DNA of 45,257 nt from Acidobacteriaceae bacterium (GTDB lineage: Bacteria > Acidobacteriota > Terriglobia > Terriglobales > Acidobacteriaceae), in the NCBI GenBank assembly GCA_003135475.1, contig PLBW01000133.1, positions 1 through 45,257 on the forward strand, read 5' to 3'. Positions 1-45,257 of the stretch are shown here, piece after piece. A program made the position numbers and the translations under genes. Positions within the stretch are counted from its first letter, which is position 1; each line of letters opens with the position of its first letter. The notes under the pieces are model-generated. The model worked only from the letters and a program-made list of their open reading frames with translations. It ran no database searches and had not been told where the DNA came from.

Positions 1-443
1 CTCTTTCTGACTCAAGGTCACCATCCTTACAGGGTGACAAAGTCTCGTTGCAGTTATGGGGTGACAATATCTTGGAGCATCTACACGCGGTGATGAAAAC
101 ACTTGCCAGAATGCCGAGTTCCTGTAATGATCTCCTGCTCCCCTCTGGAATGGGTGAGAGAGGAGCTTTCGGTCGAACCGAAACGCGGATTTGGGTTGAT
201 GTTTCTGTCAGCGGTTGAATTTCACGCATTGTACGGGCTCCAGGGATCGGCTCTGTCGCGGATGCATTAGTCCGCCAGGACGATTCAGGGGGCTTTTTCA
301 TTGCCGAAAAGCTGCGAACTGAGCCGCAACCCTTGTTTCCCGGTAACGTTGAGACGTCTTCCGATCCCGCTCCCTCAGGGTTCTGCTCGGAACGTCCGCG
401 CAGCAGGGGTTATTCCAAGTTCATCAGGTGAAAGGAGTAGTTT
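1..443 (+). other. non-coding leader region before the cold-shock gene
   Basis: I see no convincing gene here. Visible structures are an imperfect hairpin with arms GTCACC (17-22) and GGTGAC (33-38), a second GGTGAC about 27 bases further on, and a perfect 7-bp stem TTTCGGT-cga-ACCGAAA at 167-183. Long structured 5' leaders are common for csp genes (family knowledge), so part of this may be transcribed leader. I could not assign a promoter with confidence. Confidence 0.4.
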
Positions 444-647
444 GTGAGAGAGAAAGGTACAGTCAAGTGGTTTAACGGAGCCAAAGGATACGGATTCATC
501 CAAAGATCTACGGGCGAGGATGTCTTCGTGCATTTCTCGGCTATCCAGGAGAACGGATATCGCAGCCTGAACGAGGGCGAGACAGTGGAGTTCGACCTCA
601 CCAAGGGACCAAAGGGCTTCCAGGCCGCTAACGTGCAGCGCGTGTAA
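444..647 (+). CDS. cspA: cold-shock protein (CspA family)
   Basis: A 67-residue single cold-shock domain (OB fold), the normal length for a bacterial Csp, which binds single-stranded RNA/DNA and acts as an RNA chaperone. The RNP-1-like motif KGYGFIQ and the RNP-2-like motif VFVHFSAI are both visible, after the typical start [15 protein letters not shown]. The start is GTG at 444, supported by AAAGGAG at 431-437. It stands alone, with a rho-independent terminator about 80 bases downstream. The exact paralogue (cspA, cspC and so on) cannot be told from sequence, so the symbol is generic. Confidence 0.95.
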
Positions 648-722
648 GACAGTCTGCGCCACGCGGAAGCAGGTCACATGCGCGTCGCTTCGCAGGGCTT
701 CCGAGTACGGCCAAGACCACTG

Positions 723-752
723 AACCCTCCCGCCGGGGAGGGTTTCTCATTT
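723..752 (+). terminator. rho-independent terminator after the cold-shock gene
   Basis: A perfect 9-bp stem, AACCCTCCC (723-731) and GGGAGGGTT (736-744), closes a 4-base loop and runs into TTTCTCATTT. It sits about 75 bases after the csp stop codon on the same strand. Confidence 0.8.
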
Positions 753-835
753 GGGAGTCGGTACCTCAAGCCTTGGTCAAGGAACCCAGTAAAACGCTTT
801 CCAAGGGGCCCCACTACGTTGAGGCGATCGGATTT

Positions 836-1309
836 TCATTCCGCCGAATCCGCCTCCAGTATCAGACCGCACAGGCGGCTCAACTCGCGGCACTCTTGGT
901 TATTGAGCCTACTAAGGCGGGCGCCCACGGTCGCGTCAATCTCGGGCTGCATTCTGGCCAGCAGCTTCAGCCCTTTAGCGGTGATGATGGTCACGGCTTG
1001 GCGTTGATCGTCGTTTCCCCGCGACCGTTTGACCAGGCCACGGGCCTGCAGTCGGTCCACCAGGCGAGTGACATCGGGAGCGCGGTCGATCATGCGCCGG
1101 GCGATCTCGCAACGCGCGTGCCCTCGGGGATGGACCCCTCGCAGGATGCGCAGCACGTTGTACTGCGGGCGCGTAATACGGTGCATTTCGCAAAGTTCAT
1201 CCATCAGGTCATTCAGCGTATGGGCTGCGACCAGAAGGCCCAGTAGAGCTTCCTGCATGGGGTCGGCAAACTGCGCCTGACTAAGGCGCCGGCTGAGGGC
1301 TTCGTTCAT
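836..1309 (-). CDS. MarR-family transcriptional regulator
   Basis: A 157-residue winged-helix regulator, the usual MarR length. The central region carries the MarR pattern: recognition helix around ITRPQYNVLRIL, then RAPDVTRLVDRLQARGLVKR and the wing with basic residues RSRGNDDQRQAV. The DxR(Q)A wing motif and the late helix TAKGLKLL are typical. The open frame extends upstream, but the ATG at 1309 is preceded by AAGAAGG at good spacing, so I start there. It lies 31 bases after the queG stop on the same strand and is probably co-transcribed with it. Such proteins usually repress adjacent or stress/efflux genes in response to small ligands; the ligand is unknown. No clear operator was identified. 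Confidence 0.85.
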   Translation of the reverse strand: MNEALSRRLSQAQFADPMQEALLGLLVAAHTLNDLMDELCEMHRITRPQYNVLRILRGVHPRGHARCEIARRMIDRAPDVTRLVDRLQARGLVKRSRGNDDQRQAVTIITAKGLKLLARMQPEIDATVGARLSRLNNQECRELSRLCGLILEADSAE

Positions 1310-1340
1310 GCCTTCTTTATAGCCAGAATTTGTGCGCTTG

Positions 1341-2462
1341 TCATTCGGCGGAAGGTCTTCGGAGTTCACCGCGCAAGCGCCGCAGGGCCCAGCGCGCGTG
1401 TTCCGCAACGATCGCGTCTTCATCGCGACTCAGTTCTTCGAGTACGGGCAAAAAGCGCTCTTCGTCGCTGTTAGCGAGCGCGATGGCAACATTTCTCCGC
1501 AGGCCATTGAAACGCGCGCGCTTCACCGGCGAACCGCGAAACATCTCGCGAAACTCTTTCAGGCTCAAGCCCGCCAACCACTCCAGATCGGGATTCACCA
1601 GCGCGGCGCGCGGCTGAAGTTCAGGCGTCTTCGTCACCGGGGCTTCACGGTTCCAGGGGCAAACATCCTGGCAAATGTCGCAGCCGAACACCTGCCGGCC
1701 CATGCCGGAACTTAGCTCTTCGGGAATCGTGCCGCGTTTCTCGATGGTGAGATAAGAGATGCACCGGGTCGCGTCGAGTTGATACGGAGCAGGGAAGGCG
1801 TTGGTCGGGCAGGCGTCGAGACAGCGCGTGCACGAGCCGCAGCGGTCGGGTGGAGGCAGATCGGGCGTCAACTCCAGCGACGTCAGCATGATGCCAAGGA
1901 AGAGCCACGACCCCAACCGCTCATTCAGGATGCAAGTGTTCTTGCCAATCCAGCCGATCCCAGCGTACTGGGCAAAGATGCGCTCGATGACCGGACCGGT
2001 GTCCACGTAACACCAGGTGCGCGGCGCGGGCATCTTTTGCCGCTCGCAGATTTCCAGCAGCCCCGCTTCGAGCGCGCGGAGCTTTCCGAGTACTACGTCG
2101 TGATAGTCACGTTGCGACCAGGCGTAGCGCGAGATCCATCCTTGAGCGGTCGTGCCGGCGTGGGTCGAGTAGGGCTCGCCAGTGTTGTAATTCACGGCGC
2201 ACACCACCACCGAACGCGCCCAGGGAGCGGCGTTGGCCAGCGAGGCGCGCTTCAACTCGCCGCCTTCGGTGCGCGCTTCGAGGTACTTCATCTCACCGGC
2301 GCGGCCGGCGGCGATCCATTGGGGAAAAAAGCGGTGCTCCGCGGTGTCGGCCACTCCGGCTATGCCGGCCAGGTCGAAGCCCACCTCGGAGGCAAGGCGC
2401 TTGATGTCGTCCTCGGAGGCAAGGCGCTTGATGTCGTCCGTCAGATTACAGATGACTGACAC
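1341..2462 (-). CDS. queG: epoxyqueuosine reductase QueG
   Basis: A 373-residue protein of the cobalamin-dependent epoxyqueuosine reductase family, which performs the last step of queuosine tRNA modification (epoxyqueuosine to queuosine). The catalytic-site motif VDTGPVIER is at about residue 153. It is followed by two 4Fe-4S motifs: CGSCTRCLDACP at 208-219 and CDICQDVCPW from 261. A C-terminal HEAT-like segment ends the protein. The chosen start is GTG at 2462, without a strong ribosome-binding site; a slightly different start is possible. The N-terminus contains the unit DDIKRLASE twice in tandem because of a 27-bp DNA duplication. Family members normally have this helix once. A marR gene follows on the same strand. 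Confidence 0.93.
   Translation of the reverse strand: MSVICNLTDDIKRLASEDDIKRLASEVGFDLAGIAGVADTAEHRFFPQWIAAGRAGEMKYLEARTEGGELKRASLANAAPWARSVVVCAVNYNTGEPYSTHAGTTAQGWISRYAWSQRDYHDVVLGKLRALEAGLLEICERQKMPAPRTWCYVDTGPVIERIFAQYAGIGWIGKNTCILNERLGSWLFLGIMLTSLELTPDLPPPDRCGSCTRCLDACPTNAFPAPYQLDATRCISYLTIEKRGTIPEELSSGMGRQVFGCDICQDVCPWNREAPVTKTPELQPRAALVNPDLEWLAGLSLKEFREMFRGSPVKRARFNGLRRNVAIALANSDEERFLPVLEELSRDEDAIVAEHARWALRRLRGELRRPSAE
2384..2437. repeat. 27-bp perfect tandem duplication inside queG
   Basis: Two adjacent identical 27-bp units, 2384-2410 and 2411-2437, each coding for nine residues (DDIKRLASE on the minus strand). The duplication is in frame, so queG remains open. Exact identity suggests a recent event or an assembly artefact. 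Confidence 0.9.
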
Positions 2463-2497
2463 AGGTGGGACTCGTGTTGATTATACGAACTGAAGGG

Positions 2498-2704
2498 TCA
2501 AATCGACGGCCGCTTCCGAAGCAATGACATTCCCACGAATAGGATCACGAAGACAGCAACCAGGTACAGACGGCCTGCGTTCGTACTCGGCCAATATAAA
2601 GCCGACAGTAAAAACGCGACTGCGGTAATGATCTGCAAGATTCGTCGCGCTAGGCGCTGCGCTTTCCGGGTTCGGAGGGTGCTGCTCGACTCTCGGCCTG
2701 GCAC
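2498..2704 (-). CDS. hypothetical small membrane protein
   Basis: A 68-residue frame with a basic N-terminus and two predicted membrane segments, around ILQIITAVAFLLSALYW and LYLVAVFVILFVGMSLL, ending in a short positive tail RKRP. The start is GTG at 2704 with GGAG six bases upstream. It lies upstream of queG on the same strand, about 35 bases from its start. I do not recognise a family. The hydrophobic pattern with flanking positive charges and the ribosome-binding site favour a real gene, but the short length keeps confidence moderate. Confidence 0.5.
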   Translation of the reverse strand: MPGRESSSTLRTRKAQRLARRILQIITAVAFLLSALYWPSTNAGRLYLVAVFVILFVGMSLLRKRPSI

Positions 2705-2796
2705 ATTCAGCTCCGGGCAGAGTTATGGTACTTGCCATAACGCGGTCGTTGCTTTTCCCGCTGTACGTTTAACGTAGTCCGTGATACGCTGAAAAG

Positions 2797-3075
2797 GTGA
2801 TTAAGTCTTTCCGATCATGGGAGACCGAACAGCTTCACCGCCGGCAGCGAGTCAAACGCTTTCGGGCTTGCGAACGGGTGGCCCAGCGAAAGCTGCGGCA
2901 GTTGGATATCGCCGCCGAACTTCGCGATTTGAGGTCTCCGCCTGGCAATCACTTGGAAGCGCTGAGAGGCGATCGCGAAGGGCAGCACAGTATCCGCATC
3001 AACGACCAGTGGCGCATCTGCTTTATCTGGCGCAATGGGGATGCCTACGATGTCGAAATTGTAGATTATCACTAG
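2797..3075 (+). CDS. higB: HigB-like toxin of a type II toxin-antitoxin pair (RelE/ParE superfamily)
   Basis: A 92-residue protein with the HigB/RelE-superfamily mRNA-interferase pattern. It begins with IKSFRSWETEQL, contains the substrate-binding basic region, and ends with the C-terminal core HSIRINDQWRICFIWRNGDAYDVEIVDYH type signature (RINDQWRICF and VEIVDYH). Toxins of this family cut ribosome-bound mRNA. The start is GTG at 2797, preceded closely by GAAAAG; a stronger site is not visible. The toxin gene comes first, as is usual for hig loci, and the antitoxin begins eight bases after its stop. Confidence 0.9.
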   Translation: MIKSFRSWETEQLHRRQRVKRFRACERVAQRKLRQLDIAAELRDLRSPPGNHLEALRGDREGQHSIRINDQWRICFIWRNGDAYDVEIVDYH

Positions 3076-3083
3076 GAGGGACC

Positions 3084-3386
3084 ATGGCTAAGACCGAAAA
3101 ACTTCCGCCTATTCATCCCGGGGAAATTCTGCGCGAAGATTTCATGGCGCCGCTAGGCCTCAGCATGAACAGGCTGGCGCTCGATCTGCATGTTCCCGTG
3201 ACACGTATTGCAGAGATTGTGCACCAGCGGCGGGGCATAACTCCTGATACCGCGCTGCGGCTGGGGCGCTATTTCAACACCAGTGCGCGCTTCTGGCTGA
3301 ACGCCCAGTCCAGCTATGATCTTGAGGTCGCACAAGACGCACTGCAGCGCACCATTGAGCGCGATGTGCGTCCCCTGGTCGCTTAA
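3084..3386 (+). CDS. higA: HigA-like antitoxin (XRE-type HTH)
   Basis: A 100-residue HigA/VapI-type antitoxin. The family N-terminus PPIHPGEILREDFM is followed by a helix-turn-helix, residues about 28-60 (LSMNRLALDLHVPVTRIAEI, then the HQRRGITPDTALRLGRYF turn), and the typical RFWLNAQSSYDLEVA segment. The start is ATG at 3084 with AGGAGG at 3074-3079, overlapping the end of higB. HigA neutralises HigB and usually represses the shared promoter through operators near it. I did not find a clear palindrome upstream of higB. The pair lies outside the downstream transposon. Confidence 0.92.
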   Translation: MAKTEKLPPIHPGEILREDFMAPLGLSMNRLALDLHVPVTRIAEIVHQRRGITPDTALRLGRYFNTSARFWLNAQSSYDLEVAQDALQRTIERDVRPLVA

Positions 3387-3551
3387 GGCCGAGGATTTCA
3401 CTTCTTCCGATATTGTCATTCCGACCGAGCCGCCGCGACGGGCGAGCGGAGTGACCTGCGGTTTGGCGGTTAGCGTCTAGCAAAAGTTGGTCGCCACGCC
3501 CTAGCCAAAAGCAGGCAACAAGCTTGGATAGGGCCCCGGCAGTCGGGCATT

Positions 3552-3578
3552 GGGGCGGCCGGTGGACCGAACCGCCCC
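3552..3578 (-). terminator. stem-loop downstream of the haloperoxidase-like gene
   Basis: Arms GGGGCGG (3552-3558) and CCGCCCC (3572-3578) pair perfectly, with further partial pairing inside the loop. It lies just beyond the stop of the minus-strand haloperoxidase gene, but there is no T tract, so it could equally be an intergenic repeat. Confidence 0.3.
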
Positions 3579-3589
3579 GCTGGCAGAAG

Positions 3590-5358
3590 TTATCGGTTGG
3601 AGATAGTCGCGATGGTGCCGTCGAGTTTGGTGAAGCGGATGGTGAACTTCTCGTTGTAGGTATGGGCTTTGTCCTGAAGCACGCTGATGGCAAAGGCTTC
3701 GCCCAGAAGCATGGAGCAGTCGGAGTCGCTGCGCCAGTGAATTCCGCCATGGACGCCATGACCGAAGCTGACGTTGTGCGCGAGCTTGTTCAACTCGCCA
3801 TTGACCGTGAGCCGGCCCCTATCCTGACCGGTGTAGGGCACCAGCGACAGACCATCGTTGGTGGGCACCAGGGGATTGGGAATCACGTAATTGCCGTCGA
3901 AGAAGAACTTCAACAAGGCAATGCAAGCGCCCCCTACGACGCCGTGGCCCGTGGGGTAGGCGGGGTGCAGCGGCGAACCTTCGGGAAATGCCTGCGAAAG
4001 TAGATAGCTATGATACTGGTCGTAGCTGGCCTGAAGGGCTTGCGAGTGCAGAACATTGTCGTTCACCTTAGCATCGGTGCTGCCCAGCCTCGGGTCCTCA
4101 TCATGGCGACGATTCCGCCGGCGGACTCGGGACGATGGCGGAGGTGAATAATCCACTTCTGGTACCAGACCACATCCAAGGCCCGGGCGGCAATTTCCCC
4201 CAGCGACGCCGCGATATCGGGCCCGCCGAAGGTGCCGAAGCCGTTCTGCGTCCTGGAGTGGACATAGGGATTACCAGGATTCAAGGGCACGCCGAGGGTA
4301 TTCAATACCAGGAACGCAACGAAGTACGCCTGATACAGCACGTCCGTGTGGGTATATGCGGCCAGACCGCGTCCGTTGTGCTGGTAGCGCACTTGCGAGT
4401 CCTCTTGGTTTCGTAGTCCAGTGTCAATGCCATTCTGGACCTGAAACCAGGTAGTGAGGTCGGTCATGTAGTCGATGCCCGGCAGGTAGGTGGTCATCTG
4501 CTGACTCATCTCCTGCTGGCCGAGCGACGTGGGTGTAATGAAGAACTGCGAGATGGACGGCCCCAGGGTTTCACCGGGATAGGCACCGCGGAACAGGAGA
4601 TTGGGAGTCACCCGGCCGTGGTCATCTCTGGGGCCGGCGTAGTAAGGCATCGAGGAAAGCTCCGCCGCCGCCTGAATCGCCGTTGGATTGGTTGCGTAAT
4701 CGGTGAAGGCCACGTCGCGTAACAGCGAGCACCAGTACAACTCCACCAATTCTGTTCCGTAAGCTGCACTGGCGATTGCGGGAGGCGGAGGAACAACCAC
4801 AAGACTTTCCTGATTGGCCGGAGAAGGCGCATTGCCGAACTGCACGGCGTCGGAACCCTCCAGGTCGAAAGCCAGCGCCCCTTGCGGTCCGTTCAGGGTG
4901 CGGGTGCCGCCGAGAATGATGTTCTCAAAGTCAGAGGGGTTGCCGCTGTTCAAGGCCCTTTTGAAGGTATTGAAGGCGTATAAATTTACCCGCCCGTAGC
5001 CGTCCTGAAGCAGCCCTTTCGAATAAGTGCCGGATTTGTCGCGATAGCGCGTCTCGTCGCCGTTGGTGGTGTGTGGGGGAACGGGAATGCGGGCTTCTTG
5101 GGTGGCTGCCCCGACGCGCAGGGCAAAAGACTTAGCCACACGGCGGTCGTCCGCGCCGGTGGGCAGCGGTGCTGCCTCTGCTTTGGTGCCGGGAGAGTCG
5201 AGTGCTGGAGATAATCCAATGGCGCTAGCGGTAGCTGCGGCGGCGGCTGCGCCGCCGATTGTGCCCATGAACCTCCGCCGGCTGGGCAATGATACCGTGT
5301 GGGGCTCCCGCTCCACTGTAGAGGGCAGAGTCTCCAAAATTACCGGGGGGTCTGTCAT
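3590..5358 (-). pseudogene. vanadium-dependent haloperoxidase-like (PAP2 superfamily) secreted protein, frameshifted
   Basis: Two overlapping minus-strand frames together make one protein. The upstream frame starts at ATG 5358, has GGAG about eight bases before it, carries a twin-arginine signal (RRRFMG plus an Ala-rich hydrophobic stretch) and ends after the vanadate-binding motif WYQKWIIHLRHRPE. The second frame continues with SPLHPAYPTGHG and, further on, SFGHGVHGGIHWRSD, the other two active-site motifs of vanadium chloroperoxidases. The switch happens around 4095-4105 and needs one extra base; no slippery heptamer is present. All catalytic motifs survive, so the lesion may be recent or a sequencing error. 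If restored, the product would be a periplasmic enzyme oxidising halides with hydrogen peroxide, or a related acid phosphatase. A transposon sits about 150 bases upstream. Confidence 0.85.
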
Positions 5359-5458
5359 GGCCGGTCTCCTTCTCACCCCACCTGTTCACTGTTCCCGACC
5401 CCAGCACTGACCCACGGTCACATTTGGAAAAAATCTTACCTCCAAGACCGAAAATGGT

Positions 5459-5508
5459 CAAAATAGTGTACTCGTCAAATAATGTACTCGTCCTCTCATC
5501 CCAAATTA
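5459..5508. repeat. left half of an older IS-end-like repeat array
   Basis: Two related units, CAAAATAGTGTACTCGTC (5459-5476) and CAAATAATGTACTCGTC (5476-5492), precede CCCAAATTA at 5500-5508. The third unit is split by the transposon and resumes at 8845. Such short tandem repeats resemble the multiple transposase-binding sites at ends of IS21-type elements; that assignment is an inference. Confidence 0.5.
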
Positions 5509-5536
5509 GGGTAATTATATACTTACCGTACCGCGA
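5509..5536. repeat. left terminal inverted repeat of the transposon
   Basis: Begins GGGTAATTATATACTT, perfectly inverted at 8823-8838. The next 12 bases match the right end at 8 positions. Confidence 0.9.
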
Positions 5537-5598
5537 TTTGAGTGTCAGAATCAAAGGGCCGTGACAGGGCCTTAGGCTTAGGCATAGGGAGTCGGGCG

Positions 5599-5820
5599 TC
5601 AAACCTTACGCTTGACAATCTCGCCCGTCTCGACGATTTGGAATGTATCGTCGTCAATACGATTGAGATGGTTTCCATTAAGCAATCTGAACTTAATGAT
5701 GGTCGGAATCCACGACTTCTCTCCAGCTAGCGTTCTTATTCCTTGCCAGTGCTGGACAGCGAGAGCGTGCAGTTCTTTCCCGTCATCCATACAAACAACA
5801 AAGCGCTCGGAGGTCGTCAT
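5599..5820 (-). CDS. small hypothetical protein, transposon cargo
   Basis: A 73-residue protein starting at ATG 5820 with GAGGG roughly nine bases upstream. It reads as two short segments: an N-terminal strand-rich part (ERFVVCMDDG) and a C-terminal part (FRLLNGNHLNRIDDDTFQIV, then ETGE) that resembles widespread small uncharacterised proteins ending in an IDDDTFEIV-TGE-like motif. It has no membrane segment or signal peptide. Its start codon shares two bases with that of the plus-strand gene at 5819, so the two are divergent with no intergenic space. It lies 62 bases inside the left end of the transposon. Function unknown. Confidence 0.6.
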   Translation of the reverse strand: MTTSERFVVCMDDGKELHALAVQHWQGIRTLAGEKSWIPTIIKFRLLNGNHLNRIDDDTFQIVETGEIVKRKV

Positions 5821-6034
5821 GGAGTTGCCCTCAATTGCTACTGGAGTCGAAGTTATTCACGAAGGATTGCTGCGAGCCACCTTGAATGATATTGGTTGGT
5901 ACGCCAAGAAAAACAACCTTTCCGCAGATCAAGTTAGACGTTTCTTTGAGGCTGGCATCGCAACCAACCATTGTCTTATTGGGTCGCGAGAGGATTCTAA
6001 TCCCAAACCACAACCGGACGCCCATCTAGACTAA
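5819..6034 (+). CDS. small hypothetical protein, transposon cargo
   Basis: A 71-residue frame starting at ATG 5819, with GGAGG at 5809-5813 at good spacing. The N-terminal two thirds look folded and helical (IHEGLLRATLNDIGWYAKKN, then LSADQVRRFFEAG); the tail is polar and Pro-rich. I recognise no family. The ribosome-binding site lies inside the first codons of the divergent minus-strand gene, so the two genes can only be transcribed from promoters located inside each other. One of the two starts may therefore be wrong. Confidence 0.5.
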   Translation: MELPSIATGVEVIHEGLLRATLNDIGWYAKKNNLSADQVRRFFEAGIATNHCLIGSREDSNPKPQPDAHLD

Positions 6035-6124
6035 TTTCTGCGCGATTGTCTCATCCAAGATTTCCCGCACGGTCAGCGGCACAATGACCCGCGTATCCAT
6101 CAGCGACGAGGGCTTTTCGGTCAT
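6026..6124 (-). pseudogene. possible DNA-methyltransferase remnant (32 codons)
   Basis: A 32-residue frame beginning MTEKPSSLMDTRVI and ending LTVREILDETIAQKLV. The first part resembles the start of phage- or island-type DNA methyltransferases (MDTRVIYCGDN-like) and the last part resembles the C-terminus of such enzymes, as if the catalytic middle had been deleted. There is no clear ribosome-binding site. This is from memory of family patterns only and needs a database search. Confidence 0.3.
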
Positions 6125-6165
6125 TTGGCGATCATACAGTACTGAAAAAGGAGCCAGTCATGCAA

Positions 6166-6732
6166 TCAAAGAGAATAAAGGGGTCCCCCAAGTGGAGGTG
6201 TGAAGTCTCCGACCTCGTTAGCTATCCCGCAGGCTACCGCGTCGTCCGCCGTGAAATTAAGATTGCGGTGCTCGAATTCTGCCCATCTTTCTGGGCTAAG
6301 GGTGACGTGCTCACGGAGAATTGCTTTGACCCTATTGTCGTCCATGACCATAGCTTCGCCCAGAGACTTAACAACGGCGGCGGGAACCTGAGGGAGTTCG
6401 TGCATGAAGATGTGGTGAACCATGAAAGTCGCATGTTTACTGACTATGCGCTTCTTCCCTCCGAGATACGCGATTACGCCCATCGACGAAATGATGCCGG
6501 AATTGTAGAGAACGAGGTCAATGGGCAGCGTTCTAAAGAAGTTGTATAGGGCTATTCCGTGTCCGGCTATGCCCCCGTTGCATTGGAACAGCAAGTGGAC
6601 CCTAGCGCGGGCTTTTACCGCTGGAGCCAAGCCACGGAATATCCTTTGCAGTGATTCCTCATCCGTATCACCGGCGAAGACTATGTACATATCCAACTGA
6701 TGACTGCTGGGTTGCGGTGCGTTGGTAGTCAT
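6166..6732 (-). CDS. ClpP-like serine protease homologue (ClpP/crotonase fold), transposon cargo
   Basis: A 188-residue protein with the ClpP-type core. It has the oxyanion loop region CNGGIAGHGIALYNFFRTLP (from 51), nucleophile-elbow motif SSMG with Ser83, catalytic-His motif MVHH (His106/107) and the C-terminal element LNFTADDAVACGIANEV. The acidic third residue of ClpP, normally in a (D/E)RD-F-like stretch, aligns with Asn or Leu here (RNLNF, 156-160), so the triad may be incomplete or the acid supplied elsewhere. There is no propeptide or signal peptide. The ATG at 6732 overlaps the stop of the upstream DUF3800 gene (ATGA), pointing to translational coupling. Short ClpP-like proteases also occur in phage head modules, but no capsid or portal gene is present. 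Substrate and partner unknown. Confidence 0.8.
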   Translation of the reverse strand: MTTNAPQPSSHQLDMYIVFAGDTDEESLQRIFRGLAPAVKARARVHLLFQCNGGIAGHGIALYNFFRTLPIDLVLYNSGIISSMGVIAYLGGKKRIVSKHATFMVHHIFMHELPQVPAAVVKSLGEAMVMDDNRVKAILREHVTLSPERWAEFEHRNLNFTADDAVACGIANEVGDFTPPLGGPLYSL

Positions 6733-7487
6733 GGTGCCTCATGGTCACTTATTCCCTTGAAAATTAGCGGCTCAATTCGCTTGTAAAGTTCCTCGGTGTC
6801 CTTACACTTGACGAGATGCCGCGAGATTAGCAGAGTGCAGACATCTGCCAGTTGAATCCCCACAGAGAACTTTGAGTCTCCGAAATACATGTCATCATGG
6901 ATGTGGGCCAACACGCCACGGGTTGGAGGACTAGAGCGAACAAACTGCCGATAATGGCGGAACCCTTTCTGCATTGCATACTTTGTCTTTTGATCTGTGG
7001 TGTTATCGGCAACAAGCACACCAAAGCCACCATTTTGCTGGAACCAATCTTCGACCGCCCGTGCGCATCTGCGAAACGCCACATCTGCCTCATTGGCGCT
7101 TCCGAAGTCGGTATCCTGTAGCTTTTCTATGTCCACAGCGCCATACACGATTGAAATGTTCCAGTTTTCGATAACGCGCACTCCCTCTCCGAGTAGGTGG
7201 AATCTTTCATCTTTGGGGATTTCCTTGAATGGTTTATTGCCGTGTAGCAGATCGCAAGCGTGAAATTCGCAAGTCTCACGGATTTCTTCGGGGATATGCT
7301 CATACACGAGATAGGCAAGCTCTTGCTCGATGGAAGAGAAAAACTCATCAGCGACGATGACGGCTCCCATGACCTGAAACTGCCGATCTAGAATTTTGTC
7401 CTGCTTCGAATCGTCAATGTAAACGATATGCACTGGGCTTCGATCACGCGAACTCAGTAATTGCTCGACTTGACTTTTGCAAACCAC
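6729..7487 (-). CDS. DUF3800-domain protein, transposon cargo
   Basis: A 252-residue protein matching the DUF3800 pattern: YIDDS near the N-terminus (23-27), EFHACDLL (74-81), a central acidic segment with VADNTTDQK (159-167), and the C-terminal block FGDSKFSVGIQLADVC (202-217). The spaced conserved acidic residues suggest a nuclease- or transposase-like metal-binding site; the family has no settled biochemical function that I can name. The start is GTG at 7487 with GGAG about nine bases upstream. It overlaps the ClpP-like gene by four bases, so the two products probably work together. DUF3800 genes are often seen near mobile elements and defence loci, which is context only. Confidence 0.82.
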   Translation of the reverse strand: MVCKSQVEQLLSSRDRSPVHIVYIDDSKQDKILDRQFQVMGAVIVADEFFSSIEQELAYLVYEHIPEEIRETCEFHACDLLHGNKPFKEIPKDERFHLLGEGVRVIENWNISIVYGAVDIEKLQDTDFGSANEADVAFRRCARAVEDWFQQNGGFGVLVADNTTDQKTKYAMQKGFRHYRQFVRSSPPTRGVLAHIHDDMYFGDSKFSVGIQLADVCTLLISRHLVKCKDTEELYKRIEPLIFKGISDHEAP

Positions 7488-7624
7488 GGCGCGATACTCC
7501 GATCTAGGCGCTCTTGCGTCAGATCGAGTATTGCGTCAGAACGGTTATGTCGGGTCGCCCTGGGTCCTCTGCCAAGAAAACTGAAGGGTGACACGCGCAA
7601 TTATCCAACGGATGATTATACGGC

Positions 7625-7789
7625 ATGAAAGCACACGCAGAAATGATCGAAGGGCCGGAAGCGGCAACGCGGTTCACCGAGGCACTAAAGACGGTGCTTT
7701 CGGTGCCTAAGAGTTCGATCCCCAATCCCTTTCATAAATCCAAAGTTTCCAGCACAAAAAGAAAAAAGCCAGCAACCCGCAAGGGCTAA
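7625..7789 (+). CDS. small basic protein, transposon cargo
   Basis: A 54-residue frame starting at ATG 7625. The N-terminal half ([20 protein letters not shown]) resembles a widespread family of very short uncharacterised proteins with an EGPEA-RF-A--K-VL-V core; the C-terminal half is basic and rich in Lys, Arg and Ser ([13 protein letters not shown]). The stop codon falls inside the terminator hairpin of the convergent transposase gene, so the end of this gene doubles as the terminator. No strong ribosome-binding site is visible. Family recognition is from memory and moderate. Confidence 0.55.
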
Positions 7790-7797
7790 CTGGCTTT
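7761..7797 (-). terminator. rho-independent terminator of the transposase gene
   Basis: Arms AAAGCCAG (7765-7772) and CTGGCTTT (7790-7797) with an inner CCC-gcaa-GGG stem. On the minus strand the hairpin is followed by CTTTTTTC-type T-rich DNA (7751-7767), directly after the transposase stop at 7821. It overlaps the last codons of the small plus-strand gene. Confidence 0.75.
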
Positions 7798-7820
7798 CCG
7801 TTTTCCTCTTCTCTGTCGCT

Positions 7821-8789
7821 TTAGTTGAACGCCGCCGTGTCCGACTCCCGATCCTTACCAGTGAGATGCTTCAATGTTAGACGCTTCCCTGTGATCTGCG
7901 AGAGTGCCAGTTTGAAGCGGTCAAAATCGTTCATTGGATTGTCCGGTGTGGCGCGGTTATTGAAGCGGAAGCTCTGTTCATCCAGATACCGGAACAAATG
8001 AAACGGCTCCACGCTTACATAAGTCCCGTTGATTCCGCGCTTCAGCAAAGACCAGAAGTTCTCAAGCCCGTTGGTGTGGACCCGACCGTCAACGTACTGG
8101 ACTGCGTGATCTACAACCAAGTGCGCGTAGTCGCCCTCCAGCCCTTCGTATGAGAGCAGGGCATCGGTGTAGAGCGCCGCGCCAGCTTCGACATGCTTTC
8201 TGACTTCCGCTTGCAACGCCGACTTCTTGCGGCTCGGCACTACCATTGTGCGAACTTTTCCACCACGCTCCAAGATGCCCATGACGGCGGTCTTGTCCTT
8301 TGTGCCTGTTCCTGTGATGCGGCGCTTGCGCTCGCTGATGTGCATGTTCCGCGCCTTGCCGCCGATAAAGGTTTCGTCCGCCTCGACTTCGCCAGAGAGC
8401 AAACCAAATCCGCCGTCGGTCAATGCGAAGCGCAAACGGTGCGCCATGAACCATGCAGTCTTCTGCGTTACGCCGAGATCGCGGGCCAGTTCGCATGAAC
8501 TGATTCCGTTCTTGCAATTCACAACGAGCCACAGAGCGGGCAGCCACTTGTCTAGGCCGAGCGGAGAGTCCTCAAACACGGTTCCGGTCTTCAGCGAAAA
8601 CTTGGGCATCGGGTGCCCGGTGTAGCACTTCCACACGCGGTTCTTGGCGAGGTATGTTACTTTCTCGGAGCCGCAATGCGGACACTTCACCTTGCCATCA
8701 GGCCACCGAAGCTCTACCATCACCCTGTAGCAGTTGGCGAAATCCTGAAAGTGGATGATCGCTTCTTGGAGTGTTTTTATGCTTTCCAT
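7821..8789 (-). CDS. IS1595-family (ISXO2-like) transposase
   Basis: A 322-residue transposase of normal length. An N-terminal zinc ribbon (CPHCGS at 36-41 and a second Cys near 55, then the GTVF-DS-L-L-KW stretch) is followed by a helix-turn-helix-like segment (SSCELARDLGVTQKTAWFMA) and the DDE-type catalytic domain: VEADETFIGGK (Asp138), YTDA (Asp209) and HTNGLENFWSLLKRG (Asn240/Glu243). It begins at ATG 8789, 21 bases inside the 28-bp right inverted repeat, and ends in a rho-independent terminator. All motifs are intact, so the element may still be active. It presumably acts on the two terminal inverted repeats given here. Confidence 0.95.
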   Translation of the reverse strand: MESIKTLQEAIIHFQDFANCYRVMVELRWPDGKVKCPHCGSEKVTYLAKNRVWKCYTGHPMPKFSLKTGTVFEDSPLGLDKWLPALWLVVNCKNGISSCELARDLGVTQKTAWFMAHRLRFALTDGGFGLLSGEVEADETFIGGKARNMHISERKRRITGTGTKDKTAVMGILERGGKVRTMVVPSRKKSALQAEVRKHVEAGAALYTDALLSYEGLEGDYAHLVVDHAVQYVDGRVHTNGLENFWSLLKRGINGTYVSVEPFHLFRYLDEQSFRFNNRATPDNPMNDFDRFKLALSQITGKRLTLKHLTGKDRESDTAAFN

Positions 8790-8810
8790 GCTCTAAATAT
8801 AGGCTTCTTG

Positions 8811-8838
8811 TCGTGGTATGTCAAGTATATAATTACCC
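8811..8838. repeat. right terminal inverted repeat of the transposon
   Basis: Inverse of the left end. AAGTATATAATTACCC at 8823-8838 is a perfect 16-bp match; the inner 12 bases match at 8 positions. AAATTA follows immediately at 8839-8844. Confidence 0.9.
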
Positions 8839-8844
8839 AAATTA

Positions 8845-8881
8845 GAAGTGTCCCCCTCTTCTCCAAAATAGAAATGTCCCC
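8845..8881. repeat. right half of the older IS-end-like repeat array
   Basis: Completes the unit CAAATTAGAAGTGTCCCC, interrupted by the transposon, and is followed by CAAAATAGAAATGTCCCC at 8864-8881. With the two units at 5459-5492 this makes four related repeats of about 18 bp if the transposon is removed. No partner end or transposase for the older element was found in the window. Confidence 0.5.
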
Positions 8882-9009
8882 GGTTAACCAGGATGAGGCA
8901 CACTAGCGGTGACTCGGGCTATCGGGAATTGACCCGTCGCGCGGAGCGGGACTGGAGGGTCGGTGATTCCACGGGCTGAAGGCTGACAGCTGATGGCTGA
9001 CAACTGAAG

Positions 9010-9285
9010 CTAGATTCCCAGCTTCTTGACTTCTTCGTTGTAGTACTTGCGGTAGAGGATGTCCCATTCCTGGGAGCCTTCGAGGATGGTGCGGCGCTGG
9101 CTTTCGATCTTCTGCCGGGCGGCAGCGTCGATCCTGGCTTCCTGGGCCATCAACAGTTCCAGAACGCGGCGAGCTTCCAGGCGGATGCTATTGCGGTCCT
9201 CGAGGAAGTCCACGTTGTCCAGCTCGGCGAGGGTGTCGGCCACCGCGTGCGCCAGCTTGTTGATCTTCTCGCGGCTGAGCCTCAT
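9010..9285 (-). CDS. DUF507 family protein (second copy)
   Basis: A 91-residue helical protein of the DUF507 family: start MRLSREKINKLAHAVADTL and C-terminal SQEWDILYRKYYNEEVKKLG. Its ATG overlaps the stop of the preceding DUF507 gene by four bases (ATGA, 9282-9285), so the two are translated together and probably form a complex. The family is conserved in several deep-branching phyla, including acidobacteria; its role is unknown. It is cytoplasmic, with no membrane segment. Confidence 0.88.
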   Translation of the reverse strand: MRLSREKINKLAHAVADTLAELDNVDFLEDRNSIRLEARRVLELLMAQEARIDAAARQKIESQRRTILEGSQEWDILYRKYYNEEVKKLGI

Positions 9286-9560
9286 AGCACCGCCTTGTAC
9301 TTCCGCACCAGTTCATTCTTGATTTTCTTGAACATTTCCTGGTAATTGGCGCCACTGCGGTTCATTTCGTCGGCGTAGGTCTCAAGGATGATGCGGACTT
9401 CGTCGTTGATGCGGTCTTCCAGCGTCAGTTCTTCGAGCAGGGCGGCGTTGACGCGGGCAGTCACCTCCGGCTTCGCCGCGGTTTCGATGAACTCGCCCGC
9501 GATGAGCTTGTTGGTGACTTCGCGCGCCAGATAGCCCACATATTCTTTGGAGAAGAGCAT
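9282..9560 (-). CDS. DUF507 family protein (first copy)
   Basis: A 92-residue paralogue of the gene that follows it. It starts MLFSKEYVGYLAREVTNKLI and has the same pattern of a helical N-terminus, an acidic middle (LTLEDRINDEVRIILE) and a C-terminal NYQEMFKKIKNELVRK helix. It is the first gene of a two-gene unit transcribed away from the complex I operon. Promoters for both directions must lie between 9561 and 9885. Confidence 0.88.
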   Translation of the reverse strand: MLFSKEYVGYLAREVTNKLIAGEFIETAAKPEVTARVNAALLEELTLEDRINDEVRIILETYADEMNRSGANYQEMFKKIKNELVRKYKAVL

Positions 9561-9771
9561 GATTGTTGGAATCAGGTAGAGAAACCAGCTAAGTTTAACA
9601 CACGAATTCGGGTGCGTCGGATGGCTGCGGAGTGCCGCCCGATTGGAGTTATCCTAAGCGAACACGGGTGCAAATCGAAACAGAATACCCGGGCTGAAAG
9701 CGTGGAGAACCATCTGGCGCACTCGACACGGGCGCGCACCCGGACGCCAATTTGTCGGACTCGCGCCACAA

Positions 9772-9787
9772 TGTGACCATCATCACA
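9772..9787. promoter_or_regulatory. CRP/FNR-family operator-like palindrome upstream of nuoC
   Basis: TGTGACCATCATCACA is a perfect TGTGA-N6-TCACA, the consensus of CRP-type sites. Its centre is about 107 bases before the chosen nuoC start and about 220 bases before the divergent DUF507 start, so it could act on either. No core promoter was assigned with confidence. Which CRP/FNR-family protein would bind is unknown. Confidence 0.5.
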
Positions 9788-9885
9788 GTGTGGCGTGACC
9801 TTCGCACAAGATGATAAGACCCGGAAGCTGTTACAAATTAAAGGTCGCTGACAACAGCGGAAGGGTACCTCAGCGAGGCATAGCA

Positions 9886-10731
9886 GTGCCCGAAGAAACC
9901 AAAGGAACCGACCCAGTCTCTCCTGAACCATCCTCCCCGGCGGGCGCACCTGTTGCGTCCGGTGAGGGGGCAGGATCGGGCGCCAAGGCGTCCGCCGAAA
10001 CATCCCCAAGTTCTGCTGCGCCAACAGTTCCGCCAACGAGTGTGCCTGCTGCCAAGGCGGAGGTGCCGTCCGCGGCCAAGACCGCCGAGCCCGCCGCCGC
10101 TGCCCCGGCTGCTGACAAACCCGCTACGCCGGCTAAACCAGCCGTTCCTGCGACCGGCGAAAAGCCAACTGCCCCCGCTGCCGCCAAGCCGGCTGCTGCC
10201 AAGCCCGTGCCAAAGCCCGAAGGCCCCAAGCCAGAGCCCTGGGAAGCCGAGCTGGTCACGCGTCTGCGCAGCCAATACGGCTCCGGAGTCAAAGAGGCCA
10301 GCACGTACCTCGGTCAGAAGTACCTGGTCGTGGACAGCTCAATCGTTTACGAGATCCTGCTGCGCATGCGCCAGGACGAGATGTTCGACTACTGCGTGGA
10401 CATCACCGCAGTGCATTATCCCAAGCGGGAGGCGCAGTTTGACATCGTTTACATCCTGTATTCCTTCCATCACAACCAGCGTGTTCGAGTGAAAACGCAG
10501 ATCAAGGACGGCGAGCGTCTTCGCACCGTCGTGGGAATCTGGGAGACGGCCAACTGGCTGGAGCGCGAGGTCTTCGACATGTTCGGCATCGAGTTCGACG
10601 GGCATCCTGACCTGAAGCGCATTCTGCTGCCGGATGGATGGAAGGGCTACCCGCTGCGCAAGGATTACCCGATTCTGCAGCAGGACCAGGAATGGGTGCA
10701 CATCAACCTGGGCATCGAGAGTGGACAATGA
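9886..10731 (+). CDS. nuoC: NADH-quinone oxidoreductase subunit C (NuoC) with Pro/Ala-rich N-terminal extension
   Basis: The C-terminal part, about residues 119-281 from the chosen start, is the 30-kDa subunit of complex I with the signature [16 protein letters not shown] and YPLRKDYP. It is part of the peripheral arm next to NuoD. The first 118 residues are a low-complexity, Pro/Ala/Lys-rich stretch not found in ordinary NuoC. The start is uncertain: GTG at 9886 has GAGG upstream and is preferred; an in-frame ATG lies at 9811 without a ribosome-binding site. The stop overlaps the nuoD start (ATGA). It is the first nuo gene of the locus; nuoA and nuoB, which normally precede it, are absent. 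Confidence 0.93.
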
Positions 10732-11873
10732 GCGAACGCACGGACTATCTCGACCTCGATACCAAGGACGAAACCTTCCTGGATGCGACAGAACTCGTTC
10801 TCAACATGGGGCCGCAGCATCCGTCCACGCACGGCGTGTTGCGCGTCATCCTGAAGCTGGACGGCGAGAAGGTCTTGGGCACCGAGTGCGTCATCGGCTA
10901 CCTGCATCGCGGCGTAGAGAAAATTGCGGAGAACCGCACCTATGCGATGTTCAATCCTTATGTGGACCGCATGGATTACGTCGCCGCGGTCTCTAATGGA
11001 CTGGGCTACTGCGAGGCGGTCGAGAAACTGCTCAGCGTGGAAGCCCCGCCGCGGGCGCAGTACATTCGCGTCATTCTGACGGAGCTGTGCCGCATCGCCA
11101 GCCACCAGGTATGGCTGGGCACGCACGCCCTCGACATCGGAGCGATCACGCCGCTGTTCTACTGCTTCCGCGATCGTGAAGAAGTGCTGAAGATTTTCGA
11201 GAAGTATTGCGGCGCGCGCCTCACCACTCATGCGTTCCGTATTGGCGGGTGCATCTACGAAGCCTATGAAGGCTTCGAGCAGGATTGCAAGAAGTTCTGC
11301 GACGCCTTCCTGCCCAAGCTCGACGAATACGAAGAGCTGCTGACCACCAACCGCATCTGGGTGGAGCGCACCAAGGGCGTCGGCATTCTGAATCCGGAAG
11401 ATTGCATCGCATTGGGCGTCACCGGGCCGGTGCTGCGCGCCAGCGGCGTGAAGTGGGACCTGCGCAAGGCCCAGCCGTACGAGTCGTACAAAGACTTTGA
11501 TTTCATGATTCCGACGGGGCTGCACGGCGACACCTACGACCGGTACCTGGTGCGCATCGAGGAGATGCGCCAGGCGGCGCGCATCATTCGCCAGGCGGTG
11601 GATGGGCTGCCGCAAGGGCCGATCATGGCCATGGTGCCCAAGGTGATCAAGCCGCCGGTGGGCGAGGTTTATCACTCCATCGAAGCGCCCAAAGGCGAGC
11701 TGGGATATTTCATCGTGAGTGACGCTTCCACGCAGCCGTATCGCATAAGGGTGCGACCTCCATCGTTCGTCAATCTGCAAGCCCTCGACAAGATGGTGCG
11801 CGGCTTGCTGGTGGCCGATGTGGTGGCGGTCATCGGCACGCTCGACATTGTGCTCGGGGAGGTGGACCGCTAA
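10728..11873 (+). CDS. nuoD: NADH-quinone oxidoreductase subunit D (NuoD)
   Basis: The 49-kDa subunit of complex I, 381 residues, which helps form the quinone-binding site with NuoB. The motif [13 protein letters not shown] (27-39) contains the conserved His residues at the quinone pocket; [10 protein letters not shown], the R-GG-Y-like segment [12 protein letters not shown] and the C-terminal DIVLGEVDR ending are typical. The ATG at 10728 overlaps the nuoC stop, and the stop TAA shares its last base with the nuoH start, so translation is coupled on both sides. It is not fused to NuoC, unlike in E. coli. Confidence 0.97.
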
Positions 11874-13153
11874 TGATCGAGTACATCAAAGGCTATCTGA
11901 GTACGGGCACGACCCCAGGTGAAGCGGGCAACCTGTTCTGGGCCACGGTTTATATCCTGCTGGTGATCGTCGGAGTTTCGGTGGCTGTCCTGTGCATGAA
12001 TTGGCTGGAGCGCAAGATTCTGGCGCACATGCAGATTCGCCTCGGCCCCATGCGCGTGGGCCCGCACGGATTGCTGCAGCCCTTTGCCGACGCCCTGAAG
12101 CTGCTGATCAAGGAAGACATCATTCCCCACGACGCCGACAAGTTGGTGTTCTGGAGCGCGCCGGTGGTGGTGACGATGACCGCGTTCACGACGTTCCTGG
12201 TGGTGCCGTTTGGCCGCACCCACGCCGTCACCGACATGAACATCGGCGTTCTTTTTATGCTGGGCGTGTCGTCGCTGGGCGTGCTGGGCATCATCATGGC
12301 GGGCTGGTCGTCGAACTCGCATTACCCGCTGATGGGCTCGCTGCGCTCGAGCGCGCAAATGGTCTCGTACGAAATTGCCATGGGGCTGGCGATTGTCTCC
12401 GCCGTGCTGATGACCAGCCTGCAAACGGGCACCGGCACCTTGAGCATGATCGGTATCGTGGAAGCGCAGGCCAGCCAGCACACCTGGTTCATCTTCAAGT
12501 TTTTCCCGCTCGGCTTCCTCGCCTTTGCGGTGTTCGCGATCGCGATGGTGGCGGAGACCAACCGCGCTCCCTTCGATCTGCCGGAAGCGGAGTCGGAGCT
12601 GGTCGCGGGATTCCACACCGAGTACAGCGGTTTTCGCTGGTCACTGTTCTTCCTGGCGGAATACTCGGCCATGCTTGCGGTGTCGTCGATTGCGGTGACG
12701 CTCTGGCTGGGCGGATGGATGCGGCCCTTCCCGACGTGGCTGGGCGGTTCCACGTGGAACATGGCCTTCTCGTTTCTTCCGGCGCTGACATTCTTCGTGC
12801 TCGCGGCCATGTGCTTCCTAGGAACCATTCGCATGCCGAAGATCCCGCAGTTTCGCATTCAGACGATTGGCCTGGGCACGTTCGGTGCGCTGCTGGGATT
12901 TGTCGGGTTAGTGCTTCTGGTGCCGGCGGTGAGCGTCCGCGTACAAGACATTTACTGGTTTGTCGTGAAAGTTGCTTTCTTCATGTACTTGTACATCTGG
13001 TACCGCGGGACGTTCCCGCGCTACCGCTTCGACCAGCTCATGAAGGTGGGCTGGAAGGTACTGCTGCCGACCGGCTTGGGCGTGCTGATTGCCACCGCGC
13101 TTTGGGGCCTGATGCCGCAACTGTCGGCCGCGATCACGGGGGTGCTGCAGTGA
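11873..13153 (+). CDS. nuoH: NADH-quinone oxidoreductase subunit H (NuoH)
   Basis: A membrane subunit of complex I that anchors the peripheral arm and lines the quinone channel. At 426 residues it is longer than the E. coli protein. The quinone-channel signature is visible: ERKILAHMQIRLGP (46-59), GLLQPFADALKLLIKE and ETNRAPFDLPEAESELVAGF (228-247), with several membrane segments. It overlaps nuoD by one base and nuoI by four (GTGA). Confidence 0.97.
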   Translation: MIEYIKGYLSTGTTPGEAGNLFWATVYILLVIVGVSVAVLCMNWLERKILAHMQIRLGPMRVGPHGLLQPFADALKLLIKEDIIPHDADKLVFWSAPVVVTMTAFTTFLVVPFGRTHAVTDMNIGVLFMLGVSSLGVLGIIMAGWSSNSHYPLMGSLRSSAQMVSYEIAMGLAIVSAVLMTSLQTGTGTLSMIGIVEAQASQHTWFIFKFFPLGFLAFAVFAIAMVAETNRAPFDLPEAESELVAGFHTEYSGFRWSLFFLAEYSAMLAVSSIAVTLWLGGWMRPFPTWLGGSTWNMAFSFLPALTFFVLAAMCFLGTIRMPKIPQFRIQTIGLGTFGALLGFVGLVLLVPAVSVRVQDIYWFVVKVAFFMYLYIWYRGTFPRYRFDQLMKVGWKVLLPTGLGVLIATALWGLMPQLSAAITGVLQ

Positions 13154-13611
13154 AACTGGCTCCGCTGGTGCGCAAAATCTTATTGGTTGACCTGATAAAG
13201 GGCCTCAAGGTGACGTTTCACTATCAACCACCCAGCGAGGCGATCACTGAGCAGTATCCGCTGGAACGGCCGGTGATCTTCGAGCGCTTTCGCGGGCAGC
13301 CGCGCTTGAATTCGAATCCCGATACCGGCGAATCGTTGTGCATCGTTTGCAACCTGTGCGCACTGGCGTGTCCCGAGCAACTCATCGTGGTGAAGGGCGA
13401 GCGCAACCCGGCCACCAAGCGCAAAGAGGTCGTGTCGTGGACCTATGACGTGAGCCGCTGCATGTTCTGCGGCCTGTGTGAGGAAGCCTGCTCGACCGAT
13501 GCGCTGGAGCTGACCCAGGATTACGAGATGGCGCTCTACAGCCGCGAGGGCATGGTGCTGGACCAGGCGGCGCTGGAGCGCGGGCCGGAGCCGGTGAAGT
13601 ACGCGAAGTGA
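13150..13611 (+). CDS. nuoI: NADH-quinone oxidoreductase subunit I (NuoI)
   Basis: A 153-residue 8Fe ferredoxin-type subunit carrying clusters N6a and N6b. First motif CIVCNLCALACP (64-75), second CMFCGLCEEACS (104-115). The residue after the last Cys of the second motif is Ser, where Pro is usual; all eight Cys are present. The start is GTG at 13150, overlapping the nuoH stop, which explains why the open frame appears much longer upstream. A repeat-rich gap of 179 bases separates it from nuoJ. Confidence 0.95.
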   Translation: MKLAPLVRKILLVDLIKGLKVTFHYQPPSEAITEQYPLERPVIFERFRGQPRLNSNPDTGESLCIVCNLCALACPEQLIVVKGERNPATKRKEVVSWTYDVSRCMFCGLCEEACSTDALELTQDYEMALYSREGMVLDQAALERGPEPVKYAK

Positions 13612-13619
13612 GGCAGTTC

Positions 13620-13790
13620 CCAGTTGCCAGTAGTCAGTTGTCAGTTGCTGGTAGTCAGTCTGGGTTGGAACTGTAGTTCTTTGTGAGCATAGGGATCCTT
13701 CGACTCGGCGCTGAAGCGCCTCGCTCAGGATGACACAGGTTAGGGTTTTGCTAATTGCTAGTTGCTAAATGCTAATTGCTAAGTGCTGAT
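13620..13790. repeat. intergenic repeats between nuoI and nuoJ
   Basis: Three repeat types: short CAGTTGTCAGT/AGTAGTCAGT-like iterations (13617-13662); a REP-like unit TCCTTCGACTCGGCGCTGAA (13696 onwards) that continues to GATGACA and contains GGCGCT-ga-AGCGCC; and GCTAATTGCTAGTTGCTAA-like iterations (13749-13785) running up to the nuoJ start. The REP-like unit recurs twice between nuoK and nuoL. Confidence 0.75.
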
Positions 13791-14309
13791 ATGACATCTG
13801 TCGCCACACCATTCTTCTTCTACTTTCTGGCGATCACAGCCATCGTGTCGGCCATCGCGGTGATCACGCGGCGGAATCCGGTGCACGCGGCGCTGTCGCT
13901 GATCGTGACCCTGCTCGCGCTGGCCGGCTTTTACCTGATGCTGTACGCGCCATTCGTGGCTGCGGTGCAGATCGTGCTCTACGCCGGCGGAATCATGGTG
14001 CTGTTCCTGTTCGTCATCATGCTGGTGAACCTAGAGCAGAACATCCGGGAGTACCAGTTCAACAAGCAGTGGATCGTGGCAACGATTGCCGCGCTGGCGC
14101 TCGGTGGATTGCTGGCGTTTGTCTATCGCACGGGTCGCGGCGTGTTTCCGTCGGCGTTTTACCAGAGTTATCGCGGGCTCGAGGGCGACAACACGCAGCA
14201 GATTGGCGTCTGGCTGTACGGCCAATACATGCTGCCGTTCGAGATTGCGTCGCTGCTGCTGCTGGTGGCCATCGTGGGCGCGGTGGTCATGGCGAAAAAG
14301 AGAATTTGA
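13791..14309 (+). CDS. nuoJ: NADH-quinone oxidoreductase subunit J (NuoJ)
   Basis: A 172-residue membrane subunit of complex I with five hydrophobic segments. The pi-bulge-region signature VQIVLYAGGIMVLFLFVIML is visible at about residues 60-80, and NPVHAALSL near the N-terminus is typical. The start is ATG at 13791. The ribosome-binding site is weak because the leader is made of repeats. It is followed by a small unrelated frame and then nuoK. Confidence 0.95.
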   Translation: MTSVATPFFFYFLAITAIVSAIAVITRRNPVHAALSLIVTLLALAGFYLMLYAPFVAAVQIVLYAGGIMVLFLFVIMLVNLEQNIREYQFNKQWIVATIAALALGGLLAFVYRTGRGVFPSAFYQSYRGLEGDNTQQIGVWLYGQYMLPFEIASLLLLVAIVGAVVMAKKRI

Positions 14310-14320
14310 ACGGAGGCCGC

Positions 14321-14488
14321 ATGGCACAGAGCAAGTTCGAACTGAAGCCATCGTACGGTAGCCGGGTATCTGTGAGCGTCGGTCCGGTGTGGACCACAAT
14401 CACGGTAAAAGTGCGGACGGACCGGTTGCTCGTCCACGGCCTCAGACAAAAGACGCGTAAGCCCAAGGGTTCGGAGACCGAGAGTTAA
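14321..14488 (+). CDS. small hypothetical protein encoded between nuoJ and nuoK
   Basis: A 55-residue frame starting at ATG 14321 with GGAGG at 14312-14316. It lies 11 bases after nuoJ and 3 bases before nuoK. The product is basic (about pH-positive tail RQKTRKPKGSE) with a beta-like middle (RVSVSVGPVWTTITVKVRTD) and no membrane segment. I recognise no complex I subunit or known family. The good ribosome-binding site and tight spacing suggest a real gene, co-expressed with complex I. Confidence 0.55.
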   Translation: MAQSKFELKPSYGSRVSVSVGPVWTTITVKVRTDRLLVHGLRQKTRKPKGSETES

Positions 14489-14491
14489 CGT

Positions 14492-14797
14492 ATGACAGAG
14501 ATCACCACTATGCATTACCTCGTGGTTGCGGCGGCGCTGTTCATCATCGGCACCATCGGGGTGCTGACGCGGCGCAACGTGGTCATCATTCTGATGTCGA
14601 TTGAATTGATCCTGAATGCTGTGAACCTGAACCTGGTGGCGTTCTCACGGTTATGGGGATTGCACGGGCAGGTGTTCGCCATCTTCGTGATCACCGATGC
14701 AGCCGCCGAAGCCGCAGTCGGACTCGGCATCATCATCGCCTTCTTCCGTAACAAGGAAACGGTGAACGTGGACGAAGTGGACCTGTTGAAGTGGTGA
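14492..14797 (+). CDS. nuoK: NADH-quinone oxidoreductase subunit K (NuoK)
   Basis: A 101-residue antiporter-like membrane subunit of complex I (MrpC-like), with three hydrophobic segments. The conserved buried Glu residues are in [16 protein letters not shown] and [12 protein letters not shown]. The length equals the family norm. The start is ATG at 14492; a second in-frame ATG is six codons further (MHYLVV), where many NuoK proteins begin. It is followed by a 483-base repeat-rich gap before nuoL. Confidence 0.96.
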
Positions 14798-15280
14798 AAA
14801 GGCAGTTGTCAGTAGCCAGTAGCCAGTTGTCAGTTTGGGTTGGGACGATTTGTCCGCATGTGTTCTTTGAGATTTGGGTTTGGCCGATGTGCCATTAACG
14901 GTTCTTTGGAATTTTGGTCCGCGTTACGATGCTCCAGTCCCGCGAAGCGGGACGGAAGAAGATAGCCCAGCGCTTCAGCGCTGGGTGGGCGGGATAAAGG
15001 AACCGGAGTCCCCCGGGGACGGCAGAGAAGCAGGTCTCTCGACTCGGCGCTAAAGCGCCTCGCTCGAGATGACAAACGCGGCGAAGGAAGTTTTTTCGCA
15101 AGGATAGGGGTCCTTCGACTCCGGCGCGCAAAAGCGGCGCGCCTGCGCTCAGGATGACAGACCAATTCAGTTCATCCTCAAGCGAAAAGCGAAGGACGAA
15201 AAACGAATAGCGAATGGCGAAGTTTACTGACGGCTGACAGCCGATAGCTGACAGCTTCGAGGCGAGAGCCGAGAGTTCAC
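14798..15280. repeat. repeat-rich gap between nuoK and nuoL
   Basis: No gene is visible. The gap holds CAGTTGTCAGT-type iterations (14802-14834); perfect hairpins GTCCCGC-gaa-GCGGGAC (14937-14953) and CCCAGCGC-ttca-GCGCTGGG (14966-14985); two more copies of the REP-like unit (15035-15074 and 15111-15159, the second with an enlarged hairpin GGCGCGC..GCGCGCC-like); and GCTGACAGC-type iterations (15229-15256). Confidence 0.8.
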
Positions 15281-17413
15281 ATGTTCTTTCTTGACCACAT
15301 CTGGTTGATTCCGCTGTTTCCCGCCATCGGCGCGGTTTGCATGTTCTTGTTTGGACGCAAGCTGTCGAAGCAGGCGGTGAACGGCATTTGCGTCGGCTTG
15401 GTCGTGCTGGCGTTCACGTGGGCGTGCGTCGCCGTGTGGCAGTACACGGGCTACAGCGCCGCCAATCCCGGCAAGCCTTTCGAGAAAGTGCTGTACACCT
15501 GGATGGGCACCGGCGACGCCTCACTGACCTACCCAATACACGGCGGCCGCACCGCCGAGTTCCGTGCCGATGCCGGCTTCCTGCTCGATCCGCTCTCCTG
15601 CATCTGGCTGCTGTTCGTGACCGGCGTAGGCATGCTGATCCATATTTATTCCATCGGCTACATGGGGCATGAAGGCGGCTACTACCGCTTCTTCGGCTAC
15701 ATGAACCTGTTCATGTTCTCCATGCTGACACTCATCCTGGCCAATAACTATGCCGTGATGTTTGTGGGCTGGGAGGGCGTGGGCCTGTGCTCGTACCTGC
15801 TGATCGGCTTCTACTTCCAGCGCCACTCCGCCTCGACTGCGGCGAACAAAGCATTCATCGTCAACCGCATCGGTGACGCCGGATTCATCCTGGGCATGTT
15901 CACTATCGCGTGGTACTTCGGCTCGATGCAGTACACCAAGATCAACCTGCTGGCGCGCAGCGGACAGTTTCACATCGGCGATCCAGTGATCACCGCCGCC
16001 TGCCTGCTGCTCTTCGTGGGTGCCTGCGGCAAATCGGCGCAGTTCCCGCTGTATGTCTGGCTGCCGGACGCGATGGAAGGCCCGACGCCGGTCTCGGCGC
16101 TGATCCATGCCGCGACCATGGTGACTGCGGGCGTGTACATGGTGGCGCGCTCCAACGCGCTGTTCGTGCTGGCGCCGAATGCGATGAAGACAGTCGCCAT
16201 CATCGGCGCGCTGACCGCGATCTTTGCCGCGACCATCGCTCTGGTGCAGAACGACATCAAGCGCGTGCTGGCATACTCCACGGTCTCGCAGTTGGGATAC
16301 ATGTTCCTGGCGCTCGGTGTTGGCGCATTTGCCGCGGGCGTCTTTCATGTCTTCACGCATGCGTTCTTCAAAGCGCTACTCTTCCTTGGGGCCGGCTCGG
16401 TGATTCACGCCATGAGCGGCCAGCAGGAAATGCAGCACATGGGCGCGCTTGGCGGAAAGATCAAGACCACCTTTGGCACCATGTTAATTGCGACGCTGGC
16501 CATCACCGGCATTCCGGGCTTCGCGGGCTTCTTCTCCAAGGACGCGATTCTTTGGGAGACGTGGTCGCGCGAAGCGGGCGCCTACCGGTATCTGTGGTAC
16601 ATCGCGTTTCTGACGGCGCTGATGACCTCGTTCTACATGTTCCGGTTGATCTATCTGACGTTCTTCGGCAAGCCGCGCATGAATCACGAGGTGGAGCACC
16701 ACATCCACGAATCGCCCAAGACAATGACGGTACCGCTGGTCATCCTGGCGATCTGCTCGATCGGCGCCGGATTCCTCGGTATGCCGCACAGCCTCGGCGG
16801 CTCGAATCGCTTCGAGAAATTCCTCGAGCCAGTGTTCGCCAAAGAAGCGGTGGTACTGGAAGAAGGCGGCAAGGTAGCGCAGGTGGCCGCTGGTGAGCAA
16901 CAGGTGGAGCACACCGATCCCATGGAGTACACGTTGATGTTCGCCTCGGTGGGCGCGGCGGTGGTGGGCTGCTTCCTGGCGCAGCGCGCCTACAAGAAGG
17001 CCGACAAAGGCTACAAAGAGCCGATTCAAGAGATCTCGCCGCGCTTCTATAAGACGCTCTTCCGCAAGTGGTACGTGGACGAGATCTACGACTGGGTGTT
17101 CACTGGGCGCAAGAAGGTGGGACCAGTGCGCCTGGGTGCAATGGGTCTGGGCGATGCCATGTGGAAGTTCGACGCCAACGTGATTGACGGCGCGGTCAAC
17201 GGTGCAGGGTGGTCCACGCGCATGAGCGGCACTCTGTCTGTCCTGTGGGACAAATGGATTATTGACGGCCTCTTCGTAAACGGAGTGGCCATGGTGACGC
17301 GGCTGGCTTCGTATCCGGTGCGTCTGGTGCAGTGGGGCCTGGTGCAGTGGTACGCGCTGGTGATGGTCGCCGGGCTGGTGGGTTTTGTTTTTTATTACGT
17401 AGTCAGGTGGTAG
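15281..17413 (+). CDS. nuoL: NADH-quinone oxidoreductase subunit L (NuoL)
   Basis: A 710-residue proton-pumping antiporter-like subunit at the distal end of the complex I membrane arm. It carries the Proton_antipo_M signatures: GWEGVGLCSYLLIGFY, the key Lys in GKSAQFPLYVWLPDAMEGPT with PVSALIHAATMVTAGVY, and RVLAYSTVSQLGYMFLALG. A hydrophobic C-terminal extension is consistent with the lateral helix HL. The start is ATG at 15281, after repeats, without a strong ribosome-binding site. A large hairpin follows before nuoM. Confidence 0.97.
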   Translation: MFFLDHIWLIPLFPAIGAVCMFLFGRKLSKQAVNGICVGLVVLAFTWACVAVWQYTGYSAANPGKPFEKVLYTWMGTGDASLTYPIHGGRTAEFRADAGFLLDPLSCIWLLFVTGVGMLIHIYSIGYMGHEGGYYRFFGYMNLFMFSMLTLILANNYAVMFVGWEGVGLCSYLLIGFYFQRHSASTAANKAFIVNRIGDAGFILGMFTIAWYFGSMQYTKINLLARSGQFHIGDPVITAACLLLFVGACGKSAQFPLYVWLPDAMEGPTPVSALIHAATMVTAGVYMVARSNALFVLAPNAMKTVAIIGALTAIFAATIALVQNDIKRVLAYSTVSQLGYMFLALGVGAFAAGVFHVFTHAFFKALLFLGAGSVIHAMSGQQEMQHMGALGGKIKTTFGTMLIATLAITGIPGFAGFFSKDAILWETWSREAGAYRYLWYIAFLTALMTSFYMFRLIYLTFFGKPRMNHEVEHHIHESPKTMTVPLVILAICSIGAGFLGMPHSLGGSNRFEKFLEPVFAKEAVVLEEGGKVAQVAAGEQQVEHTDPMEYTLMFASVGAAVVGCFLAQRAYKKADKGYKEPIQEISPRFYKTLFRKWYVDEIYDWVFTGRKKVGPVRLGAMGLGDAMWKFDANVIDGAVNGAGWSTRMSGTLSVLWDKWIIDGLFVNGVAMVTRLASYPVRLVQWGLVQWYALVMVAGLVGFVFYYVVRW

Positions 17414-17416
17414 AGA

Positions 17417-17452
17417 CCCACCCTGTCGCCAAAAGACGGCGACAAGGGTGGG
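17417..17452. repeat. long hairpin between nuoL and nuoM
   Basis: Arms CCCACCCTGTCGCC (17417-17430) and GGCGACAAGGGTGGG (17438-17452) pair along 14 bases with one bulged base and a 7-base loop. It is followed by GCACCCC rather than a T tract, so it looks like an intergenic repeat or mRNA-processing element rather than a terminator. Confidence 0.6.
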
Positions 17453-17481
17453 GCACCCCTCGGAGCTGAGAGCTATAAAAA

Positions 17482-19206
17482 ATGTACAACCACATTCTTT
17501 CGATAATTTTATTTACGCCGCTGGTGGGCGCGATTCTCCTCATGCTGGTGCCGAAGGAGAACAAGGACGCCATACGCTGGATCGGCAACATCTTCGGCTT
17601 CCTGGGATTTGCGGTGTCGCTGCCGCTGATTCCGTGGTTCTGGGCGCTGAAGGACCGCGCCGGCTTCCAGTTCGTCGAGGGCGCGCCCAACAATTGGATC
17701 CCGTCCATCGGATCCGGCTACGTGATCGGCATCGACGGCATCTCGTTCCTGCTCATCATGCTGACGACGCTGCTCGGGGCCGTCTCGATTCTGTCGTCGT
17801 GGAACGCCATCCAGGAGCGGGTGAAGGAATACTACGTTTGGTTCCTGGTATTGCAGACGGGCATGCTCGGCGTCTTCATGGCCAACGACATGTTCCTGTT
17901 CTTCGTCTTCTGGGAGGCCATGCTGGTGCCGATGTATCTGCTGATCGGCATCTGGGGCGGCCCGCGCAAGCTCTACGCCGCGATTAAGTTTTTCCTGTAC
18001 ACCTTGTTTGGTTCGGTGCTGATGCTGCTCGGCATCCTGTTCCTGTACTTCCATCACCACACCCTGACCGGCGTGTACACCTTCTACCTGCCCGATCTCT
18101 ACGCCACGGCGCCGAAGATCGGCGGGCACGCGGCCATCTGGCTGTTCTTCGCGTTCTTCGTCGGCTTCGCCATCAAGGTGCCGATGTTCCCGTTCCACAC
18201 CTGGCTGCCCGACGCTCACGTGGAAGCGCCAACTGCCGGCTCCGTCATCCTGGCGGGCGTTCTGCTGAAGATGGGGACGTACGGTCTGATCCGTTTCTCG
18301 CTGCCATTCTTCCCCGCGGTCGCGATGACGCCATGGGTGCGCCAGTTCGTGATCGTGCTTTCGCTGATCGCCATCATCTACGGCGCGCTGGTTTCGCTGA
18401 TGCAGAAGGACATGAAGAAGCTGGTGGCGTACTCATCGGTTAGCCACCTTGGCTTCTGCACGCTCGGTATCTTCGCTCTCAGCCCGCTGGGGCTGAGCGG
18501 ATCGGTGCTGCAACAGATCAACCACGGCATCTCGACGGGCGCGCTGTTCTTGATTGTCGGCATTCTGTACGAACGGCGGCACACGCGCGAGATTTCGGAG
18601 TACGGCGGCATCTCTAACGTCATGCCGGTTTACGCCACCATCACCCTCATCATGTTTATGTCTTCGATGGGACTGCCACTGCTCAACGGGTTTGTCGGCG
18701 AGTTCACCATCCTGCAGGGCACATTCATGGAGAACAAGGTGTGGGCTGCCTGGGCGGTGCCGGGAGTAATTCTGGCCGCGGCGTACTTACTGTGGCTCTA
18801 CCAGCGCGTGTTCTTCGGCTCGGTGAACAATCCGAAAAACGAGAAGCTACTGGATCTTTCGGGAAGGGAACTGGCCACGTTCATTCCGCTGGTGATCGTC
18901 GCCTTCTGGATTGGTTTGTATCCCAAGCCGTTCTTCCAGATTCTCGCGACTCCGGTCAACAACCTGGTCGCAACCGTGCGCCCTGATTATCCCGGACTGA
19001 CTAAGCCAGTGCTGGCGGCTCAGCCGGTGAATCCGAATCCGGAGGCGGCAACTCCGCCGCCCGAAGCGCCTAGAGCGCCAGAGACGCAGAAGCCTGCAAC
19101 CACCGGAGACGGGCAGAAGCCGGGAGTGGCGGCAACGCAAAAGCCAGTTCCTGTGAATACGGTGAAAGCCAATTTAGCGGCGGCTCCGGCCGTACTCGGC
19201 AAGTGA
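17482..19206 (+). CDS. nuoM: NADH-quinone oxidoreductase subunit M (NuoM) with Pro/Ala-rich tail
   Basis: A 574-residue antiporter-like membrane subunit. Signatures: FFVFWEAMLVPMYLLIGIWGG, FAIKVPMFPFHTWLPDAHVE, APTAGSVILAGVLLKMGTYG and KLVAYSSVSHLGFCTLG. It pumps protons in the membrane arm between NuoN and NuoL. After the last membrane segment, at about residue 500, comes a tail of roughly 65 residues rich in Pro, Ala, Glu and Lys, absent from typical NuoM. The start is ATG at 17482. nuoN begins 10 bases after the stop. Confidence 0.97.
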   Translation: MYNHILSIILFTPLVGAILLMLVPKENKDAIRWIGNIFGFLGFAVSLPLIPWFWALKDRAGFQFVEGAPNNWIPSIGSGYVIGIDGISFLLIMLTTLLGAVSILSSWNAIQERVKEYYVWFLVLQTGMLGVFMANDMFLFFVFWEAMLVPMYLLIGIWGGPRKLYAAIKFFLYTLFGSVLMLLGILFLYFHHHTLTGVYTFYLPDLYATAPKIGGHAAIWLFFAFFVGFAIKVPMFPFHTWLPDAHVEAPTAGSVILAGVLLKMGTYGLIRFSLPFFPAVAMTPWVRQFVIVLSLIAIIYGALVSLMQKDMKKLVAYSSVSHLGFCTLGIFALSPLGLSGSVLQQINHGISTGALFLIVGILYERRHTREISEYGGISNVMPVYATITLIMFMSSMGLPLLNGFVGEFTILQGTFMENKVWAAWAVPGVILAAAYLLWLYQRVFFGSVNNPKNEKLLDLSGRELATFIPLVIVAFWIGLYPKPFFQILATPVNNLVATVRPDYPGLTKPVLAAQPVNPNPEAATPPPEAPRAPETQKPATTGDGQKPGVAATQKPVPVNTVKANLAAAPAVLGK

Positions 19207-19216
19207 GGATGAACTA

Positions 19217-20773
19217 GTGACCACCTCGCTGACAACGTTTTCCTTGTCTTACTCAAGCGCCGACTACCTGCTCGCCTTGCCGATGCTACTGCTGACGGTG
19301 TTCGCGCTCGGCATCCTGATGATCGACCTGATGCTGCCGCAGCAGTGGAAGCGCCTGAACGCCATTACCGCGTTGATCGGCGTGGCGTTTTCGTCGGTCG
19401 CGGTGGTCAAGCTCCATCTCGTCTATCACGCCGCGGAAAAGCAAGGCATCGCAATCGCCACCTTCACCGGGTTCATGGGCTCGCTGGTGGTCGATCGCTT
19501 CGCCATCTATTTCTTCTATCTGTTTCTGGTGGGCGCGGGCATCGCTATCCTGATGTCCATGCGTTATCTCGAGATCGAGCACGAGAACCACGGCGAGTTC
19601 TACGCGTTGCTGCTGCTCTCGGTGGTTGGGATGATGTGCATGGCCGCCGGCTATGACATCGTGCTGATCTTCATTGGTCTGGAGTTGATGGCCATCTCGA
19701 CCTACGTGCTGGTGGGCTTTTTGCGGCGCGATAAGCGGTCGAATGAAGCTGCGCTGAAGTACTTGTTGCTCGGCGCATTCTCGTCGGGAATCTTCGCCTA
19801 TGGACTGTCGCTCTTCTACGGATTGACCGGCAGCACCAACCTGGGGCAGATTGCCCAGAAGTTACAGGAGGTGATTGCAACCCGGCCGAACGATCCGGTG
19901 GTCATCTTTGCGCTGCTGGCCACCACCACCGGACTGCTGTTCAAGATTGCGGCGGTACCGTTCCACCAGTGGGCACCCGATGCATACGAAGGGGCGCCTA
20001 CCAGCATTACCGGATTCATGTCGGTGGCGGTGAAATCCGCCGCATGGGCGATGCTGCTGCGCATCTTCCTCTTCGGACTTTATCCGCTGCGCCCGATGTA
20101 TGTTCCACTGCTGATCTTCGTTGCCATTGCGACCATGACCGGCGGCAACCTGGCGGCGATCACGCAGGACAACCTGAAGCGGCTGCTGGCGTACTCTTCC
20201 ATTGCCCACGTCGGCTACATGCTGCTGGGCCTGATCGCCAGCGACGGCCAGACCAATTCCACCGGCATTATGGCGATCATGATTTACCTGCTGGTGTACA
20301 CCTTCATGAACTTGGGGGCGTTCGCGGTGATCACGTCGCTGCGGCGGCGCAACATCATCGGCGACACGGTCGATGACATCGCGGGCCTGTACTTCAAGGC
20401 GCCGACGGAAGCCATCCTGATGTTGATCTTCCTGCTCTCGCTGGCTGGAATTCCGCCCCTGGCGGGCTTCTGGGGCAAGTACTTCATCTTCCTGGCGCTC
20501 ATTCAGACCGGCCATTACGCGCTAGCTGCCATCGGCGTACTCTATTCGGTGGTGGGCCTCTACTATTACATGCGCATTGCCAACTCGATGCTCATGCGCC
20601 AGCCCGTCGATGCCGAGCCGGTCAGAACCAGCCCCGCGATGCGCTTGGCGTTGACCATCACCGCAGTCGGCACAGTGGTTATCGGGCTCTTCCCGAACTT
20701 CTTTATCAATGGTGCGAACTGGTCGCTGGGGTTGGTGCAGGGCACGCAACACATGGCGAGGATGTTGCGATGA
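19217..20773 (+). CDS. nuoN: NADH-quinone oxidoreductase subunit N (NuoN)
   Basis: A 518-residue antiporter-like membrane subunit, last of the nuo genes here. Signatures: FIGLELMAISTYVLVGFLRRD, FKIAAVPFHQWAPDAYEGAP and NLKRLLAYSSIAHVGYMLLGL. The start is GTG at 19217, preceded by AGGATG. There is no terminator before the acyl-CoA dehydrogenase 47 bases downstream, so readthrough is likely. Confidence 0.97.
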   Translation: MTTSLTTFSLSYSSADYLLALPMLLLTVFALGILMIDLMLPQQWKRLNAITALIGVAFSSVAVVKLHLVYHAAEKQGIAIATFTGFMGSLVVDRFAIYFFYLFLVGAGIAILMSMRYLEIEHENHGEFYALLLLSVVGMMCMAAGYDIVLIFIGLELMAISTYVLVGFLRRDKRSNEAALKYLLLGAFSSGIFAYGLSLFYGLTGSTNLGQIAQKLQEVIATRPNDPVVIFALLATTTGLLFKIAAVPFHQWAPDAYEGAPTSITGFMSVAVKSAAWAMLLRIFLFGLYPLRPMYVPLLIFVAIATMTGGNLAAITQDNLKRLLAYSSIAHVGYMLLGLIASDGQTNSTGIMAIMIYLLVYTFMNLGAFAVITSLRRRNIIGDTVDDIAGLYFKAPTEAILMLIFLLSLAGIPPLAGFWGKYFIFLALIQTGHYALAAIGVLYSVVGLYYYMRIANSMLMRQPVDAEPVRTSPAMRLALTITAVGTVVIGLFPNFFINGANWSLGLVQGTQHMARMLR

Positions 20774-20820
20774 TTTGAAGGGGTGGGTGGAGCACGCCTT
20801 TAACTATTTGGAGGAATGGT

Positions 20821-21963
20821 TTGGATTTCCAGCTCTCGGACGAACAACTGCAATTGAAGAAGATGGTGCGCGACTTCGCGGAGCGCGAGATTGCGCCCAA
20901 CGTGATGAAGTGGGACGAACCCGGTACCTTCCCGCTGGAGACCATCAAAGAGTTGGGCAAGCTGGGCCTGATGGGCACCATTTTTCCCACCGAGTATGGC
21001 GGCGCCGGCATGGGTTACGTCGAGTACGTCACCGCGGTCGAAGAACTTTCGCGCGTGGACGGGTCTGTAGGCATCATCGTGGCCGCGCACACTTCGCTGT
21101 GCTCAAATCACATCTTCATTGCCGGCAACGAGGAGCAAAGACGGAAATATGTTCCCAAGCTTGCCACCGGCGAATTCATCGGGGCGTGGGGCCTGACGGA
21201 GCCGGGTGCAGGCTCGGATGCGGGCGGCGCGCGCTGCTCGGCTGTGCGCCGGGGTGACAACTGGGTGCTGAACGGCACCAAGACGTTCATCACCAATGGC
21301 CACTACGCTGACGTTGCGGTCGTGGTTGCGGTGACCGATAAAACGGCGCACACCCATGGGCTGTCGGCGTTCGTGGTGGAAAAAGGCACGAAGGGATTCC
21401 GCTCCGGCAAGAAGGAAAACAAACTGGGTCTGCGGGCCAGCGACACCTCCGAGTTGATCTTCGAAGACTGCGAAATTCCTGCCGAGAATCTGCTGGGTCA
21501 GGAAGGCCAGGGATTTGTTGATGCGATGAAAGTTTTGGATGGGGGCCGCATCTCCATCGCGGCGCTGGGGCTGGGCATGGCGCAAGGCGCCTATGAAGCC
21601 GCGCTGAACTACTCCAAAGAGCGCAAGCAGTTCGGCCAGGCGATCAGTCAGTTCCAGGCAATCGCGTTCAAGCTTGCCGACCTGGCAACGGAAATAGATG
21701 CCGCCCGCCTGCTGACTTATCGCGCGGCCGCGATGAAAGATGCCGGCATGAAGACCACATTGGAGTCTTCCATGGCGAAGCTGTATGCCAGCGAGGTCGC
21801 GGTGAAGTGCGCCAACGAAGGAGTGCAGATTCACGGCGGCTACGGGTTTATCAAGGACTATCCCGCCGAAAAGTTTTACCGCGACGTCAAGCTCTGCACC
21901 ATCGGCGAAGGTACCAGCGAAATTCAGCGGCTGGTCATCGCCCGCCAGATCCTGAAGGACTGA
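20821..21963 (+). CDS. acyl-CoA dehydrogenase
   Basis: A 380-residue flavoprotein of the short/medium-chain acyl-CoA dehydrogenase family, which introduces the alpha-beta double bond of acyl-CoA and passes electrons to ETF. Visible elements are the FAD-binding strands [16 protein letters not shown] and [10 protein letters not shown], and the C-terminal signature [20 protein letters not shown] followed by [15 protein letters not shown]. The Glu of YRDVK...IGEGTSEIQ-type enzymes is at the usual catalytic region. The start is TTG at 20821, chosen because GGAGG ends six bases before it; an ATG four bases earlier is out of frame. Chain-length specificity cannot be told. Confidence 0.93.
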
Positions 21964-22006
21964 CGTCCCCGCAACTTGCCTGAGCATATATATTGGCTTT
22001 GCGCCT

Positions 22007-23056
22007 ATGCTCATTCGCGAACAGGTTGCTCTGGCTCCCTTCACCACGCTCGGCGTGGGCGGCCCGGCGCGCTATTTCGCCGAAACCCACAGTGAAGCCG
22101 AGGTGATCGAAGCGGTAGAGTTCGCCCGCTCGCGTCAGTTGCCATTGTTCGTGCTTGGCGGTGGCAGCAACCTCGTCATCGCCGATAAAGGCTTCCCCGG
22201 GGTGGTGCTCAAGGTCGCGATCTCCGGCTCGTCAAGCTGCACGCCGCCGCGCAAAAATCCGCTTTTCATTGCCGGTGCGGGTGTGAATTGGGACACGCTG
22301 GTGGCACAAACCGTGGACGCCAACTGCGCCGGTTTGGAGTGTTTGAGCGGTATTCCCGGCACGGTCGGCGGCACGCCGGTACAGAATGTCGGCGCCTATG
22401 GCCAGGAAGTCTCCCAGACCATTCGCGAGGTGAGAGTTCTCGACTTACGGTCTTTGCAAATCGAGATTCTCTCTAACGCGGAGTGCAGTTTCACCTACCG
22501 CTCCAGCATCTTCAATACCACGGAGCGCGACCGTTACATCATCTTGCAAGTATCGTTCGCGTTGCATCAGGATGGAAAGCCGAGTGTTCGTTACGCCGAT
22601 TTGCAGAAGTTCTTCGCCTCGAGCACAGGCGATCCGACTCTGGCGGAAGTCAGAGCAGCGGTGTGCGAAATCCGCTACCGCAAGGCCATGCTGATCGTTC
22701 CCGGCGATGAGGATGCGCGCAGCGCCGGGTCTTTCTTCAAGAATCCCATCGTGCCGCAGTCTTTCTTCGAAGAGCTATCGGCGCGTGTGGAGTCACGCGG
22801 ACTGCAACTGCCCAGCTATCCCGCTGGCGACGGCTTTCGCAAGCTGCCCGCCGCCTGGCTGGTCGAGCAGGCCGGATTCTCCAGGGGTTACAGCAAGGGC
22901 GCGGCGGGTATCTCGCGGCGGCACGCCTTGGCAATTGTCAATCGCGGCGGCGCCACCGCAGCCGACATCATCGCTCTGAAAGACGAAATTCAAGCCGGAG
23001 TCCTGAACGAGTTTGGAATAGAGTTACAACCCGAGCCGGTGTTAGTGGGATTTTGA
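22007..23056 (+). CDS. murB: UDP-N-acetylenolpyruvoylglucosamine reductase (MurB)
   Basis: A 349-residue FAD enzyme of peptidoglycan precursor synthesis (reduction of the enolpyruvyl group to make UDP-MurNAc). The FAD-binding N-terminus has TTLGVGGPARYF and LFVLGGGSNLVIAD; GIPGTVGGTPVQNVGAYGQE is the family hallmark; the catalytic Ser lies in SAGSFFKNPI and the C-terminal Glu in PEPVLVGF. Length and the YRSS segment indicate the E. coli type (type I). The start is ATG at 22007 without a strong ribosome-binding site. Unlike most murB genes it is not in a division/cell-wall cluster. Confidence 0.96.
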   Translation: MLIREQVALAPFTTLGVGGPARYFAETHSEAEVIEAVEFARSRQLPLFVLGGGSNLVIADKGFPGVVLKVAISGSSSCTPPRKNPLFIAGAGVNWDTLVAQTVDANCAGLECLSGIPGTVGGTPVQNVGAYGQEVSQTIREVRVLDLRSLQIEILSNAECSFTYRSSIFNTTERDRYIILQVSFALHQDGKPSVRYADLQKFFASSTGDPTLAEVRAAVCEIRYRKAMLIVPGDEDARSAGSFFKNPIVPQSFFEELSARVESRGLQLPSYPAGDGFRKLPAAWLVEQAGFSRGYSKGAAGISRRHALAIVNRGGATAADIIALKDEIQAGVLNEFGIELQPEPVLVGF

Positions 23057-23100
23057 GCGCAATCGTCAGGGTTGGCCTGCCTGGACGGATTAAGCAAACT

Positions 23101-23169
23101 GATTCCACCGGACCACGAACGACGCGAATGACGCGCAAACCGACATCCGCGTGGTCCGTGGGTGGAATC
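23101..23169. terminator. large hairpin between murB and the convergent gene
   Basis: Left arm GATTCCACC-GGACCACG (23101-23117) pairs with right arm CGTGGTCC-gtg-GGTGGAATC (23150-23169), 17 bp with one 3-base bulge. It is placed between two convergent genes and followed on the plus strand by TTTAGGCTGCTTTT. It may be a bidirectional terminator, though the loop with ACGACGCGAATGACGCG-like iterations looks like a dispersed repeat. Confidence 0.5.
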
Positions 23170-23171
23170 CT

Positions 23172-23627
23172 TTAGGCTGCTTTTCGATTCTGCCGCATGA
23201 CGCGAATGCGATCGAGCGTTGCGGTAATTGTGTGCTGCTGGATCCTTATGGTTTCGAGAACATCGTCGGGAAGTTTATTGTCGTTGACGTACTTCTTGTA
23301 GCGGTGTTTGGAGTAGCTGTCGTCGCTTTCCATGGACGACAGAATGGAATCGTCGCCGCCCCCCAGGTTCGCCTTCAGGTCGGTCCAGCCACGCTGAATC
23401 ACGCCCTTCACGCTGCCAGAGCGGTCGACGTCCCCCTTGCCCAGGTGCACCGCGTAGCTCTCCAAATCTCCCGCGAACTTGGCCCGCGCCAGGCTCACGG
23501 ACTCCAGGAACCTGCGTAGCTGCGGGTCCTTCGCATGTTCAGCGCCGTCACGGTAGCCGTTCTGCCCATCGCGGGCAACCTGAATCAAGTCTTCTAGCGC
23601 ATCTACAACATATTTTTGGTTAGCCAT
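23172..23627 (-). CDS. PA2169-type four-helix protein (DUF2383)
   Basis: A 151-residue, ferritin-like four-helix-bundle protein of the PA2169/DUF2383 family. Visible are VDALEDLIQVARDGQNGYRDGAE, the ELR-like LRRFLESVSLARAKFAGDLE helix, SVKGVIQRGWTDLKANLGG, and the C-terminal helix QQHTITATLDRIRVMR. The start is ATG at 23627, chosen because GGGAG precedes it at seven bases; the frame is open further upstream but would overlap the divergent gene. The role is uncertain; relatives are often stress-induced. Metal ligands are not obvious. Confidence 0.8.
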   Translation of the reverse strand: MANQKYVVDALEDLIQVARDGQNGYRDGAEHAKDPQLRRFLESVSLARAKFAGDLESYAVHLGKGDVDRSGSVKGVIQRGWTDLKANLGGGDDSILSSMESDDSYSKHRYKKYVNDNKLPDDVLETIRIQQHTITATLDRIRVMRQNRKAA

Positions 23628-23761
23628 TCTTCGTCTCCCATAATTTCTTGCCTCTGGTTGGACGGCGACGAGGCGCGAGGGTTTGCACTGAACCGGCGCT
23701 GGAAACGCGCGGGATGTTATGAAAGCAAACTTTCTTTTCGCGATCTGCGATACTCTACGCT

Positions 23762-24070
23762 GTGAACGTGAATAGGGACATGACGTTCGATGACTTCCGC
23801 GAATCGTTAGAGCGTGACGGTCCGCCACGAGCGCTGGATCATGCGCTCACCGCCTTGTGGTGGGACGCGAAGGGGGATTGGAAGACGGCCCACGAATCGG
23901 CGCAGCAGGACGAAAGTCCCCGCGCCGCGTGGGTCCACGCCTATCTTCATCGCAAAGAAGGCGACTCCTCCAATGCCTCCTATTGGTACGGTCGCGCCGG
24001 CAAAGAGCCTCCGCAAAGCTCGCTGGAGCACGAGTGGCGCGAAATCGCCAAGGCGCTGCTGGCGGATTAG
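23762..24070 (+). CDS. conserved hypothetical protein (AH-Q-W-VHAYLHR-type)
   Basis: A 102-residue protein with the motif set DWKTAHESAQQ, AAWVHAYLHRKEGD and NASYWYGRAGKEPP, which I recognise from widespread short uncharacterised proteins in proteobacteria and acidobacteria. It is probably an all-helical cytoplasmic protein with a TPR-like pattern. The start is GTG at 23762; an ATG six codons later is possible. It is divergent from the DUF2383 gene with a 134-base gap and convergent with the large secreted protein that follows. Function unknown. Confidence 0.72.
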   Translation: MNVNRDMTFDDFRESLERDGPPRALDHALTALWWDAKGDWKTAHESAQQDESPRAAWVHAYLHRKEGDSSNASYWYGRAGKEPPQSSLEHEWREIAKALLAD

Positions 24071-24074
24071 CCTT

Positions 24075-27000
24075 TCAGGACTGCACTTTCAGCGGCGCCA
24101 ACTGTTTGCTCGCGAACTGCTGCCAGCGCTCCAAGAGCGATGTCGTCGACTGATGTACCTTAGGAACGGCCTGCGTCGCCTGCATGGTTGGCGCTGCGTC
24201 CACTTCCTGCAGCACAGACAACAATTCCATAAGGGAGCCGCGCACTCCAGAGAGGCTCTCAGTTTGCGGCCCCCTTCTGCGGCGTCCTCCCGCTCCTTCC
24301 AGAGATTGCAATTCCAGAATGGCGGCGTCAATCTTGGCAGTTTCCGATCCGCTCGCCTTTTCGCGCATAGACTTCAACTTAGTCAGCGCCGACGCCGCCC
24401 TGTCCACCACCGGCTGCAAGACCAGCAAATCGTCATAGATTTGCTTCGACAACTCGAACTGCTTTTGCAAATCGGCGGCCGAGGTCTTGACGCGAGGGTC
24501 CATCTCGATCGCCAACGGCTGCGTGTACTGCTGTCCGTCAACCGTGAGAACGACGCTGTACTTGCCCGGCATGATCCATGGCGAAGTCGGCGCCGGAGCG
24601 GTGTTGCGAGGAATCGCAGTCATCGGATAGTAAGGCTTCATCCCTGGCACCGGCGCGTAGTGCATGTCCCAGACAAAACGATGCATTCCCGCCGCGCTGG
24701 ACAAGGTTTGCGGCGGTCGCAGCCAATACGCCGGAATGGACAGCTCAGGGTCAGGCGGAGGAAGGGGATCGGCACTGGAGTACCGCCGCACCATCCCGCC
24801 CGCGCTATCGAGGACTTCAAGCGTAACCGGGCCAGTCGCGGCAGACTTCAAGTAATAGTTGAAGATCGTTCCATCGGGAGGATTCTGTCCCGCGGGCTCG
24901 TCCGGTGGCAGAGGCGTGTCGCTGTTGGTGTCCCAGCGAACTCGATAGGTCAACTCGGGCACGAACAAAAACGCGTTGCTGGCAACAACTTTTTCATCCA
25001 ACTGACGCAGCGGCGTGATGTCGTCGAGGATCCAGAAGCCGCGGCCATGCGTTCCCACCGCGAGGTCGTTGTCCTTGATGGTCAAGTCGCGCACCGAGGT
25101 CGCGGGCATGTTCAGGCGCAGCGATTGCCAGCGATCGCCCTCATCAAAAGAGACGTACACCGCGCGCTCGGTGCCCGCAAACAGCAGACCGTTGCGTTTG
25201 GGATCTTCGCGGACAGAATTCACGTTCTCGTTTTCCGGAATGCCGCTGGTGATCTCGGTCCAGGTCTTGCCGGAATCACGGGTGCGATAGATGTGTGGCC
25301 GCAGATCGTCGAGTCGCAGCGTGTTGATAGCAGCGTATGCCGCCTGTGGATCGGAGTGGCTGGCTTCGAGGACGGAAACCTTTTGCCATGCCGATAGCGG
25401 TGGCGGTGTGATGTTGCTCCAATGGGCGCCGCCATCGGTGGTCAGCCAGATCAAGCCATCGTCCGTACCCGCCCAGATACGGTTGATGTCGAGCGGCGAC
25501 GGCGCGACCGCATAGATCACTCCTCGCTGCTTCGACTGGGCCGACGGGTCGCTACGAAAGATGCCCACGGTTGCAGGCACGTCCCAGATTTTGCGGGTGA
25601 GGTCAGGACTGATCTGCTTCCAAGTCTGTCCGCCATCGCGGGTAGTCCACAAAGTGTTCGACGCGAAGTAAAGAAGATGCGGATCAATTGGCGAGAACAC
25701 AATTGGCTGGGTGCGTACCACGCGGAAGTTCGGCCCAGGGACCAACTCCGGCATCACGTTCTGCGCCTGTGTGGTGCGCCGGTCATAACGCGTCAGCTTG
25801 CCGCCGAACACAATGTTGGGGTCGAGCGGATCGGGCACAACATAGCCGTATTCTTCCGCCGCCACTGGATGCCAATCGCGAAACGTGATCTCGCCATCGT
25901 TGCCACGACTGGAAATGCAAGCCGAGCCGCTCTCCTGCTGTCCGCTGCACAGGCGATAGGGAAAAGAATTGTCGGCGTTCACGTGATACATCTGCGCCGT
26001 CGGCTGGTTGTACCAGGAGCTCCAGGTCTCGCCGCCGTTTACAGTAACGATGGCTCCCTGATCGCTCGTCAGGATGATCGTATTGGAATCGTTGGGATTG
26101 ATCCAGATGTTCTGATAATCATCACCACCGGGAGCACCGCGAAAACCACCCCAGGTCTTGCCGCCATCGGTGGATTTCCAGGTGACTGTGCTCGCTATAT
26201 AAAGCACATCCGGATTCTTCGGATCGATCATCGGCACGGGTAAATCGCCGCCGCCGATGCGGCCTCTGGGACGCGAGTCCGTGGTCGCGATTGTCCATGT
26301 GTCACCTGCGTCGGCGGAACGATAGAGCTCAATCTTGTCCTTGGTCGCAACCACAGCGAAGAGCCGTTTAGGATCGCTACGCGCTATGGCAACGTAGGCT
26401 TGCAGGATGCCGTTCGGCAGCCCTCCTGCCAGAGAATGCCAAGTTTGGCCGCCGTCGGTTGACTTGAACACACCTCCGTTCGTGCCGCTAAATTCGCCAT
26501 TCTCCCATGGCCCCTCCCGCGCCTCCCACAATGTGGCATAAACGACGTTCGGGTCCGACGGATCGATCTTTACATCGCCGGCCCCGATGTTCTCGTCTTT
26601 GTAGAGCACCTTCTCGAAGGTCTGGCCGCCGTCGGTCGAACGATAGATCCCGCGCTCCGGGTTGGGGCCGTAAGGGCGTCCCGCGACGGCGACGAATAGC
26701 CGGTTAGGATCGTGGGGATCAATAGCCATCTGCGAAATCTGCTGGCCATCGCGCAACCCAAGGTGCGTCCAGGTTGCGCCGCCATCGGTCGATTTATAGA
26801 TTCCATCGCCAACCGACAGGTCGGGACGATGCAGTCCTTCCCCGCTGGCGACATAGATGACGTTCGGATCGGAGGGTGCTACCTCGATGGCCCCGATCGA
26901 GCCGGTTGCTTCGCGATCGAAGATAGGCGTCCACGTCCGGCCGAAATCGGTTGTCTTCCACACCCCGCCATTCACCGCACCGATGTAGAAAACATTCGGT

Positions 27001-27170
27001 TGGGGTGGCACACCCGAGACTGCACGGGTGCGGCCCCCGCGAAACGGCCCGACATTTCGCCAATGCATTTCGGCGAGAAACTTGGTATCGATCGTTTGCG
27101 CGTACGCGGGAGGAACGAACGGTAGAAATGAGAACAACAGGACTGCAGATGTTAAGAGCAAAGTTTGCAT
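24075..27170 (-). CDS. secreted BNR/sortilin-like beta-propeller protein
   Basis: A protein of about 1,031 residues. A signal peptide (MQTLLLTSAVLLFSFLPF, then AYA-Q) is followed by many BNR/sortilin (VPS10-like) repeats with the Asp-box S-x-DGG-x-TW: STDGGATWTHLG, STDGGQTFEKV, STDGGQTWHSL, STDGGKTWGGF. A C-terminal segment (from about residue 700) has a beta-sandwich-like part and a final coiled-coil-like helix pair. The start at 27170 fits the signal peptide, but an upstream GTG with GAGG could add a few residues. It is a paralogue of the divergent gene at 27362. Such proteins are often annotated as glycosyl hydrolases; enzymatic activity is unproven. Confidence 0.88.
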   Translation of the reverse strand: MQTLLLTSAVLLFSFLPFVPPAYAQTIDTKFLAEMHWRNVGPFRGGRTRAVSGVPPQPNVFYIGAVNGGVWKTTDFGRTWTPIFDREATGSIGAIEVAPSDPNVIYVASGEGLHRPDLSVGDGIYKSTDGGATWTHLGLRDGQQISQMAIDPHDPNRLFVAVAGRPYGPNPERGIYRSTDGGQTFEKVLYKDENIGAGDVKIDPSDPNVVYATLWEAREGPWENGEFSGTNGGVFKSTDGGQTWHSLAGGLPNGILQAYVAIARSDPKRLFAVVATKDKIELYRSADAGDTWTIATTDSRPRGRIGGGDLPVPMIDPKNPDVLYIASTVTWKSTDGGKTWGGFRGAPGGDDYQNIWINPNDSNTIILTSDQGAIVTVNGGETWSSWYNQPTAQMYHVNADNSFPYRLCSGQQESGSACISSRGNDGEITFRDWHPVAAEEYGYVVPDPLDPNIVFGGKLTRYDRRTTQAQNVMPELVPGPNFRVVRTQPIVFSPIDPHLLYFASNTLWTTRDGGQTWKQISPDLTRKIWDVPATVGIFRSDPSAQSKQRGVIYAVAPSPLDINRIWAGTDDGLIWLTTDGGAHWSNITPPPLSAWQKVSVLEASHSDPQAAYAAINTLRLDDLRPHIYRTRDSGKTWTEITSGIPENENVNSVREDPKRNGLLFAGTERAVYVSFDEGDRWQSLRLNMPATSVRDLTIKDNDLAVGTHGRGFWILDDITPLRQLDEKVVASNAFLFVPELTYRVRWDTNSDTPLPPDEPAGQNPPDGTIFNYYLKSAATGPVTLEVLDSAGGMVRRYSSADPLPPPDPELSIPAYWLRPPQTLSSAAGMHRFVWDMHYAPVPGMKPYYPMTAIPRNTAPAPTSPWIMPGKYSVVLTVDGQQYTQPLAIEMDPRVKTSAADLQKQFELSKQIYDDLLVLQPVVDRAASALTKLKSMREKASGSETAKIDAAILELQSLEGAGGRRRRGPQTESLSGVRGSLMELLSVLQEVDAAPTMQATQAVPKVHQSTTSLLERWQQFASKQLAPLKVQS

Positions 27171-27361
27171 CGCGTCTAGCACCACGCCTCGTCGGATTGT
27201 AATTAAGGAAGAACGCAGCATGAGAAAAGGTGCAACGTGTCGCTCCGAGCCGGATTCGCTTTTCGCAGCCCGGTTTAACGACGTTTGTCTGCCTACTGTT
27301 TCCCACGACTTCACGCGAAAGTGTAATCTATCTGAACACATTCGTGCCGGGGACAATTGAG
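27171..27361. promoter_or_regulatory. shared upstream region of the two divergent BNR-protein genes
   Basis: About 190 bases separate the two chosen starts, so both promoters must lie here or inside the N-terminal regions. I found no clear -35/-10 pair or operator. Both frames remain open through part of this region, which makes the exact starts uncertain. Confidence 0.35.
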
Positions 27362-30300
27362 TTGAGACTTTCCGTCAGCCGTCTTTGCCAATTTCTGCTT
27401 GTGTTCGTCGCCGCAGTTGCCTTGAGCTGTCCCATCGCTGCTCAATCCGTTTCTCCCGACCTCTTCGGCGGCCTGCAATGGAGAATGATCGGCCCATTCC
27501 GCGGTGGCCGCGTGGTTGCCGTCGTCGGAGTGCCGGGGGATGGAGCGATTTTCTACTTCGGCTCCGTTGGCGGCGGTATCTGGAAAACGACCGATGCCGG
27601 CGTGACGTGGACGCCGATCTTCGATGGTCAGCCCATCGCCTCGATCGGGGCACTCGTCGTGGCGCCTTCCAATCCAAATGTCATATACGCCGGCACCGGC
27701 GAGTCGGACATTCGCACCGATCTGTCCTCGGGCGACGGCGTGTACAAGTCGCAGGACGGCGGCGCGACCTGGAAAAATATCGGTCTCAGCGATTCCCGCC
27801 AGATCAGCCGCATCGTGGTTGATCCTCACAATGCGAACGTTGTGTACGTCGGAGTGCTGGGTCACGCCTACGGCCCCAATCAAGAGCGCGGCGTTTACAA
27901 GTCGATGGACGGAGGAAACACCTGGGCTCACGTGCTCGACAAAGGACCCACCATCGGCGTCTCCGACCTGACGATGGCGACGGATGCTCCGAACATTTTG
28001 CTCGCTGGCACTTGGAACGCGCACCGTCCGCCATGGAGCACCTATGCGCCGCTGCAAGGGCCGGGCGGAGGGCTGTATCGCTCCACCGACAACGGAGCGA
28101 CCTGGACCCAACTGACCGGCCACGGATTGCCGGATGGGGATTGGGGAAGAGTAGGCGTTGCCGTGGCCCCGGACGGCAAGCGTGTGTATGCGTTGCTGGA
28201 TGCTGGCAAGAAGTCGGGGCTCTACCGCTCTGACGACGGCGGCGACTCTTGGACGCTCGCCAACAGCGATCCGCGCCTCACCAGCCGGGGGTGGTATTTC
28301 AACTGGATCACCATTGACCCCAGCCATCCCGATGTCATTTACATTCCGAATATCGCGCTCTACCGTTCCGACGATGGCGGCAACAGCATCTCCATTGTGC
28401 GTGGCGCGCCGGGCGGCGACGACTACCACCAGCTTTGGGTCGATCCCAAGGATTCTTCGCGCATGATTGTTGGCACCGACCAGGGGACATCCATCAGCCT
28501 CAACGACGGTAAGACGTGGTCTTCCTGGTTCAATCAGCCGATCGGGCAGTTCTATCACGTGATCACCGACAACGAATTTCCTTATCACGTTTACGGCGCG
28601 GAACAGGACAGCGGCAGCGCGGCGGTCTTGAGCCGAACCGATCATGGACAGATCACAGCGCGCGACTGGTTTATGGTCGGCGGAGGCGAAAGCGGATGGC
28701 TGGCCCCTGATCCCGGCGATCCGAACATCGTCTACGCTACCGGTGTTTACGGCAGCGTGGTGCGTTGGGACCGCCGCACCTCGTTGAGCCAGGACATTAC
28801 TCCGTGGCCAGCTTCTAATTTCGGCAGCGAGATCAACGAGCGCAAGTATCGCGACCCATGGACGCCGATGCTCGTCTTCTCGCCGCTGGAGAAGAACGCG
28901 CTCTATCTGGGAACGCAGTACGTGATGAAGACTACCGACGGTGGCCTGCACTGGGAGAGGATTAGTCCCGACCTTACCGGTGCTGCGCTGAACTTCGCAA
29001 GCGAAAAGCCCGCCGGACCTGCCACGGTGCAGAACGCGAAGGAACGAGGGTTCGGCGTGGTGTACAGCATTGCGCCTTCGCCGCTGGAAGCCGATGAGAT
29101 ATGGGCGGGCAGCGACACGGGACTGGTCCATCTCACTCGGGATGGCGGTAAGACGTGGCAGAACGTGACGCCGGACGGCGTCGGCGACTGGAGCAAGATC
29201 GCCATGATCGAGGCGTCGCGCTTCGATCCCGCCGTGGCCTACGTCGCAGTAGATTGCCATCGGCTCGACGACCTCAGTCCCTACATGTATCGCACTCGGG
29301 ATTACGGCAAGACTTGGCAGCCGATCGCGGAGGGTATGGGCAAACAATCTTTCGTCAACGCGGTTCGCGAGGACACGGAGAAGAAGGGCTTGCTCTTCGC
29401 GGGAACGGAGTTGGGTATCTACGTTTCGTTCGATGACGGGGACCACTGGCAGCCATTGCAATTGAATCTGCCTGTCGCCTCCATCCGCGACATCAGCATT
29501 CATGGCGATGACCTGATTGTGGCCACGCACGGACGGGCCTTCTGGATTCTCGACGACATCACGCCCCTGCGACAGATTGCGAACCAGCCGCAGAGTGGGA
29601 CCGTCCGGCTCTATCAGCCGGCCACGGCAATTCGCGTTGACAACGATGTCTTCCTGGGCTCACCGCTGCCTCCGGAAGAGCCTGCGGCGAAGAACCCGCC
29701 CGACGGGGCTGTGCTCGACTACTACCTGAAGTCGCCGGCTAAGCAGGTGACGTTGAAAATTTACGATCCCAGCGGGAAATTGGTGCGCCGCTTTGCAAGC
29801 GATGCAAAGCAGCCAACGTATCCTCCGCTGCCCATTGCCCCACGCTGGCTGCCCAAACCCGTCGTGCTGGAAAACGCCGCCGGCATGCACCGTTTTGTTT
29901 GGGACCTCCGGTGGAGCAGCTCCGGAAGCCCCGGGGAGATCGAGGAAGATGAAGGTTATCGGGCGCCCCAAGGCCCACGCATTACGCCAGGTATCTACCA
30001 ACTTAAACTTATAGTTGATGGCGATAACTTCACCCAGAACTTGAAGGTGGAAATGGATCCGCGATCTTCCGCGACTCTGGCCGAGTTAGACGAACAGCTT
30101 CGTCTCGGGCTGGAAATCTTTGGAGAGGTGCATCGCAGCCGGAGGGCCATGGCTGAAATCAGCGCGGTGAAGAAACGTCTCGACGAGGTGCAGCAGAAGC
30201 TTGGCGGCCATCAGCCGGAACTGCTCAAGCAAGTTTCAGAGCTGCAGGCGGCGAGCAGGAAGATCGAGAAGGGAAGCGGCCCTTCGATGATGGGACTCGA

Positions 30301-30544
30301 TGCTGCAAACAGTGGCCTGGCTTCGGCGCTTCGCGTGGTGGAGAGTGGCGACCGGACGGCGCCATCGCAAGCCATCGAGGTGTACAAACAGTCCGATGAG
30401 GCCGCCAAAGCGCGCATTGCGGAGTGGGCCAAGCTGAAGAGCACGGAGCTGCCGCGGCTCAATAACGCGTTGCAGAAGGGCGGCATCTCGCCAATCCAGA
30501 TATCGCAAATCGAGCGCGAGATGGAGTACCTGATGTCGCAGTAG
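27362..30544 (+). CDS. secreted BNR/sortilin-like beta-propeller protein
   Basis: About 1,060 residues, paralogous to the gene on the other strand over the whole length. A signal peptide (LCQFLLVFVAAVALSCPIAAQ) precedes LQWRMIGPFRGGRVVAVVGV, the opening shared with its twin (HWRNVGPFRGGRTRAVSGV). Asp-box repeats include TTDAGVTWTPIF, SQDGGATWKNIG, SMDGGNTWAHV, STDNGATWTQL and SDDGGDSWTL. Both twins keep VATHGRAFWILDDITPLRQ-like (here GRAFWILDDITPLRQ) before the C-terminal domain, and a long helical tail follows. TTG at 27362 is chosen for the signal peptide, with GGGGAC upstream. The surface role may be ligand binding or polymer degradation; this is not established. Confidence 0.88.
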   Translation: MRLSVSRLCQFLLVFVAAVALSCPIAAQSVSPDLFGGLQWRMIGPFRGGRVVAVVGVPGDGAIFYFGSVGGGIWKTTDAGVTWTPIFDGQPIASIGALVVAPSNPNVIYAGTGESDIRTDLSSGDGVYKSQDGGATWKNIGLSDSRQISRIVVDPHNANVVYVGVLGHAYGPNQERGVYKSMDGGNTWAHVLDKGPTIGVSDLTMATDAPNILLAGTWNAHRPPWSTYAPLQGPGGGLYRSTDNGATWTQLTGHGLPDGDWGRVGVAVAPDGKRVYALLDAGKKSGLYRSDDGGDSWTLANSDPRLTSRGWYFNWITIDPSHPDVIYIPNIALYRSDDGGNSISIVRGAPGGDDYHQLWVDPKDSSRMIVGTDQGTSISLNDGKTWSSWFNQPIGQFYHVITDNEFPYHVYGAEQDSGSAAVLSRTDHGQITARDWFMVGGGESGWLAPDPGDPNIVYATGVYGSVVRWDRRTSLSQDITPWPASNFGSEINERKYRDPWTPMLVFSPLEKNALYLGTQYVMKTTDGGLHWERISPDLTGAALNFASEKPAGPATVQNAKERGFGVVYSIAPSPLEADEIWAGSDTGLVHLTRDGGKTWQNVTPDGVGDWSKIAMIEASRFDPAVAYVAVDCHRLDDLSPYMYRTRDYGKTWQPIAEGMGKQSFVNAVREDTEKKGLLFAGTELGIYVSFDDGDHWQPLQLNLPVASIRDISIHGDDLIVATHGRAFWILDDITPLRQIANQPQSGTVRLYQPATAIRVDNDVFLGSPLPPEEPAAKNPPDGAVLDYYLKSPAKQVTLKIYDPSGKLVRRFASDAKQPTYPPLPIAPRWLPKPVVLENAAGMHRFVWDLRWSSSGSPGEIEEDEGYRAPQGPRITPGIYQLKLIVDGDNFTQNLKVEMDPRSSATLAELDEQLRLGLEIFGEVHRSRRAMAEISAVKKRLDEVQQKLGGHQPELLKQVSELQAASRKIEKGSGPSMMGLDAANSGLASALRVVESGDRTAPSQAIEVYKQSDEAAKARIAEWAKLKSTELPRLNNALQKGGISPIQISQIEREMEYLMSQ

Positions 30545-30636
30545 GGCCGGCACTCCTCGTCACGCTTTGCTGTGACGCATCTCGCAGAGTTTCCCGTAGA
30601 ATAAGACGACCCTTTGGAAGTGGAAGGAGTGTGCAG

Positions 30637-31113
30637 ATGCGAGGTAACGAAAAAGTCATCGAGCAGTTGAATGCGGCCCTTAGCGCGGAGTTGACGGCCA
30701 TTGCGCAGTACATGGTACAGGCGGAAATGTGCGAGAGCTGGGGCTATCGCCGGCTGGCCGGACTCACCAAGGCGCGGGCCATCCAAGAAATGCACCATGC
30801 CGAAGGACTGATCGAGCGCATCATTTTCCTCGGCGGGACGCCGGCCATCAACGTCCCCTTGACGCCCAAGGTGGGCGCCACCGTCGAGCAGCAATTGAAA
30901 TTTGATTATGCCGACGAAGCCGATGCCGTGCGCCAGTACAACGCGGCGGCAAAGATCTGCCGCGAAGCCGGCGACGCCGGCACTAAGGACCTGTTCGAGC
31001 GGATGATCCAGGATGAAGAGAGCCACGCCGACTTCCTGGACGCCCAGATTCATGCCATCAAGGAAATAGGAGTCGGTGCGTATTTGGCTCAGCAACTAGT
31101 GAGCGACAAGTAG
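30637..31113 (+). CDS. bfr: bacterioferritin
   Basis: A 158-residue ferritin-like protein, full length for Bfr, which stores iron in a 24-mer. The ferroxidase ligands are all present: Glu18 (LSAELTAIAQY), Glu51 and His54 (QEMHHAE), Glu94 (YADEADAVRQYN), Glu127 and His130 (QDEESHADF). Met52, the axial haem ligand of bacterioferritins, is also present, distinguishing it from non-haem ferritins. The start is ATG at 30637, about seven bases after GGAAGGAG. No Bfd ferredoxin gene lies nearby. Confidence 0.96.
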   Translation: MRGNEKVIEQLNAALSAELTAIAQYMVQAEMCESWGYRRLAGLTKARAIQEMHHAEGLIERIIFLGGTPAINVPLTPKVGATVEQQLKFDYADEADAVRQYNAAAKICREAGDAGTKDLFERMIQDEESHADFLDAQIHAIKEIGVGAYLAQQLVSDK

Positions 31114-31357
31114 AGTTGCAAAGCCGCTTACCGCCTATTCTGAGCTGGGAAATTGTCGCGCCTTCCCTGCGGCGTAGAGCTGCGCGTTGATTCATTCCGC
31201 CGATCCCACGTTCAAATCGCCTGTGCGCGCGAAGCTTGTGCGCGCTGAACAATCGGTAGCACACCTCGATTCTGCTTACCCATAAGCGGTTTACAAAACT
31301 TATGTTTTCTTAACAACCGTGCTACCACGGGTGTGTTTAGGTGGTTATTGTCCTGAA

Positions 31358-32587
31358 ATGTCCGCCGTGACTCCAAAGCGAAGACCCATTGCGATTCTGA
31401 GAGTATTCCTAGTCGTAGTTTTTATCGCTCTGTTCGCTGCGCCCAAACTGTTCGCCGCCGCGCAAGAAGATGGAACTCAATCGACAACGGCGGCGAAATC
31501 ACGAGTGAAGGCAGTGGGGACGATCAAGTCAATCACTGGCAATACCATCACTGTTACAACCGATACGGGATCAGAGGTCAACGTTATCATCCAACCGTCC
31601 ACGCGCTTAGTTCGAAGCGTTCCTGGTCAAACTGACCTGAAGAGTGCATCTCCAGTCCAGGTGCAAGATTTGCAAGTGGGCGATCGGCTTCTGGCCGGTG
31701 GGAATGCTGCAGAGGATGGCAAGTCGGTCCTGGCCACGACAGCGATTGTTATGAAGAAGGCCGACATCGCCGAGAAGCAGGAGCAGGATCGCCAGGAGTG
31801 GCAGAAGCACGGTGTTGGAGGCGTGGTGAAGTCGGTGGATGCCGGAACTGGAACGATCAAGATTCCTACTGGCACGCTGCCGGCAAAGGATCTTACGATT
31901 CATGTCTCGCAGAACACCATCATTCGCCGTTACGCGCCGGACTCGGTGAAGTTTGATGATGCCAAGCCGGGGACGCTAAACCAGATCAAGACTGGCGACC
32001 AACTTCGCGCACGCGGAACGCGCAGTGCTGACGGTAGCGAACTGGTGGCCGACGAAATTGTTTCGGGCACCTTCCGCAATATCGCGGGTACGGTGGTCGC
32101 AACCGATCAGGGAAATAATTCGGTTACCGTGATGGACCTAGCAACCAAACGCCCGGTAACCCTGAAAATAACCGCCGATTCGCAACTTCACAAACTCCCG
32201 CCCATGATGGCGCAACGCATTGCCATGCGCCTAAAAGGCATCACGTCTGGCGGCCTGGGCGGCGGCGCGGCAGCCGGATCGCCGAGGACAGCGAACGCCG
32301 AGGGGCCATCGCCAGGAAATGGGCAAGGACAGCGCTCAGGCGGCCCGCCAGACTTCCAACAAATGCTGAGTCGAATGCCCGAGGTTGCGCTCGCCAATTT
32401 GCAGAAAGGCGATGCTCTGATGATGGTGGCCACAGAGGGGAGTGCCAACTCGCCTTCGACGGCAATCATTCTGTTGAGTGGCGTTGAGCCGATTCTCACC
32501 GCTGCGCCCAGCCAGGCGGGGACCATTCTCTCGCCATGGAATTTGTCCACAGGAGGCGTAGCGGGCGCGATGGGAGATACTCCATAG
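31358..32587 (+). CDS. secreted DUF5666-type repeat protein
   Basis: A 409-residue exported protein. The N-terminal signal or anchor segment (PIAILRVFLVVVFIALFAAP) is followed by three OB/beta-barrel-like repeats of the DUF5666 kind: VGTIKSITGNTITVTTDTG with LQVGDRLLAGG; GGVVKSVDAGTGTIKIP with IKTGDQLRARG; and AGTVVATDQGNNSVTVMD. A Gly/Pro/Gln-rich linker (about 300-345) and a last LQKGDALMMVATEG repeat complete it. The start is ATG at 31358; no clear ribosome-binding site. Function unknown. The TonB-dependent receptor begins 32 bases after it, suggesting one transcript. Confidence 0.78.
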   Translation: MSAVTPKRRPIAILRVFLVVVFIALFAAPKLFAAAQEDGTQSTTAAKSRVKAVGTIKSITGNTITVTTDTGSEVNVIIQPSTRLVRSVPGQTDLKSASPVQVQDLQVGDRLLAGGNAAEDGKSVLATTAIVMKKADIAEKQEQDRQEWQKHGVGGVVKSVDAGTGTIKIPTGTLPAKDLTIHVSQNTIIRRYAPDSVKFDDAKPGTLNQIKTGDQLRARGTRSADGSELVADEIVSGTFRNIAGTVVATDQGNNSVTVMDLATKRPVTLKITADSQLHKLPPMMAQRIAMRLKGITSGGLGGGAAAGSPRTANAEGPSPGNGQGQRSGGPPDFQQMLSRMPEVALANLQKGDALMMVATEGSANSPSTAIILLSGVEPILTAAPSQAGTILSPWNLSTGGVAGAMGDTP

Positions 32588-32619
32588 CTCCGCGGTTCAT
32601 GAGAGTAGGAATATTTCCA

Positions 32620-35556
32620 ATGCGCATGTGTGCCATTCTCGCTGTTCTTTTGTTCGCGATTCTTACGGCCAACATGCCGGCGCAAACTGCGTCGGGCACT
32701 CTGCGTGGCCGGATCGTCGATCCCTCGGGGGCCGTCATTCCCAACGCGACCGTGGCAGCGACCGGTGCCGACGGAAAGTCAGTCACAGTAGCCACTAATT
32801 CTCAAGGGGTGTATGAATTCAGGGGACTGGCGCCCGGAGATTACACCGTTACCGCGACGGCAAAAGGTTTTGCGGTTGATCAGGAAGAAGCGGTCAAAGT
32901 TACAGGGGGACAGGTTCAGCAGTTTGACATCGCGCTCTCCATCGCCGTGGAAAAGCAGAATGTCGAAGTGCAGGAGGAGACTCCTACGGTTGATGTCAGC
33001 CCGCAAAATAGCGCCGGCACGCTAGTTTTAAAAGGCCAGGACCTCGACGCCCTCTCCGACGATCCTGACGAGCTGGCGTCGGAGTTGCAGGCGCTCGCCG
33101 GCCCGTCGGCGGGGCCGAATGGTGGACAGATTTATGTCGATGGATTTACTGCGGGAGAGCTGCCTCCAAAGTCTGCGATCCGCGAAATCCGCATCAACCA
33201 GAATCCCTTCTCTGCGGAATATGACAAGCTGGGCTATGGACGAATCGAGATTTTCACCAAGCCGGGGACGGACCAGTTCCATGGCCAGGTCATGATCAAC
33301 GGCAATTCTTCGGCCTTCAATGCGCTGAATCCGTTTGTAACCGAAGAACCGGGCTACTACTCGGAGATCTTTAACGGCAACCTCAGCGGGCCGCTGGGGA
33401 AGAAGGCGTCATTTTTCTTCACGGCGCAACAACGCAACATCGACAATGTCAGCGTAGTCGTGGCGCAGGTACTAAATCCCAATTACCAGATCGTTCCGTA
33501 CAACACGACGGTTCCCAGCCCCTCGACGCGTTTGAATATCAGCCCGCGCGCCGATTTCCAGCTTTCGAAGAACAACACCTTGACGGTGCGCTATCAGTAT
33601 GTGCGGAATACTCAGGACAACGAGGGCGTTGGACAGTTCTCGCTGCCTTCGCAGGGCTTTAACTCCCACAGCACGGAACAGACGGTGCAAATCAGCGACA
33701 CCCAGGTCTTAAGCCCGACCATGGTGAACGAGACGCGCTTCCAGTACATCCGCAACAGCAGCAACCAGATTCCCATCAGCGACCAACCAACTCTGAATGT
33801 GCTGGGGGCCTTCAACGGCGGAGGCAGCCCTGAAGGCACGGTTTACAGCAACCAGGATCACTACGAACTGCAGAACTACACCTCCATCGCGCATGGCCGT
33901 CACTTCATCAAGTTTGGCGGACGGCTGCGAGGGACGCTGTACTCCAGCAACGAAGACTCGAATTTCAACGGGCAATTTACCTTCCCCTCGCTGAACGCAT
34001 ATCAGATCACGCAGATCGGCCTGCAACAGCTCTGGACGCCGGCAAAAATCCGGGCGAAAGGCGGCGGCGCCAGCCAGTTTTCCATCATTACCGGCCAGCC
34101 GCTCTCGGACGTCTCCATGATTGATGTCGGTCTGTATGCCGAGGACGAATGGAGAATCCGGCCGAACATTTCGCTCAGCTACGGTTTGCGTTATGAAACC
34201 CAGACCGGCATCCCGTACCAGGGGGATTGGGTGCCACGGGTGAGCCTGGCGTGGGGACTCGGCCACTCCAAGGCAGCGCCCAAGACGGTGCTACGCGGGG
34301 GATATGGGATCTTCTACGACCGTTTTTCCTACAACTATTTGCTGCAGGCGGAGCGACTGAACGGGATCACGCAACAGCAATACACCGTTACCCAACCAGA
34401 TTTCTATCCGCAGATTCTTCCGCCCAGCGAATTGAGCAAGCTGGCGACAAACTCGCCCACGGTTTACCAGGTTTCCCCCAATCTGCGCGTACCCTACACC
34501 TTGGAGGCGGCGTTCAGTGTCGAGCGGCAGGTCACCAAGAATGCGACGGTGTCGGTCACCTATCTAAATTCGCGCGGAGAACATCAACTCTTCCTGCGCA
34601 ACGCCAACGCGCCGCTGCCGGGAACGTACGATCCGTCCGACCCTACCAGCGGTATTCGCCCGTTAGGAGGAACCACCAATATTTATCAGTACAACACGGA
34701 AGGGGTTTTCCTGCAGAATCAAATGATCGTCAACGGACGTGTGAGCGTAGGAACGAAGCTCTCGCTGTTTGGCTTTTATTCGCTCAATTTTTCCAACAGC
34801 GATCTGGGAGCTAGTACCAGTGGTGGTGGAGGCGGCAGTTTCTTTGGCGGTGGCTCCAGTTCGGCGGAGTTCATCATGAACTCGTACGATCCCATGCAGG
34901 ACTACGGCCGCGCGGCGTTCGACGTTCGCAATCGCGCGGTCATTGGCGGCACTATTTCTCTGCCCTACGCCTTTCGCCTCAGTCCGTTTATCCTCGCGAA
35001 CTCCGGTGCGCCCTTTAACATCATCGTGGGGCAGGATCTAAACGGCGACTCGATCTTTAATGATCGTCCGGCACTTGCCAGCACGCCGGGTCCCGGCATT
35101 AAGGTCACGCCCTACGGCACCTTCAATCCCGTGCCGATTCCGGGCCAGCCCATAGTCCCTATCAACTACGCTACAGGCCAGAGCCTGTTTACCTTGAATC
35201 TGCGGCTGAGCAAGACATTTGGACTGGGACCCAAGACGGAAAGTCATAGTGCCGGTGGTCAGCGGGGTGGAGGAGGCGGGGGTGGTCCGCGTGGAGGAGG
35301 AGGCGGTGGACTTGGCGGTCGCGGACTTGGCGGCGGGGGTGGCAGCCCGTTCAACTTCGGAAACGAGACTACGCACCGCTACAACCTGACCTTCAGCGTC
35401 AGCGCGCGCAACCTGCTGAACAACGTTAACTATGCGCCTCCGATCGGCAATCTTGAGTCGCCGATCTTCGGCACATCGAATGCGCTCGCGGGGCCGCCGT
35501 TCTCGTCAGGATCAGCCAACCGTCGCATCGATCTGCAGATGCTGTTCTCGTTTTAG
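32620..35556 (+). CDS. TonB-dependent receptor, Oar-like, with carboxypeptidase-regulatory-like domain
   Basis: A 978-residue outer-membrane protein. A signal peptide (MRMCAILAVLLFAILTANMP) is followed by a CarboxypepD_reg-like beta-sandwich (SGTLRGRIVDPSGAVIPNAT to LAPGDYTVTATAKGF), a plug domain (YVDGFTAGELPPKSAIREIR, FSAEYDKLGYGRIEIFTK) and a long beta-barrel ending in an aromatic residue (IDLQMLFSF), as expected for BAM insertion. This architecture is greatly expanded in acidobacteria. No canonical TonB box was identified. A Gly-rich stretch occurs near residues 878-910. The start is ATG at 32620 with AGGA nine bases upstream; ATG 32599 is an alternative. The substrate is unknown. Confidence 0.92.
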   Translation: MRMCAILAVLLFAILTANMPAQTASGTLRGRIVDPSGAVIPNATVAATGADGKSVTVATNSQGVYEFRGLAPGDYTVTATAKGFAVDQEEAVKVTGGQVQQFDIALSIAVEKQNVEVQEETPTVDVSPQNSAGTLVLKGQDLDALSDDPDELASELQALAGPSAGPNGGQIYVDGFTAGELPPKSAIREIRINQNPFSAEYDKLGYGRIEIFTKPGTDQFHGQVMINGNSSAFNALNPFVTEEPGYYSEIFNGNLSGPLGKKASFFFTAQQRNIDNVSVVVAQVLNPNYQIVPYNTTVPSPSTRLNISPRADFQLSKNNTLTVRYQYVRNTQDNEGVGQFSLPSQGFNSHSTEQTVQISDTQVLSPTMVNETRFQYIRNSSNQIPISDQPTLNVLGAFNGGGSPEGTVYSNQDHYELQNYTSIAHGRHFIKFGGRLRGTLYSSNEDSNFNGQFTFPSLNAYQITQIGLQQLWTPAKIRAKGGGASQFSIITGQPLSDVSMIDVGLYAEDEWRIRPNISLSYGLRYETQTGIPYQGDWVPRVSLAWGLGHSKAAPKTVLRGGYGIFYDRFSYNYLLQAERLNGITQQQYTVTQPDFYPQILPPSELSKLATNSPTVYQVSPNLRVPYTLEAAFSVERQVTKNATVSVTYLNSRGEHQLFLRNANAPLPGTYDPSDPTSGIRPLGGTTNIYQYNTEGVFLQNQMIVNGRVSVGTKLSLFGFYSLNFSNSDLGASTSGGGGGSFFGGGSSSAEFIMNSYDPMQDYGRAAFDVRNRAVIGGTISLPYAFRLSPFILANSGAPFNIIVGQDLNGDSIFNDRPALASTPGPGIKVTPYGTFNPVPIPGQPIVPINYATGQSLFTLNLRLSKTFGLGPKTESHSAGGQRGGGGGGGPRGGGGGGLGGRGLGGGGGSPFNFGNETTHRYNLTFSVSARNLLNNVNYAPPIGNLESPIFGTSNALAGPPFSSGSANRRIDLQMLFSF
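35252..35349 (+). repeat. Gly-codon-rich low-complexity stretch in the receptor gene
   Basis: Dense GGT/GGA/GGC triplets encode a run dominated by Gly with interspersed Arg, Pro and Leu (GGGGGGGPRGGGGGG core). It lies between predicted late barrel strands, so it probably forms a flexible loop. Such triplet-rich DNA is prone to in-frame length change. Confidence 0.8.
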
Positions 35557-35649
35557 AAGCAGGCGCTAAGGGCCAGGGGTAGGGATTAGGGGCGAGGCGA
35601 ACTGAGGGTCCTGGTTATCCCCATGGCGACGCGACGCAATCTCTGCCGA

Positions 35650-36138
35650 TCAGCGGCGCACAGCAACATGGGGCGAAGGAGCCACGTCTGGCTCGCTCTT
35701 CCACACCTGTTCATAGCCGATCGCAGCGTAGTAAAGCGCGCGGTCGAAGAACTGCCCCAAAGAGCGCACGAGTTCCATTTCGCCAATCAGGTCTTCCGGT
35801 TCGAGCAGGCCTTCCAGCAACAGATAATCCCACAGGACATGCTTGGTGGTCTGGATGGCAAACATCACCCCGCTGAAAGGCACACCCTGGCGGGCCCGCC
35901 TGGTCCCTATACCGATGTATCTCTCCTCGACCTCCGATAGCGTCTTGGACAGCAGCCAGTCGCCGAGATGGCGATAGATTTCATAGGTCCTGTGCTTCAG
36001 TTCGTGAGCCGGGACCTTGTCCAGGAACTCACGACACTCATCAGCATTCTTCAGTTTGCGGATTAACACTTCAGAAAGCTTATCGGCGTGCGTTTCGATG
36101 AGCTGAACCAGCCTGACGGCAAACATAAGCTGCCTCAT
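35650..36138 (-). CDS. RsbRD_N-like helical sensor-type protein
   Basis: A 162-residue, all-helical, soluble protein. The pattern LIETHADKLSEVLIRKLKN, then EERYIGIGTRRARQGVPFSGVMFAI and LWDYLLLEGL matches the N-terminal domain found in RsbRD-type stressosome proteins and some sensor kinases. Here it stands alone without a STAS or kinase domain. The start is ATG at 36138; a GTG 15 codons earlier is possible. It could be a partner-binding regulator, but the assignment is by pattern only. Confidence 0.5.
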   Translation of the reverse strand: MRQLMFAVRLVQLIETHADKLSEVLIRKLKNADECREFLDKVPAHELKHRTYEIYRHLGDWLLSKTLSEVEERYIGIGTRRARQGVPFSGVMFAIQTTKHVLWDYLLLEGLLEPEDLIGEMELVRSLGQFFDRALYYAAIGYEQVWKSEPDVAPSPHVAVRR

Positions 36139-36263
36139 GGTTATGGGAAGAACTGCGTACGGCCTTGGAGACACGAAGGCCACTCAACGGCTATCTACAG
36201 TTTCCACCTCAACCGGACGGCTTGGCAGTGACCTGTGATACAGCGTGGCGTGACAGCATCGCA

Positions 36264-37517
36264 TCAGGCATTTACCACGGCAGCAGCTGCGCAGTGCTCC
36301 AGTTCATGCGCCACGGCGATGGACAGACGGCGGATACCCTCGCGAATCTGTTCGGGACGCGCGTTTGAGAAATTCAGCCGCATGTGCGAGCCGGTTTCTT
36401 GTCCCGACGGGAAGAATGGCTCACCGGGCACAAACGCAACGTCCTGGCGCAAAGCCGTGTCCAGCAGCTTCATGGTGTCGATTCCCGGTGGTAGCGTGAC
36501 CCAAAGGAACAGGCCGCCGTGAGGGTGCGTCCATGAGACCTCGGGCGGGAAGTAGTCATGCAAGGCCTCCAGCATCGCATCGCGACGCTCTTTGTACACC
36601 TTGCGAATCAGCTTCACGTGCTCCTCCATGAAGCCGTCGCGAGCCACCTCGTAGGCCACCATTTGCGTGAAGCTGCTGGTATGAAGGTCGGTGCTCTGTT
36701 TCAACTGCACCAGGTGGGTGATCACGTCGGGCGGGGCGACGATCCAGCCCAGCCGCAGCCCCGGCGCCAGCACCTTGGAAAAGGTGCTGAGGTAGATCAC
36801 ATTTCCCAACAGATACCCGTTATCGCGCAGCAAGTTGGTGCGATCCAGCACCACCAGCGGCGGAATGTGCTCGCCCTCGTAGCGCAATTGCCCGTAGGGA
36901 TCGTCCTCGATGATCGGAATCCCGTACTTGTCGGAGAGCAGCACCAGTTCGTCACGTCGTGGGCGCGCGAGAGTGGTACCGCCGGGATTCTGAAAGTTCG
37001 GCAGGATGTACATGAACTTCGGTCCGGAACGAAGCGCGCGTTCCATCTCGCTGGTCTGCAATCCGTCGTCATCCGTGGGAACCGTCACATATTCGGCGCC
37101 CATCAGATCGAAGGCCTGCAGCGCGCCCAGGTACGTCGGCGACTCCACCAGAATGCGATCGCCGCGGTTGATGAGCAGCTTGGCGATCAAGTCCAGCGCC
37201 TGCTGCGAGCCCGAGGTGATGAGGATGTTATCGACGGTGGCGATAATGCCGTACCGCGCCATGTGAGCCACGATCAGTTCGCGCAGGGGACGGTAGCCCT
37301 CGGTTGGCCCGTATTGCAGCGCGATCGAGGGGTTGGTTGTCAGAACCTGTTGGCAAGCCTCGCGGAAACGCTCCACCGGAAAAATCTCTGGCGCGGGCAG
37401 ACCGCCGGCGAAGGAAATCACTTCCGGACGCTGCGTGAGCTTCAGGAGCTCGCGGATGATGGAACTCTTGGCTGTTTTTGTGCGTTGCGCGTAACGATGT
37501 GCCCAAGGCGCGGCCAT
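36264..37517 (-). CDS. PLP-dependent aminotransferase (class I/II, LysN/MocR-like type)
   Basis: A 417-residue fold-type I aminotransferase. Visible are the family N-terminus VISFAGGLPAPEIFP, LQYGPTEGYRPLRE, the cofactor-binding ITSGSQQALDLIAK, the ring-stacking and Asp region (IIEDDPYGQLRYEG), the Schiff-base Lys in YLSTFSKVLAPGLRLGW, and the Arg-containing MRLNFSNA near the end. There is no N-terminal GntR domain. The family includes 2-aminoadipate, kynurenine and valine-pyruvate aminotransferases, so the substrate cannot be fixed. The start is ATG at 37517 with GGGGAGG five bases upstream. It is preceded on the same strand by the mqnD-like gene. Confidence 0.88.
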   Translation of the reverse strand: MAAPWAHRYAQRTKTAKSSIIRELLKLTQRPEVISFAGGLPAPEIFPVERFREACQQVLTTNPSIALQYGPTEGYRPLRELIVAHMARYGIIATVDNILITSGSQQALDLIAKLLINRGDRILVESPTYLGALQAFDLMGAEYVTVPTDDDGLQTSEMERALRSGPKFMYILPNFQNPGGTTLARPRRDELVLLSDKYGIPIIEDDPYGQLRYEGEHIPPLVVLDRTNLLRDNGYLLGNVIYLSTFSKVLAPGLRLGWIVAPPDVITHLVQLKQSTDLHTSSFTQMVAYEVARDGFMEEHVKLIRKVYKERRDAMLEALHDYFPPEVSWTHPHGGLFLWVTLPPGIDTMKLLDTALRQDVAFVPGEPFFPSGQETGSHMRLNFSNARPEQIREGIRRLSIAVAHELEHCAAAAVVNA

Positions 37518-37667
37518 ACACACCTCCCCATTACAGATCAAATTAGCGCAGATTTCATCGCCTGTCTGTGACGGGCGACACCATCGCTGGGTGACCCCGG
37601 CCCCTTAAGCGGTTCGTTTATCCGCAGCTGACGCGGCGCTGAAGCGCGGTCCCTACCCGAAAGGGCC

Positions 37668-38546
37668 CTAGCTCTTGGCGGTAACTGCGGCATCGCCGGC
37701 GAACTCCACATTGGGCTTCTGCGGAATGATGCCGGCCTGGTGGCCCATCTCCAATAGCTTGGTGATTGCTGCCCGGCCATCCTTGCCGTAATCGAGGGTG
37801 CGCTCGTTGACGTACATGCCCACGAACTTATCCGCCATCTGCAGATCCAGGTCGCGAGCAAACTGCATGGCGTATTGGAGGGCTTCTTCGCGGTTATCGA
37901 GAGCATATTGAATGCTGTCACGCAGAGCCGTACAGCAGGCATCGATCAGTTCGGGGCCAAGAGAGCGACGAATAGCATTGCCACCCAAGGGCAACGGAAG
38001 GCCGGTTTCATCGTGCCACCACTTGCCCATGTCCAAGATGCGGTGCAGTCCCTCGCGGTTGAAGGTAAGCTGGCCCTCGTGAATGATCAGTCCAGCTTCG
38101 TACTTGCCCTCCAGCACTTTGGGAATGATTTCGTCGAAGGGAACGGTTTCGGTGACGATCTCGGGCGCAAACAACTTGAGCGTCAGATATGCGGTGGTCA
38201 TGGTGCCGGGCACGGCGATTTTGCAACGCGTAATCTCGTCCAGCGGGATATTATGCGAAGCCACGATCATGGGACCGTAGCCCTCACCGACGCTTCCGCC
38301 GCTCGGCATAATGGCGTACTTGTTCTGGATGTAGGGATAGGCGTGAAACGAGATCGCGGTGATGTCGTAGAAGCCGTCCAAGGCTTTGCGATTGAGAGTT
38401 TCGATGTCGCAAAGCGTGTGGGTAAACTTCACCCCTGGGACACGAATTTTGTTGGTTGCCATGCCATAAAACATGAAGGCATCGTCGGAGTCGGGACTAT
38501 GCGCAACGGTGATTTCGCGAACGTTCTCGGAGGAATTGAGGTGCAT
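37668..38546 (-). CDS. mqnD: menaquinone biosynthesis protein, MqnA/MqnD family, most likely MqnD
   Basis: A 292-residue periplasmic-binding-protein-fold enzyme. The opening AHSPDSDDAFMFYGM and DITAISFHAYPYI match 1,4-dihydroxy-6-naphthoate synthase (MqnD) better than chorismate dehydratase (MqnA). The active-site His region is GLIIHEGQLTF. MqnD converts cyclic de-hypoxanthine futalosine, made by MqnC, to dihydroxynaphthoate. The mqnC gene is about 4.5 kb further on in this window. The start is uncertain (38546, or 38570 or 38588); no ribosome-binding site is decisive. MqnA and MqnD are homologous, so a search should confirm which. Confidence 0.75.
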   Translation of the reverse strand: MHLNSSENVREITVAHSPDSDDAFMFYGMATNKIRVPGVKFTHTLCDIETLNRKALDGFYDITAISFHAYPYIQNKYAIMPSGGSVGEGYGPMIVASHNIPLDEITRCKIAVPGTMTTAYLTLKLFAPEIVTETVPFDEIIPKVLEGKYEAGLIIHEGQLTFNREGLHRILDMGKWWHDETGLPLPLGGNAIRRSLGPELIDACCTALRDSIQYALDNREEALQYAMQFARDLDLQMADKFVGMYVNERTLDYGKDGRAAITKLLEMGHQAGIIPQKPNVEFAGDAAVTAKS

Positions 38547-38631
38547 AGAAATAGTGACGCTGGGGTACATTCCTGAGCGGACCCTCACAGCCTGTCCTGA
38601 GCGTCGAAGAGTCCGCGTCCAAGCCTTTTAT

Positions 38632-39201
38632 TTACAGGCTGCGACGCAAACGAAGAGCGGCTGCGGCGGCCACTGTCACTTTCAGAAGTTCAGCAACCAG
38701 GAACGGATACAAACCGAAAATTGCAGCGCGCTGCCAACTGTGCGTCATTGTCGCCAGCCAACTGAGACCTCCGGCGAACAGTACCACCTCGGCAATCGCA
38801 CCAGCCATCACGTTGCGCAAAAATCCGAATGGCCCGCGCTCTACGATCCATCCTGCCACGTAGGCGACCACCGGATATGCCCACAAGTAACCAGCCGTAG
38901 GACCGAACAACTGGGCCACGCCTCCCGGACCTACCGGACTAAACACTGGCAAGCCCATAGCGCCCCACGCCAGGTACAGCGCGGCGGCGGCAAGACCGCG
39001 CCGGCTTCCCAGCGTAAGACCGATCAACAACACTCCGAAGTTCGCCAGGGTCAAGGGAACCGGGGTAAAGGGAAGAGGTAGGACCAGCCGGGCGCAGACG
39101 GCGATGACGGCGCTGGCCCCAATCACGATGCCCGCCTGCTTAATCAAGCTGGAAGATGATTCGGAGACATTTGCGTCGGCATGTAGTGCAGCTTTTAACA
39201 T
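38632..39201 (-). CDS. bioY: biotin transporter BioY
   Basis: A 189-residue membrane protein of the BioY family, the S component that binds biotin alone or with an ECF energising module. It has about six hydrophobic segments. The family pattern PLPFTPVPLTLANFGVLLIG, the WGAMGLPVF loop and FGPTAGYLWAYP are visible. The start is ATG at 39201 with GAGGAAG upstream. No EcfA or EcfT gene is nearby and no BirA-type operator was found. A small membrane protein gene precedes it by 27 bases. Confidence 0.93.
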   Translation of the reverse strand: MLKAALHADANVSESSSSLIKQAGIVIGASAVIAVCARLVLPLPFTPVPLTLANFGVLLIGLTLGSRRGLAAAALYLAWGAMGLPVFSPVGPGGVAQLFGPTAGYLWAYPVVAYVAGWIVERGPFGFLRNVMAGAIAEVVLFAGGLSWLATMTHSWQRAAIFGLYPFLVAELLKVTVAAAAALRLRRSL

Positions 39202-39228
39202 TTCTTCCTCGCGGCCAAGACAACCTGA

Positions 39229-39402
39229 TTATGACGTTTTCTCTTCGGTAGTGCTTTCCGCAGCGTCTTCAATTACCGCCCGGACTTGGGCATCCATCTG
39301 ATCCTGCCGGAGATGCCGCTTGACGCGAAAATGGATTGCCAGTGCCACGATGACGAGCACTGCGGTGCACAGAACCAGAAGTGCAAAAAATAGCTTAATC
39401 AC
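39229..39402 (-). CDS. small single-span membrane protein
   Basis: A 57-residue frame starting with GTG at 39402 and with GAGG about five bases upstream. One hydrophobic N-terminal segment (LFFALLVLCTAVLVIVALAI) is followed by a positive patch HFRVKRHLRQD and an acidic tail. This is the layout of an inner-membrane anchor with a cytoplasmic tail. No family recognised. It lies between the glycosyltransferase and bioY on the same strand, 27 bases before bioY, and may be part of that transcript. Confidence 0.55.
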   Translation of the reverse strand: MIKLFFALLVLCTAVLVIVALAIHFRVKRHLRQDQMDAQVRAVIEDAAESTTEEKTS

Positions 39403-39488
39403 CGGACCTCAGAATATCAGATCGGGGATACCTGAACTCCAGATTGGACGGCAGGTGGGCTTCCTCTACCGGTTTCGACATCCAGCGA

Positions 39489-41141
39489 CTACACGCCAAC
39501 CGGAAACGGCTTGGCACTGTGCTCCTCGCCGCGCTCGCGCACCAGGCTGTCAAAGCGGCCCTGCAGCAACGACATCAGGCCGGTGTACCAGTATCCGAAG
39601 ACGAACAGGAACAAAAACGGCACCGTGATGTAGTTTTCATTTGCAATGGCATACCAGACCGTCAAGGCAAAATATGCGCCAATCAACAACTCGATATATG
39701 GGACCCAGCCCAGACGCTTGCGATATTTTTTTGCCGCAATGGCCCGGTCCCTTTTGTTGACGACGCGATACTTTGGGGTGCGCGCAAATGCGCTCTGATG
39801 GCCGGCGAGCGCCTCCAGCACTGCCTTGCTGTTGGTGATGGTTAATCCAATGCCCAATGCCATCAGGGGCGGCAGATACCAAATCGTGCGATACCAGGTT
39901 CGGGGAAACAGCTCCTTTTGCGAAACCAGGTAGAAACTCGAGATCGAAAACGTGGAAGCCAGAAACAGAGGCAGATCGATGTACACCATCTGGAACCAGC
40001 CCTGATAAAAGCGAATGATCATTGCCGGCAGCAGCAGCGTGCTGAGCACGATCATCAGCGGATAGCTGATATTGGCGGTCAGGTGATACCAGGCTTCCAT
40101 CTTCTCGCGCCGCGAAACCTTCGCCCGCAGCACCTTCGGCAAGTCCTTCTTGGCGCATTGGATCAGGCCCTTCGCCCAGCGCGCCTGCTGCGTCTTGAAC
40201 GCGGTCATCTCGATGGGCAGTTCGGCCGGGCACTCCACGTCCTGCAGATAGCGGAATTTCCATCCTTTCAACTGTGAGCGGTAGCTCAGGTCAGTATCTT
40301 CGGTGAGGGTGTCGTGCTCCCAGCCACCGGCGTCGTCGATGGCTTTGCGCCGCCACATGCCAGCCGTACCGTTGAAATTGAAGAAGACACCCGCGCGCGA
40401 ACGGGCGCCGTGCTCCAGCACGAAATGGCCGTCCAAAAGAATGGCCTCGACCTGCGTCAGATAGGAATAGTTGCGGTTCAGGTGCGTCCAGCGCGTCTGC
40501 ACCATTCCGATTGCCGGGTCGGCGAAATGGTGGATCACCTTCATCAGCCACTCGGGTTGGGGCGTGAAATCGGCGTCAAAGATGGCCACGAACTCGCCGC
40601 TCGATACCTTCAGGCCGGCATCGAGCGCACCGGCCTTGAAGCCTTCGCGGTTGGCCCGATGGTGATAAGTGATGTTGTGACCCATCGCCGCATAACGCTG
40701 CACCACAGCCCCCGCGACTTCCACGGTTTCGTCGGTGGAATCGTCGAGCACCTGGATTTCCAGCTTTTCGCGTGGATATTCCATCTTGCAGACGCACTCC
40801 ACCAGCCGGTCGATAACGTACTGCTCGTTGAAAATCGGCAGTTGAATGGTGACCCGGGGCAATTCGGCGAAGTGCGACTCCGGTTCGGTCACTTTATTTT
40901 TCCGGTACTTGTAGTACAGGTAAACCAGTTGATAGCGGTGCATGCCATAAAAAGCCAGCAGCACCAGCACGACGAAGTAAGGAATCAGCAACGCCATGTC
41001 GAAGGCGTTGGCGTGATAGAGGCCCTTAAACGTCGGATCCAGAAAATGAGATCTCAGGTAGTGGCGCACCCCATGCGGTTCCACCAGCAGACTGCACATC
41101 AGACTGAAAGCGGCGCTCAGGAATGTACTCTCCGTGGACAA
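39489..41141 (-). CDS. membrane glycosyltransferase, family 2 (cellulose-synthase-like)
   Basis: A 550-residue processive-type GT2. One membrane segment (about 48-66) precedes the catalytic domain, with VLDDSTDET (131-139), DAD (189-191), TED (280-282) and QQARW (318-322), the D, DxD, TED and QxxRW set of processive glycosyltransferases. Four to five further membrane segments follow (about 358-375, 385-406, 420-437, 478-499, 504-526). It would use a nucleotide sugar on the cytoplasmic side and make or extrude a polysaccharide or glucosylate a lipid. No PilZ domain or bcs partner is present. The start is TTG at 41141 and uncertain; ATG 41099 is an alternative. Confidence 0.88.
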   Translation of the reverse strand: MSTESTFLSAAFSLMCSLLVEPHGVRHYLRSHFLDPTFKGLYHANAFDMALLIPYFVVLVLLAFYGMHRYQLVYLYYKYRKNKVTEPESHFAELPRVTIQLPIFNEQYVIDRLVECVCKMEYPREKLEIQVLDDSTDETVEVAGAVVQRYAAMGHNITYHHRANREGFKAGALDAGLKVSSGEFVAIFDADFTPQPEWLMKVIHHFADPAIGMVQTRWTHLNRNYSYLTQVEAILLDGHFVLEHGARSRAGVFFNFNGTAGMWRRKAIDDAGGWEHDTLTEDTDLSYRSQLKGWKFRYLQDVECPAELPIEMTAFKTQQARWAKGLIQCAKKDLPKVLRAKVSRREKMEAWYHLTANISYPLMIVLSTLLLPAMIIRFYQGWFQMVYIDLPLFLASTFSISSFYLVSQKELFPRTWYRTIWYLPPLMALGIGLTITNSKAVLEALAGHQSAFARTPKYRVVNKRDRAIAAKKYRKRLGWVPYIELLIGAYFALTVWYAIANENYITVPFLFLFVFGYWYTGLMSLLQGRFDSLVRERGEEHSAKPFPVGV

Positions 41142-41363
41142 GTTTGCAGACGGTAGGCCAGGTCGGCAGTTGCGGACGAGGCGCGCACCGTTACCGCTTG
41201 ATTGTACCCGACGGGACGGCGGGAAACAGCGGGAACCCGGCCGTGCTTATTAGTGAAACTGATATGGTGGGCGAAATAAACATGACTCATTTCGCGATGA
41301 ACTCGGTCCGGCTGCATTGACTCTTAACCGCGAACAGCTAACAATAAAACCACGCGGAACGCG

Positions 41364-43052
41364 ATGAGCTTGCAAGCCCTAGTTGCGGCGGTACTCGGTT
41401 GCTTCCTGAGCTGCCCGTTGTTCTTAAACGGGCAAATGACGCCCTCTGGCCCGGGGTCAATAACCAGCGCAGCCTCCGCCGAGCAACATTATCCCGAACA
41501 GGCCTATCTGTCACCTGCGCGTTACACCAATGGCTTTTTCGGCTTTTCCTTCGAGCTTCCGGCCGACGCGCATCTGGAGCCGATTCCGGAGCCGGTCGCG
41601 CCCGACGGACGGATTCAACTGCTGGAATTGGGCGGCCCTCCGCCCGCCGATGCAGCGGTTTCGATCGTCGCCTTTCCGCCACGGGGGCAGGCAGCTCCGG
41701 ACGCGAAAGCTCTGCTTCGCAAGGCGCTTGACCAGGAGCTGTTCAGGGGAGTGGAAGAACTTCGCGCCCTGTCGAAGACCATGCTTGCCGGCCACCAGTT
41801 CTACTTCTACGAAACCCGTCGCGGGATCGACCAGCACATGCTGGCTGCGGCCAATCTCGATGGCTATGTGGTGATCGTGGAGTTAGGCGCCCACAACGAG
41901 AAGATGGTGAAAGATCTGGAGTTGTGCTTCCAGCACGTCGTGTTTTTCGCGCCTCAGCAGGTTCGGCAGTACATCGCGACGGATGCTCAGCCGTATGAAG
42001 GCCCGGCGATCTCATCTCATCGCCTGGCGCAGTTGAACGCCGATCCGCCGGAGAGCCACATTGATCCCGGCAAACTCGAGGGTAGCGTCTATCGCAATCC
42101 AGCACTCGGATTCAGCTACCAGCTTCCGCAAGGATGGTTTGTGGAACCGCAAGGAGCAGTATTGCCGGCCATCGAACGCGTGCGCGCGTCGGATTCATGG
42201 GCGGCGCTGCTCGGCGGCGGTACACCCAATGCGGGCGCTTCGGAGCGCCAATTGATGAAAGCGTGCAGCCGGACCCTGTTTTCGGTGTGGGCGAAGCGAC
42301 CGGGAGCGGATGGCCAAATCCCCTACGATGATTTTGGTGAGGTAACGCTCTCGGCGATATCGGCGGAGTGTTTTCCTGGTGTGAAGTTTCCGGCAAATTC
42401 AGCGGACCGGCAAGCCCTCCAGGATTTCTTGCTGCGGCTCGAGCTTACCCATCCGATCCTGCGCGACATGCGCGACGCAAGAGCTTTCACATCGCATGGC
42501 GTGGTGTTTCTGTTGCTCCACGGAAGCATCGCATTTAAGGAACCCAACGACGAACTGTCGCGGCGGTTATCGGTTGCGATGGCGATCACCCAGCGGCGAG
42601 GCTACCTGCTGACCTGGTTTTTCGCCGCTCCTCACGATAGTGAATTGGAACCATTGCTGAAAGAGAGGGCCGGATTCGATCCGGAGCCGACGAGCCAGGA
42701 CGCCAACGCTACGAAAGCAGGAAGCAGGGAGGCGCCCGGTAAGGAGGCCGCTCCGGCTGCGGCAGCAAGCGCGAATCCTGCCCCAGGTTCAACCTCGCAA
42801 GCGGCTGCCGGCTCCGCTTCCGGAGCGAACGCAAGCTTGCCCGGTGGTGGCTCGACGGTAGATGGCCCGGCTTCGACGACTGCGGGTGGCCAGAACGGAG
42901 TCTCGAATTCCAGCGGAACAGCCTCCGGTGGCACTTCGCAGCCGGAGAACAATTCTTCCAGTACTCCACCAGCGACGCGTCCAACCTTGCTTCGTCCTGG
43001 CGAAACAATAGAAAGCCAGCAAGGAAAGGGCCCACCCATTCACAAGCATTAG
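41364..43052 (+). CDS. secreted hypothetical protein with two similar beta domains
   Basis: A 562-residue exported protein. A signal peptide (LQALVAAVLGCFLSCPLFL) is followed by two regions with the same opening, YTNGFFGFSFELPAD (about 54) and YRNPALGFSYQLPQGW (about 245), suggesting a duplicated domain of the PsbP/DUF1795-like type. A tail of about 120 residues, rich in Ala, Gly, Ser, Thr and Pro, ends the protein. The first Cys of CPLFL might allow lipidation, but the context is not a clear lipobox. No enzyme motif is recognised. It stands alone between divergent and convergent neighbours. Confidence 0.7.
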   Translation: MSLQALVAAVLGCFLSCPLFLNGQMTPSGPGSITSAASAEQHYPEQAYLSPARYTNGFFGFSFELPADAHLEPIPEPVAPDGRIQLLELGGPPPADAAVSIVAFPPRGQAAPDAKALLRKALDQELFRGVEELRALSKTMLAGHQFYFYETRRGIDQHMLAAANLDGYVVIVELGAHNEKMVKDLELCFQHVVFFAPQQVRQYIATDAQPYEGPAISSHRLAQLNADPPESHIDPGKLEGSVYRNPALGFSYQLPQGWFVEPQGAVLPAIERVRASDSWAALLGGGTPNAGASERQLMKACSRTLFSVWAKRPGADGQIPYDDFGEVTLSAISAECFPGVKFPANSADRQALQDFLLRLELTHPILRDMRDARAFTSHGVVFLLLHGSIAFKEPNDELSRRLSVAMAITQRRGYLLTWFFAAPHDSELEPLLKERAGFDPEPTSQDANATKAGSREAPGKEAAPAAAASANPAPGSTSQAAAGSASGANASLPGGGSTVDGPASTTAGGQNGVSNSSGTASGGTSQPENNSSSTPPATRPTLLRPGETIESQQGKGPPIHKH

Positions 43053-43073
43053 CGTAGCGCTGATAGGTGGCAG

Positions 43074-44120
43074 CTAGTTCAAGAAGAACTTGGTGTACAA
43101 CGTGTCCCGCTGCGCAGGACGGAAGCCGGCATCGCGAATGATGCGGCGCAGTTCCTCTTCGGTGGTGCAGTTGCGAACTCCGGCTGCGCGCACTACATTT
43201 TCCTCGATCATCACTGAGCCGACGTCGTTGCCGCCGAAGCGCAAACCCGTCTGGCAGACTTTCAGGCCTTGCGTCACCCAACTCGACTGCACGTTCTGGA
43301 AGTTGCTGAGGAAGAGGCGCGCGATGGCAAGCGTCTTCAGGTATTCGACCGCCGTAGCTTCATCCCAACCGCGTCCACCGAGCGCTGTGTTTTGCGGCTG
43401 AAACGACCAGGGAATAAACGCGGTGAAACCGCCCGTCTCTTCTTGCAGATCATAGACGTGCTGGAAATGATTGATGCGGTGCTCGTAGGTTTCGCCGACG
43501 CCAAACATCATGGTTGCCGTCGTTCTCATGCCGAGTTTGTGGGCAGTGCGGTGTACGTTGAGCCAGTCGTTGGTGAGGCACTTCAAGCGCGCGATCTTGT
43601 AGCGCACTTCGTCGTCCAGGATCTCGGCGCCGCCGCCGGGGATGGAATCAAGCCCGGCATCGCGCAGGCGCTTGATTGTGTCTTCGATCGTGAGGCCGCT
43701 GACTTCGGCGATGCAGATGATCTCGGACGCCGAGAAACAATGCAGGTGGACCTGCGGAAAGCGCTGCTTCATGCCGCTCAGCAGGGCCTCGTACCAATCG
43801 ATTTTCAGATCGGGATGCAGACCACCCTGCAGCAGGACGCCCGTTCCCCCTAACTCCACCGTCTCGCGCACCTTGTCGTAAATGGTGTCGAAATCGAGAA
43901 GGTATCCCTCCTTCGCCATTTTGCCCTTGAGCGGACGGTAGAAGGCGCAGAAGGTGCAGTACTCCGTGCAGAAGTTGGTGTAGTTGATATTGCGGTCGAT
44001 GATGTAGGTCACCACACCGTCGGGGTGCAATCGGCGGCGCACCGCGTCGGCTTCCATGCCGAGGCCGATGAGGTCATTGGAGCGATACATTTCGAGCGCT
44101 TCAGCTTTGGTCAGAGACAT
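43074..44120 (-). CDS. mqnC: cyclic dehypoxanthinyl futalosine synthase (MqnC)
   Basis: A 348-residue radical-SAM enzyme of the futalosine pathway for menaquinone, catalysing cyclisation of dehypoxanthine futalosine. The 4Fe-4S motif is CTEYCTFCAFYR (Cys51, 55, 58), followed by LLQGGLHPDLKIDWYE and SIPGGGAEIL, both diagnostic of the MqnC/MqnE group; YRPLKG and QPQNTALGG favour MqnC. The start is ATG at 44120, without a clear ribosome-binding site. It lies 21 bases from the end of a convergent gene. Menaquinone made here would serve complex I encoded upstream. Confidence 0.94.
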   Translation of the reverse strand: MSLTKAEALEMYRSNDLIGLGMEADAVRRRLHPDGVVTYIIDRNINYTNFCTEYCTFCAFYRPLKGKMAKEGYLLDFDTIYDKVRETVELGGTGVLLQGGLHPDLKIDWYEALLSGMKQRFPQVHLHCFSASEIICIAEVSGLTIEDTIKRLRDAGLDSIPGGGAEILDDEVRYKIARLKCLTNDWLNVHRTAHKLGMRTTATMMFGVGETYEHRINHFQHVYDLQEETGGFTAFIPWSFQPQNTALGGRGWDEATAVEYLKTLAIARLFLSNFQNVQSSWVTQGLKVCQTGLRFGGNDVGSVMIEENVVRAAGVRNCTTEEELRRIIRDAGFRPAQRDTLYTKFFLN

Positions 44121-44357
44121 AGGAGGTCACAACCCACAGTGACATTCTAACTGGGCAGACAGAGCGCAGGGAAGCTGGCCATCTATTTGTGGGTGGCGGG
44201 AAACCTAGACCGCAGGCTGGCAGATCCAACCTTAGCGGCGCGCGGCGCGAAACAATCCTGCTCAAATGGCGTTTATAGCGGGGTGCTCCTCAAACGGGCC
44301 GTACGTTGCGTACGGAAGGCTTTCCTGGCTTAGAATCGGGGCCACCAGAGGAGAGTC

Positions 44358-44858
44358 ATGGACCAAACCGGCGTTACCAGAATCGCCGCACCGAAAGCCT
44401 CACGTCCTCACATGACCGGTTATGGTGTTCCAGAGTCCCTGGAGGGCAGCCTGCCTTGGGAATGGGCGCGCGCGCGTATCAGCAAGTCGCATAATTACTG
44501 GCTGGCGACCGTGCGGCCCGACGGCGCGCCGCACACCATGGTGGTGTGGGGTGTCTGGCTTGACGGCGCCTATTACTTCAGCACCAGCGCAACCAGTCGC
44601 AAGGGCCGCAATCTTCAACAGAACCCAAACTGCGTCGTATGCACCGAAAATGCGGAAGAAGCTGTGATTATCGAGGGTGTGGCACGTCAGCTGGACGACG
44701 ACAAGATTCCGCAGCAAGCGTTCACCGACTACAAAGCGAAATACGCTTGGGAACTCGACCCGAAGATGGGGCCGGTGTTCGAGGTAAGACCACGGGTGGT
44801 CTTTGCCATGCCTGAAAAGCAGTTTCCCAAAGGGGTCACGCGTTGGAAGTTTGAATGA
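44358..44858 (+). CDS. pyridoxamine-5'-phosphate-oxidase-fold (PNPOx-like) protein
   Basis: A 166-residue split-barrel flavin-binding protein. The core is NYWLATVRPDGAPHTMVVWGVWLDGAYYFSTSATSRKGRNLQQNPNCVV-type (ATVRPDGAPH, YYFSTSATSRKGRNL), then VVIIEGVA. This is the pattern of PPOX-class F420- or FMN-dependent enzymes rather than true PdxH. The start is ATG at 44358 with GAGGAGAG upstream. The cofactor (FMN, F420 or haem) is not decided by the sequence I can read. Confidence 0.83.
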   Translation: MDQTGVTRIAAPKASRPHMTGYGVPESLEGSLPWEWARARISKSHNYWLATVRPDGAPHTMVVWGVWLDGAYYFSTSATSRKGRNLQQNPNCVVCTENAEEAVIIEGVARQLDDDKIPQQAFTDYKAKYAWELDPKMGPVFEVRPRVVFAMPEKQFPKGVTRWKFE

Positions 44859-44922
44859 TTTACAACATTCAGGCTGGCGAAGAGGAAAAGGCTGGCAGAT
44901 CGCCGGCCTGAATGATCCGCGT

Positions 44923-45257
44923 TCACTGCGCCTTTGGAGGCGTACCAGTGCTGCTCTTAGTCTTTGCGCCCGTTGCCCGATGGGCGATGATCTTGTCCTG
45001 TATGCCAGCGTAAGTCTTCTGGGAAACAATCTTGCGAGTCAGCAGGTCGCGCTTCGAATGGTAGGGGCGGCCGTCGATAATTTTCTGCGAATAGGCGCTG
45101 CCAATGCCCGGCAGTGCCTCCAGTTGATCTCTGGTGGCGCGGTTGATATCGAGTTTCTCCGATGGCGGGGTGGCCGAACTCGCCGGCTTGCTCGTCTGCG
45201 CGGCTTTGCCGCCCGCCGTGCCGCTGGAGGCCGTGCTCTGCGCGAGCAACGGTAAAG
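44923..45257 (-). CDS. ComEA-like helix-hairpin-helix protein, 5' end cut by the window
   Basis: The 3' part of a secreted helix-hairpin-helix protein. The frame stays open to the window edge and begins with the end of a probable signal peptide (LPLLAQS). The HhH domain is KLDINRATRDQLEALPGIGS followed by AYSQKIIDGRPYHSKRDLL, then a short KT/ST-rich tail. ComEA proteins bind DNA in the periplasm during uptake; other short HhH proteins of this type have unknown roles. The true start lies outside the window. Confidence 0.82.
   Translation of the reverse strand, partial: LPLLAQSTASSGTAGGKAAQTSKPASSATPPSEKLDINRATRDQLEALPGIGSAYSQKIIDGRPYHSKRDLLTRKIVSQKTYAGIQDKIIAHRATGAKTKSSTGTPPKAQ

Follow-up and report, generated by a model that had tools for sequence, protein, structure and literature searches.

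The window analysed here, a stretch of 45,257 nucleotides (contig PLBW01000133.1 of an Acidobacteriaceae bacterium), contains a complete transposon of the IS1595 family, whose extent and cargo are defined by inverted ends, an 8-bp duplication and an empty site in a related genome (Table 1). Its transposase gene lies at one end and faces a small accessory ORF, and the interior carries two passengers, a DUF3800 gene and a gene for a ClpP-fold protein, followed by the scar of a third. Near the opposite end, two ORFs (5599-5820 on the minus strand and 5819-6034 on the plus strand) are divergent with overlapping start codons, and neither has a recognised family. The first of these was absent from the other elements with which it was compared, an early subset.

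Table 1. Features of the transposon and its target site, in window coordinates.
Feature	Position	Strand	Basis
Target-site duplication, left copy CAAATTAG	5502..5509	.	exact match to 8838-8845; single in G003 empty site
Whole transposon, 3,328 bp	5510..8837	.	inverted ends, 8-bp duplication, empty site
Cargo-side terminal inverted repeat	5510..5537	+	23/28 match with the other end, first 15 perfect; lacks the transposase-side TTGAC
73-aa ORF, may or may not be a gene	5599..5820	-	no Pfam, NCBIfam or PADLOC match
In-frame deletion scar of a DNA methyltransferase, 32 codons	6026..6124	-	matches both termini of the 493-aa methyltransferase in L026
ClpP-fold serine protease-like passenger, 188 aa	6166..6732	-	Pfam CLP_protease 2.4e-13, PDB Clp proteases, alignments
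DUF3800 passenger, 252 aa	6729..7487	-	Pfam DUF3800 2.1e-9; 47% identical homologue in another IS1595 element
Conserved small accessory ORF, 54 aa, K/R-rich tail	7625..7789	+	convergent with transposase; family in 45/46 elements; codon-position test
IS1595-family transposase, 322 aa	7821..8789	-	Pfam DDE_Tnp_IS1595 (PF12762) 2.9e-42, Zn_ribbon_IS1595 (PF12760) 8.6e-10, NCBIfam NF033547 4.8e-53
Transposase-side terminal inverted repeat	8810..8837	-	TTGACA + 17 bp + TATATT; sequence, TTGAC counts in 46 elements
Target-site duplication, right copy CAAATTAG	8838..8845	.	matches left copy; single in empty site

Both transposon ends begin with a perfect 15-bp inverted repeat, GGTAATTATATACTT, and are bordered by exact copies of the 8-bp target duplication. 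This end pair is the longest inverted repeat found in the window (arms of 33 nt, 85%). No other inverted pair of 10 nt or more in the 45 kb is accompanied by an exact 8-bp duplication, a combination that arose in 0 of 40 Markov-resampled sequences. Searching the whole genome of this bacterium with the end pattern at up to 3 mismatches gave two sites only, both of them the transposon ends; the reversed pattern gave 0 matches at the same tolerance, and no second copy of the exact ends was found in this genome. The joined flanks align to a congeneric genome (G003:C155, L025) in which CAAATTAG is present once and the sequence lacks exactly 5510-8837 plus one CAAATTAG. Small length differences beside this empty site leave the junction unaffected. 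Thus, the insertion took place after the two lineages split, or the transposon was precisely lost in G003.

A preliminary description, made from the window sequence, had proposed that the ends delimit one cargo unit and had suggested the empty-site alignment as a check; the inverted repeats, the duplication and the G003 sequence bear this out. The end sequence that it gave, GGGTAATTATATACTT at 5509 with the inverse ending at 8838, is present, as is the 24 of 28 match over that span, but these borders are 1 bp too wide. We prefer 5510-8837 because it fits the 8-bp rule of IS1595, the outer G belonging to the duplication. Similarly, the AAATTA reported on both sides exists only as the core of CAAATTAG, and a duplication of 6 bp was rejected, since the 8-bp reading fits and matches the family rule.

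In the right flank, positions 8841-8881 hold two imperfect copies of AATAGAAATGTCCCC, a motif that recurs in three other genomes (G003, G059 and G013). The motif resembles an end from a different IS family, and the transposon inserted inside it. A 16-bp tandem repeat is found in the left flank (5461-5492). Elsewhere in the window, an Acido-Lenti-1 RNA (Rfam RF01687, 49.8 bits; 14936-14985, minus strand) lies downstream of a nuo-type gene cluster; together with the relatives of the window, this RNA points to Acidobacteriota as the source.

The transposase is intact, without internal stop, as had been described. It combines a DDE_Tnp_IS1595 catalytic domain with an N-terminal zinc ribbon, which to our knowledge is found in all groups of the IS1595 family except IS1016. 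Together with the inverted repeats, which start with GG, and the 8-bp duplication, the two domains confirm the IS1595-type identity first proposed, and the presence of non-transposition genes (ClpP-like and DUF3800) between the ends makes the transposon a transporter IS (tIS). The TTGACA-17 bp-TATATT of the transposase-side repeat can be read as an inward-facing promoter of the transposase gene. Among the 46 related elements delimited below, a TTGAC box resembling a -35 sequence is present inside the repeat at 44/46 transposase-side ends versus 19/46 cargo-side ends, where it is often altered to TTGCC or TTGGC.

The transposon as such is not new, as passenger-carrying IS1595 elements are already described under the name tIS (Siguier, Gagnevin & Chandler 2009, cited in PMC3129680 and PMC8101967). 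As related in these citing papers, tIS share with the window element a transposase with zinc ribbon and DDE domain, GG ends, 8-bp duplications and passengers unrelated to transposition. In contrast, neither the small ORF conserved in the window's group nor that group's exchange of defence-type cargo on a single backbone was found in the searchable literature, outside of which the 2009 tIS paper lies. ISApl4/Tn7560 (IS1016 group, PMC12561309) belongs to the same family and makes A/T-rich 8-bp duplications as well, but ISApl4 is a 712-bp IS without cargo, and it mobilises genes only when two copies form a pseudo-compound transposon. What is new here is a set of 46 delimited relatives with a conserved small ORF, cargo swapping, recurrent cargo and recurrent ClpP passengers.

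These relatives were drawn from 120 genomes of the same family, in which 82 strong transposase matches were obtained. In the loci examined, matching ends delimited 46 elements. The 8-bp duplication is exact in 39 of these and has one mismatch in 2, while the other 5 were accepted by their ends alone. Most of the relatives are diverged. Their sizes range from 1.7 to 5.9 kb, which means that all 46 carry DNA beyond the transposase, and their target duplications reveal a palindromic preference near CWAATTWG. Window element and relatives form part of a large group of elements from soil bacteria and follow the same three-module plan: a constant block of approximately 1.1-1.3 kb, comprising terminal repeat, transposase and small accessory ORF, then a variable cargo, then a short constant opposite end (about 20-60 bp).

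By profile search, the family of the small basic ORF is present in 45/46 delimited elements, mostly convergent with the transposase. This count is partly circular, as 13 of these elements supplied the seed sequences of the profile, and independent support comes from a codon-position test and a flank control. Between sister small ORFs, mismatches number 117, 116 and 273 at codon positions 1, 2 and 3, indicating that the ORF is translated and constrained. In 315 kb of flanking DNA the profile detected 1 locus, itself adjoining an IS1595-type end. At the scale of whole genomes, a convergent small ORF lies at most 600 bp downstream of the transposase in 64/82 cases. Neither Pfam nor NCBIfam matched the 54-aa ORF of the window, and for the family they gave no member-wide match; weak matches turned up sporadically, in one or two members (best 4.6e-4). 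The protein could be a nucleic-acid-binding accessory or a regulator of transposition, a tentative assignment that falls a little short of probable. This near-universal, unnamed protein might represent a hitherto missing factor for transposition or regulation in the IS1595 family.

Some small ORFs were found in other configurations. In-frame fusions join the small ORF to the C-terminal end of another protein, a DUF3800 protein at L089 (7215-8288, plus strand) and a Dam-type methylase at L027 (5635-6705, minus strand). A remnant in genome G036 (L083, 2809-3858), made of one IS1595-type end, a DUF3800 gene and a small ORF without transposase, lies about 9 kb from the ClpP-carrying element of that genome.

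Exchange of the cargo is best seen in a sibling of the window element, L026 in genome G002, the transposase of which is 96% identical at the protein level, whereas its cargo is different. Homology between the two is confined to element bases 1-1286 and the last 61, and between these blocks L026 carries a RelA/SpoT gene, a methyltransferase that has an Mrr-type end, and further genes. The same homology boundaries were observed in other sister element pairs. The methyltransferase scar of the window element keeps the first 14 and the last ~18 codons of the gene, and this in-frame fusion of 32 codons indicates that an ancestor of the window element carried the methyltransferase. On the transposase tree, cargo class is scattered about as widely as shuffled labels (17 changes versus 18.9). 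The cargo is freely swapped on a constant backbone.

The cargo of the window had been called unusual. This is true of the ClpP-fold gene, which is rare, but to carry cargo is usual in this group, all 46 delimited relatives being longer than their transposase would require, and DUF3800 is the commonest recognised cargo. Among the 46 elements, DUF3800 genes recur in 10, with the reading frame kept, genes for Rx4H HEPN-like proteins in 8 and RelA/SpoT in 3; among the single cases are type IIG restriction enzymes, AbiU/AIPR, GmrSD and a SocA-like antitoxin. In the 120 genomes, 12/43 DUF3800 genes lie at most 4 kb from one of the group's transposases, versus 0.06 expected. The HEPN-like proteins are so named solely from their invariant Rx4H, and a PDB profile search with their alignment returned nothing useful. 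PADLOC tallies did not cleanly separate cargo from flanks, flanking ORFs also matching many ABC/AAA-type models, so that the term defence cargo is drawn from the named families and not from a statistic. On the strength of these families, the cargo may have a defence function.

The DUF3800 and ClpP-like genes of the window are on the same strand, overlap by 4 bp and probably form an operon. The ClpP-like protein shares with ClpP and with phage ClpP-like head maturation proteases the Clp protease fold and the conserved Ser and His motifs, but is at most 25-28% identical to them and has no phage context. Its Ser (SMG-type motif) and His (FMxH) are kept in the window, G036 and Rhizobium homologues, whereas by manual reading of the alignment the Asp position is F/L/H in these three, and the third catalytic residue is not evident. 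DUF3800 proteins have known links with Cas12a2 and with candidate structured RNAs, and an RNase H fold has been predicted for them (PMC10910872; Rfam DUF3800 motifs). The window protein has the DUF3800 domain in common with these proteins, but its partner in the element is a ClpP-fold protein, and neither a CRISPR nor an Rfam DUF3800 RNA was found in the element. A PDB profile search with the DUF3800 alignment gave nothing useful, a plasmid search with the protein gave no match, and PADLOC had no match for either passenger or for the pair. AlphaFold models were of low confidence (pLDDT 39 for DUF3800, 46 for the ClpP-like protein).

Close relatives of the ClpP-like protein are rare, and the nearest are inside IS1595 elements. 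A genome-wide scan with the window protein alone found no relative; with an alignment including the G036 copy, three ClpP-like relatives were found. The G036 gene lies in an IS1595 element of another group, with ends GGTAATTATCCCTTGACAGTAGGTA and an exact duplication TGCATCCA, and that of a Rhizobium MAG also lies in an IS1595 element of another group, with exact ends and the duplication ATTATTTT. In a Bryobacterales MAG, a truncated fourth ClpP-like gene follows a small-ORF copy, and a DUF3800 gene lies within 2 kb. The partners of the ClpP passengers in G036 and the Rhizobium MAG differ from those in the window, hence ClpP and DUF3800 need not form one system. Thus, IS1595 elements acquired the ClpP fold at least three times, with different partners.

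Taken together, 5510-8837 is very probably a complete, presumably once-mobile IS1595-family transporter IS, inserted at CAAATTAG, the cargo of which has been exchanged. The transposase would be transcribed from a promoter whose -35 sits in its own terminal repeat, bind both repeats and cut an AT-rich palindromic target (~CWAATTWG) with an 8-bp stagger, the whole unit being moved. Cargo would be replaced via recombination between the two constant blocks, and the window element would have lost its methyltransferase and carry the DUF3800-ClpP pair instead. This pair may be a small anti-phage or abortive module, for which we see nearly an even chance, in which DUF3800 would act as a nuclease of RNase H fold and the ClpP-fold protein as a protease effector or regulator, paying for the upkeep of the element.

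Rather than serving the host, the passengers could serve the element, the ClpP-fold protein, the DUF3800 protein or both adjusting the transposase level or processing transposition intermediates. The ClpP-like gene is indeed directly downstream of the transposase gene and on the same strand in G036 (4 bp) and in the Rhizobium MAG (45 bp), and the fold predicted for DUF3800 (PMC10910872) is the fold class of DDE transposases. However, most elements of the group lack both passengers and are nevertheless flanked by exact duplications, and cargo class is not linked to transposase phylogeny, which makes such a role unlikely. Less likely still, the cargo could be host DNA caught randomly between two ends, without selected function, as ORFs without recognised family in about half of the elements and the decay of the window methyltransferase would suggest. 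Against random capture, the cargo matches only 36 Pfam families versus 179 for flanking ORFs, comparable in number and mostly housekeeping, and DUF3800, HEPN-like and RelA/SpoT genes recur, the DUF3800 frame being preserved. Finally, that an IS1595 merely stands beside unrelated genes with a chance repeat at 5509 would be the natural reading only without the left end, found no support, runs against the exact inverted end and duplication never met in the resampled sequences, and is ruled out by the empty site.

Within the reading of a transporter IS with exchanged cargo, it is possible, if rather on the doubtful side, that this large IS1595 group, probably of Acidobacteriota, is a gene-capture platform. 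It would consist of a constant transposase, an undescribed small basic protein that may serve transposition or cargo exchange, and a slot that has taken up, time and again, genes of anti-phage or toxin type (DUF3800, HEPN-like, RelA/SpoT, restriction-modification, ClpP-fold proteases), some of them likely undescribed defence systems. Because its ends fix the set of genes that move as one, each element can directly serve as a unit for testing, and if the cargo is mostly defence, delimiting more elements would be a direct route to small defence systems.

At the L026 locus, a second IS1595-type end (6941-6965) adjoins the duplication of the sibling element, so that two elements share one CAAATTAG target.
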